Assembly: GCA_016931225.1 (NCBI GenBank)
Contig: JAFGFE010000036.1
Location: forward strand, 1-63,648
DNA length: 63,648 bases
Source of the DNA: Candidatus Zymogenaceae bacterium
Lineage (GTDB): Bacteria > Desulfobacterota > Zymogenia > Zymogenales > Zymogenaceae
Direction of reading: 5' to 3'
Shown here: positions 1 through 63,648 of the stretch, in pieces
Position numbering within the stretch: position 1 is the first letter of the stretch
Layout: every line of letters begins with the position of its first letter
Notes under the pieces: model-generated
The model's input: only the letters and a program-made list of their open reading frames with translations
The model's database searches: none
Told to the model about the DNA's origin: nothing
Translations under genes and position numbers: made by a program

Positions 1-83
1 GTAGCCGAGGAAAGCGTAGCGTAGTATAGTAGAACCGTCTTGCAGGAAGGCAAACTGTCAACACAACTCGTGACTACCGCATA

Positions 84-1226
84 TTATTGATTATTCCCAT
101 TGATCTCCAGAGCGTAAAGATATCCATCTTGACTCCCAAAGTAGATGACATCCTCCTCTACAATGATAGAGCTAAAAACCCGGCCTCCTGTTTTAAACCT
201 CCAAAGCAATTCGCCATTATTTGCATTAAGAGCGTAGAGTTTATGATCATTGCACCCAACGTAAATAATGCCGTCAACCACCGTGGGAGGTGACATCGCG
301 ATACCTCTCATTTTGCATTTCCAAAATAGCTCACCAGTATCAATATCCAAAGCGTATAAATAGTCATCCACGCTACCAAAATAGATCACACCATCAAATA
401 CCGCTGGGGGAGTAGTCAATCTACCTAAATCCGCTTCGTATTTCCATTTTAACTCACCGCTTAAAGCATCAATGGCATAAAGATAGTCTTTTTCGGTCTT
501 AAAATAATTCACACTAATATATACAATACCATCTGCTTCTGTTGCGGTATTTATTAAGCTTGTTTTCTTACTTTCCGTTTCCCACTTCAATTCAAGATTA
601 CCGGTAATAGTGTCAACAGCATAGAAATCCTCTTTTGTATAAAAATACACCATGCCATCTGAAACAGAAAGTATGGAACGTATAGATGCTTCATCTAATA
701 TAATGTCTACACGCCAAAGTGGTTCATGACTGTCCATATCAATGGCATAGAGGTAATAAAACGGGCTCGCCATATATACAACACCGTCAGCTATTGTAGG
801 TTTGATATCATAATTATAAATGACTTCATTATCACCCAGATTAAAACGCCACATCAACTCACCATCCGTGCTATCAATGGCATACAAGAAATTCGTTTCG
901 TAGCGATCACATCCGTACGAACAAAATCTCCCTACATACACAACGTCATCAGCCACTGAACAATTAGTAAAACCTTTCTCTTCATCATGATATTTCCATT
1001 TCAGTGTACCGTTATTTTTGTCAATTGCATACAGATCACCAGATGGATATGACGCATAGAGCACATCATCGACAATTTCAAAATAATGGTTATAAATAAG
1101 TCCTGTATCATAGGTCCATTTTATCGAGACAGGGCTGTTTCTTTCACATCCGATCAATAGAAAGACAATTGATAACAAAATGAATGCAGTCACATGGAAC
1201 ATTTTATATTTATATACGTTCCGCAC
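84..1226 (-). CDS. PQQ-like beta-propeller lipoprotein (copy 1)
   Basis: A protein of about 380 residues made of repeated blades of roughly 40 residues with the pattern DGVVYFGSxDGYLYAxDxxTGELxWRF, typical of PQQ-binding-like (BamB-like) propellers. The N-terminus has a hydrophobic stretch ending in a lipobox, LLIGC, so it is probably an envelope lipoprotein. I chose a GTG start because an AAAGGAGGGG ribosome site lies just upstream and the paralogue at 1635-2804 starts at the same point (RNVxKYK). No quinone enzyme partner is visible, so a structural or binding role is more likely than catalysis. Base composition is clearly more AT-rich than the genes to its right. It is the distal copy of a tandem duplication with 1635-2804. 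Confidence 0.85.
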   Translation of the reverse strand: MRNVYKYKMFHVTAFILLSIVFLLIGCERNSPVSIKWTYDTGLIYNHYFEIVDDVLYASYPSGDLYAIDKNNGTLKWKYHDEEKGFTNCSVADDVVYVGRFCSYGCDRYETNFLYAIDSTDGELMWRFNLGDNEVIYNYDIKPTIADGVVYMASPFYYLYAIDMDSHEPLWRVDIILDEASIRSILSVSDGMVYFYTKEDFYAVDTITGNLELKWETESKKTSLINTATEADGIVYISVNYFKTEKDYLYAIDALSGELKWKYEADLGRLTTPPAVFDGVIYFGSVDDYLYALDIDTGELFWKCKMRGIAMSPPTVVDGIIYVGCNDHKLYALNANNGELLWRFKTGGRVFSSIIVEEDVIYFGSQDGYLYALEINGNNQ

Positions 1227-1363
1227 GGACCCCTCCTTTGCACATCTATGATATTGCATTTCCTATTTCCGGCTTCGCACGTTTACGACAAGTACCTTCA
1301 TCTCACAAAGCTGGAAAAGTATAAAATAATGTGCTAACTCAAATGAGTTATTTCAATACAGCA

Positions 1364-1499
1364 TCACCCCAGCTTCGCCAGCTCGCCCACCAGCTTTTTC
1401 GCCCCGTCGATGATGTCGTCGATGACCTCTTTCGCGGTCTTGATGTCCATGATCATCCCGCCGATCCGGCCGCAGTAGACCATCCCCTCATTTATATCT
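1364..1499 (-). pseudogene. 3' stub of a nitronate monooxygenase gene
   Basis: About 45 codons, running from NEGMVYCGRIGG to GAKKLVGELAKLG, match the C-terminus of the intact nitronate monooxygenase at 2951-3907 almost residue for residue. Upstream of about 1499 the similarity stops abruptly, and the upstream codons resemble nothing in the family. The stub follows the second propeller gene in the same order and strand as the intact oxygenase precedes its own. It is therefore the remains of a duplicated oxygenase-propeller unit. It has no ribosome site and is unlikely to make a functional protein. Confidence 0.85.
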
Positions 1500-1634
1500 T
1501 CCCAGACAGACCACTCCATAAACCACCTAACAATCGGCAAAACTATAACCACTATCACTCTATTCCTGTTTAAGTATACCGATATCTTTGTCTATATGAT
1601 ACAGATTTCCTTCCTCATTATTTTCATTTTCTCT

Positions 1635-2804
1635 TTACTCATCATGGTCTGTAAGTTCTTGACCATTGCTATTTATTTCAAGGGCGTAAAGATACCCATC
1701 AAAACTCCCAAAGTAGATGACATCGTCTTCAACAATGATTGAGGAACATACAGGACCTCCCGTCTTAAATCTCCAAAGTAACTTTCCAGTATCGGCATCA
1801 AAGGCGTAAAGTCTTTTATTCTTACATCCAACATAAAGTATATCATCAACCACTGTGGGAGTAGTCGCTGTGTGAGGTCTCCCTCTATATCTTATTCTTA
1901 TTTTTTGTTTCCAAATCAATTTGCCGGTATCTGAATCCAACGCATACACATAAGAATTGTCACCTCCAAAGTAGATTACTCCATCAACTACATGAGGAAA
2001 ATATATCCAACCCATTGCATCTTCTCTATATCTCCATTTCAATTTACCACTCTTCGCATCAATGGCATAAAGATAGCTTATTTCTTCACGACTAACAATA
2101 TCATATACAGGTATGTACGCAACGCCGTCGGCTACCGTTGCGGAACTTATCATGCATTTCTTAGCCTCCCACTGAAATACTAAGTCACCAGTTGCAGCAT
2201 CAACAGCATAAAAATATTTATCCGTATAAAAATATACCATGCCATCGGTAACTGAAGAAATGGAGCGTATATCAAAATATTTTGCATTAAAACGCCAGAG
2301 TAATTCATGTCTCTCCGCATCAATGGCATACAGGTTACATTGCGGGCCTGCAATATAAATAATATTGTGAGCTATTATGGGTTTGGTCTCGTAATAAACT
2401 ACTTCATTACCACCCAAATTGTATCGCCACATCAGCTCACCATTTGTGCTATCAAAGGCATATAGATAATTCATTTCTGAGCGATCACGGCTCAAACAGC
2501 CAAATCTCACCAGATAGACCACATCATCTACTACTGAACAATCAGCAAAACCTCTCTCTTCATCATAATATTCCCATTTCAGCTTGCCGTTATGTTTATC
2601 TACGGCATACAGATTACCATCCGCATATGACGTATAGATCACATCATCGACAACTTCAAAATAATGAGTGAAATGATATCCTGTATCATAGGTCCATTTT
2701 ATTGAGACAGGATTGGTTCTTTCACACCCTGTCAGCAGTATCGCAATTAACAACAAAGCAAACGAGATCACATAAGGTATTTTATATTTACATACATTCC
2801 GCAT
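1635..2804 (-). CDS. PQQ-like beta-propeller lipoprotein (copy 2)
   Basis: A 389-residue paralogue of the product of 84-1226, colinear over its whole length, with the same signal segment and lipobox (LLTGC) and the same propeller repeats (VDGVIYFGGDNSYVYALD and similar). The ATG start is preceded by GAAGGAGGGG, in the same relative position as the ribosome site of copy 1. It lies downstream of the intact nitronate monooxygenase with a gap of 146 bases and may be cotranscribed with it. It is expected in the cell envelope, anchored by lipid. Function is unknown; BamB-like assembly or extracytoplasmic binding roles are possible but not shown. Confidence 0.85.
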   Translation of the reverse strand: MRNVCKYKIPYVISFALLLIAILLTGCERTNPVSIKWTYDTGYHFTHYFEVVDDVIYTSYADGNLYAVDKHNGKLKWEYYDEERGFADCSVVDDVVYLVRFGCLSRDRSEMNYLYAFDSTNGELMWRYNLGGNEVVYYETKPIIAHNIIYIAGPQCNLYAIDAERHELLWRFNAKYFDIRSISSVTDGMVYFYTDKYFYAVDAATGDLVFQWEAKKCMISSATVADGVAYIPVYDIVSREEISYLYAIDAKSGKLKWRYREDAMGWIYFPHVVDGVIYFGGDNSYVYALDSDTGKLIWKQKIRIRYRGRPHTATTPTVVDDILYVGCKNKRLYAFDADTGKLLWRFKTGGPVCSSIIVEDDVIYFGSFDGYLYALEINSNGQELTDHDE

Positions 2805-2950
2805 ACACCCCTCCTTCGAAAATCCCTAGTATCGCGTTTTTCATTTCCAGCCTCGTATAAAAATAATAAGCGCCCTTATCACACGAAGCTGGGAACTACT
2901 ATATTACGTTACATTGACGAGAAAAGCTTCTTCAACATTCTCACGTTCCC

Positions 2951-3907
2951 TCACCCCAACTTCGTCAGCTCTCCCACCAGCTTTTTTGCCCCATTGATGA
3001 TATCGTCGATAACCTCTTTCGCGGTCTTGATGTCCGTGATCATCCCGCCGATCTGGCCGCAGTAGACCGTCCCCTCGTTCAGATCCCCCTCCACCGCCGC
3101 CTTCTGGGAGCGGCCCTCGCCGATGAGGTCGAACAGCTCCTCCTTCGTTGCGCCTTTCTTCTCCGCCTCGATGATGCGCTCGGCCAGGGGGTTTTTGACG
3201 CAACGGGTCGGGCCGATGGAGCGGGCGGTGATGACCGTCCCGGTGTCCGTCACGTTGACAATGGCGTTCTTGAAATTCTCGTGGGCCCTCGCCTCCACCG
3301 TGGCGGCGAACCGGGTGCCGATCTGCACCCCCGAGGCCCCCAGGGCCAGGGCGGCCACGAATCCCCGGGCGTCGGCTATCCCCCCGGCGGCCACCACCGG
3401 GATGTTCATGCCCTTCACCCGATCCACCACCTGGGGCACCAGCGCCATGGTGGTGATCTCGTCGAACCCGTCGTGCCCGCCGGCCTCGATGCCCTCGGCA
3501 ACCAGGATGTCCACTCCCGCCTCGGCCCCCTTCCCCGCCAGCCCCGCCGACGGGGAGACGTGCATGACGGCGCACCCCTTGTCCTGCATCTTCTTGGTGA
3601 ACCGCTTGGGACTTCCGGCGGAGGTGGAGATCGCCCTCGCCCCCCCGGCGATGGACACATCGATGAGCGCCTCCGCATCGGGACGAAGCAGCGGCACGTT
3701 CACCCCAAAGGGCTTGTCGGTCTTCTTTTTCAAAAGCTCGATCTCTCCCTCAAGCTCCTCGGGCATCATGCTCCCCGCCGCAAGGAGCCCCAGCCCCCCG
3801 GCGGCGGAGACGGCCCCGGCCAGCTCGTGATCGCATATCCACACCATGCCGCCCTGGATGATCGGGTACTCGATGCCCAGTATGTCGCACAGCCTCGTCC
3901 GAAACAT
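2951..3907 (-). CDS. nitronate monooxygenase / 2-nitropropane dioxygenase family (FabK-like)
   Basis: A 318-residue FMN-dependent TIM-barrel protein. Visible family motifs are the N-terminal GIEYPIIQGGM, the loop EAGGHDGFDE, the FMN phosphate-binding stretches VVAAGGIADARG and LGASGVQIGTRFAAT, and TTMALVPQVVD, which resembles FabK enoyl-ACP reductases. The family oxidises alkyl nitronates or acts as an enoyl reductase; sequence alone does not settle which. I chose ATG at 3907 (MFRTRL) rather than a longer form because GGGAGGTG lies five bases upstream. It is the first gene of a leftward unit followed by a propeller lipoprotein and is divergent from the TPR gene at 4065. A 3' fragment of a second copy is at 1364-1499. 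Confidence 0.85.
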   Translation of the reverse strand: MFRTRLCDILGIEYPIIQGGMVWICDHELAGAVSAAGGLGLLAAGSMMPEELEGEIELLKKKTDKPFGVNVPLLRPDAEALIDVSIAGGARAISTSAGSPKRFTKKMQDKGCAVMHVSPSAGLAGKGAEAGVDILVAEGIEAGGHDGFDEITTMALVPQVVDRVKGMNIPVVAAGGIADARGFVAALALGASGVQIGTRFAATVEARAHENFKNAIVNVTDTGTVITARSIGPTRCVKNPLAERIIEAEKKGATKEELFDLIGEGRSQKAAVEGDLNEGTVYCGQIGGMITDIKTAKEVIDDIINGAKKLVGELTKLG

Positions 3908-4064
3908 AGATTCACCTCCCGGCAAAATTGATAACGATTATATCGCCCTGCAGTATACTTCCTTTAATCGCCTCAGTAAAGGCAAAACAGTTTTCTCTTG
4001 CCACAATAAAGCCCCTTCTGGTACTATGCCACCCAATCACTCCGCATCACAGAGAGGAATATCC

Positions 4065-4862
4065 ATGCATATACGCAGCTTCAAAACGATTTTTGTTTTC
4101 ACCTGTATACTCGCGCTTTGCGCCTCGGCCTGTCTCGGCGCCATGACCACCGATGAGCTCAAGGACCGGGTCATCGAGATCGAGGAGGCGTACCTGGACG
4201 GCTCGGTGGATCAGGTCATCACGAAATACGATCGCCTGAGCGAGGACAACCCGGACGACGCCGACTACCGGTATCTCCTCGGCATCGCGTACCTCTACAG
4301 TGAATTCGACCTTGAGGGCGCCACCTTCGACGCCGCGTTCGACGAGCTTTTCCGGGCCAAGGAGCTGAACCCGACGATGAAGCACGTCAACTACACCCTG
4401 GGATACATCTACTGGGCCCGGGGGGAGTTTGAGTCCGCCATCGAGGCGTACCGCGCCGAGATCGAGCTGGACCCGGAGGACGGCTGGAACTATTTCAACC
4501 TCGGCCAGGCCTATGAATCCCTCAAGGAGTGGGACAAGGCGAGAAGCCAGTATATCCTCGCGATCGACAAGGACCCCGCCATCGCCGACGCCTACAACAA
4601 CCTGGGCGCCATCGAGCTGAACTGGAGGGGGGATTACTTCAGCGCCCTGGAGGCCTTCGAGAAGGCCCTGGCCTTGAGGCCCGAAGAAAAGCTCTACATG
4701 ATCAACTACAACGAGGCCGTCAAGAAGCTCAAGTCCCTGAGAGATTCCCTGGACCAGGGGGAGGTGACCCTGCCGTCGGACCAGGTGGAGAAATTGAAGG
4801 ACATGGAGCTCGAGGAACTTGAGATCGAGGGATATACCGATGCGGACGAGGGCACGGAATAA
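4065..4862 (+). CDS. secreted TPR protein
   Basis: A 265-residue protein with an N-terminal signal peptide (hydrophobic core FKTIFVFTCILALCASACLGA) and at least four tetratricopeptide repeats. They are recognisable as YRYLLGIAYLY, VNYTLGYIYWARGEFESAIEAY, WNYFNLGQAYESLKEWDKA and ADAYNNLGAIELNWRGDYFSA. The C-terminal quarter is charged and probably helical. TPR arrays are protein-interaction scaffolds, so an envelope assembly role is likely but the partner is unknown. The start at 4065 is chosen because the signal peptide begins there and AGAGAGGAAT lies just upstream. A Cys in the ASAC context could be an atypical lipobox. It is followed by the PanE gene on the same strand at a distance of about 105 bases. 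Confidence 0.8.
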   Translation: MHIRSFKTIFVFTCILALCASACLGAMTTDELKDRVIEIEEAYLDGSVDQVITKYDRLSEDNPDDADYRYLLGIAYLYSEFDLEGATFDAAFDELFRAKELNPTMKHVNYTLGYIYWARGEFESAIEAYRAEIELDPEDGWNYFNLGQAYESLKEWDKARSQYILAIDKDPAIADAYNNLGAIELNWRGDYFSALEAFEKALALRPEEKLYMINYNEAVKKLKSLRDSLDQGEVTLPSDQVEKLKDMELEELEIEGYTDADEGTE

Positions 4863-4967
4863 CACAAAAGACAGACGACATGCCCCGGTATTTTGTGCTG
4901 TATCAACGGGACGGAGGAACATCCGTCCCGTTTCAGATTACCCGGATCAGGTGAGAAAACCGCCGCC

Positions 4968-6011
4968 ATGAACCACATCGTCATATACGGCGCCGGCGCA
5001 ATCGGCGCCACCGTGGGGGGGTGGCTCTATCCCCACCACCCGTCGGTGACGCTGCTTGCCCGGGGCGAACACGCCGAGAGGATGAAGAAAGACGGCCTGG
5101 TCGTCCGGCTGAGGGGAGAGAAGACCGACCCCCTCCCGATCAGGGCGCCGGTGATCACCGGCATGTACGAAGAGCCCGAGGCGAGTCTTTTGATCATCGC
5201 CGTGAAGAATTACGGTCTTGAGGCGGCGTGCCAGGAAATATCGGGCCTTTTGGGGAGTGACGTGACGGTCGTCGGCCTGCAGAACGGTGTGGAAAACCAG
5301 GAGATACTCCCGAAATACTTCGAGCGGGTCGTGTACGGCGTGGTCTGGTACAACGCGTGGATCGAGTCGCCCGGCGTGGCGTGTGCGAATAAAAAAGGGC
5401 CAATCGTCCTGGGGGTGACCACCGACGATCCCGAGGCGATCGCCCTCCGGGACGAGACGGCGGCGCTCCTTTCCCGGGGGATGGACATCGAGACCACCGA
5501 CCGCCTTGTCGACGCCGTTCACAGTAAGCTTGTTCTGAACCTCACCAACGCCGTGCTGACCCTGGTGGGTCACGGGTTTCGGGAGATCGAGTCGACACGA
5601 ACCCTCAAGCACATCATGACGGGGGCGCTCCTTGAGGGTATCGACATCGTGAAACGGGCGGGGTATTCGGAATATCAGTTCCCGAAAAACCCGGGCTGGG
5701 GACTCATGCGGCTCATCTCCCGGCTGCCGGAGTTCATCTCCGATATGCTGTTCAAAAAGAGCCTTCAATCCTTCGAGATCAACAGCATGGGGCAGGACGT
5801 CCTCCAGATCGGGCGCGCCGATACCGAGCTGGAATCCCTGACCGGCTACATCTTGGGCCTGGCGGACGATTTCGGCATTGCGGCACCTATCAACCGGACC
5901 GTCTATGAGCTGTGCAGGCGGGAGTTCGGCAAACCGATCTTCACCCCCATGAGCGAAGCGGCCGTCTGGGAGCTGATACAGGCGCGCATCGAGGAGGATG
6001 AGCGCTCATGA
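4968..6011 (+). CDS. panE: 2-dehydropantoate 2-reductase (ketopantoate reductase)
   Basis: A 347-residue NADP-binding protein that begins directly with the dinucleotide fold IVIYGAGAIGATVGGWL (GxGxxG at residues 8-13). It carries the family features VVGLQNGVENQEIL, the catalytic-region lysine in DAVHSKLVLNLTNAV, and a C-terminal helical domain. Ketopantoate reductase makes pantoate for coenzyme A synthesis. Several ApbA/PanE relatives act on other 2-keto acids, and this one is longer than the usual 300 residues, so the exact substrate is uncertain. The start is set by the Rossmann strand. The gene converges with the oxidoreductase at 6031, leaving only 19 bases between stops. Confidence 0.8.
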   Translation: MNHIVIYGAGAIGATVGGWLYPHHPSVTLLARGEHAERMKKDGLVVRLRGEKTDPLPIRAPVITGMYEEPEASLLIIAVKNYGLEAACQEISGLLGSDVTVVGLQNGVENQEILPKYFERVVYGVVWYNAWIESPGVACANKKGPIVLGVTTDDPEAIALRDETAALLSRGMDIETTDRLVDAVHSKLVLNLTNAVLTLVGHGFREIESTRTLKHIMTGALLEGIDIVKRAGYSEYQFPKNPGWGLMRLISRLPEFISDMLFKKSLQSFEINSMGQDVLQIGRADTELESLTGYILGLADDFGIAAPINRTVYELCRREFGKPIFTPMSEAAVWELIQARIEEDERS

Positions 6012-6030
6012 TGCCTTTTGGTCCCACCCG

Positions 6031-7179
6031 TCACATCCCCAGCACCTCGTCCCTGGTAATCGCCCTCCCCTCATCCTGGGACCGATAGGCCGCCAGGGTC
6101 CAGAGCACCGCCTCCCGTGCGTCGTGGATGTTCGCCGCCCAGGGACCGCTGAACTCCCGCATGAGGGAATCGCCCCCCGTTATTCGATCGATGAAGTGGG
6201 TCATCTGGCGAAAATAGAGGGTGTTTCCCTTTCCCTGGGGGAGGGGTATGTTTCGATACCGGTCGAGGATGATGTTTCGGGGCCGATACACCTCAAGATG
6301 CATGGGATGATGGGTATATTCCTGGAAGGCCTCGAAGGAAATCTTGGCCCGCTCGCCGTAGATATGGCCCACCTCGAATCCCACCGGCCTTCCCATCACC
6401 AGGGTGCTCTTTTCCAGCACCGCCACAGCATTGTTTTCCAGGGTGAAGATCGCCGCCGCCAGGTCCTCGTGGGCCCGCGACTCGATAAACCGCCGGGTCC
6501 GGCACATGACGGACTCGATCTCCCCGAAGAAAAACCGCATCAGGTCGATGTAGTGGGGGGCGTGGTCGAACAGGTCCCCGCCGCCGGCCCGGGGGTCGAA
6601 ATAGCGCCAGGTGCCGTATTTCTTTTCCAGATCGATGCCCCAGTCCTTCAGAAAATCGAGCCACTTCTTGAGCCGCCCGGCCCTGAAATCGGGGATGTAG
6701 TAGTGCCAGTAGACGCTCATCTGGTAGATGCGACCGAGGGCGTCGGCCTCCATCATCTCCCGAATCTTCTGGAAACCGGTCTCGAATCGTTTGGAGTGGC
6801 CGATCTGGACGATCGTCCCCGCCGACTCCGCCCTCTCGGCCTTCTGGGCCATCTTCCGGCAGTCGTCCGGGGTGGTCGCCAGCGGCTTCTCGCACAACAC
6901 ATGGACGCCCCGATCCAGCGCATCCTCCAGGTGCTCCCGATGGAGCCAGGGGGGAGACGCGATGACAACGGCGTCGAGCCGCTCCTTTTTCAGCATCTCC
7001 CGGTGATCTGTGTAGGCGTTCTCAACCCGGAATTTTTTCTGAAAGGAGAGACGGCCTTTATCGTCCGGGTCCGCAACGGCACGGATTACGGCCCTCCGAT
7101 CCTTTTTAATCGCCGGACCGTGGCCCACCCGGGAGACCTGTCCGCATCCGATGATACCGATGGAAAGTCGCTCGGTCAT
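6031..7179 (-). CDS. Gfo/Idh/MocA family oxidoreductase
   Basis: About 382 residues. The N-terminal NAD(P)-binding domain has LSIGIIGCGQVSRVGHGPAI and the family signature CEKPLATTPDDCRKMAQ around residues 95-110. The C-terminal alpha/beta domain includes GGGDLFDHAPHYIDLMRFFFGE, where the D and H residues match the catalytic region. Such enzymes oxidise or reduce sugars, inositols or related polyols; the substrate cannot be read from the sequence. The start is not certain: ATG at 7179 and GTG at 7185 are both possible, and no strong ribosome site is present. It is convergent with panE and divergent from ilvE, so it is probably transcribed alone. Confidence 0.8.
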   Translation of the reverse strand: MTERLSIGIIGCGQVSRVGHGPAIKKDRRAVIRAVADPDDKGRLSFQKKFRVENAYTDHREMLKKERLDAVVIASPPWLHREHLEDALDRGVHVLCEKPLATTPDDCRKMAQKAERAESAGTIVQIGHSKRFETGFQKIREMMEADALGRIYQMSVYWHYYIPDFRAGRLKKWLDFLKDWGIDLEKKYGTWRYFDPRAGGGDLFDHAPHYIDLMRFFFGEIESVMCRTRRFIESRAHEDLAAAIFTLENNAVAVLEKSTLVMGRPVGFEVGHIYGERAKISFEAFQEYTHHPMHLEVYRPRNIILDRYRNIPLPQGKGNTLYFRQMTHFIDRITGGDSLMREFSGPWAANIHDAREAVLWTLAAYRSQDEGRAITRDEVLGM

Positions 7180-7378
7180 GTGCACCCATCCACAAAAAAA
7201 GTATAAAGATATATATTGTGCATATCATTTCACAGCCGATATGTCTCTGTCAAAGGGAATGTGCGGGAAGTCTGTGAAAAATCACGTGCACATCACTTGG
7301 AAACTTGCTTTTTCCTCGAGAGTCGGCTATACTTCCAAAATTCGGCGACATTTTTTATTCGAGGTAAGGTGTTTCTTG

Positions 7379-8446
7379 ATGGAATTGAAAATCACCCGCG
7401 TCTCCGATGACGCAAAGCGCTACAAGCCGAAACCTGAGGAAAAGGGCTTCGGGCTGTTTTATTCAGATCACATGTTTCTGATGGACTTTCGAGCGAACAA
7501 GGGCTGGAGCAACCCCCGCATCGAGCCGTATCGACCCTTCGAGATCGACCCCGCAGCCATGGTGCTCCACTACTCCCAGGGCGCATTCGAGGGACTCAAG
7601 GCCTACCCGACGAAGGACGGCAGGGTGCTGCTGTTTCGACCCGAGCTCAACATGCGGCGGATGTCGAGAACGCTGTCTCGCATCTGCATCCCAGAATTCG
7701 ACGAGGAATTCCTCCTGGAATCCATCAGGGAGCTGGTCAAAATCGATAAAGACTGGATTCCCACGGGACAGGGCGAGTCTCTCTATGTCCGCCCCACGGT
7801 CATCGCCACGGAGCCGCACCTGGGCGTGCGTCCGGCAACGGAATACCTGTTCTACGTGATTACGTCTCCGGTGGGGGCGTACTATCCCGAGGGCTTTTCG
7901 CCGGTGAAAATCAAGGTGGAGGAAAACTACGTCCGATCCGCCGTGGGCGGACTGGGTGAGGCGAAGGCCTCCGCTAACTACGCGGCGAGCCTCCTGGCTG
8001 CGCAAGAGGCCGGCAAACAGGGCTGGACCCAGGTGCTGTGGCTGGACGCCGCCCAGCGCAAGTACGTGGAGGAGGTGGGCACCAGTAACATCTTTTTCGT
8101 CAAGGACGATGTCGTCATCACACCGAAGCTCACCGGCAGCATCCTTCCGGGCATCACCCGTCAATCGGTTTTGGAGCTCTGTCGGGAGTGGAATATCCCC
8201 ACCGAAGAGCGGCAGATAGACATCAACGAGGTAACCGACGGCATCAATTCCGGATCGGTGACCGAGGTCTTCGGGACCGGTACGGCGGCCATCGTCTCGC
8301 CGGTTTCGGAGCTGTCATACAAGGGGAAAAGCCACATCCTGCCGGACCCGCAGCCCGGCCCGATATCGGTGCGGCTGTTCGAGGAGCTTTTGAGTGTACA
8401 GTACGGCGACAAGCCGGATACCCGGGGCTGGATCGTGGAGGTGTAA
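7379..8446 (+). CDS. ilvE: branched-chain amino acid aminotransferase
   Basis: A 355-residue fold-type IV PLP enzyme of the longer (group II) branched-chain aminotransferase type. Seen are YSQGAFEGLKAY, the substrate-loop region YVRPTVIATEPHLGVRP, the PLP lysine at about residue 195 in GEAKASANYAAS, and the phosphate-binding EEVGTSNIFFV and VFGTGTAA segments. It transfers amino groups between glutamate and the keto acids of Leu, Ile and Val. The chosen ATG at 7379 follows GAGGTAAGG; a longer reading frame upstream has no family similarity. A strong terminator follows at 8482, so the gene is probably a single transcription unit. Confidence 0.9.
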   Translation: MELKITRVSDDAKRYKPKPEEKGFGLFYSDHMFLMDFRANKGWSNPRIEPYRPFEIDPAAMVLHYSQGAFEGLKAYPTKDGRVLLFRPELNMRRMSRTLSRICIPEFDEEFLLESIRELVKIDKDWIPTGQGESLYVRPTVIATEPHLGVRPATEYLFYVITSPVGAYYPEGFSPVKIKVEENYVRSAVGGLGEAKASANYAASLLAAQEAGKQGWTQVLWLDAAQRKYVEEVGTSNIFFVKDDVVITPKLTGSILPGITRQSVLELCREWNIPTEERQIDINEVTDGINSGSVTEVFGTGTAAIVSPVSELSYKGKSHILPDPQPGPISVRLFEELLSVQYGDKPDTRGWIVEV

Positions 8447-8481
8447 GGAAAACATCCATCTCCCTAAAAATAAAAAAGATG

Positions 8482-8507
8482 CGGGCGGCCCGAGGGCCGC
8501 CCGTTTA
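8482..8507 (+). terminator. rho-independent terminator after ilvE
   Basis: Perfect GC-rich inverted repeat CGGGCGGCCC / GGGCCGCCCG with almost no loop, followed by TTTAT. It lies 35 bases past the ilvE stop and just before the convergent gene ending at 8538. Confidence 0.75.
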
Positions 8508-8537
8508 TATTGGTCGGATGTTTTTTTTGGGGGATGC

Positions 8538-9221
8538 TCAATTCAGAAGACGATGGGAGATGGACGCGCCGCCCCAGAACTGGAAATAGACCCCGGGCCA
8601 TAATCGCGTTTCGTCTATCAGCGGCGCCCAGTCCTTACCCGGATTGACGCTCACCCGGGCCGTTCCAGGAAGCGTCGGGGTTTCCTTGGTAATATTTTTC
8701 ACCTGAAACCATGCCCTGACGGGGGTTGATCCCACCCGGGGCGGTCTGACCAGATGCAACACCTCCATTGGAGGCGCTGGGTTTTTGCATGCGGGCCGGT
8801 CGTGCTCGAATCGGGGATAGTCCCCGTCCGGCGACAGCTCAACGGCAAACATATCCCTTCCATTCGTCGCCACCCCTCCCCGCCAGATACCACTCACGGG
8901 CATAAACTCAATCGAGTCCACCCTTTTTTTCGGGAATCCGATATGTCGGCGCGCCATCGCGGCAAGACCACGTGTCACCGGCATGTCTAAAATGAACCAT
9001 CCCTCATCATCTTTGAAACGGCTCCTCAATGCGACCGCCCCTTCCCGGTAGGACATCAAGAGGGGCCATGCGGCTATGTGTACATATTCGACGATCGACA
9101 GCGAAATCAGCGGCTCATCGGGCATGTCAAACACATCGGGGAGAAGTCCCCGATACAGCTTTCTGTCTGTGGGATCGATAACGGCGGAGATTCCATGGAA
9201 TTTTTTAAATGTTCTTCTCAT
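8538..9221 (-). CDS. acetoacetate decarboxylase-like protein
   Basis: A 227-residue soluble protein with the length and layout of the acetoacetate decarboxylase superfamily. The clearest sign is GFPKKRVDSIEF (around residues 95-105), which parallels the GYPKK stretch carrying the Schiff-base lysine. The MPDEPLISLSIVEYVHI segment before it also fits the family's N-terminal strand region. Members decarboxylate beta-keto acids or act as related aldolase-like enzymes; the substrate here is unknown. The assignment rests on motif and length only. It is convergent with ilvE, whose terminator lies close to its own stop. Confidence 0.55.
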   Translation of the reverse strand: MRRTFKKFHGISAVIDPTDRKLYRGLLPDVFDMPDEPLISLSIVEYVHIAAWPLLMSYREGAVALRSRFKDDEGWFILDMPVTRGLAAMARRHIGFPKKRVDSIEFMPVSGIWRGGVATNGRDMFAVELSPDGDYPRFEHDRPACKNPAPPMEVLHLVRPPRVGSTPVRAWFQVKNITKETPTLPGTARVSVNPGKDWAPLIDETRLWPGVYFQFWGGASISHRLLN

Positions 9222-9868
9222 TTCCCTGGTGAACTGGTTATCTGTAGAATTAATACAACATTAAATATATAGAATATCACAGAGAAGCACGAACGGGTAA
9301 AAAAAATGACCGGCAATTTAAAAAGCCGGCACTGTTTTCAAAGAACCCAATGTTCCTGGGTGACATCCCTGAATCACGTCGAAAGGGATATGCGCTCAGG
9401 GTTTTTTGACGCTTTTCTTCCCCTTCCCGATCGGCCTCTGTCGTTCATCTGATTTCTTTATGTTCCACTTTCCATTCCCTGCCGCCGAAGCTTCATCGCC
9501 GGAGGAGGTGCCGGACCGGGAACATCATCGCCACGGAATGTGGAAACGCCGGCTCCATGGGATCTATCACGCCGGGGGGGTATCGACAGTGAAAGACCGT
9601 CTCCCCCGGAAGAAACGGGCCGTCGGCTAAAACAGCCGGGGAGTAAATGAACATGAGGGAAGGACCCCGGAGATAATTGAAGAGACGATATACCGCCAAT
9701 GCCCGGGAATAGACGACATTCACCGCCAGAAGAATGGAACGAAGTATATTTGCCGGGGAAAACGGTGTTAATTCCCTCACTCCAAGGCCGCGAACATGAA
9801 TGAAGAGAGTCGGGGAATTGGATTCATGATGATACTCCTTTATCTTCCAACTCGTTCGGTTTCCCCGC
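9222..9868. other. 647-base stretch without a recognisable gene
   Basis: Several short reading frames exist on both strands, the longest 95 codons on the minus strand at 9493-9780, but none resembles a known family or has a convincing ribosome site. The only structural item is a weak CCGGC/GCCGG hairpin at 9310-9329. On the minus strand it is followed by a run of Ts (9306-9299), as expected for a terminator of leftward transcription from the flavin reductase gene. Confidence 0.5.
9299..9329 (-). terminator. possible terminator downstream of the flavin reductase gene
   Basis: On the minus strand GCCGG pairs with CCGGC across a 10-base loop, followed after TCA by eight Ts. The stem is short, so strength is uncertain. 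It would separate leftward transcripts from the decarboxylase-like gene starting at 9221. Confidence 0.35.
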
Positions 9869-10438
9869 TCACTTCGTTTTATAGGACTTTCCGTCGTGCC
9901 ACGCCTTTCCGATAATGTCTCCCAGGGAGTAAAATCGGTTATCAGGCATTGAAAGGAAAAAGGGATTCATTTTCTTCGCGTCCGGTTTGCCGTCTGTCAG
10001 AAACCGCTCTTCCGTCCACACCGCCTTGACCTCGCCGATATAGAATGTGTTGGTGGGAAGATCGACGGTGGTGTGAAGTTCGCACTCGAAGCTGAGGGGG
10101 CAGTCCGTGATCATCGGCGCCGCCTTCAGGTCTCCGTAAAAGACGTCGAAGAGCCCGGATTTGTCGACCTCTTCCGCAGATACCAGCCCGACGTAGTCCG
10201 TCGCTGCAACCATAAGGGCGTCCGGAACCCCTATGCTGAACTGGCCCGTCTCCCTGATTGCACCATGGGACGCATGACTCCGGTGCACACAGGCGCCCAC
10301 CAGACACGGCTTGTGGTTGACCCTCGTGGTCCATCCAAGCGCCATGAAATTCGGCTTTCCATTGTACATGGTGCCCAGAATGGTTTGAAGCATTGGGGAG
10401 ATGAATGCATTTGCCCCGATATTGACCTTGTTTGACAT
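9869..10438 (-). CDS. flavin reductase family protein
   Basis: A 189-residue protein of the flavin-reductase-like split-barrel family (flavoredoxin type). Indicators are FMALGWTTRVNHKPCLVGACV, the helix HASHGAIRETGQFSIGVP, GLVSAEEVDKSGLFDVFYG and the C-terminal strand TFYIGEVKAVW. These proteins bind FMN and reduce flavin or a redox partner in the cytoplasm. An AGGAG site sits seven bases before the ATG. The gene lies 78 bases downstream of a MarR regulator on the same strand, which probably controls it. A redox or xenobiotic response role is plausible but not shown. Confidence 0.8.
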   Translation of the reverse strand: MSNKVNIGANAFISPMLQTILGTMYNGKPNFMALGWTTRVNHKPCLVGACVHRSHASHGAIRETGQFSIGVPDALMVAATDYVGLVSAEEVDKSGLFDVFYGDLKAAPMITDCPLSFECELHTTVDLPTNTFYIGEVKAVWTEERFLTDGKPDAKKMNPFFLSMPDNRFYSLGDIIGKAWHDGKSYKTK

Positions 10439-10516
10439 ACAATAGCTCCTTTTGTCGCTGTTTTGGTATGTTATTTTCTTTATATTTTCAACATATCCTT
10501 GAGTTACGATTGATCT

Positions 10517-10996
10517 TTATATCCCACCCGTCAGTTTCTTATTGGCACCGTCGATCATCCTGGTCAGATCATTTCCAATCTCCACACCCAGAATGTCGGT
10601 ATATCGTTTATAGAGGCTCGCCCACGCACGGCGTATGTCTGCGCATAGAATCCCGCCTCTTTTCGTGGGGAATAAAAGCACCAGACGTCCCTGCTCCCTC
10701 TTTTCCATGAACTCACGCGAGACCAGCGTGTCGACAAATCGGCTGACTGTGGATGGCGAAAGATTGAGAATGTGCGCCGCCTGCTTCTGAGAAATGCCGG
10801 GGTGCTCATTGGCTACCAGCAGCAGGAACGAATGGGATGGAGACAAACCCACCACCCCGAACTCCTCCTCGGCCATCCGGGTAATGATCCTGAAGAGCGT
10901 GCTGGAGGTAAAATAGAGGCAACTGTTGAGAAGATGCTGAATATAGGAGGTGTCGGATGCGTCTTTATTCAGCGTATAGCCGTCGGATTCGTTCAT
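10517..10996 (-). CDS. MarR family transcriptional regulator
   Basis: A 159-residue winged-helix regulator. The central region LLLVANEHPGISQKQAAHILNLSPSTVSRFVDTLVSREFMEKR is the MarR recognition helix and wing entry, and RLVLLFPTKRG is the wing. MarR proteins bind palindromic operators as dimers and usually release them on ligand binding or oxidation. A perfect 16-base palindrome lies 17 bases upstream of its start, pointing to autoregulation, and the flavin reductase follows directly on the same strand. The ligand is unknown; there are few Cys residues, so a redox switch is not obvious. Confidence 0.88.
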   Translation of the reverse strand: MNESDGYTLNKDASDTSYIQHLLNSCLYFTSSTLFRIITRMAEEEFGVVGLSPSHSFLLLVANEHPGISQKQAAHILNLSPSTVSRFVDTLVSREFMEKREQGRLVLLFPTKRGGILCADIRRAWASLYKRYTDILGVEIGNDLTRMIDGANKKLTGGI

Positions 10997-11012
10997 AGGA
11001 TGGCCTCATTAG

Positions 11013-11028
11013 TTGTATGTACATACAA
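11013..11028. promoter_or_regulatory. probable MarR operator (perfect palindrome)
   Basis: TTGTATGTACATACAA is a perfect 16-base palindrome located 17 bases upstream of the MarR start codon. Size, symmetry and position match MarR-family operators. Binding by the adjacent regulator is inferred. Confidence 0.6.
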
Positions 11029-11322
11029 ATATATATCCCATGAGCCGTTCCAAGTCAAGGATTTTATAATCAAGACATCGACCCGACCATGAAAATCGGT
11101 TGCATTCGATATTTATTTCTCCGAACGGGTTTGTTTCATTGTATCGTTTCACATCGACCACCTTCGGTGAAAGAACCGGGGCTTTTTGAATTGATTACCG
11201 GGGCGGCCCGTCGTAAAAACCCCCTTGTCCCCACAGTCATACCGGTGTATGGTATTAATGATGGACGGCTCGGCCGCCGCACTGAAAAGACACCGACTTC
11301 CTTTCCCCCACGGAGTGTTCTC

Positions 11323-11781
11323 ATGATATCTGCAAAGGATATGCTTCGCGCCGAGATAGAAAGGATGATCGATACGGAGACCCGGGCCTGGGACGAACAG
11401 GACCCGGAGCTGTTGGTGTCGATCTTTCACGCGGACATGGTCTGGCCCTGGCCGCCGGACAATACCGCCCACGATCCCATGGCGTGGGTGTTCGTGCAGG
11501 GACGGTTCAACCGGGACCGGTGGCGGGATCGATGGCGGGAGCTGTTTGAAAATTATATACTGGTGCACAACCACAGGGAGACCCTCAGGATAGAGGTGTC
11601 GGCCGAGGGTGACGGGGCGTTTGCGGTGGTGGATGTGGACACCCTCTGGCGGCACAGGGAGACCGGCGATGCGCTTCACTGGAAGGGGCGCGCTGGGAAG
11701 GGATACACCCTGACCGAAGACGGCTGGAAGCTGATTTTCCACACCGGGCTTCTGATCTATCCCGATGAAATCGTCGCGTGA
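11323..11781 (+). CDS. NTF2-like / SnoaL-like protein
   Basis: A 152-residue protein with the NTF2-fold layout. An N-terminal helix (IERMIDTETRAWDEQDPELLVSIFHADMVWPWP) is followed by strands with DGAFAVVDVDTLWRH, HWKGRAGKGYTLTEDGWKLIFHTGLLIYP. The WKGRAGKGYTLTEDGWKLI ending is typical of this superfamily. Members include isomerases, polyketide cyclases and binding proteins; nothing here fixes the activity. The start ATG at 11323 follows CGGAG. It stands alone between the divergent MarR gene and the rsgA gene downstream. Confidence 0.65.
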   Translation: MISAKDMLRAEIERMIDTETRAWDEQDPELLVSIFHADMVWPWPPDNTAHDPMAWVFVQGRFNRDRWRDRWRELFENYILVHNHRETLRIEVSAEGDGAFAVVDVDTLWRHRETGDALHWKGRAGKGYTLTEDGWKLIFHTGLLIYPDEIVA

Positions 11782-11879
11782 GGGCGGCGCCCCTCCCCTT
11801 CAACTCCGGACGATGAACCGCCGCCTCCCCTATCGGTGGGCGTTCGCGGTGGGTTGCGGCTCGTTCCGACGGCCTGAGG
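11781..11879. repeat. dispersed intergenic repeat, copy A
   Basis: About 100 GC-rich bases directly after the preceding stop codon align by eye with 13157-13256. Shared blocks include GTTCGCGG, TCCGACGGCC and a CAACTCC core in the same order and spacing. Both copies lie in spacers just downstream of a rightward gene or close to one. Function is unknown. Confidence 0.55.
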
Positions 11880-11963
11880 TAACAAGACTCACGAAGCGGT
11901 GCGCTGGCCCGATTCCGAGAAAGATTTCAAACATCGAGCACATAAGAAAAGCGGGAGTTCTCA

Positions 11964-13037
11964 ATGGAAGGCACAGGTCTTGAAAAATTAGGGTATGGTG
12001 AATGGATTCAGGAAATTGCAGCCGAATACCTGAAAGACGACTTTTCCCTCGCACGAGTCATAGAGGTCAACAAGAACAGCTATATGGTGTCCGACGGCGA
12101 GCATGAGATGTTGGCGGAACTCTCCGGCAGATTCATGTTCAACGCGGAGGGTGTTACTGATTTTCCCACGGTCGGTGATTGGGTCACGATACAGGCTTTT
12201 GACGATTCCACATATGCAATCGTCCATTCCGTTCTGCCTCGTAAAACTCTGTTGAAGCGCAAAGAGCCCGGTAAACGAATAGATTTTCAGCTGATTGCCG
12301 CTAATATTGATTTCGGCTTGGTTATGCAATCCGCGAATCATCTCAATCTCAATTTGCTGGACAGGTATTTCGTTATGCTGCATGAAAGCGGAATTCAACC
12401 TATCGCTGTTTTCAGCAAAATCGACCTGGTATCCCCTTCAGAACTGGCGGTGCTGGACAACACACTGTCAAGGCTGAGAAACGAATATCTTCTTATCAGT
12501 AATATTACCGATGAGGGTGTAGAGGAATTGTCAAAGAGACTGATACCCGGCGAAACATATTGCCTATTGGGTAAATCAGGAGTGGGAAAGACATCATTGC
12601 TTAACAATCTCCTTGGCACAAAAGCATTCAGGGTTGATGAAGTACGAGAAAAAGACGGAAAAGGCAGGCATATCACGACCAGACGTCAACTGATATGTAT
12701 TGATTCCGGCGGTATTATCATTGACACTCCGGGGATGAGAGAACTTGGGAATTTTGAAATTGAAGATGGACTGGATCAGACATTTGAAGAGTTTTCTTCG
12801 TATGCTCCAAAATGTTGTTTCAGAAATTGTACGCACACCCACGAAGATGGATGTGCAATAATCGAAGCCGTCAAAAATGGAGAGATCGAAAAAAGCAGAT
12901 ATAAGAACTATCTCAAAATCAGGAGAGAATCCGAATTCTATGAGATGTCATATCAGGAAAAGCGTACGAAGGATAAATCATTCGGGAAAATGATCAAGAA
13001 CTATAAGAAAAATACGAGAAAGAATCAAATAGATTAA
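11964..13037 (+). CDS. rsgA: ribosome small subunit-dependent GTPase A
   Basis: A 357-residue circularly permuted GTPase. The order is an N-terminal OB fold, then the G4-type motif FSKIDLV, then the Walker A motif GKSGVGKTS near residue 200, then DTPGMRE near 253, then the zinc-binding cluster KCCFRNCTHTHEDGC near 282-297. This order is diagnostic for RsgA (YjeQ), which matures the 30S subunit late in assembly. An upstream GGGAG supports the ATG at 11964. The C-terminal tail is rich in Lys and Arg, as expected for RNA contact. It has no close operon partner. Confidence 0.93.
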   Translation: MEGTGLEKLGYGEWIQEIAAEYLKDDFSLARVIEVNKNSYMVSDGEHEMLAELSGRFMFNAEGVTDFPTVGDWVTIQAFDDSTYAIVHSVLPRKTLLKRKEPGKRIDFQLIAANIDFGLVMQSANHLNLNLLDRYFVMLHESGIQPIAVFSKIDLVSPSELAVLDNTLSRLRNEYLLISNITDEGVEELSKRLIPGETYCLLGKSGVGKTSLLNNLLGTKAFRVDEVREKDGKGRHITTRRQLICIDSGGIIIDTPGMRELGNFEIEDGLDQTFEEFSSYAPKCCFRNCTHTHEDGCAIIEAVKNGEIEKSRYKNYLKIRRESEFYEMSYQEKRTKDKSFGKMIKNYKKNTRKNQID

Positions 13038-13156
13038 TCAGCCGTTCTCATAATCGGACGGAATTCACACTTTAAGAAATATCCGACCCGTCGTCGACAG
13101 TTCAAAAAAGCGCACGGGTCGCATATATGCATGTATCAGGATAAAACGGACGCATA

Positions 13157-13256
13157 CGGGCGATGCGCCCTTCCCCCGCAACTCCCGGCGGCGATCTGCC
13201 GTTTCTTCCCCCCGGTCGTTCGCGGCGAACCGCGGCCCGCTCCGACGGCCCGGCGG
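13157..13256. repeat. dispersed intergenic repeat, copy B
   Basis: Second copy of the repeat at 11781-11879, located in the spacer between rsgA and the next gene. It is more GC-rich than copy A and has diverged, but the block order is kept. The rest of the 389-base spacer shows nothing else that I can name. Confidence 0.55.
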
Positions 13257-13426
13257 CCTTGACCACCAGGAAGCTGGACGGAATCGGGATTCAGCGTGCG
13301 ACCGCCGCGGGTCCGGACCGGGACGAGGAGCGGCGGGAGTATTTTCGGGAGGGTGTGCTCGTGCTGCTGACGGCCCGGACGGCCGATCGGGGGTCATACT
13401 AATTTACACACAGGGAGGTGTATACG

Positions 13427-13747
13427 ATGTCCGTCAAACGCGTGTGGCACGGCTGGACGACGGCCGGGAACGCGGACGCATACCAGGCGCTTCTTCACGA
13501 CGAGGTGTTTCCCGGAATCGAGGCGAAACGGATCGCCGGCTACCGGAGTATCGAGCTGTTCAGGAGGGACCTGACTGGTGAGGTGGAGTTTGTGACCATC
13601 ATGACGTTTGACTCACTGAAGAGCGTCATCGATTTTCAGGGAGAGGAGTACGAGCGTTGCTATGTCCCCGATGCCGCCCAAAAGCTCTTGAAGCGATGGG
13701 ATCTATACTCGGCGCATTATGACGCGATAGAAATCCGCACATACTAA
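13427..13747 (+). CDS. antibiotic biosynthesis monooxygenase-like (dimeric alpha-beta barrel) protein
   Basis: A 106-residue protein with the ABM-like ferredoxin fold. It has an N-terminal strand VKRVWHGWT, a helix with NADAYQALLHDEVFPGI, then GYRSIELFRRDLTGEVEFVTIMTFDSLKSVIDF and a C-terminal YDAIEIRTY. The last part, with a Tyr-rich end, is typical of small Dabb/ABM proteins. The family includes monooxygenases and heme-handling proteins, but many members have no known function. GGAGGTG six bases upstream supports ATG at 13427 over GTG at 13418. It is convergent with the LtrA gene. Confidence 0.6.
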   Translation: MSVKRVWHGWTTAGNADAYQALLHDEVFPGIEAKRIAGYRSIELFRRDLTGEVEFVTIMTFDSLKSVIDFQGEEYERCYVPDAAQKLLKRWDLYSAHYDAIEIRTY

Positions 13748-13856
13748 TATGTGTCACATTTTTATCGAGACGTTCTCCGATACATCCCGACTAAAGCGGC
13801 GCATGACCGAGCGATGGGCTTGTCTCCGGAAGGACTATCTCCATGACATCGGTTTT

Positions 13857-15050
13857 CTAATCGGCGTCTGCGGGCAACGGGCGGCTGTCCAGATCCTGGG
13901 TGAACCAAATCCACAGGCCGTACCCGGCATTCACCCACATGACGGCGACCAAAAGCATCATGAAGACCGGTATTGCAAGGGATTCGTGAGCGGGCGCCAT
14001 CAGGAGCGCCGCACATCCGGTGAGAACCTTAAGCAGCGGACTGAGGATCCGGTGGGTCGGCTCATCGTCCGTGTATTTGAGGGTCAGCTCGAGGGCCGCG
14101 AGGATAATTAGAAACGATCCCACCGCAACGGAAAGGATCTGAGATGCCGTATCGGCGTCTCTGGTCACGATGGGTGCCAGCATCGCCCCCATGACGGCGG
14201 TGACAATCACCAGCGGCAGGTGGAGATACGACCAAAGCCACGAGGAGAAAACCTTCCCCCTCGGTGGGCGCCGGCGGCCGATAAAATCGAAATAGAGACA
14301 CCACGCCATGAATCCAAGCATCAGTCCCAGTACTCCCAAGAGTGCACCGGGAAGGCTCACTTGACCCTCTCCTGCGATGCCCCGTATGGCTCCGGCAACC
14401 GATTCGCCCAGTACGATGATCACCATCAGGCCGAACCGCTCCGGCAGCTTATTATGGGAAAATGCGGGAAGCCGCTCGGTTTCACCCACTGTCAGCCAGG
14501 GGCCGATGACCTCCGCCAGAACCCCCAGCCCCCACCAGATCATCCGCTCTCCCTCGGGCCGAAAGAACGACACTACCACCAGAATCAGGCAGATTATGTA
14601 TCCGAGGGTGAATCTGGCCGACGACCTGAGAAACATCCGGTTATGGAGCCCGGCCCTGATCCATAGGAAGATGATGAATCCCCGAACCATCAGGTACGTT
14701 CCGGCAAATCCTTGATAATTCTCCCCCAGCGAATCGTGGGAAAACACCGCCAGCCCCGCCACACCCGCAATCATCACAAACGTCACCAGCCGGTTTTCGA
14801 ATCCCTCGGTCTCGAACCGCTCGGCGTAATAGGTGAATCCATTCCAGATCAGCCAGACCGGGAGCATACTGAAAAGAAAAACCGGGAGTTGGGAAAATTC
14901 CGGGTGGATGGACAGCTCGTGGGCGAGTCCTGCGATGACCACGACGAACACCAGGTCATAAAACAGCTCAAGCCACGTAACCGCCCGATCAATCCCTTCG
15001 TCTTCGTCGGTTCGAAGCGCCGGCCTCTGCCAGAAAACCCGTCGTGTCAT
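13857..15050 (-). CDS. ltrA: low temperature requirement protein A family membrane protein
   Basis: A 397-residue integral membrane protein of the LtrA family. The opening TWLELFYDLVFVVVIAGLAHEL is the family hallmark, followed by many hydrophobic helices and the internal motif PERFGLMVIIVLGESVAGAIRG. Family members are widespread, but their biochemical role is not established; the name comes from a Listeria cold-growth mutant. GGAGGATGA directly precedes the ATG. The stop is TAG. It is transcribed leftward, with the PhzF gene upstream on the same strand about 80 bases away. Confidence 0.85.
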   Translation of the reverse strand: MTRRVFWQRPALRTDEDEGIDRAVTWLELFYDLVFVVVIAGLAHELSIHPEFSQLPVFLFSMLPVWLIWNGFTYYAERFETEGFENRLVTFVMIAGVAGLAVFSHDSLGENYQGFAGTYLMVRGFIIFLWIRAGLHNRMFLRSSARFTLGYIICLILVVVSFFRPEGERMIWWGLGVLAEVIGPWLTVGETERLPAFSHNKLPERFGLMVIIVLGESVAGAIRGIAGEGQVSLPGALLGVLGLMLGFMAWCLYFDFIGRRRPPRGKVFSSWLWSYLHLPLVIVTAVMGAMLAPIVTRDADTASQILSVAVGSFLIILAALELTLKYTDDEPTHRILSPLLKVLTGCAALLMAPAHESLAIPVFMMLLVAVMWVNAGYGLWIWFTQDLDSRPLPADAD

Positions 15051-15130
15051 TCATCCTCCTCTCAATGAAAAATCAGAGCCTCATCGGCCCCGGCTTCTTT
15101 TTATTCCCGGATACCCGTTATCACCGATCG

Positions 15131-16003
15131 TCATGTCAAAAAGCCCTCGGCGGTTTTGATTACCCGACCCGCCACCCGGATGAGCATCTCCCCGCCCTCT
15201 TCTCGTGCGGAGATCGTCAGGATCGAGGGGCGTCCCATCTCGAACCCCTGCTCGATGCGGGCAAAAACCTCTCCCTCACCCAGGACGGCGTGTTTTTTGA
15301 GGTATCCCGCCAGGCACCCGGCGGCGCTGCCGGTGGCCGGGTCCTCGGGGACGTCGTAGTAGTGTCCGAACATCCGGGCGCGAATCTGGTTTTCGGAATG
15401 CTCCGCGTGGTCCGTGAACACGAAAAACAGCTTCGCATCGAGGTCTTTGACGAAATCACGCAAGAGCGGTGTATCGACCCGGCAGCGGGCGACGGCGTCG
15501 AGATCCGCCAGCGGCGTGATGAGAAAGGGGAGGCCGGTGGAGACGATCTGGATCGGCAGGTCCACCCGGATGTCGCTCTCATCGATGCCCAGGACCTCTG
15601 CCGCCCCGGCGTGGTCCACGCGGGAGCCGAAGACCGGGGGAAGCTGGGTCATCTCGGCATCATCCCCCCTGAACGTCACGGGGATGGTCCCGGCGAACAG
15701 ATCGAGGACGATCTCCTCAGACGTACCCTTCAAAAGCTCCTCCCGGATGATCCAGGCGGTGCCCAGGGTGGGGTGCCCGGCGAAGGGGACCTCGCCCGCG
15801 GGGGTGAATATGCGCACCGGCCAGCCGTTTTCCCCCGGCTCCCTCGCCTGGATAAAAGTGGTCTCGGAGAAGTTGAACTCCCGGGAGATATCGAGCATGG
15901 CGTCGTCGTTGAGAGCGCCGAAGCTCTCCACCACCGCAAGCTGGTTGCCCGCGTATTTTTTTTCGGCAAACACATCCAGGATGTGGAATCTGAGCCGGAT
16001 CAT
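15131..16003 (-). CDS. PhzF family isomerase/epimerase
   Basis: A 290-residue protein of the PhzF/diaminopimelate epimerase fold. It carries the family start FHILDVFAEKKYAGNQLAVV, the catalytic glutamate region REFNFSETTFIQ, TPAGEVPFAGHPTLGTAW and the second-half mirror motif EDPATGSAAGCLAGYL. These proteins isomerise small metabolites; without phenazine genes nearby a phenazine role is unlikely. I chose ATG at 16003 because AGGAG lies six bases upstream; a start five codons earlier lacks one. It is on the same strand as ltrA but is probably separate. Confidence 0.88.
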   Translation of the reverse strand: MIRLRFHILDVFAEKKYAGNQLAVVESFGALNDDAMLDISREFNFSETTFIQAREPGENGWPVRIFTPAGEVPFAGHPTLGTAWIIREELLKGTSEEIVLDLFAGTIPVTFRGDDAEMTQLPPVFGSRVDHAGAAEVLGIDESDIRVDLPIQIVSTGLPFLITPLADLDAVARCRVDTPLLRDFVKDLDAKLFFVFTDHAEHSENQIRARMFGHYYDVPEDPATGSAAGCLAGYLKKHAVLGEGEVFARIEQGFEMGRPSILTISAREEGGEMLIRVAGRVIKTAEGFLT

Positions 16004-16291
16004 GGTGCGCTCCTGCAATGAAATGAATGTGTTTACTATATTTGCCTACTATGTATTTAGCATATTCCGATTGGAATGAAAAGGGAAGAGACGTCCGTGT
16101 TGACCGCATGCCGAAACAGGCTGATTTCATCGGATGCTGGGATCGGTCGGAAATGAGATGTGATATCTCTCGAGAAGATGCAATACTTCACGGTGGATAA
16201 CGAATGGGTATCGAGGATCGATCCGCCACCGCGGATCGGTCACACAATACCCGCATGTTGTTGATGAGATCAGATGGTGGGAAATGGTTTG

Positions 16292-16681
16292 TTAGACCAC
16301 CCAGAACCCCAGGACCAAAAAGAATATCCCCAAAATCAGGACGAGTACGGAGTATCCCTTCAGGAAGGTCGTGCGCTTGCGCATGGATTCGAAGATCTTC
16401 GCGTACATCCCCTGCAGGGCCATCAGCAACAGCCCCTTGATGAGGGCGATCCAGCCGAAGACGGTGATGATGACCGTCCAGTCGAGCACCCAGTCGTTAT
16501 GAAACGTCACCAGAAGAAAGCCGACCACCACAGCCATCATGCCGGACAGGTACAACAGCGCCGGTGATTTGGAAAAATCCTCCAGGAGATTCTGGAGATA
16601 TCCGGTTTTCGTCAGCAGCCCCCCCAGCCCCGCGGCTGTGTAAACAAGGCCGAACAATTGAAAAATGTGTGCATCGGTCAT
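16292..16681 (-). CDS. four-helix membrane protein of unknown function
   Basis: A 129-residue protein with four predicted membrane helices: HIFQLFGLVYTAAGLGGLL, ALLYLSGMMAVVVGFLLV, WTVIITVFGWIALIKGLLLM and LKGYSVLVLILGIFFLVLGF. The loops are short and one carries Lys/Arg-rich EIFESMRKRT-like sequence facing inward. I do not recognise the family. GGAGG about nine bases upstream supports ATG at 16681. It lies between two unrelated leftward genes with spacers of more than 200 bases, so it is likely a single-gene unit. Confidence 0.7.
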   Translation of the reverse strand: MTDAHIFQLFGLVYTAAGLGGLLTKTGYLQNLLEDFSKSPALLYLSGMMAVVVGFLLVTFHNDWVLDWTVIITVFGWIALIKGLLLMALQGMYAKIFESMRKRTTFLKGYSVLVLILGIFFLVLGFWVV

Positions 16682-16903
16682 GATAGAGTCCTCCTTCCCG
16701 GCACCGTTCGGAATGTGGACCGAACCCGAGTCAAACGGGCATGGACCATCACAACGCAGGCAGCGCCGCGTAAGCACAACGGACGTTTTCTACATCCAAA
16801 TATCACAATATATATTATATCACCGATATACTCTCATTTGGAAAAATCCGACTATAAAATCGACTCTCTAAGATGGACGACTCCCTTCTCTCATGTATCG
16901 TCC

Positions 16904-17884
16904 TCAATCGCCGGCTCCGGCCTTCGCACGCTCAAGGATTCCCCTGATGAACTCCGTCTTGGCCTCGGTGTAGGCCTCCCGGTCGGTCCGGAATCGAATC
17001 GAAAGCTCCCGCTTGAGGGCCGCATATGCCCGGGCGGTTTCGGGGTGGGTCTCCAGGTAATCACGGAAGATCAGCCCCTCCCAGAGCCGATGCCCCGCGG
17101 GGGCCACGTGCACGTGATGGGTCCGGGGGCCTCGGAACTCCCGCCTCTTGATGAATATCATGTGGTCGGTATATTCCCAGTACTCCCAATCGGGGCCGGA
17201 AAGGTGTGGTATCAGCGCGCGGGGGGCCGTATCGAAGGACGGTACCTCTACCAGGATATCAATGACGGGCTTCGCCGGAACGCCGGGGACGGCGGTGCTG
17301 CCGTAGTGTTCGATCCGCGTGACGATCCCGGGAAAATCGGCCCGAAGCCGCCTTTCCATGCGGGAAAACTCCTCGGTCCAGGCGGGGTCCGGATCGGAAA
17401 GCACGATCGCATCCTCCTCCGGAATTGGATTGTTCACATCCACCGGGGCGTGGACGGTGAGGGTAAAGGGGCGCACGTGCTCCCCCTCGGGATGGGCGCG
17501 GTCGAACGGCAGCGGGGCGGAGAACTCGCCCACCGGCCCCAGGGGCGTCTCCTCCCGCCAGGCCCATCGGATGCGGTGGGTGATCCCGGAGCGGCCGGGA
17601 ATCGTCACGCTCATTGAGGTATCCGAAACGGTCAGGGCGATCATGCCCTCGGGTATTTCTCCCGAGGCGTCCGCCTCGATGCCGAGAAAACGATATTCCT
17701 CCCCGGCGCCCGCTCCCGCCCGAAAGCCGATGAGGCGGGACATTTTCGCCGTATGGGGCACCTCTCCCGTGAGGCGAAGTATCAGCGGACGATAAAAAGC
17801 AACCACCGCGTCGTCGCTTGTGTCCCTCGACGCACACAGCCGCGCCGTCCCGCCGATCATCCGGATATGTATATCACCTGCCAT
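16904..17884 (-). CDS. two-domain protein: effector-binding-like N-terminus fused to GrpB (UPF0157)
   Basis: A 326-residue protein. The C-terminal half (from about residue 160) is a GrpB/UPF0157 nucleotidyltransferase-like domain, with RIEHYGSTAVPGVPAKPVIDILVEV and TRTHHVHV-type residues. The N-terminal 155 residues contain EEYRFLGIEADASGEIP followed by MSVTIPGRSG and an IRWAWRE segment, which resembles the GyrI-like or AraC-type effector-binding fold. GrpB proteins are normally about 170 residues and stand alone, so the fusion is unusual. The GrpB half is a firm call; the N-terminal assignment is tentative. No operon partner is evident. Confidence 0.7.
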   Translation of the reverse strand: MAGDIHIRMIGGTARLCASRDTSDDAVVAFYRPLILRLTGEVPHTAKMSRLIGFRAGAGAGEEYRFLGIEADASGEIPEGMIALTVSDTSMSVTIPGRSGITHRIRWAWREETPLGPVGEFSAPLPFDRAHPEGEHVRPFTLTVHAPVDVNNPIPEEDAIVLSDPDPAWTEEFSRMERRLRADFPGIVTRIEHYGSTAVPGVPAKPVIDILVEVPSFDTAPRALIPHLSGPDWEYWEYTDHMIFIKRREFRGPRTHHVHVAPAGHRLWEGLIFRDYLETHPETARAYAALKRELSIRFRTDREAYTEAKTEFIRGILERAKAGAGD

Positions 17885-17888
17885 CTCC

Positions 17889-17960
17889 CGGCCACTCTAC
17901 CCTATTCACTATCCTGCCTCAATGAAAAAACAGACGGGTCCTTCGGTGTTTTCCATCCCG
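17889..17960. repeat. dispersed spacer repeat, copy 1
   Basis: Starts with CGGCCACTCTACCC, then an AT-rich segment with CTCAATGAAAAAACA, then TTCGGTGTTTTC and ATCCCG. The same blocks occur in order at 20475-20547. In this copy the inverted repeat of copy 2 is degraded. It lies in the 271-base spacer between the GrpB fusion and the methyltransferase. Confidence 0.6.
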
Positions 17961-18155
17961 TACACACCCCCACAGGGCGGCAACGCACACCGCCTGTATT
18001 GAGGGGGTTTTCTTGACCTGAAGGACATATCGTCCTATATTCTATACACAATTTGGTCACTTTGCACTCGGCCTTCCTCCACCGACGGGGGAACATTCGG
18101 GAAATGAAACAGCGCGTATACGCGCGTGACATACCCATGAGATCGAGAGGTTTCA

Positions 18156-18998
18156 ATGTTTGAAGAATTGGAGCGAATCAATCATCGACCGCAGCCCTTC
18201 GAGGTATATACGGCGGATGATTTGTGGACGGATGAACACACATCGAAGCAGATGCTTGCATATCACCTCAATCCCGAAATCGACGCGGCCTCACGGAGTA
18301 AAGAATTCATTGAGCGCTCCGTCGATTGGATCGGGTCGCATTTCCGTCTGGGGGAGAATACTTCGGTAGCGGATTTCGGATGCGGGCCGGGCCTCTATAC
18401 GAACAGGCTGGCGGCGAAATGGGGGGCTCAGGTGACCGGTATCGACTTCTCGAAGCGCTCCATAGAATACGCACAAGCAATCGCACGCACTGAGAATATC
18501 ACCGTGCGGTACATACATCAGAACTACCTGGAATTTGAGGACACCGAGCAATTCGACTTCATCATGATGATCATGTGTGACTTCTGTGCCCTGAGTCCCG
18601 ATCAACGAATGCATCTGCTTGATACGTTCTATTCCCTTCTCCCGCCGGGCGGTTCGATCCTGCTGGATGTCTATTCGCCGAATGCATTCGCACAGCGAAC
18701 GGAAGCGGCATCGTACGAGCCGAATCTCCTGAATGGATTTTGGTCGCCCCACAGGTACTACGGTTTTTTGAACATCTTCAAATATGAAGATGAAAAGGTG
18801 GTGTTGGAAAAATACACCATAGTAGAAAAGGATCGAACACGAACCGTCTATAACTGGCTTCAGTGCTTTACCGTGGATTCCCTGGAGAAAGAGCTGCACC
18901 AATCGGGATTCAAAACAACCGGGCGGTATGCGGACGTCGCAGGCACGGTGTTTGACCCGGAGCTTACCGAGTTCGCCGTTGTGGGTGTGAAGGAGTAG
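18156..18998 (+). CDS. class I SAM-dependent methyltransferase
   Basis: A 280-residue methyltransferase. Motif I is VADFGCGPGLYTNRLA at about residues 70-85; motif II includes VTGIDFSKRSIEYA; the post-motif region DFIMMIMCDFCALSPDQR and the LLPPGGSILLDVYS strand complete the Rossmann fold. The C-terminal part has a beta-rich insertion typical of small-molecule methyltransferases. The substrate cannot be inferred. GAGAGG precedes the ATG. It ends in TAG and converges with the propeller gene at 19218. Confidence 0.85.
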   Translation: MFEELERINHRPQPFEVYTADDLWTDEHTSKQMLAYHLNPEIDAASRSKEFIERSVDWIGSHFRLGENTSVADFGCGPGLYTNRLAAKWGAQVTGIDFSKRSIEYAQAIARTENITVRYIHQNYLEFEDTEQFDFIMMIMCDFCALSPDQRMHLLDTFYSLLPPGGSILLDVYSPNAFAQRTEAASYEPNLLNGFWSPHRYYGFLNIFKYEDEKVVLEKYTIVEKDRTRTVYNWLQCFTVDSLEKELHQSGFKTTGRYADVAGTVFDPELTEFAVVGVKE

Positions 18999-19066
18999 AT
19001 GGGTGCGTCTGTAGAAGACGGATACCACGCTCCCTCACCGAGCACATATGGTGCGATGTCTTCCCC

Positions 19067-19101
19067 GCGCGCGGCCGGACAACTCCGGCATAAATCGCGC
19101 C
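19067..19101. repeat. short spacer repeat matching 20548-20581
   Basis: GCGGCCGGACAACTCCGGCA followed by TAAATCGCGCC matches the right-hand end of the repeat region beginning at 20475. It contains a CCGGAC...CCGG inverted motif. It lies between the convergent methyltransferase and propeller genes. Confidence 0.5.
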
Positions 19102-19217
19102 GTCGCATCGATCCACTCCCCCAGGGACGGTTTGGCGGCCTCGGGATATCCGTGCACAACAGGGTCGCCCGCCGGCGGAGACGGTCGATTATCGTATTCT
19201 GCAAGTTGGAGGTTTTC

Positions 19218-20351
19218 TCACTCGATTGCGTAGAGAAAACCGTCCCCGCCTCCGACGTAGACCACCCCCCCCATTACACAGGGGGAGGAGAAGATGATAT
19301 CATTCGTCTTGAACCGCCAGAGTTCACTGCCGGCCTCCGCCTCCAGAGCGTAGAAGCCGCCGTCCCTGCCGCCGAAATAGACGACGCCCCCCACCACGCA
19401 GGGAGACGAATCCACCCAATAATCGGTCCTGAAGCGCCAGAGCTCCCGGCCCGTCGATATGTCAACGGCATACAGATGAAAATCCATGCTTCCGAAATAG
19501 ACCACGCCGTCTGAAACGGCGGGGGAGGAATCCACAATCTCATCGGTCCGAAAGCGCCACAGCTCCCGGCCGGCGGATGCGCTCAGACAGTACAGAAATC
19601 CGTCCCCGCTCCCGAAGAGAAGCGTTTCACCGACCACCGCCGGCGACGAATTGACCCAGTGCCCCGCCTGAAAGCGCCACAGCTCCCGGCCGGTCTCCCC
19701 ATCCACGGCGAATACGGCGCCGCCGGTGGTTCCGACATACACCACACCCCCCGCACAGACCGGTGAGGAATGAATGAAATCCCCACCGTCGAATCGCCAG
19801 AGCTCCCGGCCGGTGGATGCGTCCACAGCATAGAGGTAATCATCAAAGCTTCCGAAATAGACCACGCCGTCCACGACACAGGGAGACGATATCACATACC
19901 CCCCGGTTTCGAACCGCCACAGCTCTTCGCCGTTGTGCGCGTCCACGGCGTAAAGGGCGCCGTCGTGGCTTCCGACGCACACAACCCCGTCGATCACACA
20001 GGGAGATGACTGAACGATCCCTCCGGTCTGAAACCGCCACAACTCCCCGCCCGTTTCCGTGTCGACGGCGTAGAGGTATCCGTCGAACCCGCCGAAGAAG
20101 ACCGTACCGTCCGCCACGCAAGGGGAGGAGCCGATCACCCCGCCGATTTCGAACTTCCATGCCGCATCATGAAAGACCGGGACCCCGTCTGTGGGGTAAC
20201 TGCCCGTATGGGCGGGATTACCCCGGAACATGGGGATATACGGATCGGCGTCACTCTCGCCTCCCGCAACATGCACAGAAAAGAGACTTCCCGAGCAGAC
20301 GAGTACCATCAGACATACAGCCTTGGATAACGTTAAAATCCCGCGTTTCAT
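19218..20351 (-). CDS. secreted eight-repeat PQQ-like beta-propeller protein
   Basis: A 377-residue protein with a signal peptide (LSKAVCLMVLVCSGSLFSVHVAGG) and eight very regular 40-residue blades of the form SSPCVxDGVVYFGSxDGxLYAVDxxTGxELWRFxTGG. Eight blades match the quinoprotein-type propeller. The DNA itself repeats with a 120-base period, so the gene expanded by internal duplication. It is far more regular and more GC-rich than the two propeller lipoproteins at 84-2804, and it lacks a lipobox. The start at ATG 20351 follows GGGGAGAGATGAT. Expected location is periplasm or surface; ligand is unknown. Confidence 0.85.
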   Translation of the reverse strand: MKRGILTLSKAVCLMVLVCSGSLFSVHVAGGESDADPYIPMFRGNPAHTGSYPTDGVPVFHDAAWKFEIGGVIGSSPCVADGTVFFGGFDGYLYAVDTETGGELWRFQTGGIVQSSPCVIDGVVCVGSHDGALYAVDAHNGEELWRFETGGYVISSPCVVDGVVYFGSFDDYLYAVDASTGRELWRFDGGDFIHSSPVCAGGVVYVGTTGGAVFAVDGETGRELWRFQAGHWVNSSPAVVGETLLFGSGDGFLYCLSASAGRELWRFRTDEIVDSSPAVSDGVVYFGSMDFHLYAVDISTGRELWRFRTDYWVDSSPCVVGGVVYFGGRDGGFYALEAEAGSELWRFKTNDIIFSSPCVMGGVVYVGGGDGFLYAIE

Positions 20352-20474
20352 ATCATCTCTCCCCTCACATAACCGGTTGTGTGTTCCAAAAAAAGTGTGT
20401 GATCCCACGATCGTTCGATACACATCCGCGCCGCCCAATCGATCTGTCGGATGTTCAGGCTGCCCGCCTTCCCC

Positions 20475-20547
20475 CGGCCACTCTACCCGATTCGGAATCC
20501 CAGCTCAATAAAAAAACACCGACGTCCCTTCGGTGTTTTCGATCCCG
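20475..20547. repeat. dispersed spacer repeat, copy 2
   Basis: Same blocks as 17889-17960 (CGGCCACTCTACCC, AT-rich segment, TTCGGTGTTTTC, ATCCCG), followed by the short element also found at 19067-19101. This copy contains an intact terminator-like hairpin. The remaining part of the 421-base spacer 20352-20772 shows no gene. Confidence 0.6.
20511..20539. terminator. bidirectional terminator-like hairpin
   Basis: AACACCGA (20515-20522) pairs with TCGGTGTT (20530-20537), with A-run on the left and T-run on the right. On the minus strand the stem is followed by six Ts, so it can end leftward transcription from the gene at 20773-21348. Confidence 0.6.
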
Positions 20548-20772
20548 CACGCGGCCGGACAACCCCGGCATGAATCGTGCCATCATGTTGGTTCCCACCG
20601 CAGGTGTAATTCTGCGGCCTCACGATGTCCGGGCCTCATTCTCTTGTGTTCGTCGGAAGGCATTCACGACGGGGATGAAAGCGATTCGGTTTTCCCGGCT
20701 CTCTTATGGCGCGTGTTAAAACAGGTCGATGTTTTCGTACGTTTCCCTTGTCCAAGGGCCATCGCCCTTCGT

Positions 20773-21348
20773 TCACCCGCACCCCTGAGAAGGATACGTC
20801 CCCTCGGTATGCATCTCCCGTGTCTCCCGGACAAACAGAAACATGACATCGCCGGGCAACAACAAGACCGGTCTGTTGGTGGTGACGGTGCGGTCATCGT
20901 ATTCGATGGTCACTTCATCGTCAAAGCGTTTGACGGTTCCGTCGAACCCCACAATGACCAGGTCACTTTTCCCCGGGACATTGGGAATGGAAACGGACGT
21001 GAAGTTGAAGCCGCCGTCGGCGGCAAGGGAGCCGGACACATCGACGAGTCCCGTAAAGAGGGGTGCCCCGGGGAGATAGGCCACCGTCTCGTCCCCGCTG
21101 GAGAACGTCAGCGTTTCCAGCTCGGGATACCGCCGGGACGGGATGTCTGAAATATCCCGGGCATACTCAACCAACAGCTCATCGGTCAGATCAACCCTGT
21201 TTCTGAGTGCGCTGATGTTGAGCACCCGAACGGTCGCCTCTTCCTGGGAGAGCGCAACCAGAGGGAGCGCCGTCATCGCCGCAACGACGGCAACGACAAG
21301 AAAGACACCGCGAACGTACTGAAGGGAGGTATGTCTCATATTCATCAT
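20773..21348 (-). CDS. secreted protein of unknown function, DUF4397-like
   Basis: About 191 residues. The N-terminus has a signal peptide (GVFLVVAVVAAMTALPLVALS) followed by a beta-rich body beginning EEATVRVLNISALRNRVDL. Together with LETLTFSSGDETVAYLPGAPLFTGLVDVSGSL, this resembles DUF4397-type extracellular domains, though the match is loose. Three ATG codons (21348, 21345, 21339) are possible; GGTGGG fits the first. A 19-base inverted repeat lies about 20 bases upstream. The region from 21322 to 21390, holding the first codons and this operator-like site, is duplicated at 25058-25127. Confidence 0.6.
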   Translation of the reverse strand: MMNMRHTSLQYVRGVFLVVAVVAAMTALPLVALSQEEATVRVLNISALRNRVDLTDELLVEYARDISDIPSRRYPELETLTFSSGDETVAYLPGAPLFTGLVDVSGSLAADGGFNFTSVSIPNVPGKSDLVIVGFDGTVKRFDDEVTIEYDDRTVTTNRPVLLLPGDVMFLFVRETREMHTEGTYPSQGCG

Positions 21349-21366
21349 GTTCCCACCGAAAAACCG

Positions 21367-21385
21367 TGTGATAGTGTATAACACA
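21367..21385. promoter_or_regulatory. operator-like inverted repeat upstream of 20773-21348
   Basis: TGTGATA-GTGTA-TAACACA, one mismatch short of a perfect 7-base-arm inverted repeat. The duplicate at 25104-25122 has perfect arms. The spacing (5-base spacer) does not fit CRP/FNR sites, which have 6. The regulator is unknown. Confidence 0.4.
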
Positions 21386-21464
21386 GGAGAGTTGAAAAAA
21401 AAAGGGGGAAATAAAAACAGCCAGGAGCCGCCGCGATGCATACCGTCAAACGGATGCGATTCAT

Positions 21465-22346
21465 CTACGTCTCCGACGGCACAATCCCAAAATGGCGTTT
21501 GTACTCCCGGCTGAACTGGGCCGGGCTGTTGTATCCCACCATATATCCCGCCTCGCTGACGCTCTTCCCCTGCAGGATGTAGCTTTGCGCCCTGTTGAGC
21601 TTCATCGACTTGGCGTATTGCAGGGGAGACACATGCATTACCTCCTTGAATCTTTTGTGAAAACCGGAGCTGCTCATGTTGACCATATCCGCCAGATCAT
21701 CCACGGACACCGGTTTATCCAGGTTCTGATTTACATACTCAACCGCCCTGGCGATCCGCTGTATCTGTCCCCGCTGCTGGAGGAGATGAGTCAGCGCCCC
21801 TCCCTGCACGTCACTGATAATGCGGAAATATATCTCGTCGATGATCGCATCACCCAAAACGGCCGACTCTGTCGGATTCCCGAGAGCCCTCATCAGGCGG
21901 ACGGCAGCATCCAGCAGGGCATTGCTGACGGGCGCAGTAAATATCCCGGACGCATCAATGGTATCCGGTTTTGGGGGAGGCCGATCGACGTTGTCCATTT
22001 TCAGCAGCAGCCTGGTCAGCCTGTTCCGATCAATAATGACTCCGACCCCCAGCAGCGGCCTTTCCGGACTGGCCTCCACGATCTCGCACTCAACGGGCAT
22101 GGGCACGAACAGGGTGAGAAACGTTCCGGCGCAGTAATCATATCGCTTCCCCTCCAGATAGATGCTCTTTTTCCCCTGGGCGCCGATTACAATTCCCGGT
22201 TCATACACCTGGGGAAAGCGATCGATCTGCTGTGAAAGACGCAGGAGGAACACATTGTCGACGCCGGCGGACACCAGACCGTCTTGGACGGTATGTTCCT
22301 CCAACAGGCAGACAAGCTCGGCCATTTTTTCGGATCGATGTCCCAT
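21465..22346 (-). CDS. AraC family transcriptional regulator
   Basis: A 293-residue regulator. The N-terminal half belongs to the AraC_N type (QVYEPGIVIGAQGKKSIYLEGKRYDYCAGTFLTLFVPMPVE), and the C-terminal 100 residues hold the double helix-turn-helix with VDDLADMVNMSSSGFHKRFKEV and VSEAGYMVGYNSPAQFSREYKRHFG. The inducer is unknown. The gene is divergent from the alpha/beta hydrolase at 22636 across a 289-base spacer with an inverted repeat, so it probably controls that gene. The stop is TAG. Confidence 0.9.
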   Translation of the reverse strand: MGHRSEKMAELVCLLEEHTVQDGLVSAGVDNVFLLRLSQQIDRFPQVYEPGIVIGAQGKKSIYLEGKRYDYCAGTFLTLFVPMPVECEIVEASPERPLLGVGVIIDRNRLTRLLLKMDNVDRPPPKPDTIDASGIFTAPVSNALLDAAVRLMRALGNPTESAVLGDAIIDEIYFRIISDVQGGALTHLLQQRGQIQRIARAVEYVNQNLDKPVSVDDLADMVNMSSSGFHKRFKEVMHVSPLQYAKSMKLNRAQSYILQGKSVSEAGYMVGYNSPAQFSREYKRHFGIVPSET

Positions 22347-22505
22347 TTCCCATTCTCCAATGACTGTGCTTCGAGTATATCAGATTTCCGCCGGTCCCAC
22401 ACATATTTCTCCATTCCGCTGGAGTTTTGTGCAAGCAATGGGCGATTATGTGTATTCATATATACACTATGTATTGGTATGGTAATAACGGTATTTGGAC
22501 ATCGG

Positions 22506-22538
22506 GTGGGGGCATATGAACATGCGAATGCCCCCCAC
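22506..22538. promoter_or_regulatory. inverted repeat between AraC regulator and hydrolase
   Basis: GTGGGGGCAT (22506-22515) and ATGCCCCCCAC (22528-22538) form a strong stem with a 12-base loop. It lies about 100 bases before the hydrolase start and could be a regulator site or a leader hairpin. No T-run follows, so it is not a simple terminator. Confidence 0.4.
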
Positions 22539-22635
22539 GATACCGCCCTCGTGGATCGAGATGAATCGAAAAAGGTGACAGCCAAAACAGAAGGCGCACC
22601 GGTTTATGAACAATAAGAACCATATGGAGGTACAG

Positions 22636-23613
22636 ATGAACAGGAGAAGGCTGTGTATTATCGGCGGAGCGCTGCTTGTGCTCATCGTCGTCGGTATCCT
22701 CGGGATACTCGGCTTCTCACACATATCCGCCAATACATTTATCTATCCCAATCGCCAGCCGATGGTCAAGAATCCCGGAGACTACGGCCTGGAGTATGAA
22801 GACGTCAACATCGAGACCGAGGACGGAGTCACCCTGGCCGGCTGGCTCATGAGAGGCACAGGAGACGACGTTGTGATCATCGGTCATCCGTTGACATTCA
22901 GTAAATACGGCTATTCCATTGAAAACGAGGGGACCCTCAGCGCCGGCTACGATCGTGACGTCGAGTTCATCCCCACCGCCAAACATCTGGTAGAGGCGGG
23001 GTACTCGGTGCTGATGTACGACATGCGGCATCACGGAGAAAGCGGTGAGATCCCGGGCGGAGGTCCCTTCGATGCGCTGGAATCGTACCACGATATCGCG
23101 GCCGCGATTACGTTCGTCTCCGAGCATCCCGAGCTGAGGGACAAGGACATAGGTCTGGTCTGTTTCTGTTTCAGCTCTGTTCAAAGCATGATCGCGATGA
23201 GCAGGGAGCCGGATGTCCTAAAAGACGCCGGGGTGAAGGCGCTAGTGTCGGTACAGCCGATCAGCACCCAAGCGTTCTACGAACACTTCGGACTTCCCGA
23301 TTTCATCATCGAACAGGTGGATCGTATTTCGATATGCGAGGGGGCGCCTGCAATGAATGACTATCATCCGCTCCTGTTCGCCGGCGATGTGTGTGTGCCG
23401 GTGCTGTTCGTCCAGTCCCTCGAGGACCCCTGGTCGGACATCGACCTTTCGCGTGCTATCTATGACGCCTTCCCGACGGAGAAAGAGGCCGTATGGCTGG
23501 AAGGGGAAATGCATCGGTTCGATACGTACAACTGGTTCAACGATCATCCCGAACCGCTGCTCGACTTCTTGGGTCGGCACCTGAGCGAAGAAGACGATAT
23601 CACCGTGGAGTAG
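22636..23613 (+). CDS. membrane-anchored alpha/beta hydrolase with putative Cys nucleophile
   Basis: A 325-residue alpha/beta hydrolase with an N-terminal membrane helix (LCIIGGALLVLIVVGILGIL) and the fold markers VNIETEDGVTLAGWLM, HLVEAGYSVLMYDMRHHGESGE, VLFVQSLEDPWSD (acid) and EGEMHRFDTY (His). At the nucleophile elbow, where most relatives have GxSxG, it reads VCFCFSSVQS, putting Cys at the nucleophile position. A Cys triad is known in dienelactone hydrolase, so activity is possible. GGAGG six bases upstream fixes ATG at 22636. It is divergent from the AraC regulator. The stop is TAG. Confidence 0.8.
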   Translation: MNRRRLCIIGGALLVLIVVGILGILGFSHISANTFIYPNRQPMVKNPGDYGLEYEDVNIETEDGVTLAGWLMRGTGDDVVIIGHPLTFSKYGYSIENEGTLSAGYDRDVEFIPTAKHLVEAGYSVLMYDMRHHGESGEIPGGGPFDALESYHDIAAAITFVSEHPELRDKDIGLVCFCFSSVQSMIAMSREPDVLKDAGVKALVSVQPISTQAFYEHFGLPDFIIEQVDRISICEGAPAMNDYHPLLFAGDVCVPVLFVQSLEDPWSDIDLSRAIYDAFPTEKEAVWLEGEMHRFDTYNWFNDHPEPLLDFLGRHLSEEDDITVE

Positions 23614-23778
23614 GACGCGCCGATTCCGGACCGAAATCATTACGGGAAGCGTATCCTAATTTTTTTGTGCGATGATGTGACCGCATAAAAAAAGTGGCAT
23701 CCACCCTGGAAAGTAAGCCGGATAACAACATCCTTATTGCAGGAAAACGACAACGCTGCTGATCGTCTCTCAAGAGGT

Positions 23779-23814
23779 CCGGTGACGGAACGATCACCGG
23801 TCCTCCTTCTTTTC
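23779..23814 (+). terminator. probable terminator downstream of the hydrolase gene
   Basis: CCGGTGA (23779-23785) and TCACCGG (23794-23800) pair with an 8-base loop and are followed by a pyrimidine-rich TCCTCCTTCTTTT. It lies about 165 bases past the hydrolase stop. The rest of the 303-base spacer shows nothing recognisable. Confidence 0.5.
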
Positions 23815-23916
23815 GTATCGGCCCGGATCGCCTCGTGACCGAGTCCCGTGCCGTATGCGATACAGAGAGACGGCAGAACGCGGACGCTGTTCAGATTGAT
23901 ACGGAGGGAACACAAA

Positions 23917-24582
23917 ATGGGAAAACACGTCCTGATAACCGGCGCGACGGGGATGGTGGGAGGCCTTGTCCTGACCCTGTGTCTGGAGAGCCGGGAGGTG
24001 TCGAGAGTAACGAGCCTCCTCAGGCGGAAGTCCGGGATCCGGCACGAAAAGCTGACCAAAATTATCATACAGGATTTTTCGGTCCTCGATGAGAACGCGG
24101 ACTGTTTTGAAGCGGTGGATATCGTCTACTACTGCCTCGGGGTATACACCGGAGCCGTCGACAGAGTTCTCTTCAGGAAAATCACCGTGGACTACCCAGA
24201 AACCTTGGCGCGGGCCGTGCTTGCGAAGAATTCTGAAGTAACGTTCTGTCTGTTAAGCGGCGCGGGAGCCGATCGCACCGAAAAAAGCCGGATGATGTTC
24301 TCCCAGGACAAAGGGGCCGTCGAAAATCGCCTGTCACGCATGGGATTTCGGGCGTTTCACGCATTCAGGCCCGGATATATTTATCCTGTTACGCCTCGAA
24401 ATGAGCCGAACGTCACCTACCGGCTGATGAGACGGTTGTATCCTGTATTAAATATGCTCGCCCCTCGATTCAGCATTACGTCGACGGACCTTGCGGCCGC
24501 CATATTCACCGTCGGAATGAAGGGGTATGAGCTGGAAATCCTCGAAAACAGGGATATTCTGAAAGTGATCGGAAGAGCGTGA
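23917..24582 (+). CDS. NAD(P)-binding oxidoreductase, atypical SDR
   Basis: A 221-residue short-chain dehydrogenase-like protein of the atypical kind. It opens with the Rossmann motif HVLITGATGMVGGLVL and includes VDIVYYCLGVYTG, FCLLSGAGAD and FRAFHAFRPGYIYPV. The family acts on nucleoside-sugar or quinone-type substrates or binds NAD(P) as a sensor; the role here is unknown. GGAGGG precedes ATG at 23917. The last codons coincide with the left edge of a 60-base duplicated segment, so its C-terminus may have been altered by that event. Confidence 0.8.
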   Translation: MGKHVLITGATGMVGGLVLTLCLESREVSRVTSLLRRKSGIRHEKLTKIIIQDFSVLDENADCFEAVDIVYYCLGVYTGAVDRVLFRKITVDYPETLARAVLAKNSEVTFCLLSGAGADRTEKSRMMFSQDKGAVENRLSRMGFRAFHAFRPGYIYPVTPRNEPNVTYRLMRRLYPVLNMLAPRFSITSTDLAAAIFTVGMKGYELEILENRDILKVIGRA

Positions 24583-24640
24583 CAAGAATCGGAAACAAGG
24601 TGACGTACGCCCCGCCGCAGGAGCCTGCCGGCGTATCCTC
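24581..24640 (-). repeat. 60-base partial duplicate of the TIGR04076-type gene
   Basis: Aligns without gaps at an offset of exactly 200 bases with 24781-24840, the internal part of the next gene. The shared core is GGTGACGTACGCCCCGCCGC. Identity by eye is about 85 percent. It has no start codon or ribosome site and is a dead fragment. Confidence 0.75.
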
Positions 24641-24669
24641 TCAATATTCCATATCAAAAACGTGCAGGG

Positions 24670-24927
24670 TTACTCAAGGAGAGTCACCTTGAAAATGACG
24701 TTTCCGTTGTCGGGGCACGCCATTTTCGTCTTGGAGAGGGGATTGTCCTCAAAATCGAACCGGGCGCCGGAGGAAAGCGCGACGATAATCGGAAACAGGG
24801 TGACGTACGCCCCGCCGCAAAAGCCGGCCGGCGTATCGTATCCGTTGCAGATGATCTTATCGCCCTGCCGATATGAATAGGAACAGTGCCCGGTGACCTG
24901 TTCCACTTCTATTTCAAATTGTTTCAT
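24670..24927 (-). CDS. TIGR04076-like small protein
   Basis: An 85-residue protein with the layout of the TIGR04076 family. It starts FEIEVEQVTGHCSYSYRQGDKIICNGYDTPAGFCGGAYVTLFPIIVAL, which matches the family's GDxF and C-x-x-A-x-x-x-x-xP-x-x-x-x-L spacing, and ends ACPDNGNVIFKVTLL, close to the usual CPDxxxxV-F ending. Cys residues are conserved in the family and may bind metal; function is unknown. It lies immediately left of the ssrA-fragment scar, on the minus strand. Confidence 0.7.
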   Translation of the reverse strand: MKQFEIEVEQVTGHCSYSYRQGDKIICNGYDTPAGFCGGAYVTLFPIIVALSSGARFDFEDNPLSKTKMACPDNGNVIFKVTLLE

Positions 24928-24956
24928 CGATTATCTTCAATTGCTTCATTGATGAT

Positions 24957-25065
24957 CTGGTGGAGGCGGCGGGAATCGAACCCTCGTCCGAAGATCTTCA
25001 CCCGGGGGGTCTAGATGCTAATTCGCCGTTTCATGCCGCGTTTCGACTCCCCGTACGAAAGGGAG
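24957..25065 (-). pseudogene. truncated copy of the ssrA (tmRNA) 3' end
   Basis: 109 bases match the 3' end of the intact ssrA gene (27281-27388) at about 91 percent by eye, including the full tRNA-like T arm and the 3' CCA end. One T-arm base differs (CCCTCG instead of CCCGCG on the plus strand), which breaks a stem pair. The copy is in the same orientation as the intact gene and 2.3 kb from it. At 25058-25065 it runs into sequence copied from 21322-21390 at a shared AAGGGAG. It resembles an attachment-site remnant of an element that integrated at ssrA. Confidence 0.85.
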
Positions 25066-25127
25066 ATATGTCTCATATTCTTCATTCTCCCACCGAAAAA
25101 CCGTGTGATAGTGTATATCACAGGAGG
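25058..25127 (-). repeat. copy of the promoter and first codons of gene 20773-21348
   Basis: Matches 21322-21390 closely, including the start region (ATGAGACATA), the ribosome site and the inverted repeat TGTGATA-GTGTA-TATCACA at 25104-25122, whose arms are perfect here. The reading frame enters the ssrA fragment after about ten codons, so no functional product is expected. The remaining spacer up to 25512 has no recognisable gene. Confidence 0.8.
25104..25122. promoter_or_regulatory. perfect inverted repeat, duplicate of 21367-21385
   Basis: TGTGATAGTGTATATCACA on the plus strand: 7-base arms around a 5-base spacer. It has kept, or regained, perfect symmetry although the gene behind it is destroyed, which suggests that the site itself may still bind a protein. 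Confidence 0.45.
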
Positions 25128-25512
25128 GTCGATTAAATCAAGGATCAAAAAATGAAATGAGATTGAATTATATATGAGGCCATTGGTCTGAGGACTATGC
25201 AATTGACATTGTTGCTTGATCTCCTTAAAGTGTTGATGTAGTTTATAAAAACGTATCGCGGTTAAGAAACTGTAATCTTCCCTAACGCCTCAACCCGTGT
25301 TTCTTCACCCAGCGGAGATAACTTGTTCTGATGTAACACATACACACGATAGGAGCATCCTCACATAATCATATGAGAGTAATCGTCCATTGAAAGAAAG
25401 GAGGTTGTATTTGAAGCAGGATCATGATTTCTCTGGTGCCGCCGCGCTTCACGGCGCAAAACTGCGCCACTCAGTGTTATTATTCGGTTATATCCCATAA
25501 GGAGATTTCAAT

Positions 25513-27030
25513 ATGACTTCATTTCCTGATTATGATCAATACGATGGTATCGGTTTGTCCAAGCTTATCAAAGAAGGGAATATCAGCAGCATAGAGATTT
25601 GTGAGGAGGCTATCCACCGAGCTGAAAAACTCAATCCAAAACTGAACGCGATCATAACGACAATGTATGACTTTGCAAGAAAAGAGGCGAAACACCCGAA
25701 GAAAGATGCTCCATTCGGCGGGGTTCCTTTCTTATTGAAAGACGTCCATCATGCCTTGAAGGGTTTCCCCATGAGTTCAGGCAGCGCACTACTCAGAAAT
25801 TATGTGCCCGCATATGACGCGGAAATAGTGAGCCGATTTATAAATGCCGGATTGATTGTTCTTGGAAAGACAAACACTCCCGAGTTCAAACTCGCAAGCG
25901 TTACTGAACCAGAGGCATTCGGCCCGACACGTAATCCCTGGAACCTGGAGTATTCATGCGGGGGTTCGAGCGGGGGCTCGGCCGCAGCAGTAGCAGCAGG
26001 TATTGTTCCTTTCGCATCGGCTACAGATGAGGGGGGGTCAATTCGTATTCCGTCATCTTATTGTGGTTTGTTCGGCCTCAAACCAAGCCGGGGTCGCAAT
26101 CCGGTGGGACCCGACTTCGATGAAGAATGGGACGGCATGTCCCACAGCCATGTCGTTTCACGATCGGTCCGCGACTCTGCCGTCATGCTCGATGCTGTCT
26201 CGGGTTTTGAATATGGAGCACCTTACGGTATTTTTAATAAGGAAAGGCCGTTTATCGAAGAAGTAAATGTAGATCCGAGAAAGCTGAGGATCGCTTTTCA
26301 TATGAAATCAGCTTATGGCAAGAATGTACATCCGGAATGCAGAAAAGCTGTGGAGCATACATGCACGCTGCTCGAAAATCTGGGACATACAGTTGAAGAA
26401 GCCGCTCCTGAATATCAGGAAGAGGATGTCGTATTGAACTGGTGTATCATTGTAATCGGGAACACAGCCGCACTTGTGGATGGACTGGTACAAACATACG
26501 GTCTTTCCATGGTGAAAAACAATCTGGAATCAGCCAATATCGCAATGGACAGCATAGGCAAACAATTAAAGGCGCTGGATTTTGTCAAGGCCAAACGTAG
26601 ATGGCGGCAGCTCGGGATAATCATGGATCAGATGCTGGACACATATGACATGGTGCTTACCCCGACCCTGGGTGAGCCGCCCGTACCTGTCGGTTCCCAG
26701 CAGCCCGGCAAAAAAGACCGGTTCTCGATGAAGTTGATCTCTTCATTCATCGGAAAGTTGATTTTAAGCAGCAGGAGGCTGACCTATTCCATATTGGAAG
26801 AAATTATTTATAACACGGTAAAGGATCAGATGCCGTTCACCTTCATTGCCAATATAACAGGCCAGCCTGCCATGTCTGTTCCCTTGTACTGGTCAAATGA
26901 CGGGCTCCCCTGTGGCGTTCAGTTTATCGGCCGCTATGGCGGCGAGGCTCAATTACTGAGACTTGCAGGTCAACTGGAAAAGGCGCAACCATGGTCTGGA
27001 AAGAGGCCAAATATTCTGATTGAGAAGTAA
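25513..27030 (+). CDS. amidase (amidase signature family)
   Basis: A 505-residue amidase-signature enzyme. The catalytic lysine lies in PFLLKDVHHALKG (about residue 78), the cis-serine in CGGSSGGSAAAVAAG (about 152), and the nucleophile serine in DEGGSIRIPSS (about 176). The family hydrolyses amides, including fatty acid amides and, as GatA, glutaminyl-tRNA partners. The absence of GatB and GatC nearby argues against the tRNA role. AAGGAG supports the ATG. It lies between the ssrA fragment and the intact ssrA gene and shares a bidirectional terminator with ssrA. Its GC content is lower than that of most left-hand genes. Confidence 0.88.
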   Translation: MTSFPDYDQYDGIGLSKLIKEGNISSIEICEEAIHRAEKLNPKLNAIITTMYDFARKEAKHPKKDAPFGGVPFLLKDVHHALKGFPMSSGSALLRNYVPAYDAEIVSRFINAGLIVLGKTNTPEFKLASVTEPEAFGPTRNPWNLEYSCGGSSGGSAAAVAAGIVPFASATDEGGSIRIPSSYCGLFGLKPSRGRNPVGPDFDEEWDGMSHSHVVSRSVRDSAVMLDAVSGFEYGAPYGIFNKERPFIEEVNVDPRKLRIAFHMKSAYGKNVHPECRKAVEHTCTLLENLGHTVEEAAPEYQEEDVVLNWCIIVIGNTAALVDGLVQTYGLSMVKNNLESANIAMDSIGKQLKALDFVKAKRRWRQLGIIMDQMLDTYDMVLTPTLGEPPVPVGSQQPGKKDRFSMKLISSFIGKLILSSRRLTYSILEEIIYNTVKDQMPFTFIANITGQPAMSVPLYWSNDGLPCGVQFIGRYGGEAQLLRLAGQLEKAQPWSGKRPNILIEK

Positions 27031-27217
27031 GTGGAATGTTTTCTGTGAAGAGAGAAAAGAAACCGAAGAAGCGCACCCTCAGGAGTAGTGAGTGGTCTCA
27101 CAGTTCTATCCATATTCAGGTATAACTCATTTCGTGTGCCTTGTCGAAATTATCCTGTTATACAAAAAAGGATGGATATTGTAAGTCTCATTATAACCAT
27201 CATGGACTGTAAAAAAG

Positions 27218-27256
27218 TAAGAAGCCCTTGATTTCTCAAGGGCTTCTTATTTTTTA
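27218..27256. terminator. bidirectional terminator shared by amidase and ssrA
   Basis: TAAGAAGCCCTTG (27218-27230) pairs perfectly with CAAGGGCTTCTTA (27237-27249); a T-run follows on the plus strand (27249-27256) and an equal one on the minus strand. It can end both the rightward amidase transcript and the leftward tmRNA transcript. Confidence 0.85.
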
Positions 27257-27281
27257 CTTTAAACCTTTTTAAATTCTTATC

Positions 27282-27638
27282 TGGTGGAGGCGGCGGGAAT
27301 CGAACCCGCGTCCGAAGATCTTCACCCGGGGCGTCTACATGCTTATTCGCCGTTTAATACCACGTTTCGACTCCCCGGCGAAAGGGAGTGCCGAAACGGG
27401 CGCCTGTATGGTTTTCGTCCAATCCCTACAGGCATCGGGATCGGCTTATCCCACATTGTAACGCCCAGACTGCCCCCGGTGGGAACGGAAACAGCGGACG
27501 CTGGCCGATATTACGCGGCCAGGGCGTAATCGTAGTTGTCTGCGATTATCTTTATTCCCACCATGATTAACGGGTAGGTGAGGCTCCCCGACATGCAGCA
27601 CCGAGATCAATTACCCCCGTCGAACCCAAATCGCCCCC
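27282..27638 (-). ncRNA. ssrA: transfer-messenger RNA
   Basis: A 357-base tmRNA. The 5' end GGGGGCGATTTGGGTTCGAC and the 3' end CGCCTCCACCA form the tRNA-like acceptor stem with an encoded CCA and a T arm GGTTCGATTCC. The tag frame is at 27511-27543, read leftward from a GCA resume codon: ADNYDYALAA then TAA. It rescues stalled ribosomes together with SmpB, encoded 1 kb upstream on the same strand. A hairpin terminator lies just downstream. A damaged second copy of its 3' end is at 24957-25065. Confidence 0.95.
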
Positions 27639-27789
27639 AATTTTCAAAGAACACGAGATCGGCCGAAAACACCCTCGGCCCGAAACAGCATCTATATTAT
27701 TGTTTCCATCCGATATATAAATTATACCAGAATCACGGACGTTTGAGAAGATAAATCGCGATTCTCTAATAGGAATCGAACAGCGCGTA

Positions 27790-28503
27790 TCACTCAATTT
27801 TATCTCGTTTTCCCAGGTTGTGCCTGCTACAGAGGAGTTGGATATTCTCTGGGGTCTGGGATGAACCTCCCTTAGACCAAGGTATGATATGATCAAAGTG
27901 AAGATCATCCGTACTATTGCATATAACACATCTGCCCCCATCACGCTTCCAGACTGCAAGTTTTACCCACGTTGGTATTATTCTACGTGGTTTTGGATTT
28001 TTAGGGGCTGATACAGAAAAATCTTCCTCTCCTTCAACAGCAACCAACTCAAATTTAAAAACCTTCCGACTCTCTGACTCTTCTATCCAAGCATTAACGA
28101 GATGAAACACCCCATTATAAGACCATATACCTTGTTTAATCTTCTCGTATACTCGAACTCTTTCTGGTGGACTATTTTCTAATTTATAACGATGAGCTGC
28201 ACTAAAGAACAAACCATTTTGAGTAAGATTGCCAGATGGTGTAAATTCCGATTGATCAACTACTTTTGGATTAGGATTATCATTTGATCGAGGTACATCG
28301 TGACCTTCATAGATTAATCTATCCTCCTCGTATCTATCCGCATAAGGAGCATTTGGCCGTAAAGACATAAGAATTACAGAGTGATTATCACGCAATTGGT
28401 AATTCATGCCACGTTGTAAGCTTACACCTTCACGTTGACACATTTCAAGATATGATATTACCTCATTCGACATTATTGTATGAAAATTAACGTTGTATAA
28501 CAT
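27790..28503 (-). CDS. HNH endonuclease with SRA/YDG-like N-terminal domain
   Basis: A 237-residue protein. The C-terminal 45 residues are a clear HNH nuclease: CVICNSTDDLHFDHIIPWSKGG followed by NIQLLCSRHN. The N-terminal 150 residues contain MNYQLRDNHSVILMSLRP, RLIYEGHDVPRS, VRVYEKIKQGIWSYNGVFHLV and KVFKFEL, which resemble the SRA/YDG domain that reads modified cytosine in methylation-dependent restriction enzymes. That would make it a type IV-like defence nuclease; the domain call is from pattern only. The start is uncertain (28503 or ATG at 28473). It is AT-rich and lies between smpB and ssrA, suggesting acquisition. Confidence 0.75.
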   Translation of the reverse strand: MLYNVNFHTIMSNEVISYLEMCQREGVSLQRGMNYQLRDNHSVILMSLRPNAPYADRYEEDRLIYEGHDVPRSNDNPNPKVVDQSEFTPSGNLTQNGLFFSAAHRYKLENSPPERVRVYEKIKQGIWSYNGVFHLVNAWIEESESRKVFKFELVAVEGEEDFSVSAPKNPKPRRIIPTWVKLAVWKRDGGRCVICNSTDDLHFDHIIPWSKGGSSQTPENIQLLCSRHNLGKRDKIE

Positions 28504-28613
28504 TGCATGTTGTATGTATCAACAAGGAACATAGGTGATACTAATCGTGGAATACTTGAATCGGAATTTTACAATATTCTTATCAATGAAGAAGGTTTAT
28601 AACCTATAAATTC

Positions 28614-29111
28614 CTACTTATTCCGCTCTTTCAGCGCCCGTTCCAGATCCCTGTATTCCTGTTTTTTCTTGATGGCCTCACGCTTGTCGTATTTCGCCTT
28701 CCCCCTACCCAACCCCAGCTCCAGCTTCGCCCGTCCGTTTTTGAAGTATATCGAAAGCGGCACCAGCGTAAAGCCCTTTTCCTGAGTTTTGCCGTAGAGC
28801 CGTCTGATCTCCTGCCGGTGTAAAAGCAGCTTTCGCTCCCGCTCGGGATCGTGGTTCTTATGGGTGCCGAAGGCGTATGGGCTGATGTGTGCGCTGACCA
28901 GATAGACCTCGCCGTTCTTGATGCGGGCGTACGCATCCTTCAGGTTGACCCGCCCCTCCCTCAGCGACTTCACCTCCGTGCCCTCCAGAACAAGCCCCGC
29001 CTCGTAGGTGTCGTCGATGAAGTAATCCCGCTTCGCCTTCTTGTTGGTGGCGACGATCTTGATGCCGGAAGACGCCTTCTCCGGATTAATTTTTTTCTTC
29101 TTCGTCGCCAT
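28614..29111 (-). CDS. smpB: SsrA-binding protein
   Basis: A 165-residue SmpB. Seen are IVATNKKAKRDYFIDDTYEAGLVLEGTEVKSLREGRVNLKDAYA, GEVYLVSAHISPYAFGTHKNHDPER and the Lys-rich C-terminal tail LGRGKAKYDKREAIKKKQEYRDLERALKERNK that enters the mRNA channel. It delivers tmRNA to stalled ribosomes. Its start overlaps the end of the upstream RseC-like gene by 26 bases, indicating translational coupling. ssrA lies downstream on the same strand, with the HNH gene between them. Confidence 0.95.
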   Translation of the reverse strand: MATKKKKINPEKASSGIKIVATNKKAKRDYFIDDTYEAGLVLEGTEVKSLREGRVNLKDAYARIKNGEVYLVSAHISPYAFGTHKNHDPERERKLLLHRQEIRRLYGKTQEKGFTLVPLSIYFKNGRAKLELGLGRGKAKYDKREAIKKKQEYRDLERALKERNK

Positions 29112-29547
29112 GTGTCTCTCTCACGATACGGGTAATAACGGGTTTCAACGTGTCGGATCGATCCAGTACCGGGTGAAACAGCCGTATGCCGAAAAGGCTT
29201 GCCGCAAGGCCGACGACCGCCCCGGCTGCGGCGGAGGCCTCCGGATCCCAGCCCCATCGGGGGGCAAGCCACCCCGCCAGGGCCGCAACGGCAAACAGCC
29301 CCGCCACCGGAACCATGTACACGATGAATGATGCGCTCACAAGCGATGACTCACGAATGGAGAGCTCCACCAGGTCTCCGACTTTTGCGTTCAGGTCGTT
29401 GTTGACCGTGATCCGGGCGTCTGTGCCGCCTCCCAGAGTATGGCAGACGCCCTGGGCCGCACATCCCTGACACGCGGCGCTTCGCTCCACCAGCACGAGC
29501 GCCGTACCGTCCTTTGCTTCGATCACTTTTCCCGTTTCACTGATCAT
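29086..29547 (-). CDS. SoxR-reducing system / RseC family protein
   Basis: A 153-residue protein of the RseC/MucC family. The N-terminal domain has ISETGKVIEAKDGTALVLVERSAACQGCAAQGVC, with the Cys cluster CxxCxxxxxC, then a GDLVELSIRESSLVSASFIVYMVPV entry into two membrane helices. Relatives work with Rnf/Rsx-type electron transfer in reducing SoxR or in sigma-E control. A complete rnf operon is 8 kb away, which fits a shared role, though this is inference. The start at 29547 is chosen from family length; the ribosome site is weak. It overlaps smpB by 26 bases. Confidence 0.75.
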   Translation of the reverse strand: MISETGKVIEAKDGTALVLVERSAACQGCAAQGVCHTLGGGTDARITVNNDLNAKVGDLVELSIRESSLVSASFIVYMVPVAGLFAVAALAGWLAPRWGWDPEASAAAGAVVGLAASLFGIRLFHPVLDRSDTLKPVITRIVRETHGDEEEKN

Positions 29548-29696
29548 CAGATAATTATAGCAAAATGAAAACCGAAAAGAAATAAAAACCGATTGACAGC
29601 CGCCGTCCCCCTGGGTGATAATGGCGGCACACGGACTTGAGTATTGAGAAGTCTGAGAAAGGAATTCGAGAGGAAGATCAAAGGGAGACGATTTAC

Positions 29697-30809
29697 ATGT
29701 CCGACACAAAAGTCCCCGTCTATTTTGTGGACACCCGATCCGACGCCAAATCAAACATATTCGGCAAGATCCAGAAGCTCATCAAGGCCGTCGAGCTGAC
29801 CGATAAAATCCCCCAGCGGGCGCTGGTAGCATTGAAAATCCACTTCGGCGAGCGGGGCAACACGGGGTTTCTGCGTCCGTCCTATGTTACGCCCTTTGTG
29901 GAAGCGGCTAAGGCGGCGGGGGCTCTCCCCTTCGTGACCGACTGCAACACCCTCTACGTCGGCTCCCGGGCGGAGTCGGTCTCCCACATGATGACCGCCC
30001 ACGACCACGGCTTCACCCCAGACGCCATCGGGGCGCCGGTGATCATCGCCGACGGCCTGAGGGGCGATAACGTCGCCACGGTGCCGATCTCCGGCGATAT
30101 GTACGATAAAGTCACCATCGGTGCGGAGATCGTGAAATCCGACTTCCTCATCTGCCTGACCCACTTCAAGGGGCATGAGCTGACCGGCTTCGGCGGCGCC
30201 ATCAAGAACCTGGGCATGGGATGCGCGGGTCGGGACGGCAAGCTTGACCAGCACTCCGACGTCTCCCCGAAGGTCAAGCAGAAAACCTGCATCGGATGCG
30301 GACGGTGCAAGCTCTTCTGCCCCGCCGGGGCCATAACACTGGATAAAACCGCGACCATCAATCCGGAGATCTGCATCGGCTGCGGACAGTGCATCCTGAC
30401 GTGCCCCAACGGATCCATCCGCATCGTCTGGAACAGCTCCACCGAGATGTTCCAGAAAAAAATGGCCGAATACAGTCTCGGCGTGGTTGAGGGAAAAAGA
30501 GACGTTTCGGTCTTTTTCAACTTTATCATTACCGTTACCCCCCAGTGCGATTGCCACAACTTTTCCGATGCTCCCATCGTGGGAGACATCGGGGTGCTCG
30601 CATCCACCGATCCCGTTGCCATCGACCAGGCCTCGGCGGACCTGGTCAACCGGGCGTCCGGAATCGTCGGCACGGCTCTGACCACCAACCTGGAGCCGGG
30701 GCAGGACAAATTCCGGGGGCTCTACCCGCACATCGACTGGTCGGTTCAGCTTTCTCACGGCGAAAAGGTGGGCCTGGGGACCAGGAAATATGAACTGTTT
30801 GAGCTATGA
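29697..30809 (+). CDS. DUF362 protein with two [4Fe-4S] ferredoxin motifs
   Basis: A 370-residue protein. The DUF362 body includes VALKIHFGERGNTGFLRP, CNTLYVGSRAESVSHM and CLTHFKGHELTGFGGAIKNLGMGC. Inserted at about residues 195-240 are two ferredoxin motifs, CIGCGRCKLFCP and CIGCGQCILTCP, so it carries two [4Fe-4S] clusters. The family is common in strict anaerobes, but its reaction is unknown. GGGAG precedes ATG at 29697. The enoyl-CoA hydratase begins 10 bases after its stop, so the two are an operon and may act in the same acyl-CoA or redox step. Confidence 0.88.
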   Translation: MSDTKVPVYFVDTRSDAKSNIFGKIQKLIKAVELTDKIPQRALVALKIHFGERGNTGFLRPSYVTPFVEAAKAAGALPFVTDCNTLYVGSRAESVSHMMTAHDHGFTPDAIGAPVIIADGLRGDNVATVPISGDMYDKVTIGAEIVKSDFLICLTHFKGHELTGFGGAIKNLGMGCAGRDGKLDQHSDVSPKVKQKTCIGCGRCKLFCPAGAITLDKTATINPEICIGCGQCILTCPNGSIRIVWNSSTEMFQKKMAEYSLGVVEGKRDVSVFFNFIITVTPQCDCHNFSDAPIVGDIGVLASTDPVAIDQASADLVNRASGIVGTALTTNLEPGQDKFRGLYPHIDWSVQLSHGEKVGLGTRKYELFEL

Positions 30810-30819
30810 GGAGAAACAA

Positions 30820-31617
30820 ATGAAAGACTACACCACCATGCTGACGGACCGGCCCACAGACGGCCTGCTCCTGGTCACCTTCAACTCACCCGACACCCTC
30901 AACGCCATCGGCCCTGCCATGCTCGACGAGCTGGATGATCTCTTCAGTTCTCTCATGAACGATGAGGAGACGAAGGTGGTGGTATTCACCGGGGCGGGGC
31001 GCGGCTTTTGCGCCGGCGCCGACCTGGGAGCCGCCGCCGCCAGCGAGGGAAGCGTATTATTCAGCGACCCGGAGCGGTTTCTCAAGCTGGTCCAGGAGCG
31101 CTTCGCCTCCATCATTCTGAACATCCGCCGCATTCCCCAGGTGGTCATCTCCGCGGTGAACGGCCCCTGCGCCGGAGGCGGCTTCTGCATGGCCCTGGCA
31201 AGCGACGTACGTATCGCCGCCCCCGAGGCGGTGTTTGTGGCGTCGTTCATCAACATCGGCCTCTCCGGGGGCGAGCTGGGCACCACGTACCTCCTGCCCC
31301 GGCTCATCGGTCTCTCCCGGGCGTCGGAAATTCTCTATTCCGGCAGGAAGGTCTCGGGCGAGGAGGCGGAAAAATTCGGCCTGGTCTCTAAACTCGTCCC
31401 GAAGGAGAAGCTGATCGATGAGGCCCTCAACATCGCCGGGCCGATACTCCAGAAAAGCTTCCCGGCCCTGAAATTCACCAAGGTGGCCCTCAACCAGAAC
31501 GTGGACGCGCCCAGCCTGGAGGCGGCCGTCAACCTGGAAAACAGGAACCAGGCCCTGATGGTCTTTTCCGGCACGTTCTTCGAGATGGTCAAGCACTTTA
31601 TAGCCCAGAGCAAGTAA
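30820..31617 (+). CDS. enoyl-CoA hydratase/isomerase family protein
   Basis: A 265-residue crotonase-fold protein. Landmarks are VVVFTGAGRGFCAGADLGAAA (first oxyanion-hole region), VISAVNGPCAGGGFCMALASDVRIAA (second) and the following FVASFINIGLSGGELGTTYLLPRLIG, where the Glu in SGGELG is at the hydratase catalytic position. It probably hydrates or isomerises an enoyl-CoA thioester in beta-oxidation or a related route. GAGGAG six bases upstream sets the start at 30820. It is the second gene of a two-gene operon with the DUF362 protein. Confidence 0.88.
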   Translation: MKDYTTMLTDRPTDGLLLVTFNSPDTLNAIGPAMLDELDDLFSSLMNDEETKVVVFTGAGRGFCAGADLGAAAASEGSVLFSDPERFLKLVQERFASIILNIRRIPQVVISAVNGPCAGGGFCMALASDVRIAAPEAVFVASFINIGLSGGELGTTYLLPRLIGLSRASEILYSGRKVSGEEAEKFGLVSKLVPKEKLIDEALNIAGPILQKSFPALKFTKVALNQNVDAPSLEAAVNLENRNQALMVFSGTFFEMVKHFIAQSK

Positions 31618-31691
31618 ACAGTAATCTCCGGGCGATATCGCCGAACGCCGGGGGGGGCCGATACGTCATTCCCTTCTTTTCGGAGAGGCAC

Positions 31692-32159
31692 ATGAAGAAC
31701 ATTGTCTTCACTGTCCTTGACCGATTCGAGAATACCGTCATACTTGTCCTGATGGTGTTGATGACCGCCGTGCTCCTCCTGGCGACCGCCGACCTCGTCT
31801 ATCTCATCATCACAGACATCATCACACCTCCCCGCTTTCTTCTTGAAATCAGGGAAATACTGGAGATATTCGGTCTGTTTTTGCTGGTGCTAGTGGGGCT
31901 CGAGCTTCTCGAAACCATCAAGGTCTACCTGAGCGAGCATGTCATCCGGCTGTATGTGGTTTTTGAGATAGCCCTCATCACCGTCGTCCGGGACGTGATT
32001 ATCCTGGATTCAAAGAAGCTCTCTGGCGTATCCCTGTTGGGCATTGGCGTATTGATCATCACCCTGTCGGTCGGTTATTACCTGATACACATCACCCACG
32101 AGAAGAAAAAGGGCGAAGATTCAGAATCCGTCCGTCCCCATGAATCCGATGACGAATAG
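31692..32159 (+). CDS. PsiE family membrane protein
   Basis: A 155-residue membrane protein matching the phosphate-starvation-inducible PsiE family. It has helix VILVLMVLMTAVLLLATADLVYLI, the motif LLEIREILEIFGLFLLVLVGLELLETIKVYL, and a last helix LLGIGVLIITLSVGYYLI before a charged tail. In the family a cluster of acidic and Leu residues around EILEIFG is conserved. Function is unknown; the name reflects regulation in E. coli. It lies 75 bases after the enoyl-CoA hydratase and upstream of a histidine-phosphatase-like gene. Confidence 0.8.
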   Translation: MKNIVFTVLDRFENTVILVLMVLMTAVLLLATADLVYLIITDIITPPRFLLEIREILEIFGLFLLVLVGLELLETIKVYLSEHVIRLYVVFEIALITVVRDVIILDSKKLSGVSLLGIGVLIITLSVGYYLIHITHEKKKGEDSESVRPHESDDE

Positions 32160-32284
32160 TCATATGATCGGCGGCGCCTTTATCAGGGTATACGGAGATA
32201 TCCCATCGCCCGGGCGCGGTGAAAAGCACGATCCCCGGTGAGGCGACCGAGGGATGCGATGCGCGATCAGAGACGGAGGCACGC

Positions 32285-32815
32285 ATGCGTATTATCCTCA
32301 TCACCCATGCAGAGACGAACACGCACCCGCCCCGGTGCCTGTCGGACGCGGGACGAGAGCAGGCGAGAGCCCTTGTGGGATTCATCGCCGATGTCATGGG
32401 AGCCGACTTCAGGATAAAAAAGGCGGTCTCCTCCCCGGCGGTGCGATGCATCGAGACGGCGCTGATCGTCCTGGACGCGCTTTCCGCGGATACGCTCAGG
32501 CGGCTGGACACCGACCCGAGGCTGATGGCCGCAAAAGAGCCGATGGAATCCGATCAGCTCCACCGCGCCCTGATCGATTACGCATGCGACGGGATGCTCG
32601 TCTCTTTGCACGCGGACCTCGCCAACGCCCTCCCAAAGCGGGACACCATCCCCAATACGGCCGACGGCTGGTTTCAGACACGGCCCGTGCTCTGCCTTCT
32701 GGACTGGGAGCCGGATCGAGGCCTTGAGGAAAGTCGAATACTGAGACTTCTGGGGCCGAACGGAGCCCCCCTGCTTCCCCCCGAGGCCCCGTCCGACACG
32801 CCGCTTCTCGGCTGA
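32285..32815 (+). CDS. histidine phosphatase-like protein lacking the RHG arginine
   Basis: A 176-residue protein with the histidine phosphatase fold (SixA/phosphoglycerate mutase type). It has ILITHAETN at the N-terminus, LSDAGREQARALVGFI, the KKAVSSPAVRCIETAL strand-helix and LVSLHADLANAL, which carries the second His. The usual RHG is THA here: the catalytic His stays but the first Arg is Thr, so activity may be lost or altered. GGAGGCACGC precedes ATG at 32285. It is followed 13 bases later by the carboxylesterase gene, so the two are cotranscribed. Confidence 0.75.
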   Translation: MRIILITHAETNTHPPRCLSDAGREQARALVGFIADVMGADFRIKKAVSSPAVRCIETALIVLDALSADTLRRLDTDPRLMAAKEPMESDQLHRALIDYACDGMLVSLHADLANALPKRDTIPNTADGWFQTRPVLCLLDWEPDRGLEESRILRLLGPNGAPLLPPEAPSDTPLLG

Positions 32816-32828
32816 AAGGAGATCGCTC

Positions 32829-33605
32829 ATGAACACGCCGAACAACCTCATGCCCGGCGCCGAACCCTTCGAGTTTCCCTCCCCCACGGGAAGCGACAGG
32901 GCGGTGCTTTTGATCCACGGACTGACCGGCACGCCGTCCGAGATGCGCTTCCCCGCATCCGTCCTCAACGAGGCGGGCTACCACGTCCGCGCGCCGCTCC
33001 TGCCGGGGCACGGCACCGCCATCGCCGACCTGAATAAAACCACCTGGCGCGACTGGTACGGTGAGGCGGAGCGATCTTTCCTTGAGCTGAAGAAGGGCTT
33101 TCAAACGGTCTTCGTCGCGGGGCTCTCCATGGGAAGCATGATGACGCTGAATCTCTTGATCCATCATAATGACGACATCGCCGCCGCCGGGGTCATGGCA
33201 CCGCCCTTTCATTTTATCGACTGGAAGGCCAACGTCATCCTCCCCGTCGTCACCCCCCTCGGCATCCCCCGGCTCATCGGGGACATCCCCGAGGATGTCG
33301 ATGATGTCTCGGGCCAAAGAACCCACGTCTGCTACGGCCGCACCTCCGTGTCCGCCGGGGCGTCGTTAGTGATGCTTTCGCGCCGGGTGAAGCGACGGCT
33401 TGGCCGCATCACCGCCCCGGTTATCGTCATCATGTCACGGCACGATTCCATCGTCGACCCGAAGAGCGCCCGGATCGTCTATGACCGGATAGCCTCCGAG
33501 AAAAAGCGGCTGGTGATGCTGGAAAAGTCTCTGCACACCGTCACGGTGGATGTGGAGAAAGAAAAGGTGGCGGATGAGCTGGTAGGGTTTTTTAGAAAGT
33601 TTTGA
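32829..33605 (+). CDS. carboxylesterase / monoacylglycerol lipase-like alpha/beta hydrolase
   Basis: A 258-residue alpha/beta hydrolase of the Est30-type carboxylesterase group. Seen are VLLIHGLTGTPSEMRFPASVLNEAGYHVRAPLLPGHGT (oxyanion region), the nucleophile elbow GLSMGS, the acid in MSRHDSIVDP and the His in EKSLHTVTVD. It lacks a signal peptide and should be cytoplasmic. It probably hydrolyses short or medium-chain esters. A GAAAGGAGATCGCTC ribosome site supports the ATG at 32829. Its 3' end overlaps the abortive-infection-like gene tail to tail by 14 bases. Confidence 0.88.
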   Translation: MNTPNNLMPGAEPFEFPSPTGSDRAVLLIHGLTGTPSEMRFPASVLNEAGYHVRAPLLPGHGTAIADLNKTTWRDWYGEAERSFLELKKGFQTVFVAGLSMGSMMTLNLLIHHNDDIAAAGVMAPPFHFIDWKANVILPVVTPLGIPRLIGDIPEDVDDVSGQRTHVCYGRTSVSAGASLVMLSRRVKRRLGRITAPVIVIMSRHDSIVDPKSARIVYDRIASEKKRLVMLEKSLHTVTVDVEKEKVADELVGFFRKF

Positions 33606-34389
33606 TATACAGAACAGAAAAGATTTCAATTAGTAACGTTTCTAATTGGCTCAAATAGATGTTTTTTATAAAGCATAATCCAACCGTACCACATGCATTC
33701 ACACATAAGTAAGCTAAATACTGATCGTCAAGATTTATTCCATCTACTGTACCATGACGATCGCCAGCCTCATTACTGATGCTTCCTACTGCATTAATTA
33801 TTCCGACAAGCCCCTGAATCAATTCGTGCTCAGATTGACTTTGAGCACGAATAAATCCAACGGCATCTTGTGCTTCTTGCATAAGACGATTGAGTTTGCC
33901 TGACTTGTCTGGCTTTCTTCCCCGTTCACTAATAATCGTTTTGAATATGGTTTCTAGAAGAGTTCTTGCAGCAGTTACTGCAGCCGCAGGATTTGTATTT
34001 ATTCGACTATAAGCGGTCATCCAATCCTTTCTAAAAGCGGTTTCTCTTATTTTGGAAAAACTTAGACCTATTGGAGTTTTAGATATATATGAATGAAGCT
34101 CCTCGCGTAATGAAACACAAACGTCCTCGTCAGGATAAGTATATTTCGAATTATATTTAAAACAGGTGAGGTCGTTAAGTGAATAATACTGTTGTTCGGG
34201 AGTCAATGCATATACTGAATCCACAAATAATGCCTGGCGCGTAGGTTTTCTTCCGTAGTGGTCAAATGGTTTTACAAGAGGTGAATAGTTAATAAAGTAT
34301 TCTGTTATTTGTTTCGCAGCAAAACCCACTTTATCGCCAGCAAATGCTCATGCAAATTTGTCTACTAAAATCCGTGGAACTGCTTGCAT
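33592..34389 (-). pseudogene. abortive infection (Abi_C-like) gene interrupted by an in-frame TGA
   Basis: The frame from ATG 34389 (AAGGT upstream) reads 13 codons, MQAVPRILVDKFA, then TGA at 34348-34350, then continues without a break for 252 codons. The body carries a region like the abortive-infection C-terminal domain: AAAVTAARTLLETIFKTIISERGRKPDKSGKLNRLM, then EHELIQGLVGIINAVGSISNEAGDRHG. A GTG at 34329 could restart a nearly full protein of 245 residues, but it lacks a ribosome site. The composition is AT-rich, as in acquired defence genes. It may be a recent nonsense mutation (for example TGG to TGA) or be rescued by restart. Confidence 0.65.
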
Positions 34390-34543
34390 ATTTTTACCTT
34401 ATACAAATCAGCCCACCTAGTTATATATCAATAAACTATTCTTTTTAATATAACTATTGATTATTATTATAATATATTTTTGTTATTAATGCAAGCATAC
34501 TTTCAAAATTTCAAAAATATTACTTGATAGTTTTAGAACACCC

Positions 34544-34993
34544 TCACACCCCGGAAGAACCGAAGCCTCCCTCACCCCGGTCCGTCTCGGGAAGATCGTC
34601 CGTCTCCTGGAACTCCGCCCGGGATACCGGCGCGGCGATCAGCTGGGCGATGCGGTCGCCGTTTTTGACTACGAAGGGTTCCTTTCCCTGGTTGATGAGA
34701 ATGATCTTGATTTCGCCCCGGTAGTCGCTGTCGATGGTGCCGGGACTGTTCAAAATGGTGACGCCGTGCTTCAGGGCGAGGCCGCTTCGGGGCCGCACCT
34801 GGCACTCGTATCCGAATGGGACGGCCAAAGCGATTCCGGTGGGCACCGCCGCCCACTCACCCGGCCCCAGCGTCATCTCCTCTGTAAGATGGGCGGAAAT
34901 ATCCGCGCCGGCGGCGCCTGGGCTGATGTATCTCGGAAGGGGACCGGCATATCCCTCTTTTCTCTTGAGCAAGATTTTGATTACATTATTCAT
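34544..34993 (-). CDS. dut: dUTP diphosphatase
   Basis: A 149-residue trimeric dUTPase with all five motifs: [46 protein letters not shown] and the C-terminal [10 protein letters not shown] that closes over the active site. It hydrolyses dUTP to dUMP, keeping uracil out of DNA and feeding dTMP synthesis. The start faces the spacer holding the two putative small-RNA units. The first 11-bp-phased repeat begins 16 bases from its start codon, so the same regulator could affect dut. Confidence 0.95.
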
Positions 34994-35008
34994 ATCTCAT
35001 GAGTTCTA

Positions 35009-35036
35009 TTTAATGCTGATTTAATGCGGTATTAAT
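35009..35036 (+). promoter_or_regulatory. three TTTAAT-like hexamers at 11-bp spacing (site 1)
   Basis: TTTAAT at 35009, TTTAAT at 35020 and ATTAAT at 35031, exactly one helical turn apart. Direct hexamer repeats with 11-bp period are the binding pattern of PhoB/OmpR-type response regulators (known for PhoB and Bacillus PhoP). A TATTAT box follows at 35047. The regulator is unknown. Confidence 0.5.
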
Positions 35037-35052
35037 ACTTTATGGCTATTAT

Positions 35053-35116
35053 ATAAACATAAAACAAGTTACCTCCTGAATCGGAAACCTCTCTTGCGGG
35101 TTTCCATTTTTTTTGC
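35053..35116 (+). ncRNA. putative small RNA 1
   Basis: Downstream of site 1, this unit holds GTTACCTCCT (35068-35077) and ends in the terminator stem GGAAACC (35083-35089) / GGTTTCC (35099-35105) with an eight-T run (35107-35114). No gene lies upstream on the plus strand that would need this terminator. ACCTCCT is complementary to Shine-Dalgarno sequences. The 5' end is a guess. Confidence 0.45.
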
Positions 35117-35138
35117 CGATATCACCCTATTAGAAATA

Positions 35139-35166
35139 TTTAATTTCCATTTAAGGTCTTTTTAAT
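35139..35166 (+). promoter_or_regulatory. three TTTAAT-like hexamers at 11-bp spacing (site 2)
   Basis: TTTAAT at 35139, TTTAAG at 35150 and TTTAAT at 35161, the same arrangement as site 1, 130 bases upstream. A GATAAT box lies at 35183-35188. The identical period in both sites argues that they bind the same regulator. Confidence 0.5.
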
Positions 35167-35189
35167 AGAGGAATGATACAAAGATAATA

Positions 35190-35251
35190 CCTACCAAGTT
35201 TATACGTTACCTTCTTCAAGGAAAACATTTTCTGTTTTCCTTTTTTTTTGT
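35190..35251 (+). ncRNA. putative small RNA 2
   Basis: Paralogous layout to unit 1: GTTACCTTCT (35206-35215), then the stem GGAAAAC (35220-35226) / GTTTTCC (35234-35240) and a nine-T run (35241-35249). No open frame of useful length is present. The 5' end is a guess. Confidence 0.45.
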
Positions 35252-35264
35252 CCGAATACCGATT

Positions 35265-35294
35265 GCGGGGAAGCCGGCTTGCCGGCTTCCCCGC
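35265..35294. terminator. strong hairpin at the end of the rnf-nfn operon
   Basis: GCGGGGAAGCCGGC pairs perfectly with GCCGGCTTCCCCGC across two bases. It lies about 70 bases beyond the nfnB stop and could end leftward transcription; the T-rich TCTTGTTT is on its right, so rightward termination is also possible. Confidence 0.6.
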
Positions 35295-35365
35295 TCTTGT
35301 TTATTCGTTGTAACGCATCGTTCGATCCGTATCGAAAGGCAGCCCCGAACACGCGATAGAACAAC

Positions 35366-36796
35366 TCAACTCTTCCCGTCGGTTTCCCCCGAGTCGCTTT
35401 CGCCCATCAGGTATGCATTGATGGCCCGGGCGGCCTTTTTACCCGCACCCATCGCAAGGATCACCGTAGCCGACCCGGTCACGATATCTCCACCGGCAAA
35501 GACCCCCCCCCGGGATGTCTGTCCCGTCTCCTCGTCCGCCTCGATGTTTCCCCAGCGCTTTGTCTTGAGGTTCGGGGTCGTATCCGGTATCAGCGGATTG
35601 GGGCCGTTTCCAATGGCCACAACCACTATGTCGACCTCGATCTGAAACTCCGATCCCTCAATCGGTACGGGCCTGCGGCGGCCTGAATCGTCCGGCTCCC
35701 CTAATTCCATCTGAATGCACTCCACCTTCTTGACCCAGCCGTTTTCATCGCCGATATATCTGATCGGATTCGTCAACAGGTCGATCTCAATCCCTTCTTC
35801 CTCGGCGTGATGGATCTCCTCTTTCCGAGCGGGCATTTCGGCCCGGGAGCGACGGTATATCACGAACACCTTCTCCGCCCCCAGGCGAAGGGCCGTCCGC
35901 GCGCTGTCCATGGCCACGTTGCCGCCTCCCACCACCGCAACCCGCTTTCCCACCGCCACGGGCGTGTCGTATTCCGGAAACCTGTACGCCTTCATGAGAT
36001 TCGAGCGGGTCAAGTACTCGTTGGCGGAGTATATGCCGTTGAGGTTTTCCCCCTCGATGTCCATAAACATCGGGAGTCCCGCACCGCTGCCGATGAACAC
36101 TGCATCATAAACCTCCAGCAGATTATCCACGCTCACGAGCTTTCCCACCACCGTATCCATCTCGATCTTCACGCCCAGTTCTTGTATGTAGTCTACTTCG
36201 GCCTGGACGATGTCCTTGGGGAGTCGAAACTCCGGAACGCCGTATACCAGCACTCCCCCCGGCTTGTGCAGCGCCTCGTATATCGTTACGTCATGCCCCA
36301 GGAGCCTCAGCTCTCCGGCCACCGTCAACCCCGCCGGACCGGAACCGACCACCGCAACCCTCTTCCCGGTGGCGGGGGGAATTTCCGGCAACGCCACCTT
36401 GCCGTGGGTCCGCTCGTAATCGGCGGCGAACCGTTCCAAGCGCCCGATGGCAACCGGCTCACCTTTTTTACCCAGGACGCACCCGGCCTCACACTGATCT
36501 TCCTGGGGGCACACCCGACCGCACACCGCGGGTAAAGCGTTATCTTCCTTGATTTTCCGGGCCGCCGCCACGAACTCACCCTCTGTAATCAGCTTGATAA
36601 ATCCGGGGATGTCTATCTCCACGGGACACCCGGCAACACATCCCGGCTTCTTGCACTGGATGCATCGGGCGGCCTCGGTGAGTGCCAGATCGATGTCGTA
36701 GCCGTAGGGGACCTCGTCAAAATTCTTCCCCCGCTCTTTCGGGTCCTGTTCCGGCATCTTCTGCCGTGGTATCTTCATCCGCTCTTTATTGTCCAT
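35366..36796 (-). CDS. nfnB: NADH-dependent ferredoxin:NADP+ oxidoreductase, large subunit (GltD-like)
   Basis: A 476-residue flavoprotein of the glutamate synthase small-subunit type. The N-terminus binds two [4Fe-4S] clusters (CIQCKKPGCVAGCP and CGRVCPQEDQCEAGC). It is followed by the FAD fold VAVVGSGPAGLTVAGEL, the NADPH fold VAVVGGGNVAMDSARTALRLGA and the closing GVFAGGDIVTGSATVILAMGAGKKAARAI. Paired with the preceding FAD/2Fe-2S subunit, it forms NfnAB, which bifurcates electrons between NADPH, NAD and ferredoxin. ATG at 36796 starts four bases after the nfnA stop, with GGTGAGGG before it; a longer frame upstream is not coding. Last gene of the rnf operon. Confidence 0.88.
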   Translation of the reverse strand: MDNKERMKIPRQKMPEQDPKERGKNFDEVPYGYDIDLALTEAARCIQCKKPGCVAGCPVEIDIPGFIKLITEGEFVAAARKIKEDNALPAVCGRVCPQEDQCEAGCVLGKKGEPVAIGRLERFAADYERTHGKVALPEIPPATGKRVAVVGSGPAGLTVAGELRLLGHDVTIYEALHKPGGVLVYGVPEFRLPKDIVQAEVDYIQELGVKIEMDTVVGKLVSVDNLLEVYDAVFIGSGAGLPMFMDIEGENLNGIYSANEYLTRSNLMKAYRFPEYDTPVAVGKRVAVVGGGNVAMDSARTALRLGAEKVFVIYRRSRAEMPARKEEIHHAEEEGIEIDLLTNPIRYIGDENGWVKKVECIQMELGEPDDSGRRRPVPIEGSEFQIEVDIVVVAIGNGPNPLIPDTTPNLKTKRWGNIEADEETGQTSRGGVFAGGDIVTGSATVILAMGAGKKAARAINAYLMGESDSGETDGKS

Positions 36797-36800
36797 CCGA

Positions 36801-37640
36801 TCAACCCTCACCTGTAACGCCACAGGAGTAACGAAGAACGGCCTTTTTCTCCGCCTCCAGGTATGCTTTCTGGCGTTTCGCCAGCCCGTCGAAATCCACC
36901 TCGTGACCGTCGAACTCCGGCCCCTCCACGCACACAAACCGCGTCTTTCCACCCACCTCGCATCGGCACGTGCCGCACATGCCGGTTCCGTCGAGCATGA
37001 TTGAATTGAGACTCACCACGGTATTTATGCCGTAGGGTCTGGTCAACTCCGCCACCGCATGCATCATCGGTACCGGTCCCACCGCCACGACGATTTTTAT
37101 CTTCTCCTTCCGCTCGACGACCTCGGACAGGAGACTGGTAACAAATCCCTGAGGACCGTACGATCCGTCGTCGGTACAGATCAACAGCTCGTCGGAGACC
37201 GCCCCCATTTCGTCCTCGAGCATCAAGAGATCTTTATTCCGAGCGCCGATGATGGAGATAACCCGGTTTCCCGCATCGTGGAGGGCATGTGTGATGGGAT
37301 AGAGGGCGGCGATACCGACCCCTCCTCCGACGCACACGGCCGTACCGAAATTCTCAATATAGGTCGGCCTGCCCAGGGGGCCCACCACGTGGGCGATCTC
37401 ATCACCCTCGTTGAGGGCGCCCAGGTGCATGGTGGATTTTCCCACCTCCTGAAAAATAATCGTGAGTGTCCCTATCTCGGGGTCAGAGTCTACGATGGTC
37501 AGGGGAATCCGCTCCCCCTGTTCATTGATGATCAAAACGACGAATTGTCCGGCCTTTCGCTTCCTCGCGATCCTGGGCGAGACCACAGTCATCCTTACGA
37601 CCTGCTCTGACAGGCGTTCCTTCGTTACAATTTTCGCCAC
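36801..37640 (-). CDS. nfnA: NADH-dependent ferredoxin:NADP+ oxidoreductase, small subunit
   Basis: A 279-residue ferredoxin-NADP reductase-type protein. The FAD-binding barrel has KAGQFVVLIINEQGERIPLTI, the NAD-binding domain has GTAVCVGGGVGIAALYPI, and a C-terminal [2Fe-2S] site is formed by GMCGTCRCEVGGKTRFVCVEGPEFDG. This matches NfnA (also called SudB), which pairs with NfnB. It begins with GTG, preceded by AAGGAG. It sits 21 bases after rnfE and just before nfnB, so Rnf and Nfn are made from one transcript. Confidence 0.88.
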   Translation of the reverse strand: MAKIVTKERLSEQVVRMTVVSPRIARKRKAGQFVVLIINEQGERIPLTIVDSDPEIGTLTIIFQEVGKSTMHLGALNEGDEIAHVVGPLGRPTYIENFGTAVCVGGGVGIAALYPITHALHDAGNRVISIIGARNKDLLMLEDEMGAVSDELLICTDDGSYGPQGFVTSLLSEVVERKEKIKIVVAVGPVPMMHAVAELTRPYGINTVVSLNSIMLDGTGMCGTCRCEVGGKTRFVCVEGPEFDGHEVDFDGLAKRQKAYLEAEKKAVLRYSCGVTGEG

Positions 37641-37661
37641 GGGGTTTCTCCTTCGGTGTCT

Positions 37662-38264
37662 CTATGGCTGCTGCCGACGTTTCTCCTCCACCACGTTCAT
37701 CAATCCCAAAAGAAATCCCAGAGTGATAAACGCGCCGGGGGGAAGCACCATAACAAGGAGCGGATGAAAGCCGGTTCCGAAAATGCTCAGCCCCAGAATG
37801 CTGCCGTTGCCCAGGACCTCTCGTATGGCACCCAGGATGAAGAGACCCAGAGTGAATCCAATGCCCATGCCCAGACCGTCGATGAGAGAATCGAATATCG
37901 GTTTTTTTGAGGCGAAGGCCTCAGAGCGTCCCAGAATGAGGCAGTTGACGACTATGAGCGGAATAAACAATCCAAGCGTTTTGTGCAGATCGTGAAAGTA
38001 ACCGTTCATGACCAAGTCCACGATGGTCACGAACGACGCGATAACCACGATAAAGGACGGGATACGTACCTTGGAGGGAATAATGTTTCTGACAGACGAT
38101 ACGACGATGTTGGAACAGACCAGCACAAAGGTTGTGGCAAGACCCATCCCGATTCCGTTTATCGCCGAGGTGGTCACCGCAAGGGTGGGACACATCCCCA
38201 GCACCAGCACGAAAATCGGGTGCTCCCTCCACAATCCTCTGGTGAAATCAGACCACGTCGCCAT
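37662..38264 (-). CDS. rnfE: Rnf electron transport complex subunit E
   Basis: A 200-residue membrane subunit. It shows LWREHPIFVLVLGMCPTLAVTTSAINGIGMGLATTFVLVCSN, typical of RnfE/NqrD, and LIVVNCLILGRSEAFASKK. It pairs with RnfA in the membrane, the two housing an iron-sulfur site between conserved Cys residues. It lies nine bases after rnfG. It forms part of the ion-pumping ferredoxin:NAD oxidoreductase. Confidence 0.95.
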   Translation of the reverse strand: MATWSDFTRGLWREHPIFVLVLGMCPTLAVTTSAINGIGMGLATTFVLVCSNIVVSSVRNIIPSKVRIPSFIVVIASFVTIVDLVMNGYFHDLHKTLGLFIPLIVVNCLILGRSEAFASKKPIFDSLIDGLGMGIGFTLGLFILGAIREVLGNGSILGLSIFGTGFHPLLVMVLPPGAFITLGFLLGLMNVVEEKRRQQP

Positions 38265-38273
38265 ATCGTTCCT

Positions 38274-38936
38274 CTATTTCATCTCCCCGGACATATTGTC
38301 CGGGACTTCCCCGGACGCTTCGTCCAGGTTGTATTCTTCATGTTCCGCCTGAGCGAGAATATCCTCCCGATGTGCGGAAAAAACTTCAAGGCCCTCATAC
38401 ACGGCCTCCACCACCGCCCGGGGTGATATGGTTGCGCCGGTGATCTGGTCGATATCACCACCGTCCTTCTTCACCGCCCAGCGGGTGTTTTCGAGATCCC
38501 TTCCCGGGAAGAGAGCCAAAAACCAGCTTTCCGTGATCTTTGAGCCGAGGCCCGGTGTCTCTGCGTGACTGATCACCTCCACGCCGGTAATGATCCCATC
38601 CGGGTCCACCCCCACCATCAGCCCGATATCCCCGCTGTAGCCCGCGGACGACGACGCCACAAAGGCGACGCCGATAATATCCTCTCCGCTTCTGCCGATG
38701 TAGTAATCGGTGATGATCTCCGTCCCCTCTTCGTCGGTCCCCGTTATGACGCTTACCACATCCCGGTCCGGTTCGTTATCATATGACGGAAGGACGGTGC
38801 GAATCGCCCGGAGCCTCTCCTCCCGCAGGGCGTTCTCGATGGGGACTTTGGTAAAGGAGTAGACCTGTGAGAGGGCCAGAGCCGCCACCAGGCAGATGAG
38901 GACCAGTACCAGTATAAGCCGGGCCGTTTCCTTCAT
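38274..38936 (-). CDS. rnfG: Rnf electron transport complex subunit G
   Basis: A 220-residue subunit with one N-terminal membrane helix (LILVLVLICLVAALALSQVYSFT) and an extracytoplasmic FMN domain. The flavinylation motif is DQITGATISPRAV, with FMN attached to the Thr near residue 169. GYSGDIGLMVGVDPDGIITGVEVISHAETPGLGSKI is also typical. Its start overlaps the rnfD stop by four bases (ATGA). It relays electrons within the Rnf complex. Confidence 0.95.
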   Translation of the reverse strand: MKETARLILVLVLICLVAALALSQVYSFTKVPIENALREERLRAIRTVLPSYDNEPDRDVVSVITGTDEEGTEIITDYYIGRSGEDIIGVAFVASSSAGYSGDIGLMVGVDPDGIITGVEVISHAETPGLGSKITESWFLALFPGRDLENTRWAVKKDGGDIDQITGATISPRAVVEAVYEGLEVFSAHREDILAQAEHEEYNLDEASGEVPDNMSGEMK

Positions 38937-39934
38937 GACGCCCCTCCCGCCTCACTCGGTCTGACGTGTCCGAACTTCTTGGGCGCGGTATATCGATCGA
39001 TGATCGGCGTTGCGGCGTTCATCAAAAGAATCGAGAAGGCGACTCCTTCGGGATAGCCGCCGAAGAGGCGGATCACTACTGTGATTATACCACATCCCAG
39101 CCCGAATATGATCATCCCTCGGGGAGAGACCGGCGACGTCACCATGTCCGTGGCCATGAAACAGGCCCCCAACACCAATCCTCCGGCCAGCACGTGAAAG
39201 AGCGGATTCGCATAGGTCGTGGGGTCAATCATCCAGAATATACCGGTGAGGACGAACACCGTCGCGATATAGGTCACCGGGATATGCCAGGTGATGTATC
39301 CCCGAAAGAGGAGAAACAAGGCGCCCAAAACAAGCGCGATCACCGACATCTCCCCCAGGCTGCCACCCATGAATCCGACGGTGAAGTCGAGGTAGTTATA
39401 TCGGGCGAGGTCGATGGCCCCGGTGGTCATAAGCTCCGTCTTGATCTCCCCCAGGGGCGTGGCCATCGAGACCATATCGATCCCCGAAAAGAGGGGCGCC
39501 GGCGACACCCAGTTTGTCATCTGAACCGGAAAGGAGATCAACAGCACCACCCGGGCAATCAGGACCGGATTGAAGGGGTTGTACCCCAGCCCGCCGTATA
39601 CCTGCTTGCCTAGTACCACCGCCGTCAGTCCCCCCATTACAACCAGCCACCAGGGTGAAGACGGCGGCAGGTTCATGGCCAAAAGAACCGCCGTCACCAG
39701 GACGCTTCCATCGGTGACGGTAATGGGCCGCGCCATGATCTTCTGACACACTGCCTCCGCGACGATACAGGTGACGATGGATATCGCATACATCACCAAG
39801 GCGGCGGTGCCGAAAAACAGGATCGACACGACCACCGCCGGCAACAGGGCGAGCACCACCGAATACATGACCCTGGGGATGCTGTCCGCGCTATGGATAT
39901 GGGGTCCGGAGGTTATGAGATAGACGTCTTTCAC
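38933..39934 (-). CDS. rnfD: Rnf electron transport complex subunit D
   Basis: A 333-residue multi-helix membrane subunit. Its N-terminus reads VYLITSGPHIHSADSIPRVMYSVVLAL, and FMATDMVTSPVSPRG carries the covalent FMN region. The frame starts with GTG at 39934, overlapping the rnfC stop in GTGA, with AAGGAAGG upstream; a longer ATG form would run into rnfC. NqrB is the homologue in Na+-NQR. It is thought to form the ion path with A and E. Confidence 0.93.
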   Translation of the reverse strand: MKDVYLITSGPHIHSADSIPRVMYSVVLALLPAVVVSILFFGTAALVMYAISIVTCIVAEAVCQKIMARPITVTDGSVLVTAVLLAMNLPPSSPWWLVVMGGLTAVVLGKQVYGGLGYNPFNPVLIARVVLLISFPVQMTNWVSPAPLFSGIDMVSMATPLGEIKTELMTTGAIDLARYNYLDFTVGFMGGSLGEMSVIALVLGALFLLFRGYITWHIPVTYIATVFVLTGIFWMIDPTTYANPLFHVLAGGLVLGACFMATDMVTSPVSPRGMIIFGLGCGIITVVIRLFGGYPEGVAFSILLMNAATPIIDRYTAPKKFGHVRPSEAGGAS

Positions 39935-41271
39935 CCGGCAGCCTTCCTTTTTCTGTTTTGAATCTCCGCCTTCGCGTATTTCGCATATTGCACAAGGGGG
40001 ATATGCGCGGGGCATTCATACGCACAGCAGCCGCACTCGATACAATCGGCCACATTGGACTCCGCCGCCTCATCGAACATGCCCAGCTCCGCGAAGCGTG
40101 CGAACATCAGCGGCGTCAGCCCCATGGGACATACCCGAACGCAGTTCCCGCAGCGGAGACACGGCCCGGTCCGGAGGATCTGAGCCGTTGATTCCGTCAG
40201 CAGCAACAAACCGGAGGTGCCCTTGATAACCGGCACGGACAGGTCAAACTGGGCGTTGCCCATCATGGGGCCTCCCATGATCACCTTCCTCACATCCGGG
40301 ACGATCCCCCCGCAGAAATCCAGCACCTCGGAAAGCGGGGTCCCGATTCGGGCCCGTATGTTCTTCGGGGTTCCGATTCCCGGACCGGTGACGGTCATAA
40401 TCCGTGAGACCAGCGGCACACCACCCGTCACCGCATCATACACCGCCGCGGCGGTGCCCACGTTTTGCACCACCACGCCCACGTCCATCGGGAGACCGCC
40501 AGCGGGAACCACCCGGTTGACGGACGCCTTGATAAGCTGCTTTTCCGCCCCCTGGGGATAGCGCACCTGAAACGGAATCACGATTATGTCTGATCCGGCG
40601 GCGTCCGTGAGGGCTTGGACGGCGTCCATCTTGTTCTTTTCCACCCCCACAAGAATGCGGGTTACACCGAGGGCCCGGGCGATGAATCGCACACCGCCGA
40701 TGACTTTTTCCGGGGATTCAAGCATCAGGCGGTGATCGGCGGTTAGATACGGCTCGCATTCGGCGCCGTTGATGATAAGGGTGTCGATGGGTTTTTCCTT
40801 GGGCGGCGAGAGCTTTACGTGGGTGGGAAAGGCCGCCCCCCCCATTCCCACGATGCCGGCGTTTTTGATAATCTCCCGGATCTCCGCGCCTTCAAGCGAA
40901 TCGGTGTCGGAACGGGGCGCTATTTGGTCGTCCCATCGGTCTTCGCCGTCCCCCTTGATAACCACGGCACTCATCGGCCTCCCCGCCGGGTGCGGATACA
41001 GGGCGATTCCCTCCACCGTGCCGGAAATCGAGGCGTGAACGGGCGTGGAGACGAATCCCCCCGCCTCGGCAAGAACCGTACCCACAAAAACCGTGTCCCC
41101 CTCCTTCACCACCGGCGCCGCCGGGGCGCCGATGTGCTGAGACAGGGGGATATACACCTTCTCGGGAATCGGCATGATTTCCGTTTTGAGCTGTGACGTC
41201 AGCTTCTCCTCGGGAGGATGCACGCCGCCCTGAAAGCGATGGATTTTATATCGTGTATGCGTGCTCATCAT
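39931..41271 (-). CDS. rnfC: Rnf electron transport complex subunit C
   Basis: A 446-residue soluble subunit that binds NAD(H), FMN and two [4Fe-4S] clusters. Visible are FQGGVHPPEEK, the nucleotide-binding GMGGAAFPTHVKL and NGAECEPYLTADHRLM, and the clusters CLRCGNCVRVCP and CIECGCCAYECP. It is the NADH side of the complex. The start overlaps the rnfB stop by four bases (ATGA). Length is typical for anaerobes and shorter than the E. coli RsxC with its extended tail. Confidence 0.95.
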   Translation of the reverse strand: MMSTHTRYKIHRFQGGVHPPEEKLTSQLKTEIMPIPEKVYIPLSQHIGAPAAPVVKEGDTVFVGTVLAEAGGFVSTPVHASISGTVEGIALYPHPAGRPMSAVVIKGDGEDRWDDQIAPRSDTDSLEGAEIREIIKNAGIVGMGGAAFPTHVKLSPPKEKPIDTLIINGAECEPYLTADHRLMLESPEKVIGGVRFIARALGVTRILVGVEKNKMDAVQALTDAAGSDIIVIPFQVRYPQGAEKQLIKASVNRVVPAGGLPMDVGVVVQNVGTAAAVYDAVTGGVPLVSRIMTVTGPGIGTPKNIRARIGTPLSEVLDFCGGIVPDVRKVIMGGPMMGNAQFDLSVPVIKGTSGLLLLTESTAQILRTGPCLRCGNCVRVCPMGLTPLMFARFAELGMFDEAAESNVADCIECGCCAYECPAHIPLVQYAKYAKAEIQNRKRKAAG

Positions 41272-42305
41272 CTCCCCCCGCCGCCCGCGGACGCCGCGGT
41301 ATTGATCGCGCGATCATCGGTACCGTCTACGGTGATCATCGAAATGGCCCCCCGCTTACAGAGGTCCGCGCATATGCCGCAGCCGATACAGCGGGTCGGA
41401 TCAACGGTGTACTGTTCCTTCGGCGTTCCGGTGATGGCGTCTACCGGACAGGCCCGGGAGCACAGGGAACAGCCATTGCAGTCATCACCGATGACCGCGA
41501 CCTTTCGCACCTTCAGCTCGTCCCGGTGATCCCTGATGGCATTGGTGGGACAGACCGAAACACACAGGCCGCATACCCGGCATTTGGAATAATCGACCGC
41601 CGCGAGGTTGTCCACCAGGGTCATCGCCTCGAAGGGACACACCCGCACACAGGCGGCGCATCCGATGCAGCCTGTGCTGCAGATCTTTTTGACCGCGGCG
41701 CCCTTGTCTCTTGACGAACAGTGTACGGAAACCGCCGACGACACCGGCACCAGCATCAGGACGTTCTTGGGGCACTCGGCGACGCATACGCCACAGCCGG
41801 TGCACGTGTTCGGATCGATGATGGGAAGGCCGTCCGCGCTCATAACAATGGCCCCGAAGGGACATACCGAGGCACAGGTCCCCAGCCCAATGCACGCATA
41901 TTTACAGGCCTTCGGGCCTCCGCCTATGAGGTTCGCCGCCCGACAGTCCGAGATACCCGCATATGTAAAGGTATCCTTCACACCGCCGTCGGCATGGCGG
42001 CACAGCACGACCGCCCTCTCTTTTTCCGAGTCGGTATACTCGATGCCCATGATATCCGCAATGGCGCGCGCCCCCTCATCGTCGATGGCGGAACAGGCCT
42101 CGATATTTCCTTCCCCGGACACGATCGCCTGGGCAAGGGCGCTGCAGCCGCCGTACCCGCAGCCGCCGCAATTCGCCCCGGGGAGGATATCGACGATGGT
42201 GGAGACCCTGGGGTCCATCTTGACGTAAAAAACCCGGGAGGCAACCGCCAATCCCAGGGCCGCCAGGAAACCCAGACCCGCAAGGGTTAATACCGCAGAA
42301 AGCAT
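41268..42305 (-). CDS. rnfB: Rnf electron transport complex subunit B, polyferredoxin form
   Basis: A 345-residue subunit with an N-terminal helix (LAGLGFLAALGLAVASRVFYV), the Fe-S domain NCGGCGYGGCSALAQAI and then six ferredoxin-type motifs (CIGLGTCASVCP, CTGCGVCVAECP, CIGCAACVRVCP, CRVCGLCVSVCP, CNGCSLCSRACP, CIGCGICADLC). The E. coli RsxB has fewer clusters and is about 190 residues, so this is an extended version as found in many anaerobes. It takes electrons from reduced ferredoxin. Confidence 0.95.
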   Translation of the reverse strand: MLSAVLTLAGLGFLAALGLAVASRVFYVKMDPRVSTIVDILPGANCGGCGYGGCSALAQAIVSGEGNIEACSAIDDEGARAIADIMGIEYTDSEKERAVVLCRHADGGVKDTFTYAGISDCRAANLIGGGPKACKYACIGLGTCASVCPFGAIVMSADGLPIIDPNTCTGCGVCVAECPKNVLMLVPVSSAVSVHCSSRDKGAAVKKICSTGCIGCAACVRVCPFEAMTLVDNLAAVDYSKCRVCGLCVSVCPTNAIRDHRDELKVRKVAVIGDDCNGCSLCSRACPVDAITGTPKEQYTVDPTRCIGCGICADLCKRGAISMITVDGTDDRAINTAASAGGGGR

Positions 42306-42317
42306 TTCAGTATCCCG

Positions 42318-42896
42318 TTATTTTACAAGTCCCGCAAATCCCATGAAGGCCAAGGACAACAAACCCGCCGTAATCAGGGCGATGGCGGTGCCTTGAAGCG
42401 ATTTCGGCACATCCGCCAGGTCCAACCGCTCTCGTATGCCCGCAAAGAGGATCAACGCCAGGGCGAACCCGAGCGATGCGCCGAATGCGAATATAATGGC
42501 CTCCCAGAAGGTATGCCCCTTCTGAATATTCAGAACGGCCACGCCGAGCACCGCACAGTTTGTGGTAATCAACGGCAGATAGATACCCAGCGCCTGGTAC
42601 AATACCGGGCTGACCTTCTGGATGACCATCTCCACAAGCTGCACCAGGGATGCAATGACAAGAATAAATACTATCGTTTGGAGATATTGGATCTCGAGGG
42701 GAATGAGAATATACTGTTGCAACAACCAGGTCGCCAGCGCCGCAATGGTCATCACGAAGATGACCGCCATGCTCATTCCGATGGCGGTTTCAGTCTTTTT
42801 GGAAACTCCCAGGAAGGGACAGATGCCGAGAAACCGCGCAAGAACAAAGTTGTTTACAAAAACCGCACTGATGATAAGAAGAATAAAGTGAGCCAT
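42318..42896 (-). CDS. rnfA: Rnf electron transport complex subunit A
   Basis: A 192-residue membrane subunit, the first gene of the leftward rnfABCDGE-nfnAB operon. Typical segments are [29 protein letters not shown] and [15 protein letters not shown]-like [12 protein letters not shown], carrying the Cys residues that hold the intramembrane cluster with RnfE. The gap to rnfB is only 12 bases. The 311-base spacer to the right separates it from a divergent response regulator gene and must hold the operon promoter. Confidence 0.95.
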
Positions 42897-43207
42897 GTGT
42901 TGATGTAATCGCCAACATCATCTGAATTACAAAAGGCCTTATTATCACACACGCCTTCACAGACTGTCAAGACTTTTCGGCAGTACAATTGGTTTTTCGG
43001 TTGGATTTTCGCCGTGATGAATTTCAAACCGTGGTCGGGAACAATACAACACCCCCTTAAAAACTCTTCGCTTTCGCCGGCGATACTATCAGTATTTTAC
43101 CCACATTATGATATTGTACGATAATGAATAAATCTGCTTGTTTTTTTTTGATATTTTTTATATTATAGCATTTACGTTCTTACTGTGACCCAGCTATCGG
43201 TGCAATC

Positions 43208-44884
43208 ATGAAACTTTCTGGAAGTCTCGAAAAAAACAAACTTGCAGATATCCTTCGGGAAGTAAAGCGCGACAATTTAACGGGCGTATTGGCGGTCAAA
43301 TCCCAGGAAGGTTTTGGGACGATTCATTTTCTCAACGGCATAATCGTGAAGGCTTACTCTCCGACCTTCAAGGAACGTATGGGGAGGAGACTGATCGAAA
43401 AGCGTCTCATAAGTGAAAAGGACCTCCGAAAAAGCCTGATGTTTCAGAAAAAGGAGGCGCCGAACACACGCCTGGGCGACATCCTTCTCAAGCAGGGATT
43501 CATCACAGAAGACAACCTGAAGAGCACCCTCAAGGAAATCATGGAGGATACTTTGTATTCCATGTTTTTCTGGGACGGCATCTATCGATTCGAGGATGAA
43601 CAAATCGATGATGAAGAGGTGGAGCTCTCTGTGGATGTGGACGAGTTCCTTGAGGAAATCGACCGATCTTTTTCAAATATGGAAATCGATTTCCTCTCCG
43701 AGGAACATGACGAGGACATGCCGGTAAAATCCGTTCCAACCGATCAGGCGAACATCAAGGACGAGATTATTAAATCAATCGAGAACGTGGCCAACAGCAT
43801 TTCCTCATTCTCTCCCCAGGAATTGGTCATCCTGGTGGAAGACGAAAAACTGATGCGGACCATCTTCGCTGATGGATTGATGAATTTCGGCTACACGGTG
43901 GAGAGCTACGACAATCCGACGGAAGCCCTGGAGCGCATCAACAGCCTGGAGTTGACCCGGGTGTCTCCGGTGCTCATCCTTGACCTGGTTATGCCGGGGA
44001 TCAAGTCAACCGTTGAGATTTACGGCGGTCTCGAGCTCCTCAGCGAAATCAATCAGAACTTACCCCAAATACCGGTCATCATCATTACCTCCATCAATGA
44101 TACGGAAATCCGGCTCAAATCGCTCTTTATGGGCGCCAGCTATTTTCTCAATAAACCGGACAAATCCCATCTCAGCAGCAACCTGTTGAGAACGGGTTTG
44201 GATCAGTTCGTGGAGGAACTGTCGCTCTGCGTCGAGAACCTGTTTCGCAACAAGCGCATCCACAACGAAAAAGAACAGCTTGCGTTCATTCGGGAACAGC
44301 TCATCAGCGAGCTTCTTGACGCAAAGCTGGAGCTGGGAAGCGCCGAGCGGGAAATCGAACGGGACATCTTCGATTTGACTTATCTGAAAAAGACATCGAA
44401 GGAGCTGCTCAGAAAACAGAGCTTCGCCTTTATTTCGGACACTATCTTTAATTTCCTGAAAATCGATCACGATCGCGGATTCATCGCCGTACTGAAGAAG
44501 GCGGATATGAGCTATTATAAAGGATTCTCCAAGAAGGGCGGCGACAATATCGAAAAACTGAATCAGACCTCCTCGGCATTTTCAATGGGTGTGTTGGAGT
44601 TGGATTCGTTTGAAGAGGTGGTCACCAAGAGGACATTCTATTCCGGCAAGATGAGCGACTCGGATTCTGAAAAGCTGCACAAGCACATCGGGGGCTACCT
44701 GCCGGCAAACTGCCTGATTATCCCCTTTGTGGTGTACGATAAAACCGTGGCGATACTCTATTGCGATGACGAGTCCGGCACTGTCGCCGACAAAAACCTG
44801 GACCAGCTCCAGATCCTCGCAAACGCCGCCTCCCTGGCAATGCAGATTACCATTCTTAACGAGAAGATCGCCCGAAAAAGCTGA
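43208..44884 (+). CDS. PATAN (DUF4388)-REC-GAF response regulator
   Basis: A 558-residue cytoplasmic protein. Residues 1-50 hold the PATAN/DUF4388 start LSGSLEKNKLADILREVKRDNLTGVLAV, followed by the helical LGDILLKQGFITEDNLKSTL segment. A receiver domain follows (about residues 208-335) with LVILVEDEKLMRT, the phosphoacceptor Asp near 258 in LILDLVMPG, and the Lys in LNKPDKS. The last 200 residues look like a GAF domain (VLYCDDESG-type ILYCDDESGTVADKNLDQLQILANAASLAM). No DNA-binding domain is visible, so it signals by protein contact. It is divergent from the rnf operon. Confidence 0.85.
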   Translation: MKLSGSLEKNKLADILREVKRDNLTGVLAVKSQEGFGTIHFLNGIIVKAYSPTFKERMGRRLIEKRLISEKDLRKSLMFQKKEAPNTRLGDILLKQGFITEDNLKSTLKEIMEDTLYSMFFWDGIYRFEDEQIDDEEVELSVDVDEFLEEIDRSFSNMEIDFLSEEHDEDMPVKSVPTDQANIKDEIIKSIENVANSISSFSPQELVILVEDEKLMRTIFADGLMNFGYTVESYDNPTEALERINSLELTRVSPVLILDLVMPGIKSTVEIYGGLELLSEINQNLPQIPVIIITSINDTEIRLKSLFMGASYFLNKPDKSHLSSNLLRTGLDQFVEELSLCVENLFRNKRIHNEKEQLAFIREQLISELLDAKLELGSAEREIERDIFDLTYLKKTSKELLRKQSFAFISDTIFNFLKIDHDRGFIAVLKKADMSYYKGFSKKGGDNIEKLNQTSSAFSMGVLELDSFEEVVTKRTFYSGKMSDSDSEKLHKHIGGYLPANCLIIPFVVYDKTVAILYCDDESGTVADKNLDQLQILANAASLAMQITILNEKIARKS

Positions 44885-44920
44885 TGCAACCGCACCGGCT
44901 TTTTTTGCCGAAGACGTATT

Positions 44921-44962
44921 AAAAAACCGGCTTCTTCGTAAAAAACGAAGAGCCGGTTTTTC
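44921..44962. terminator. bidirectional terminator between two response regulator genes
   Basis: AAAAAACCGGCTTCTTCG pairs with CGAAGAGCCGGTTTTTC (one mismatch), with A-run on one side and T-run on the other. It serves the rightward PATAN gene and the leftward gene ending at 45144. Confidence 0.8.
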
Positions 44963-45143
44963 ATGCGATGAAGTACTTTCAAACGGGAACAGACCGCCCA
45001 TCAATGCCTCCCCGTCGACTTCTCCCCCTTCCTTCCCATCCCCACCTTCCCCCCTCATCCGGGAGACATGACTGGATTCGCGAGATGCTCAAACGTCTAT
45101 CGTTTTTGGATCGGCCTCCCCCTGTATTGGAATCCCGCCGGTT

Positions 45144-45704
45144 CTACCTCTTGAGAAGCCGTATAACCTCCTCCCGCAAATGAAACAGAGCGGTGGGCCC
45201 CTTGTGAACGAAGGAGTCGGTCATTTTTCGAACGGCCAGCGGAACTTTTTCCTCGGACATCACCGTGTACATGACCACCTTAATATCCTCGGATGAGCCT
45301 TCCGCCACGCCTTTCTTGATGGTCCTGATAATATCAAGCCCCTGGGGATTGCCGATGCCCAAGAAAATATCCACAATAACCACCAGCGGGTGGAGCTCCT
45401 GTACCAGCCTCAGTCCGTCTTCGGCCGTTTCCGCTTCCACAACAGCGATACCCTCCCCATTGAGGGCCTCACTAATTTGCGTCCTGGCGAATTTGGAATC
45501 TTCAATGACAACAACACGGGGCTTCGTCGAGGACGGGAGCCCCCTATTTTCATTCGGCTGTTTATCCCTTTTCCCAAGTTTTACCTTGAAGGTGGTGCCG
45601 CACGAGGAACAGATGACACTTTTCCCCGACTCCGGAACCTCTGACGGGTCCATGTAAATATCTTTACTGCAGCTCGGGCAAATAACCCTTACAAATTTCG
45701 CCAT
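45144..45704 (-). CDS. response regulator with N-terminal MJ0042-type zinc finger
   Basis: A 186-residue protein. The first 40 residues form a zinc ribbon, VICPSCSKDIYMDP...VICSSCGTTFKV, of the MJ0042/FrzS-like finger type. The rest is a receiver domain with RVVVIEDSKFARTQISEAL, the phosphoacceptor Asp near residue 111 in VVIVDIFLG, and a Thr/Ser plus Lys region at VMYTVMS and FVHKG. This layout is common in deltaproteobacterial signalling clusters. No output domain is present. It is convergent with the PATAN protein gene across a shared terminator and may act in the same pathway. Confidence 0.88.
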   Translation of the reverse strand: MAKFVRVICPSCSKDIYMDPSEVPESGKSVICSSCGTTFKVKLGKRDKQPNENRGLPSSTKPRVVVIEDSKFARTQISEALNGEGIAVVEAETAEDGLRLVQELHPLVVIVDIFLGIGNPQGLDIIRTIKKGVAEGSSEDIKVVMYTVMSEEKVPLAVRKMTDSFVHKGPTALFHLREEVIRLLKR

Positions 45705-46879
45705 ATAACACTCTTATACGTGTCATGTGAAAAATGAACGCAGCACTCCCCAAATTCGATACGTTCACTCATACACATAAGCAAACGCAAGCGCAATTAT
45801 ACCACAAACAAATCAGACAATGCCACTGTATCGTAATATTTTTTACCTTTTTTACTAAAACTTTTCGGTAACAATAACAAACAAAGCCGGAAAATATCAT
45901 ATCCGCCCACATGTATCCGTGATATTCGTTCAATTAATTGTCATTCACCACCCCCTTACACCCCACGCCTCTTTCACCCCGCCATTCAGTCGGTTTTCAG
46001 TCGGCCGGGATGACAGCGCCCTTGACCGACATGTATTCGATCCCGATCGGCAGTCCGAACAATTGACGTGAATACCTGTCCTTACCCTGCCGTCGTCGGT
46101 ATGCGTCATTATCTCTTTTTGACACACTAATACCCCGATCTCTTTCAATATGATGTGTCGTGTATGCCTCTCTTTCCACATCGTACTATGGAAGCGAATC
46201 GTCTATAAAAGACGCTTGAGCAAGAGAAATTTTAATAAGACACTGTCAAAAAAGCAAGGTTTATTTTTCTTTTCATGGGTGATGTCTCCCCGGTTACAAC
46301 GAAAAAACAGCCCTCCGCATGGGAGAAAACACCCGTTTTCATAGATATCCTGACCACCCCCGTTTTCCCGCTTGGTTTTTCCCTCATGCACCACGGGAGG
46401 GGAGTATACGGGAAATGACATGCGTCCGTCTTATGCCGTGTATTATCGGGGCGGCGCCCCCCGGCCGGTTCATCCTGTCTCGCATTGAAAATGGATCAGA
46501 CCTCTCTATATGTTTTCTCTTATATGATCACTTTTTCCATAAGCGTTTTTTCACCCTCGATGTGCCTGCCAGAGCGATGCCCCGGTGGTATTGATCATCG
46601 CCGAAAGGCGACACTGTGGAGTCGATCGAATATATCCTCCCGTATGTACTTCTTTCACGGCTTGAGTATCCCCGGGGCTGCCGTTGTCCCTGTACATGCA
46701 GGAAAATACACCGGGAAAAAACCCGGACGTGAAACACCTCATGTACTCCATGCATGAAAAAACAACCACTATTACAGATCTATACTATTTGATGGCATTG
46801 TGATATACTCAGCGACGTCGATCTATTGTTGATCAATCCCGTTATTGTTCACTCAGTTCGGAATAAAGGATAGCGGAAA
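45705..46879. other. 1.2-kb stretch without a recognisable gene
   Basis: Only short frames occur (up to 91 codons), none with a family match or a good ribosome site. The left 200 bases are AT-rich and contain the promoter region for the leftward gene at 45704. A minus-strand frame at 45997-46179 has the protein-like stretch GLPIGIEYMSVKGAVIP and could be the remains of a gene, but I cannot place it. The right-hand part holds a small CCGGG/CCCGG hairpin near 46710-46730. Confidence 0.5.
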
Positions 46880-47599
46880 ATGGGCGTCATACTCATACTC
46901 TTCGGTATTACACTCTTCGGGCTTTCGTTCCTCTATTATCTTGAAACCTCCGGCTATATTCTGATGTTCTCCGGTTTTTTGCTTTTCATACTGGGTTTGA
47001 GGAATATCAAGACGCGAAAACGGGAATCGATACAGAACGATACGGAAAAACGGGTTGTAACGATCGCCGACGATTCGAGATTTCCCGTTAAAAACTGTGC
47101 GAATCCCAATTGCGACAAGGAGATCAGGATTGACGTCAATCACTGTCCTCACTGCGGCTGGAAGTATCAATATTTTTACAGCATGAAGGTTTTCAGGCCG
47201 GAGGATAACGAGACATTTATGACGCTTGTAGACGACCTTTCGAAGAAAACGCGGACACAGAAAGAAAAGATCGCAAAGAAATTGACCGGTGGAATGATCA
47301 TGCGATACTCGTCTCTCGACATCCTGCTGGGAAGCAAGACCTCCTTCGAGAAGTTCGGCTGCACGGTGGAAGTGATACACGCCCTGACGGTCTTCAAACC
47401 CGCGAAGTACGATCGGGCCCTGAATCTGATTAACAGTCTGTCCAAACAGACCGGCCGTACTCCCGACGACCTCAATCGTCAGTTGGAAAACGGCATGATT
47501 TTCAAATACACCGCACGGGAGACAATGGCGAAGAGCCGTCAGGTGTTCGAAAGCTTCGGGTGCACGGTCATGGCCGGGGAGCTTATTCCGTCTCCATAA
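46880..47599 (+). CDS. membrane protein with zinc ribbon and two repeated C-terminal units
   Basis: A 239-residue protein. Two adjacent membrane helices (GVILILFGITLFGLSFLYYL and YILMFSGFLLFILGLRNI) are followed by a zinc ribbon, CANPNCDKEIRIDVNHCPHCGW, and then two similar units of about 60 residues. Unit 1 starts VFRPEDNETFMTLVDDLSKKT and ends SFEKFGCTVE; unit 2 starts VFKPAKYDRALNLINSLSKQT and ends VFESFGCTVM. The repeat form recalls the ribosomal L7/L12 C-terminal type fold, but I do not recognise a named family. GGAAAATG-type spacing at the start is weak. It stands alone before a terminator hairpin. Confidence 0.7.
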   Translation: MGVILILFGITLFGLSFLYYLETSGYILMFSGFLLFILGLRNIKTRKRESIQNDTEKRVVTIADDSRFPVKNCANPNCDKEIRIDVNHCPHCGWKYQYFYSMKVFRPEDNETFMTLVDDLSKKTRTQKEKIAKKLTGGMIMRYSSLDILLGSKTSFEKFGCTVEVIHALTVFKPAKYDRALNLINSLSKQTGRTPDDLNRQLENGMIFKYTARETMAKSRQVFESFGCTVMAGELIPSP

Positions 47600-47783
47600 G
47601 CGGGTGTGTGTTTCTCCCGATGGATACCGATCGGCAGGCGATATTAAAAGACCCGATATCGTCCCGGGCGTACCCTGAGGGTACGTTACCGTCACCCGAC
47701 ATCCCGCTGCATTGAACAACGATACCCACCAGGAGAAGCCCTGTGTGTTCTCGTTTCCCACGGGTTTTTTATATCCATACGGA

Positions 47784-47814
47784 AAAGACGGGGCGTGAAC
47801 ATCGCCCCGTCTTT
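47784..47814. terminator. bidirectional hairpin terminator
   Basis: AAAGACGGGGCG (47784-47795) and CGCCCCGTCTTT (47803-47814) pair perfectly with a 7-base loop. It separates the rightward gene ending at 47599 from the leftward V4R-like gene ending at 47886. Confidence 0.75.
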
Positions 47815-47885
47815 CATATACGGATATCAATCCGCCTCCCCTCTCTCATATCACCTGCGTTATCTGTCCTATAAAAAACCGGTAC

Positions 47886-48575
47886 CTACAGCAACTCCTC
47901 GGTGGTGATCTCCGCCGCCGGCTTTTTCTGTAAGAGCTCCCGGAATCGCTACTGACGTTCCAACATTTTTGATGAATGGGTCATGATGAAGGTGCAGTGC
48001 TTATCTCCCGCCGCGGCGCAGGACACCTCCCGGGCGTCAAGGGGGATATTGAAGCTTTCCGCGCACCAGCCGGAAGAATACCCGGCGTTAATAAAACAGA
48101 CCGGGTGGGACGATGTAATGTTATCGGACATAAAAACCTCGGCCTCAAAGGAGCCGGGGTGATGATAGGTCAGGATATAATCTTCGTCCGAACGAGGAGC
48201 GCTAAAGGGAAGAATATCCACGAAAGCCCAGCCGCTGTACGCGAAATAGATGGGCCCCGCCGCCAGTCGTTCCATTGGATCCACAAGACCGAACCTCTCG
48301 TGAAACGCCCTGGCTTCGTTTCTCCCCGGGGCCTGGCCGAACCTGTACAGAATTTGCTCGGATTCCTTCTCGCCGAATATCTCGGTCACGGAATCTCGAA
48401 AGGTCATGGCCAGTCCACGGGCCTGGGTCTACATGAACCGAGTCCCGTTTACCTGAATTCTCCCCCATTCGGGAATCGTGGTGATATCTGAAAAAAAGCC
48501 CTTGATTTTCTCCTCGGCGGACGCGAAGGCCGGCTCCAGTTCCTTGGGTACTCCCGCCGCTTTCAACTCGCTCAT
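47886..48575 (-). pseudogene. V4R/XylR-N-like protein gene with two in-frame TAG codons
   Basis: From ATG 48575 (AAGGAG upstream) the frame reads MSELKAAGVPKELEPAFASA and on to NGTRFM, then TAG at 48429-48431. It then continues in the same frame through a V4R-like domain (MTFRDSVTEIFGEKESEQILYRFG, FINAGYSSGWCAESFNIPL, AREVSCAAAGDKHCTFIMTHSSKMLERQ). A second TAG at 47949-47951 follows, then 20 more plausible codons (RFRELLQKKPAAEITTEELL) before a final TAG. The V4R domain is a small-molecule-binding module in activators of the XylR type; no DNA-binding part is present. Two nonsense codons without a frameshift could be decay or suppression. Confidence 0.65.
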
Positions 48576-48806
48576 CATCCACTCCTTCAGGTGAATTCCA
48601 ATGGGATTTTGAAGACGAAGACGACATTAGAATCATACCATCACGGCTTCTGTGACAATAATCGGAATATCTTTTTGTATTCTCGAATGGAAATGGGATC
48701 TCCGTATTTTCATTCAGCTTGTCCCACAAAACAGTAAACTTCTAATAAAGATCATGTGATAATTCAGGTATGGGTCGTCACCACGCCTTTTCTTCGCGGA
48801 TTTGGT

Positions 48807-49709
48807 TTACTCCGGGACGACAAACGCCTCTCTCGACTTGACGTTGACGACCAGAATTCCCACGGCGATACAGACAAGTCCCGTCACCAGACGAACCGTC
48901 AGCTCATCATTCATACACAGCACCCCCAGTACGACACCGGATACCGGCATCAGAAAAACAAACGTGGACAACGTGCTCGCCTGGTATTTCAAGAGAAGGT
49001 GTGTCCACGTCAGGTATCCGAATCCGGCGACGATGACCGCCTGGTAGAATATCGCCGCCGCCACCTTCGGGTTGACAACCACCGACTCACCCCGCTCCAA
49101 GACCAGATATGCGGCGACCAATATGTACACGCCGATAATCATCGGGACGAGCACCACCGTAATCGGGTCCCAATCCTCGAGATGCCTCTTGATATAGACG
49201 GTCTGACTCGCCCATAAAAACGCCGTCACCGTCATCACGGCATCCCCCACGAGCGTTTGCGACCCCCCGGTCTCCGACCGTGAAAACAAAAAGACCACCC
49301 CGACAAAGGCGAGGAGAATGCCGATAATCTTTCGGGGCGTCAAACGATCGTCTGTGAGAAAAAAGTGGGCGAAAATAGCCACATAGAAGGGCTGGAGATT
49401 CATCAGGATGGCGCCGTGGGAGACGGTCGTATTGTTGAGGCCGATATACAAGAGAGAAAACTGGGCGCCGAAAATTGCTCCCACCACACACATATGCCGC
49501 CAGCCGCCTTTTTGGACGACTATATTAATACCCACAATGCGGGAATAGGCATAGATCACCAGGGCCGATATGGTAAACCGCACCGCGGCCAGGGCGATCG
49601 GCGGCATCCAGATCAGGGCGATCTTAATGGGCAGGGCGTTCGACCCGAACAGGAGGCAGAATAATACCGCCAGTGCGGCGCCCCGGGCATTCATTGGCTC
49701 ATGAGACAT
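48807..49709 (-). CDS. EamA/DMT superfamily transporter
   Basis: A 300-residue membrane protein with ten predicted helices in two EamA halves. The first runs from ALAVLFCLLFGSNALPIKIAL to a fifth helix with IIGILLAFVGVVFLF; the second from LVGDAVMTVTAFLWASQTVYIKR to LVTGLVCIAVGILVVNV. The motif FGYLTWTHLLLKYQASTLSTFVFLMPV is typical of drug/metabolite exporters. Substrate unknown. The start at 49709 is chosen because the first helix follows directly; the longer upstream frame is not coding. It is divergent from the UroD-like gene at 49936. Confidence 0.88.
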   Translation of the reverse strand: MSHEPMNARGAALAVLFCLLFGSNALPIKIALIWMPPIALAAVRFTISALVIYAYSRIVGINIVVQKGGWRHMCVVGAIFGAQFSLLYIGLNNTTVSHGAILMNLQPFYVAIFAHFFLTDDRLTPRKIIGILLAFVGVVFLFSRSETGGSQTLVGDAVMTVTAFLWASQTVYIKRHLEDWDPITVVLVPMIIGVYILVAAYLVLERGESVVVNPKVAAAIFYQAVIVAGFGYLTWTHLLLKYQASTLSTFVFLMPVSGVVLGVLCMNDELTVRLVTGLVCIAVGILVVNVKSREAFVVPE

Positions 49710-49935
49710 GAGGCATACCATATCACCGGGGAAGATGTTACGCAAAGCAAAAATTGTCCCCCTGAAGTCACCAATTACGTGTCGTTCTTTCAAAGAGAAA
49801 TAATTTGCGCCGGCATTATCAGTTCTGATACAATGAGTCGACCATGTTCCCTTATACTTACATATATTTATTAGTGTATGAGTGCATCCCTTTTTGGTCA
49901 ACGGGGAACGTACGCTATGTGTTACGGAGGTCATT

Positions 49936-51099
49936 ATGCATCCAAAAGAACGTGTGGAAAAGGCTCTCAATCATCAGGAACCGGATCGAGTTCCGACCAT
50001 ATCGTGCATCGATGTGCAGAAGCATGTCTATGATATCTTGGGCGACACACCCGACAATTCGTACAAGTATATAACCAACCCGATCACCGCAAAAATCATA
50101 GACATCACCGCCCCCATCCTGAACCGCATCGGCATCTTTGAACGGGACGTAACGGAGTTCATGCTGAAAAAACTGGAGTCGGATATCATAATGGGATACG
50201 ATGCGTCCTGGGCGTTATATGCAAACATTTTCCTTTTTAAAGACTCCAAAGAGATGACCGACGTGTACGGACGCCTCTATAAGATCGTCGATGACGGGTA
50301 CGGGAATATGGACACTCCCATGTATCTGAACGGCCTTTTCACGACCCCGGAGGACTGGAAGAAGTTCAACAAGAAAAACTGGGAGGCGTTGCCCGAGAAG
50401 ATGTACAAATTCAACAGCCTCATCCAGAAGAAATTCGGGGACGACATTTTTCTTTTTGGCTCGGCTTTATACGGCCTGTTTGAAAACACCTGGCAGCCCT
50501 TCGGATTTTCCACTTACACCCGCCTGATCAAAAAGGAGCGGGGCTTCATGGAGGATATGATTGAATACAACAAGAATATCTATCTGAAGTTTATCGACGT
50601 CTCCGTGGACGCGGGCCTCCCCGGATTTATCTATTCCGACGACCAGGCCTACAAGTCCGGCCCCATGCTCAATCCGAAGACGATGGACGAGCTTTTCGGC
50701 AGGGCCTTCACGGAAATCACCGATCACGCCCACAAGCGCGGCATCAAGATCGTTATCCATACCGACGGCTGGACCATCCCCTTGCTTCCCTACTACGTGA
50801 AATGGGGCTTCGACGGACATCACTCCCTGGAGCCGACGGCGAACGTGGACCTGGCCGAATACAGAAAAACCGTGGGGCATGACCTGTCACTCCTGGGTCA
50901 CCTGGATATCGCCCATGTTCTCTCTCACGGCACCCGCCAGGAGGTCTTCGATCATGTGAGGGAGTCCATTGAAAAGGCTGGAAAGGGAGGCGGCCTGATT
51001 CTGGGTCCCTGCAATTCCCACGCGGATATCAAGGTTCAGAACATCCGCTGGATGATGGAGGCGATCGAGGAGTACGGTAACTACCCGCTGTCGTCCTGA
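49936..51099 (+). CDS. uroporphyrinogen decarboxylase family protein (methyltransferase-like)
   Basis: A 387-residue UroD-superfamily protein. It starts HPKERVEKALNHQEPDRVPT, the signature of the MtaA/CmuA methylcobamide:CoM methyltransferase branch and related corrinoid enzymes, and contains GIKIVIHTDGWTIPLLPYYV and LGPCNSHADIKVQNIRWMMEAI. The HTDG...P and C-x-H at the C-terminus (PCNSH) are the expected zinc-ligand positions. It likely moves methyl groups to or from a corrinoid protein; the partner corrinoid protein is not in this window. GGAGG supports ATG at 49936. Heme synthesis is unlikely. Confidence 0.8.
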   Translation: MHPKERVEKALNHQEPDRVPTISCIDVQKHVYDILGDTPDNSYKYITNPITAKIIDITAPILNRIGIFERDVTEFMLKKLESDIIMGYDASWALYANIFLFKDSKEMTDVYGRLYKIVDDGYGNMDTPMYLNGLFTTPEDWKKFNKKNWEALPEKMYKFNSLIQKKFGDDIFLFGSALYGLFENTWQPFGFSTYTRLIKKERGFMEDMIEYNKNIYLKFIDVSVDAGLPGFIYSDDQAYKSGPMLNPKTMDELFGRAFTEITDHAHKRGIKIVIHTDGWTIPLLPYYVKWGFDGHHSLEPTANVDLAEYRKTVGHDLSLLGHLDIAHVLSHGTRQEVFDHVRESIEKAGKGGGLILGPCNSHADIKVQNIRWMMEAIEEYGNYPLSS

Positions 51100-51224
51100 T
51101 GTTTGTGGAAGTTATCTGTGGCGAGAAGATCCATTCACGGCCGTCGCCGCTGCCTCATTCGTCCGCACCATGGTGAAAAACAGGCACATCCCCCTTGCAC
51201 TCACGGGCATGTGATGTTACAATT

Positions 51225-51259
51225 TCGCCCCTGTACCGATTGCATCGATACAGGGGCGA
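51225..51259. terminator. possible terminator after the UroD-like gene
   Basis: TCGCCCCTGTA (51225-51235) pairs with TACAGGGGCGA (51249-51259). The stem is strong but no T-run follows, so it may be a leader hairpin of the following mscS instead. Confidence 0.4.
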
Positions 51260-51307
51260 TGAACGTATTCACTCACTGCATGTTACATAATCGGAGGAAA
51301 TGACCGT

Positions 51308-52366
51308 ATGGAACAATTCATGTCATTCATCTCCCAGGAGTTTTTCGGCAATACCCTTGACCGATATCTGTATTTCTTCCTGGTTGTCATCGGCTTTACC
51401 CTGCTGGCAAAAATCATCTATCGACTGCTCAAACATAATATGAGGAAGATCACCCACCGCACCGCCACTCATATCGACACGATGATCGTCGATAACGTGG
51501 AGGAGCCGCTGGTGCTTATCCTGATCGTCGCGGGATTCCACTTCGGATTCAAGATCCTCACCCTCACAGAAGGCGCGAAGGCCTTCATCGACCGGGTGAT
51601 ACTGGTGGTGTTTCTGTTGGTGATTACCTGGCTCATTATCAGGCTTCTGGACGTAATCATTAAGGGAATACTCAATCCCCTTGTGGAAAAAACCGAATCA
51701 AAACTGGATGATCAGATCATCCCGGTGGTCTCGAACCTCATGAAGGCGGCCATCTGGATTATGGTCATTATTGTGATGCTGTCGGAGCTGGGCTATGACG
51801 TCTTTTCCCTGATTACCGGCCTCGGACTGGGGGGCGTTGCCATCGCCATGGCGGCCAAGGATACCATCGGCCATATGTTCGGGGGCTTCAATATCTTCAT
51901 GAACAAGCCCTTTCAGATCGGCGACATCGTCAATTTCAAGGGCACCGAGGCGGTGGTGGAACAGGTGGGCATACGTATGACCACCATGCGCACGTGGGAC
52001 AACACCCTCATCTATGTCCCCAACAGCGACATCGCGAACTCAATGCTGGAGAACATCTCTGCACGGAACGGGAGGCGTACAGTGCACGGCATCAGGATTT
52101 GCGGGGACACACCGGCTGGGAAAATCGAAGCGGCATGCGCGGAGATCGTCACGGAACTGGCGAAAAACGACGGGCTCATGGAAAAGCTTCGCTGCCACCT
52201 CTATACCTTTGACGACTATGCGCTCTCGATTCGAACGGAGTTTTGGATCAAACTGGACGTAAACTACTTCGATATCAGGCATCAGTGCAACCTGACGATC
52301 AAGGAGATACTGGAAAAACACGACATCAGTCTGGTCTCCCCGATGCCGGAGCAGGTGCGCTCATAA
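51308..52366 (+). CDS. mscS: small-conductance mechanosensitive channel, MscS family
   Basis: A 352-residue membrane protein. Several N-terminal helices are followed by the pore helix and entry GLGLGGVAIAMAAKDTIGHMFGGFNIFMNKPFQIGD near residues 178-200. Next comes the beta domain with FKGTEAVVEQVGIRMTTMRTWDNTLIYVPNSDIANSMLEN. It opens on membrane tension to release solutes during hypoosmotic shock. GGAGGAAATGACCGT precedes the ATG. A large hairpin follows the stop and overlaps the end of the convergent gene at 52437. Confidence 0.9.
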   Translation: MEQFMSFISQEFFGNTLDRYLYFFLVVIGFTLLAKIIYRLLKHNMRKITHRTATHIDTMIVDNVEEPLVLILIVAGFHFGFKILTLTEGAKAFIDRVILVVFLLVITWLIIRLLDVIIKGILNPLVEKTESKLDDQIIPVVSNLMKAAIWIMVIIVMLSELGYDVFSLITGLGLGGVAIAMAAKDTIGHMFGGFNIFMNKPFQIGDIVNFKGTEAVVEQVGIRMTTMRTWDNTLIYVPNSDIANSMLENISARNGRRTVHGIRICGDTPAGKIEAACAEIVTELAKNDGLMEKLRCHLYTFDDYALSIRTEFWIKLDVNYFDIRHQCNLTIKEILEKHDISLVSPMPEQVRS

Positions 52367-52396
52367 CCACGGAGAATAATCCTGTTGCGCATGTAA

Positions 52397-52438
52397 AGAA
52401 GCGGCACATCGCGGATTCCCGCGATCCCTGCCGCTTCT
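52397..52438. terminator. bidirectional terminator after mscS
   Basis: Outer stem AGAAGCGGCA / TGCCGCTTCT encloses inner stem ATCGCGG / CCGCGAT. It starts 30 bases after mscS and covers the stop codon of the convergent gene. Confidence 0.65.
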
Positions 52439-52916
52439 AATGCATTCTGACCGATACCTTCTTTTTTCGATAGCTCCAGAGGAAATAGACGTAGAGCCCC
52501 GCAAACAGGAGATCCACGGCCCCGAAAGCGATATAGGCAACGCCCAGCCCCAGACCGAGCGCCGCCCACACCAGGTACGCCCCGGCCCACGTGCGTAACC
52601 CCACGCCGAATATCGGTATGTAGAACTTGTATTTTTCGTAGTTGACGAACGGGAAGAGGTATCCCAGTCCCACGAAAAACATGAACATACCGTTCACCTT
52701 CATGTGGGTCATGGCCGTCATCCTCAGGCCCGGCGGCTCTCCGGCGACGGGCACGGACGAGAGGTTACACAGATTCGGGTCCAGGGCGCTTAGGACGACA
52801 TAGAGAATCGGATAGACAAAAAAGAGCCCCAGCCCCGCCAGCATGTCATAGACGCCCCCGGCGAGGATAGCGCCCCGATACCCTCGGGACACATACGCGG
52901 AATCAATTCGTTCCAT
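52437..52916 (-). CDS. four-helix membrane protein of unknown function
   Basis: A 159-residue protein with four predicted helices: AILAGGVYDMLAGLGLFFVYPI, MKVNGMFMFFVGLGYLFPFV, WAGAYLVWAALGLGLGVAYIAFG and AVDLLFAGLYVYFLW, ending in a basic tail. I do not recognise the family. The stop is TAG and lies inside the terminator hairpin of mscS. The start at 52916 is preceded by no strong ribosome site. No operon partners. Confidence 0.65.
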   Translation of the reverse strand: MERIDSAYVSRGYRGAILAGGVYDMLAGLGLFFVYPILYVVLSALDPNLCNLSSVPVAGEPPGLRMTAMTHMKVNGMFMFFVGLGYLFPFVNYEKYKFYIPIFGVGLRTWAGAYLVWAALGLGLGVAYIAFGAVDLLFAGLYVYFLWSYRKKKVSVRMH

Positions 52917-53117
52917 ACCAACTCCAAAAATTGTCGCTTCATCGACATGCTATCACGGAGGATGAGTCCATCGCAAGGTATTTTCTTCTCGGATGGAGAG
53001 GTCGACACGGCCGCCCGGGACGACGCTAAATCTTAGTAAAATGCTGTATGTTTGAACAAATCGAGCCGTATAGGTCTTGACAAATGTGGGGAAAAAATAT
53101 AGAGTACGTTGTCTTCA

Positions 53118-53192
53118 GCCGGAGTAGCTCAGTGGAAGAGCAGCTGATTCGTAATCAGCAGGTCAGGGGTTCAAATCCCCTCTCCGGCTCCA
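53118..53192 (+). tRNA. tRNA-Thr (anticodon CGU)
   Basis: A 75-base cloverleaf: acceptor GCCGGAG / CTCCGGC, anticodon arm GCTGA-TTCGTAA-TCAGC with anticodon CGU (reads ACG), T arm AGGGGTTCAAATCCCCT and an encoded CCA. It marks the left edge of an accessory stretch with a transposase remnant and AT-rich genes. Confidence 0.93.
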
Positions 53193-53427
53193 GTGATTTC
53201 AAGGGGTTGCGGGTTTTATCCCGTGACCTTTTTTTGTTTGTAAGCATATATAATCTACAACTTTTGCACCGTATTTCGTACGTATTTCCCGTACAAATAT
53301 ATATTTCATGGTCATACTAAAATCTTTATGACCAAGAAGTTGTCGGATGGTCTTAAGAATAAAAGTTGATTAAACGAGAAATTCAGCATTCTCGAATTGA
53401 TGGAATCTCGGAGGTACTATTTTCTAG

Positions 53428-53590
53428 AGATGCACAATCAACGGGCTCTCACAACAAAAACTCTACGATATCAAGAAAGCATACAGGGAGCACGGCATTG
53501 AGGATCTCATGGAAAAGACGCCAGAACCGAGAAGAATAAAGGGTGACCGCCCAGCCCGAAAGATGTTGACAGCGCCAAACCCAGATATTA
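53428..53590 (+). pseudogene. transposase N-terminal remnant
   Basis: After a TAG codon the frame reads RCTINGLSQQKLYDIKKAYREHGIEDLMEKTPEPRRIKGDRPAR in two stretches. This matches the helix-turn-helix and linker of IS481/IS3-like transposases (YDIKKAYxEHGIExLxEK). No DDE catalytic domain follows, and neither start nor inverted repeats are seen. It is a decayed insertion remnant between tRNA-Thr and the next gene. Confidence 0.65.
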
Positions 53591-53701
53591 GAATTCAGCA
53601 AGGAATGGCTTCTTTTTTTGCATCACCCCGGCTCTTTTTCACATATACAACGCCATCAGCTTATGAATCCACGCGTTACAACCGACGAAACTGGAGAATA
53701 T

Positions 53702-54193
53702 ATGTCAAAAATATCAAATGTACCCAAGAAAAACAATTTTTTAGTCAACGCTATCAGAGGATTATTGGAGCATCGAGCGACATGGCTGTACCTTCTATTA
53801 CATGAAGTGGGTAAGAAAGGAATTACCTGGGAGGAGGTTGGCTCTCCGGCTGTCAGGGCATGCGGTCACATGCACGGGCAGGATCTTGTGGATTTGAGCG
53901 GAACGCACAGTCTGAAGGGATTGAAAAAGAAGTTGTTTACCAAACCCGCTCAAATTGTTTTTGAAATGAAGATTTTAAAATCCACCGACAATGAGCTGTT
54001 TATAGATTTCGGATTCTGCCCGCTGGTAGCGGCCTGGCAGAAGCTTGGATGCAGTGATGAAGAGATTTCCAGGCTTTGCGATATCGCCATGGAAGGAGAC
54101 AGGGGAATTGCAGAGAGTTTTGGCGGAAGACTGGAACTGGGCGATACCATTGCGAACGGCCATGAATGTTGCCAGGTTCGGTTCAAGAAGTAA
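53702..54193 (+). CDS. L-2-amino-thiazoline-4-carboxylic acid hydrolase family protein
   Basis: A 163-residue protein matching the L-2-amino-thiazoline-4-carboxylic acid hydrolase (ATC hydrolase-like) family. Typical are FGFCPLVAAWQKLGCSDEEISRLCDIAMEGDRGIAESF and GHECCQVRFKK at the C-terminus, with the conserved Cys and Asp residues. The named enzyme makes cysteine from the thiazoline in a soil Pseudomonas, but most relatives are uncharacterised, so the substrate is unknown. GGAG precedes ATG at 53702. It lies downstream of the transposase remnant. Confidence 0.75.
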   Translation: MSKISNVPKKNNFLVNAIRGLLEHRATWLYLLLHEVGKKGITWEEVGSPAVRACGHMHGQDLVDLSGTHSLKGLKKKLFTKPAQIVFEMKILKSTDNELFIDFGFCPLVAAWQKLGCSDEEISRLCDIAMEGDRGIAESFGGRLELGDTIANGHECCQVRFKK

Positions 54194-54229
54194 GATGACC
54201 GGCAGTAATGAGGCAACAGACTGCTAATC

Positions 54230-54421
54230 TTACCTTTGCTTCTTCCTGATCTCCGCCAGGTAATCCAGCGCCTTGTCCAGCGTAACGACGTTCAACTCAT
54301 ACTCTTCGATCAACCGCGCCCGGACATCCTCGTCATCGGTCTTCAATATCTCATCCTGCTTGAACATAAGCGCGATGATGGCAAGGGCATAGTTGTCCTG
54401 AAACTCTCTCGATGGAATCAT
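54230..54421 (-). CDS. small acidic hypothetical protein
   Basis: A 63-residue protein, MIPSREFQDNYALAIIALMF then an acidic and then Lys-rich helical C-terminus (KALDYLAEIRKKQR). The ribosome site GGGAGGAGGTG, seven bases before the ATG, is the strongest evidence that it is expressed. I do not recognise a family. It could be an antitoxin-like or regulatory protein, but no partner toxin is adjacent. It is convergent with the ATC hydrolase-like gene. Confidence 0.55.
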   Translation of the reverse strand: MIPSREFQDNYALAIIALMFKQDEILKTDDEDVRARLIEEYELNVVTLDKALDYLAEIRKKQR

Positions 54422-54776
54422 CCAAATCACCTCCTCCCGGAAAAAGGCTAACCCAAAAAAGCGGACTATGAAAGTCCGCATCCATGCGTCGGGATCGCTC
54501 CCGCCAATTCCTCTGTAATGTTGTTTCAGGCCGGAAAAGCCCGTAAGTACCCCATATCAGATTTTATATATAGGGTGTGAAATGGCTGTTACCCCCTTTG
54601 CTATCATCCTCTCAAAGTGAGGCAGGGTTATATCCACTTTGATATGGTTTCCTTATTATCTGGGAGTGGTAACTGGCATTTAATGGTTTCGATTAAAAAA
54701 GTATTGACAGTTGGCCTCAATAAAAGTTACAAATATTTCGAAATAATGTATGCAAATATTTCAAAGGATAGAAGTG

Positions 54777-55394
54777 ATGATATCTATTACTGGCTTAGAG
54801 AAACATAATTCAAGGAGAAATTTTGTAAAGAAAGGTGGAGCTTTCATTTTATCGTTTTCATCATTATTAGGAATTATTCCAGTAATAAATGATCGCTTTA
54901 TTAGTACTGCTTATGCAATCAACTTTTGTCCTTATTGTGGAACAGAATTGCCTCCAGGTGCTAAATTTTGCCCAAAATGTGGGAAGTCACTTGATTTTGG
55001 AGGAGAATCAGATACTCCCCTGATTGGTGAGCATAAATGTGAAATGAGCGCTGATAGGTCAGAAGTATCAGGATATCTAACTGGGCCTGGTGATGTGTGT
55101 TCTTTTACTTTAACATTAGAATCTTCTCCAAGTGTTGGAGTAACTGATGTTGTAGAAATCCTATTCTATGGACCTGATGATGCGGAATTCAGGGTAAAAT
55201 GGGGTCCTCCCTATAGAGATCAAAGTTTTGAAGAAATACAGTCGGATTATACGATTTTTGGTTCTCCAAGTCCTGAATTAAGAATAAAAAACTGTTATAA
55301 GGATCATACTATGGTTGTTAACTTTGAAGTTTATTCAAAAAAAGGGTATGGTGCTTGGCATGCAGAAATTTCATGGAGTGTAAGTTATATTTGA
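54777..55394 (+). CDS. Tat-exported zinc-ribbon protein of unknown function
   Basis: A 205-residue protein. The N-terminus carries SRRNFVKKGG followed by the hydrophobic FILSFSSLLGIIPVI, a good twin-arginine (Tat) signal. After it comes a zinc ribbon, FCPYCGTELPPGAKFCPKCGKSL, and then about 120 beta-rich residues with no recognised domain. A zinc ribbon exported folded by Tat is unusual. AAAGGA precedes ATG at 54777. The gene is strongly AT-rich compared with the chromosome-like parts of the window and probably came by transfer. Confidence 0.7.
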   Translation: MISITGLEKHNSRRNFVKKGGAFILSFSSLLGIIPVINDRFISTAYAINFCPYCGTELPPGAKFCPKCGKSLDFGGESDTPLIGEHKCEMSADRSEVSGYLTGPGDVCSFTLTLESSPSVGVTDVVEILFYGPDDAEFRVKWGPPYRDQSFEEIQSDYTIFGSPSPELRIKNCYKDHTMVVNFEVYSKKGYGAWHAEISWSVSYI

Positions 55395-56318
55395 ACTTAA
55401 TATTATATGCATATTGTTCTTTTATAGATGTATATAGTTTAAGATAATATAGTTACTATATGTGACCATATAAATCACACATTTACTCTTTAAATACCGA
55501 AAACTATATAAACCAGTAGTACCACTCTATTCCCATCCCGGAGTGGTAACAATGGATACATACTATCTTTCAAAACTGGACATAATCCTGAAAGGACTTT
55601 TAGAGAGCCAGAAATCGAAAACTATAAAAACCCTGACGACAGAAATATCTCCGCAACCTACACTAACAAAAACAAAACACCACACTAATCATCGATCTAC
55701 TCTACGCACAGATCGATGAGCGACACGCCCTGAAACACAAAACCCTCAAAAGCCTGGAAGACCAGATCATGAAGGTCCAGAGACCCTTCCCCAGGCGTCC
55801 GGCGGCTATCACGATAGTCCCTTTTTGAAGGCCTCGCCGGAAAAGACCTGGATCGACCTGAAAAAGGAAACGAAACCGGAGATTCCTCTACGTCTTTAAG
55901 GTCGACTCCCGCCCCGAGGCGCTCTTTTACACAGTGAAGGAGTATCCGAAAGATCTCTTCTCTCTCACCAAAAGAGCCCTTCCCTCCTCCCACAATCAGT
56001 CCCGAGCCGATGTATGTTTCACCGGTAATGCCGAATACGATGATGACCGGGAACAGGATCCCATCGACCCTCGCCTAGACCCGGGTCGATGGTTCAAGGC
56101 CGCCGTTCGCCGCCGTTATTCCTCCCCACGCCGCATCGGCTGCGGTACGACCGTTCGGGGGAGTTGTACTGTTTATATAACGCGTTGTCTTTTCTCAAAA
56201 AACACACATCTGATATTATAGTATTTATATAATGAATAATTCATAATAGTGTTGACCCGAATGCCGTATTTTTTTATACTATCATCGTACGTATCGGTAC
56301 AGGTGAGGACTCTTTACC
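55395..56318. other. 0.9-kb stretch of decayed coding sequence
   Basis: No intact gene. At 55552 an ATG starts a readable 55-codon frame (MDTYYLSKLDIILKGLLESQ) that shifts frame at about 55690. It continues as LLYAQIDERHALKHKTLKSLEDQIMKV, so it looks like a small gene broken by a frameshift. The left 150 bases are very AT-rich. The right part holds the DUF4386 fragment at 55985-56095. Confidence 0.5.
55985..56095 (-). pseudogene. N-terminal fragment of a DUF4386-type gene
   Basis: Read leftward, the frame gives VDGILFPVIIVFGITGETYI then GSGLIVGGG, which matches the N-terminal helix (AGVLYLIIIVFGITSEVFIRARLIVAG) of the intact gene at 61927-62628. The preceding DNA (ACCCGGGTC...) also matches. 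Similarity ends after about 35 codons. Confidence 0.65.
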
Positions 56319-56930
56319 GTGAAGAGGAACATACATGTCACCGCCCTGATAATTGTTTTTTCACTCTTTCTCTGGACACATCTCGCCGGGCAGGAGATAT
56401 ACAAGAACTATGATGAAAACGGTGTCCCCGTCTACACGGATACCGGAACCGGCGATCCTCATGAGGTGTTTATGAACACCACGCCTCTTTCCAATATTCC
56501 GCCCGATGATTACGCGGAACCGGAGGACACCTCACATGAAGCGGAAAGAAATATCTATGACTTCTTGAGCATTGAAACGTTACTGAAAGAAGCGGAGAGA
56601 TGTTACACGGAAGGCGAATTTGAAGAGGCTGCTGAAATATACACATACGTCCTGAAGAGGACGGATGACACGAGCCTCTATCCATTCATATACTATTCAA
56701 GAGGGAATTGCTATTATTCAATTGTTATCAACACGATATTCAAATTCAGTGATGATATCAAATTGAAAAATGAGGGCAAGATCACCGATATGGAGTTTCA
56801 ACAGCGTAATATTGAGAGAGAATGGGTTATTCATGAAAATGAGATAAAATCGTATAACGATCTTGCCATGGCATGTTATTTGGGTGAACCGAGGGGATGT
56901 GACATCTTAGAGATTTACCCATTCAAATAG
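56319..56930 (+). CDS. secreted DUF4124-like protein with TPR segment
   Basis: A 203-residue protein starting with GTG after an AGGTGAGGAC site. It has a signal peptide (VTALIIVFSLFLWTHLAGQ), then EIYKNYDENGVPVYTDTGT, which fits the DUF4124 pattern (Y-x-x-x-D-E-N-G-x-x-x-x-T-D). A TPR-like segment, KEAERCYTEGEFEEAAEIYTYVLKR, follows. Expected location is the periplasm. Role unknown. The next gene is 69 bases downstream on the same strand, with its own ribosome site, and is also secreted, so the two may be an operon. Confidence 0.65.
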   Translation: MKRNIHVTALIIVFSLFLWTHLAGQEIYKNYDENGVPVYTDTGTGDPHEVFMNTTPLSNIPPDDYAEPEDTSHEAERNIYDFLSIETLLKEAERCYTEGEFEEAAEIYTYVLKRTDDTSLYPFIYYSRGNCYYSIVINTIFKFSDDIKLKNEGKITDMEFQQRNIEREWVIHENEIKSYNDLAMACYLGEPRGCDILEIYPFK

Positions 56931-56999
56931 GTTTTTCCCGTTTGAATCGATTCACCGGAAGAATCCTTTCCGGTCGGTTTCTTTCAGGAGGGTACAGAA

Positions 57000-57434
57000 A
57001 TGAAAAAGGGTATGCTTCCACTGGTAACACTGTTTCTGTTTTTCATAGTTTCATCAACTGCACTCTGTGATGACTATATCGAGAGACCCGCGTATCTTGT
57101 GTACGAAAGCGGATGCACCGACCTGACTCTCGACGGCTATGGATGCAACTACGTCACATCGGGGTCAAATGAAGGGACGGTAACCGCCTACATACGAATC
57201 AAATCGTATGTGAGAAACCCCGGTGCGGTCTGTTTCTTTGTCATTGTCAATTCCTCGTCCGGTGAAATCCTGTACCAAACTAAACGAAATTTTAATATCA
57301 AGGGGATGGGAGAGCCGGAAAGATGCTTTTGTCGTACTCCCGCCTGGGACAATGAAAATGTGACGGCCTATATCGGGATCGATTGTTACGGCACCATGAT
57401 GATTGATGATTTTATCTCAAACTATGTCAAATAG
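57000..57434 (+). CDS. small secreted protein of unknown function
   Basis: A 144-residue protein with a signal peptide (MLPLVTLFLFFIVSSTALC) and a body with Cys pairs (CTDLTLDGYGC, AVCFFVIV, RCFCRTPAW), which could form disulfides in the periplasm. The beta-rich middle TAYIRIKSYVRNPGAVCFFVIVNSSSGEILYQTK suggests an immunoglobulin-like sandwich, but no family is recognised. CAGGAGG precedes the ATG at good spacing. It follows the DUF4124-like gene. Confidence 0.65.
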   Translation: MKKGMLPLVTLFLFFIVSSTALCDDYIERPAYLVYESGCTDLTLDGYGCNYVTSGSNEGTVTAYIRIKSYVRNPGAVCFFVIVNSSSGEILYQTKRNFNIKGMGEPERCFCRTPAWDNENVTAYIGIDCYGTMMIDDFISNYVK

Positions 57435-58050
57435 TCGACTTTAAATACATCGACGCATTGAAGTATCACACAACAGATACATTTCAATATAAAAAATGCG
57501 CGTACGCTTCTGTTTCGACAAAACGGTGACGATTTTTCCGAGCGGTTTGGTCGATACGTCTATCCGACCCTTTATGAAAAGAGTCATCTCCATACACGGA
57601 CACAGGCGTGGCGTGCGACTGTCCTCTCTGTATTTCGGGTATACATCCAAACCAACCGTATGCCACAACGAAAACACAATACCGCAAGAGATGGAGGTGA
57701 ACACGGGACGGGCCCGCCATCATCAGGATGAGCATATACAACACTCCAGAGTCTCAAGGCTCCGCAGGATGTCAAGCTTCCTGCACCTTCGGACACTCCT
57801 TTGTCACCCGCCTTCTCAATAACACGAATACGCGTCAAAACCGAAGCAACTCCTCGGCCACACTACGATCAAGAGTACCGAATAGTATTTGAAATATACC
57901 GTTCAGGTTATTCGGGAGAAGAACGCGGAAGTGTATAGGTGATACATATCAGGGAAAAAACAATTCTTGATAAGATGGGCATTATCACTTAAAATATACT
58001 AAATACATAAAAGCGTAAGAAACCTTGGATCGATGAAGAGAGGAGCGGCT
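57435..58050. other. 616-base stretch without a recognisable gene
   Basis: Overlapping short frames occur on both strands, but none has a ribosome site or family match. The right 150 bases are AT-rich and probably hold the promoter of the hybrid histidine kinase. Confidence 0.5.
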
Positions 58051-61000
58051 ATGGATACCGAGAAGAAGCTCATCCTCTGCCGGTTGACAATCGCCGTATT
58101 GATGACGATCCTGGTTTTTCATGTCGGCGGCCGATCGCCGTGTGAAGCACGGGAAATCCATCCTCGGGACGATCATCACATCAGCCTCGTTGCCATTATT
58201 AACGATAACGTGTCGGCCGTGATTCCTTCAGATCTCGAAACGGGATTCGAAAATCCCTTCCCACCGGCGGAATATCTTCGAGACAACCCGGCTAAGGAGC
58301 ACAACGATGATCCCGGTACCCGCACGGTACGCGTCGGTATATACCAAAATCCCCCAAAGATCTTTATTGACGAGAGAGGCCTCCCTGCGGGTATCTTCGT
58401 CGATCTCCTGAACGAAATCGCCAAAAAAGAAAACTGGACCCTGATATATGTTCCGTGTAAATGGTCCGACTGCCTTGAGGACCTTGAAGAGTATCGGATC
58501 GATCTGATGCCCGATGTCGCCTATTCCCCCGAGCGCGATGAGAAGTATGATTTCCATGAGACCCCGGTTGTTGACAGTTGGTCGCAGGTGTACGCCAATG
58601 CTTCGACTCGTGTGTCAACGCTGTCGGATCTCGACGGACGGCGGATCGCCGTGCTCAAGAAGGGAATTCAGGAGGGAATCTTCGAACAGATGATGAACGG
58701 GTTCGGTTACACGGTGACGTTTGTTGAGGCCGAGACATACGAGGAAGCGTTCTTTCTGGCGCATCACGGCTATGCCGATGCCGTGCTTTCCAACCATTTC
58801 ATTGGAGACTACTTGTACCAAAACTATGAATTAAAGAAAACCCCCGTTGTCCTTAACCCGTCGTCGCTCTACTTCGCCACCGCCCAGGGACGCAATCCCG
58901 AACTCCTGAGTGCCATAGAGCGTAATTTGGACGAATGGCGAAGTCAGCCCGATTCCTACTATTACAGGACTCTGGCCGGCTGGTCGGAAAAGCCCCCCGA
59001 GCCGGCTGTGCCGCGCTATATCATCTGGATCATCGTCATCACCGCAGGATTTTTGGTCCTGTCGGCGGGGATCATTTTGCTTCTTCGTGGGCAGGTCAGG
59101 GCAAAGACCAAACACCTTATTGAGGCAAACGAATCGATTCGTAAAAGCGAGGAAAAATACCGCTTACTTGTCGAGAATCTCAACGACGTCATTTTTAACC
59201 TCGATGCACAGGGGAATATTACCTATATAAGCCCTGTCGCCGAGGGTATTTTCGACTACAGTATAAAGGAGGTTATCGGAAAGCCATTTTCCGAATATAT
59301 CCATGCCGACGACCTTCCTGGTCTCATAATAAGCCGCGAAGAAACAACCGACGGCGTGTTCAATCCCTATGAATTCAGAATGATAGACAGGGGCGGCTCT
59401 ATTCATCATGTTCGAACTTCCAGCCGGCCCATTGAGAGGAACGGTCGACACGTCGGCATGACAGGTGTATTGACCGACATCACCGGTGAAAAACAGGCCG
59501 AACAAGCGCTCAGAAAGAGCGAGGAGATGTATCGGACGATCCTCCATACCATGGAGGACGGTTATTTTGAGGTTGATCTCAGGGGGAGGTTCACGTCCTT
59601 TAACGAGTCAATGAGAGAGATGCTCGGATACGATCCGGAAGAGATAGTGGGGCTCAACTATCGGCGGTATATGACCAGGGAAATTGCCAAAAAGGCCTCT
59701 TTGACGTTTCATGAGGTATTCCGAACGGGAGTTCCCGCAAAAACCGCGGGCTGGCGGCTCAACAGAAAAGACGGGACGACGATAGAAATTGAGACTTCCA
59801 TATCTCTTAAACGGAATAATTCGGGTGATCCGGTCGGCTTTTTCGGAATTGCCCGCGACATCACAGAACGCAAGCTCGCGGAGGAGGCGCTCAAGGAGAG
59901 CGAGGAACTTTTCAGAAACATGTTTCATTACCATGCAGCGATAAAGCTGATCATTGATCCCGATACCGGGAGTATCGTGGACGCCAATGAGGCCGCGGCG
60001 AACTTCTACGGGTGGTCGATTGAAAGACTGAAACAGATGAAGATCCAGGATATCAACACACTTTCTTTCGGAGAAATCAAGCAGGAAATGGGGAATTCAC
60101 GGGGTGGTGAACGAGCCAGTTCTGAATTTCAACACAGGAGGGCGGACGGTTCCACACGAGACGTGGAGGTATTCAGCAGCAAAATAGAGGCGCGGGGAAA
60201 GGAACTGCTGCATTCTGTGATTCACGACATCACCGACCGCAAACGGTACGAAGAGGCCTTGAGGGAATCAGAGGAGAAGTTTCGCAATTTCTTTGAAACA
60301 AGCAGAGATGTCATTTATATAAGCGATGTTGATGGAATTTTTATCGACATCAATCCCGCCATGAGGGATTTATTCGGGTACAAACAGGAAGAGATCATCG
60401 GCCAACCCGTCCAGATCATCTATCGTGATCCAGATGAGTATAAAAGGTTTCAAGAGCTGATCACCCGTGAAGGATTTGTCAAGGACCTGGAGATTATATA
60501 TAGGGATAGGGACGGAATAGATCATTTCTGTCTGGAGACCGCCACGGTTCGGAGGGACGGCTCGGGGAACATCATCGGCTATCAGGGATTCATCAGGGAC
60601 AATACCGAACGGGTGCACATGCAAGAGCAGTTGATACAGGCCGAAAAGCTCTCGAGCCTGGGCGGGATCCTCTCCGGCGTCGCCCATGAGCTCAACAACC
60701 CGCTCACGGCCATCATCGGCAACGCTCAGTTACTGTTGAGACAAGAAGTCACAGGGGAAATCAAACAGAAGCTCGACACCATCTACACGGAATCTTTCCG
60801 GTGTACGAAAATAGTGGGTGGATTGCTGGCTTTCGCCCGGGAGCACAAACCGGAACGGATCATGACCGATATCAACAAGATCATCATGGAGGCATACACG
60901 CTCAGGGAATACGAGCTCAGGGTGGATGACGTTTCTCTGAAGACAGAACTGGATGAAACCACCGGTGAGATATCCATTGACCCCTACCAGATACAGCAGG

Positions 61001-61746
61001 TTCTCATGAATCTGATAAATAACGCACATCACGCGTTGCGGGACAAGGGGGGCGGCAACTTGATGATCAAGTCACGACGTGAGGGAAACAGTGTCGTCAT
61101 CGAGTGCATTGACGACGGCCCCGGTATCCCGGATGAGATAAAGTGGAAAATATTCGACCCCTTCTTCACAACAAAGGAAACCGGGGAGGGCACCGGTCTC
61201 GGCCTCAGCGTCTGTTACGGCATCGTTAAAGAGCATAACGGGTCCATCGAAGTGGAGAGCCATCCGGGGTTTGGAACCCGCTTCATCGTGAGTCTTCCCA
61301 TCAGCGTGGAGGGTACTTCCGAGAGTGAAAGTGTTTCATCAAAATCCATACCTAAACCGGAGGGAACGGTAACGGTACTCGTTATTGAGGACGAGCAATC
61401 CCTCCGCCGTTTCATTTCGGACGCTCTCCAGGCGGAAGGATACACGGTTACGTCCACTGAATCTGCGGATCGTGCCGTGGAAATTCTCAAAGATGAACAG
61501 TTCGATACGATCATATCGGACATGAAAATGCCCGGCATGAGCGGTCAAAATTTTTATACATACGTCCAGAAATATTATCCGCACCTTGCTGAAAACATCA
61601 TTTTTATTACGGGCGATGTATTGGGAAAGGAAACGCAGAATTTTTTCAAGATAACAGGGTGTCAGTATATAGAGAAGCCTTTTGAAATAGATGATCTCAT
61701 GATGGTTCTGGGTGAACTATTGCAGAGGAAAAGAAAAATACATTGA
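58051..61746 (+). CDS. hybrid sensor histidine kinase (SBP3-type sensor, four PAS, REC)
   Basis: A 1231-residue kinase. A signal or anchor helix ([16 protein letters not shown]) leads to an extracytoplasmic solute-binding (SBP family 3) domain at about residues 80-310 ([32 protein letters not shown]). A membrane helix ([22 protein letters not shown]) is followed by four PAS domains (about 370-860). The kinase core has the His in [20 protein letters not shown] (about 877), the N box [10 protein letters not shown] (about 985) and G boxes DDGPGIP and GEGTGLGL. A receiver ends the protein, with Asp near 1156 in [10 protein letters not shown] chose ATG at 58051 for its AGGAG. Amino-acid-like ligands are typical, but none is shown. 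No cognate regulator is adjacent. Confidence 0.88.
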
Positions 61747-61926
61747 ATACGAAAATGTCGATACCGGCATTGGAACGGGATACGGAAACCATATGTGGCA
61801 CCCCGTCACCTGCTTTCTAGTAATCGAAGTTTCCCGCCATGTTGGAGAGACGGCATCCGAATCGTATATGTAATACATACGAGCCATGACGCTCTCCCAT
61901 CCCCCATTTATCATCAATTTCATTTT

Positions 61927-62628
61927 TCATCGGAATTGAGTCCTGATACCTTTTCCCAAGAGCCACAAGCAGAAGGAAAGCTCCGCAATGACAGGGACGA
62001 TATACACAGGTTCCATGAGTGATACATACTCGGGGAGCAGAAAGCGTGTGAAGCTCCCCGCAAGATAGACGACACCCGCCGCCTCCAGTCCATAGCCGAG
62101 AATCGACGGAAAGTAGTCCGATCTGACAACCAAATAGCCGAGGACAATGTTTGAGAGGCCGAAGAAGATCAGGCCGAGGTCGTAACCGTTGCCGTGAAGG
62201 CTCAGGAAAAACGACGCCAGCTCGTATACCTGGGCGGTCTCGAAAGAGCTTAGAGGAACGGTGCCGCCCAGGATCAGCAGGGGGGCGTATAAGTTCAGCA
62301 GGTTGAAGCCGAGCACGGCGGCCTGGGTCAGCCGGAAGGCGGCCGCCGTTAGAGACAGGGTATTGCTCACCGGCTTGAGCAATTGATACAACAGCACGGC
62401 GAGGGCGACGTCGCACAACAGCATAATCGCATCGGCTGCGAATCCAGCGCGGAACAGGGCCGAAGAAGCCAGGATGTTCTGAGCGGTCGCCGCGGCGTCT
62501 CCCGCCACGATGAGGCGTGCGCGGATGAACACCTCACTGGTGATGCCGAATACGATGATGATGAGATACAGGACTCCGGCGACCCGGGCGTGAACCCGTG
62601 TCGATGTGTCGATGCTGTTATTTTTCAC
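61927..62628 (-). CDS. DUF4386 family membrane protein
   Basis: A 233-residue integral membrane protein with about six helices. It begins HARVAGVLYLIIIVFGITSEVFIRARLIVAGDAAATAQNILAS and carries LASFFLSLHGNGYDLGLIFFGLSNIVLGYLVVRSDYFPSILGYGL, both typical of DUF4386. Function is unknown; the family is often found in soil and anaerobic bacteria. It is convergent with the histidine kinase. A fragment of a second copy of its N-terminus is at 55985-56095. Confidence 0.85.
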   Translation of the reverse strand: MKNNSIDTSTRVHARVAGVLYLIIIVFGITSEVFIRARLIVAGDAAATAQNILASSALFRAGFAADAIMLLCDVALAVLLYQLLKPVSNTLSLTAAAFRLTQAAVLGFNLLNLYAPLLILGGTVPLSSFETAQVYELASFFLSLHGNGYDLGLIFFGLSNIVLGYLVVRSDYFPSILGYGLEAAGVVYLAGSFTRFLLPEYVSLMEPVYIVPVIAELSFCLWLLGKGIRTQFR

Positions 62629-62784
62629 TGCGATGACTCCTTATGCCACGATTCATTGGCCCAATCGTACGGGAGAATTATTTTTTTCCCTCTCTGGGAG
62701 TAACGACTAGTATATATAGTTCCAGTTCGAGTATAATCATATAGGAATTTATAAGAAAAATCGAACTACATTTATCAGGCTCAC

Positions 62785-63516
62785 ATGGATGAAAAAATGC
62801 TGGATGACATATTGCTTGCGAGGTTTATCGAATCCTTTTACGGATATGGTAACTATAATTCAAAATTTTGGTTTGTAGGGATGGAAGAAGGCGGGGGAAA
62901 CTCGGAAAGTGAGATTCAAAAAAGACTCAATGTCTGGAAAACACGCGGATATGCCGAGTTGGAAGATGTGAAAGAATACCATCTTGAACTTGGTATTGAC
63001 CGCTTTTTCAACGATAAGCCAGTATTAGAAAAAACATGGGACAAAATCATCCTTATCATCCTGGGGATTGAAGGCGGATCACCTTCTATTGAGAATCGTA
63101 AAAAATATCAGAAAAATGTTTTAGGCACGAAGACCGGGGAGTCATGTTTGATTGAATTACTGCCGTTACCTTCGCCGGGCATCGGGAAATGGGTATACCA
63201 TTCAATCTCACGTCTCCCTTATTTGGAAAACAGAGAAACATATAGGGATTTTGTAAAGAAAAGCAGAATACAGAATATCAGAAGAAGAATCTCTGAATAC
63301 ACACCAAGATGTGTCGTTTTCTACGGCGCAACGTATAAACTACATTGGATCACAATAACAAACGGAATGACTTTTCATCCTCATGATATGCTGGATTTCG
63401 AAATGGCGGAAAATGATGATACGTTATTTCTCATGATAAAGCATCCTGTCGCTGCTGGTGTAACGAATGACTATTTCTATGATATTGGTCGCTGTATCAA
63501 AGAGAGAATCACGTAA
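62785..63516 (+). CDS. hypothetical protein, possibly UDG-like fold
   Basis: A 243-residue soluble protein. Features are FWFVGMEEGGGNSE near residue 30, SCLIELLPLPSPGIGKWVY near 115 and PRCVVFYGATYKLHWITI near 180, then LFLMIKHPVAAGVTNDYFYDIG at the C-terminus. The order (GxEEGGG; LLPLPSP; VVFYG; KHP) recalls uracil-DNA-glycosylase-fold proteins, but the match is weak and I would not name an activity. The start has no strong ribosome site. It is AT-rich and lies at the window's edge; the last 130 bases beyond it show no gene. Confidence 0.6.
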   Translation: MDEKMLDDILLARFIESFYGYGNYNSKFWFVGMEEGGGNSESEIQKRLNVWKTRGYAELEDVKEYHLELGIDRFFNDKPVLEKTWDKIILIILGIEGGSPSIENRKKYQKNVLGTKTGESCLIELLPLPSPGIGKWVYHSISRLPYLENRETYRDFVKKSRIQNIRRRISEYTPRCVVFYGATYKLHWITITNGMTFHPHDMLDFEMAENDDTLFLMIKHPVAAGVTNDYFYDIGRCIKERIT

Positions 63517-63648
63517 CTCGATGGAATAGCACGCATCCGGCAACGATGTCGGCGCCACTCAGGTGTCCTGAACGAGACTTGAGTTGACAGTGGCCGTACC
63601 TCCCGGCATGTCAATGGCGGTTACACAGTCATAACCTGCCGATCCAGA

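Follow-up and report, generated by a model that had tools for sequence, protein, structure and literature searches.

The 372-bp AT-rich gap between dut and the nfn-rnf operon of this Candidatus Zymogenaceae bacterium houses two plus-strand units. In the window (the whole stretch of DNA analysed, 63,648 nucleotides), the units have as their divergent neighbour the dUTPase gene dut (34544–34993, minus strand), and the nfn-rnf operon (from 35366 upward, minus strand) is convergent to them. Upstream of the units there is no plus-strand gene, in agreement with the first-pass annotation, which had noted that nothing there calls for termination: dut is on the minus strand and nfn-rnf runs toward the units. 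A reading of the units as attenuators was rejected, as the plus strand has no downstream gene. Just beyond unit 2 lies a 13-bp palindromic hairpin (GCGGGGAAGCCGGC/GCCGGCTTCCCCGC, 35265–35294, assigned to no strand) that is probably not part of the units and may terminate the convergent nfn-rnf transcript. Elsewhere, the window carries a tmRNA gene (27282–27638, minus strand) with the tag ADNYDYALAA.

Predicted operator arrays and promoters

Each unit begins with a predicted operator made of three hexamers. In unit 1 it reads TTTAAT-N5-TTTAAT-N5-ATTAAT (35009–35036, plus strand; hexamers at 35009, 35020, and 35031), as seen directly in the sequence and backed by shuffling and by homologues; in unit 2 it reads TTTAAT-N5-TTTAAG-N5-TTTAAT (35139–35166, plus strand; hexamers at 35139, 35150, and 35161), as seen in the sequence and backed by shuffling. 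All the hexamers fit WTTAAK, and the period is 11 bp in both units; the other periods from 8 to 15 yielded no triple. Within the window, the 372-bp gap is the only place with triple WTTAAK arrays at 11 bp, and it holds two. When the gap was dinucleotide-shuffled 20,000 times, 2 of the shuffled sequences held one array and none held two; paired triple-hexamer arrays in a single gap are far beyond chance. Across the genome, TTTAAT-N5-TTTAAK is confined to the two units and, on contig C6, a simple 11-bp tandem repeat (L027 7354–7381, the same as G000 C6:92353–92380; TTTAATCTAAT). This last array was rejected as a period-11 repeat that mimics an operator and lacks the promoter-sRNA layout, the anti-Shine-Dalgarno core, and the terminator. 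It sits in a mobile-looking region with an integrase-like gene nearby.

The predicted −10 element of unit 1 is TATTAT (35047–35052, plus strand), 10 bp past the third hexamer, a spacing that recurs in homologues. That of unit 2 is TACAAA (35177–35182, plus strand), at the same distance as in homologues; it is a weak match, which counts against the explanation preferred below. Under the rule that transcription starts 7 bases after the −10 (PMC3091779), the RNAs are predicted to start at about 35059 in unit 1 and about 35189 in unit 2.

Predicted small RNAs

From promoter to terminator, the predicted small RNA of unit 1 spans about 56 nt (35059–35114, plus strand) and that of unit 2 about 61 nt (35189–35249, plus strand); the proposed length of about 60 nt fits the start 7 bases after the −10. 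Unit 1 carries the anti-Shine-Dalgarno core GTTACCTCCT (35068–35077, plus strand) and unit 2 the anti-Shine-Dalgarno-like core GTTACCTTCT (35206–35215, plus strand). Both fit GTTACCTYCT, and the twins differ by a single C/T. The predicted intrinsic terminator of unit 1 (35083–35114, plus strand) has its hairpin at 35083–35105, with an 8-pair stem followed by T8, and that of unit 2 (35218–35249, plus strand) has its hairpin at 35218–35242, with a 10-pair stem followed by T9. On re-reading the sequence, the hexamer positions, 11-bp spacing, GTTACCTYCT motif, and T8 and T9 runs given in the first-pass annotation proved correct to the base; the hairpins it described are present, with stems of 8 and 10 pairs rather than the 7 it had counted.

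In the predicted folds (z = −3.85 for unit 2), the terminator stem is the only stem in each unit, and the 5′ half of both RNAs, with the stretch complementary to the Shine-Dalgarno sequence, is unpaired. Searches with Rfam covariance models gave no match near the gathering score in the window region and none in the homologous units. Both units have the features of trans-acting small RNAs (a promoter and terminator of their own, assigned by sequence only, an intergenic position, and conservation) and are very probably small-RNA genes. Since they are diverged but still recognisable copies of each other, it is likely that they arose by tandem duplication.

Conservation in other genomes

A search of 395 genomes of the same phylum with a hexamer/anti-Shine-Dalgarno pattern gave about as many matches as its reversed-pattern control, and the pattern alone is therefore no evidence. 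Two of the matches (G001, G354) also had features that the pattern did not specify: a third in-phase hexamer, a −10 at 10 bp, and a terminator. In the first, Candidatus Zymogenaceae bacterium Zod_maxbin.0311, the unit reads TTTAATACTGGTTTAAGACTGTTTTAAT-N10-TATAAA, then ATTACCTCCTTTAT, a hairpin, and T8; it is divergent from dut and convergent to rnfE, the same position and orientation as in the window. The second, Proteobacteria bacterium CS1-C027, belongs to another family and has the module at two loci. The stretch TACCTCCT of the unit 1 core also occurs in these two genomes. Adding the terminator to the pattern led to three genomes of a further family (f8), and a looser form to four more. 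All seven have the triple array, an invariant CTCTTTCCTCCT core, and a long terminator, and six of the seven have TATA(C/G)T at 10 bp. In the f8 terminator, 94% of cells pair and both sides have changed at 4 of 12 pairs, while slid controls gave 24–43%; these compensatory changes are supportive of the terminator, not conclusive, as they come from seven related sequences. The 5′ half with the anti-Shine-Dalgarno core was predicted to be unpaired in all homologues folded.

The three TTTAAT-like hexamers at 11 bp, the 10-bp distance, the −10, the unstructured CCTYCT leader, and the terminator are thus shown, at the level of sequence, to form one conserved module. The first-pass annotation had held that its reading would fail if the hexamer spacing and hairpin were not conserved in relatives; both are kept in G001, G354, and the seven f8 genomes, and conservation of the whole module strongly supports its proposal of small-RNA genes behind an OmpR/PhoB-type operator. 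In the relative G002 the interval from gltA to dut contains no unit, which was counted against the preferred explanation. A plain DNA similarity search with the unit in 59 relatives returned mostly short, chance-level matches, and a pattern that fixed the two halves of the unit returned none. Pattern matches in G207, G075, G188, G058, and G032 were dismissed for want of the −10/anti-Shine-Dalgarno/terminator layout, as were most matches in a wider contig search (Flavobacterium, Paludibacteraceae, Rhodobacteraceae, L048).

Some further units were observed along the way. The second unit of CS1-C027 (C234:10681; L098 5682, plus strand) has a triple array, N10, TATATT, ATTTACCTCTTTTC, a strong hairpin, and T8, giving this genome two such predicted RNAs as well, but at separate loci. 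Outside the phylum, a csRNA-like unit is present in three Moorella species (L045 7605–7736, minus strand; L050 3933–4064, plus strand; L051 2027–2162, plus strand). Its array, TTTAAT-N5-TTTAAA-N5-CTTAAT-N5-TATAAC-N10-TATTAT, varies slightly from species to species; after it come GACCTCCTT and a CCCGG/CCGGG hairpin plus a T run. The unit lies upstream of tig-clpP-clpX, and a c-di-GMP-I riboswitch and a tRNA come after it in L045.

A candidate regulator beside htrA

Only two genes of the genome encode an OmpR-type DNA-binding domain (Trans_reg_C), one on contig C26 and one on contig C14. The former is part of an operon of the order ndk-rlmN-RR-HK-htrA (G000 contig C26; RR, response regulator; HK, sensor kinase). 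A similar triple array is found in the gap between the kinase gene and htrA in three of the four Zymogenaceae: TTTAAT/TTTAAT/ATTAAT-N10-GATAAT in G003 (0 of 4000 shuffles), ATTAAG/TTTAAC/TCTAAT in the window genome (P = 0.00075), and TATAAT/TTTAAT/ACTAAT-N10-GATAAT in G002 (P = 0.0095). The htrA promoter of G001 has the last hexamer and the −10 only (P = 0.135), though the hexamers of the G001 small-RNA promoter are perfect, and this was counted against the assignment. By NCBIfam models the kinase scores above cut-off as a member of the heavy-metal-sensor subfamily, and the protease falls in the Do/HtrA family; the best model for the regulator is TIGR01387 (CztR/SilR/CopR), with a score just under cut-off. 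In a comparison confined to the recognition helix, its NVIDVYISYLRNKI resembles VVEVYVSKVRKKL of CiaR. Because the array lies between its kinase gene and htrA, the C26 regulator is the leading candidate to drive the small-RNA units, and the earlier suggestion of a response regulator as driver has in this way acquired a specific, if indirectly supported, candidate.

An unlikely alternative is that the same small RNAs are driven by the other OmpR-type regulator, that of contig C14, or by one outside the family. In f8, two arrays (G373 C117, G191 C52) adjoin an RR-HK pair that is paralogous to the C26 type and lies beside ArnT-like glycosyltransferase genes, and the C14 regulator is near such genes too; the recognition helices are moreover alike among the candidate regulators. 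The closest f8 orthologue of the C26-type response regulator, a neighbour of pil genes, has no array seen beside it, and both f8 results were counted against the C26 regulator. Against this alternative, a 14-kb region surrounding the C14 regulator contained no array at the threshold used, while three of the four Zymogenaceae have one in front of htrA in the C26-type operon. As to the f8 arrays themselves (C117:18619, L071, and C52:20939, L070), each is a TTTAAT-type triple that precedes a gene for an ArnT-like glycosyltransferase, and the one in G373 is directly behind a sensor kinase gene. This suggests that ArnT-like glycosyltransferase genes are in a related f8 regulon.

Comparison with known small RNAs

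The closest parallel is with the CiaR-dependent csRNAs (Ccn) of streptococci, which come from strong promoters and were predicted through TTTAAG-N5-TTTAAG, a 10-bp distance, TATAAT, and a terminator (PMC3091779). Shared with the units are several similar short RNAs with promoters of 11-bp-phased TTTAA-type direct repeats (PMC3091779), the 10 bp from last hexamer to −10 (seen at 35047, 35177, and in homologues), an intergenic location with an intrinsic terminator shortly downstream in both units, and an unpaired stretch complementary to the Shine-Dalgarno sequence. Expression of streptococcal htrA and of the csRNAs is CiaR-dependent (PMC4507080); here, htrA may hold a similar place in a two-component regulon, given the array in front of it in three of the four Zymogenaceae. 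Several features differ. The csRNA repeat is NTTAAG-N5-TTTAAG with an invariant final G, whereas five of the six hexamers here end in T; csRNAs have two repeats and two stem-loops with the Shine-Dalgarno-complementary stretch between them, against three repeats and one stem-loop here. The window genome is of a different phylum from the streptococcal hosts, and its candidate regulator is nearest to the CztR/SilR/CopR model. Because the final G and the stem-loops do not match and the regulator is at most a possible CiaR orthologue, the units are best seen as csRNA analogues, not members, that may work in a similar manner.

LhrC1-5 of Listeria are multicopy small RNAs controlled by LisRK and induced by cell-envelope stress, in which a CU-rich motif blocks the Shine-Dalgarno site (PMC4132741). 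They too are response-regulator-dependent siblings with a blocking motif, as is predicted here, but are 111–114 nt long with three redundant CU-rich motifs, in contrast to about 56–61 nt and one motif. As in OmpR/PhoB-family operators, the hexamers of the predicted operators are head to tail at 11 bp and end in the −35 region; their sequence and triple arrangement differ. No description of such a circuit in Deltaproteobacteria was found in the limited set of open-access papers searched.

Proposed mechanism and alternatives

It is rather probable that the locus encodes twin small RNAs, switched on by an envelope-stress-type OmpR-family regulator beside htrA, that block selected Shine-Dalgarno sites. 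Upon stress, the phosphorylated C26 regulator would occupy the hexamers head to tail and activate transcription, yielding two RNAs, about 56 and about 61 nt long, whose UUACCUYCU would pair with selected mRNAs at their Shine-Dalgarno sites and so prevent initiation; the same regulator would raise the HtrA protease. Having two units would give a higher dose and possibly differing target preference, and that the one-base C/T difference gives the twins different targets is speculation. By analogy with the csRNAs, the bacterium probably turns down selected genes under envelope stress with both RNAs. Masking of Shine-Dalgarno sites by the predicted RNAs is plausible, with precedents in other small RNAs (PMC3091779; PMC4132741). 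Duplex energies with the htrA and response regulator leaders did not discriminate such pairing from generic Shine-Dalgarno pairing and are no evidence for targets; anti-Shine-Dalgarno seeds have too many matching sites.

The RNAs might instead act broadly, by imitating the tail of 16S rRNA in competition for strong Shine-Dalgarno sites or as sponges that take up another RNA or a protein; this appears improbable. The generic bacterial 16S tail is ATCACCTCCTTTCT. The G001 core ATTACCTCCTTTAT equals 12 of its 14 bases, while the window units match 9 and 8 and f8 matches 5, all with respect to a generic sequence that may not be the host's. Against broad action, downstream of the core the window units no longer follow the tail, as selective pairing predicts, and the known precedents target selected mRNAs (PMC4507080; PMC4132741). 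Least probable is that no functional RNA is made, the hairpins serving only to end transcription and the hexamers acting as bent DNA or as an operator with some other purpose: the nfn-rnf operon ends here and requires a terminator, and phased AT-rich tracts can bend DNA, but the T runs serve the plus strand only, where no gene ends, the separate palindrome at 35265–35294 would fit the minus-strand operon, and the anti-Shine-Dalgarno core between promoter and terminator is kept across three families together with the 10-bp distance to the −10.

Implications

Beyond the first-pass annotation, the analysis adds a concrete regulator candidate for the twin small RNAs and a small-RNA module that crosses families. 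The response-regulator-driven siblings with anti-Shine-Dalgarno motifs described in the literature consulted come from streptococci and Listeria (PMC3091779; PMC4507080; PMC4132741). It is a tentative idea, on balance doubtful, that a CiaRH-like circuit (an OmpR-type regulator, a TTTAA-N5 array, HtrA, and several anti-Shine-Dalgarno small RNAs) constitutes a widespread unnamed class of small RNAs in this phylum, perhaps extending to Moorella, through convergence or very old common descent. The module also provides a simple rule for finding such small RNAs in the genomes of unculturable bacteria: a triple TTAA array, 10 bp, a −10, CCTYCT, and a terminator. A circuit of the same design in an uncultured proteobacterial-type lineage, alike even in its spacings of 11 and 10 bp and in the pairing with htrA, would mean that stress regulators repeatedly recruit RNAs that block Shine-Dalgarno sites.
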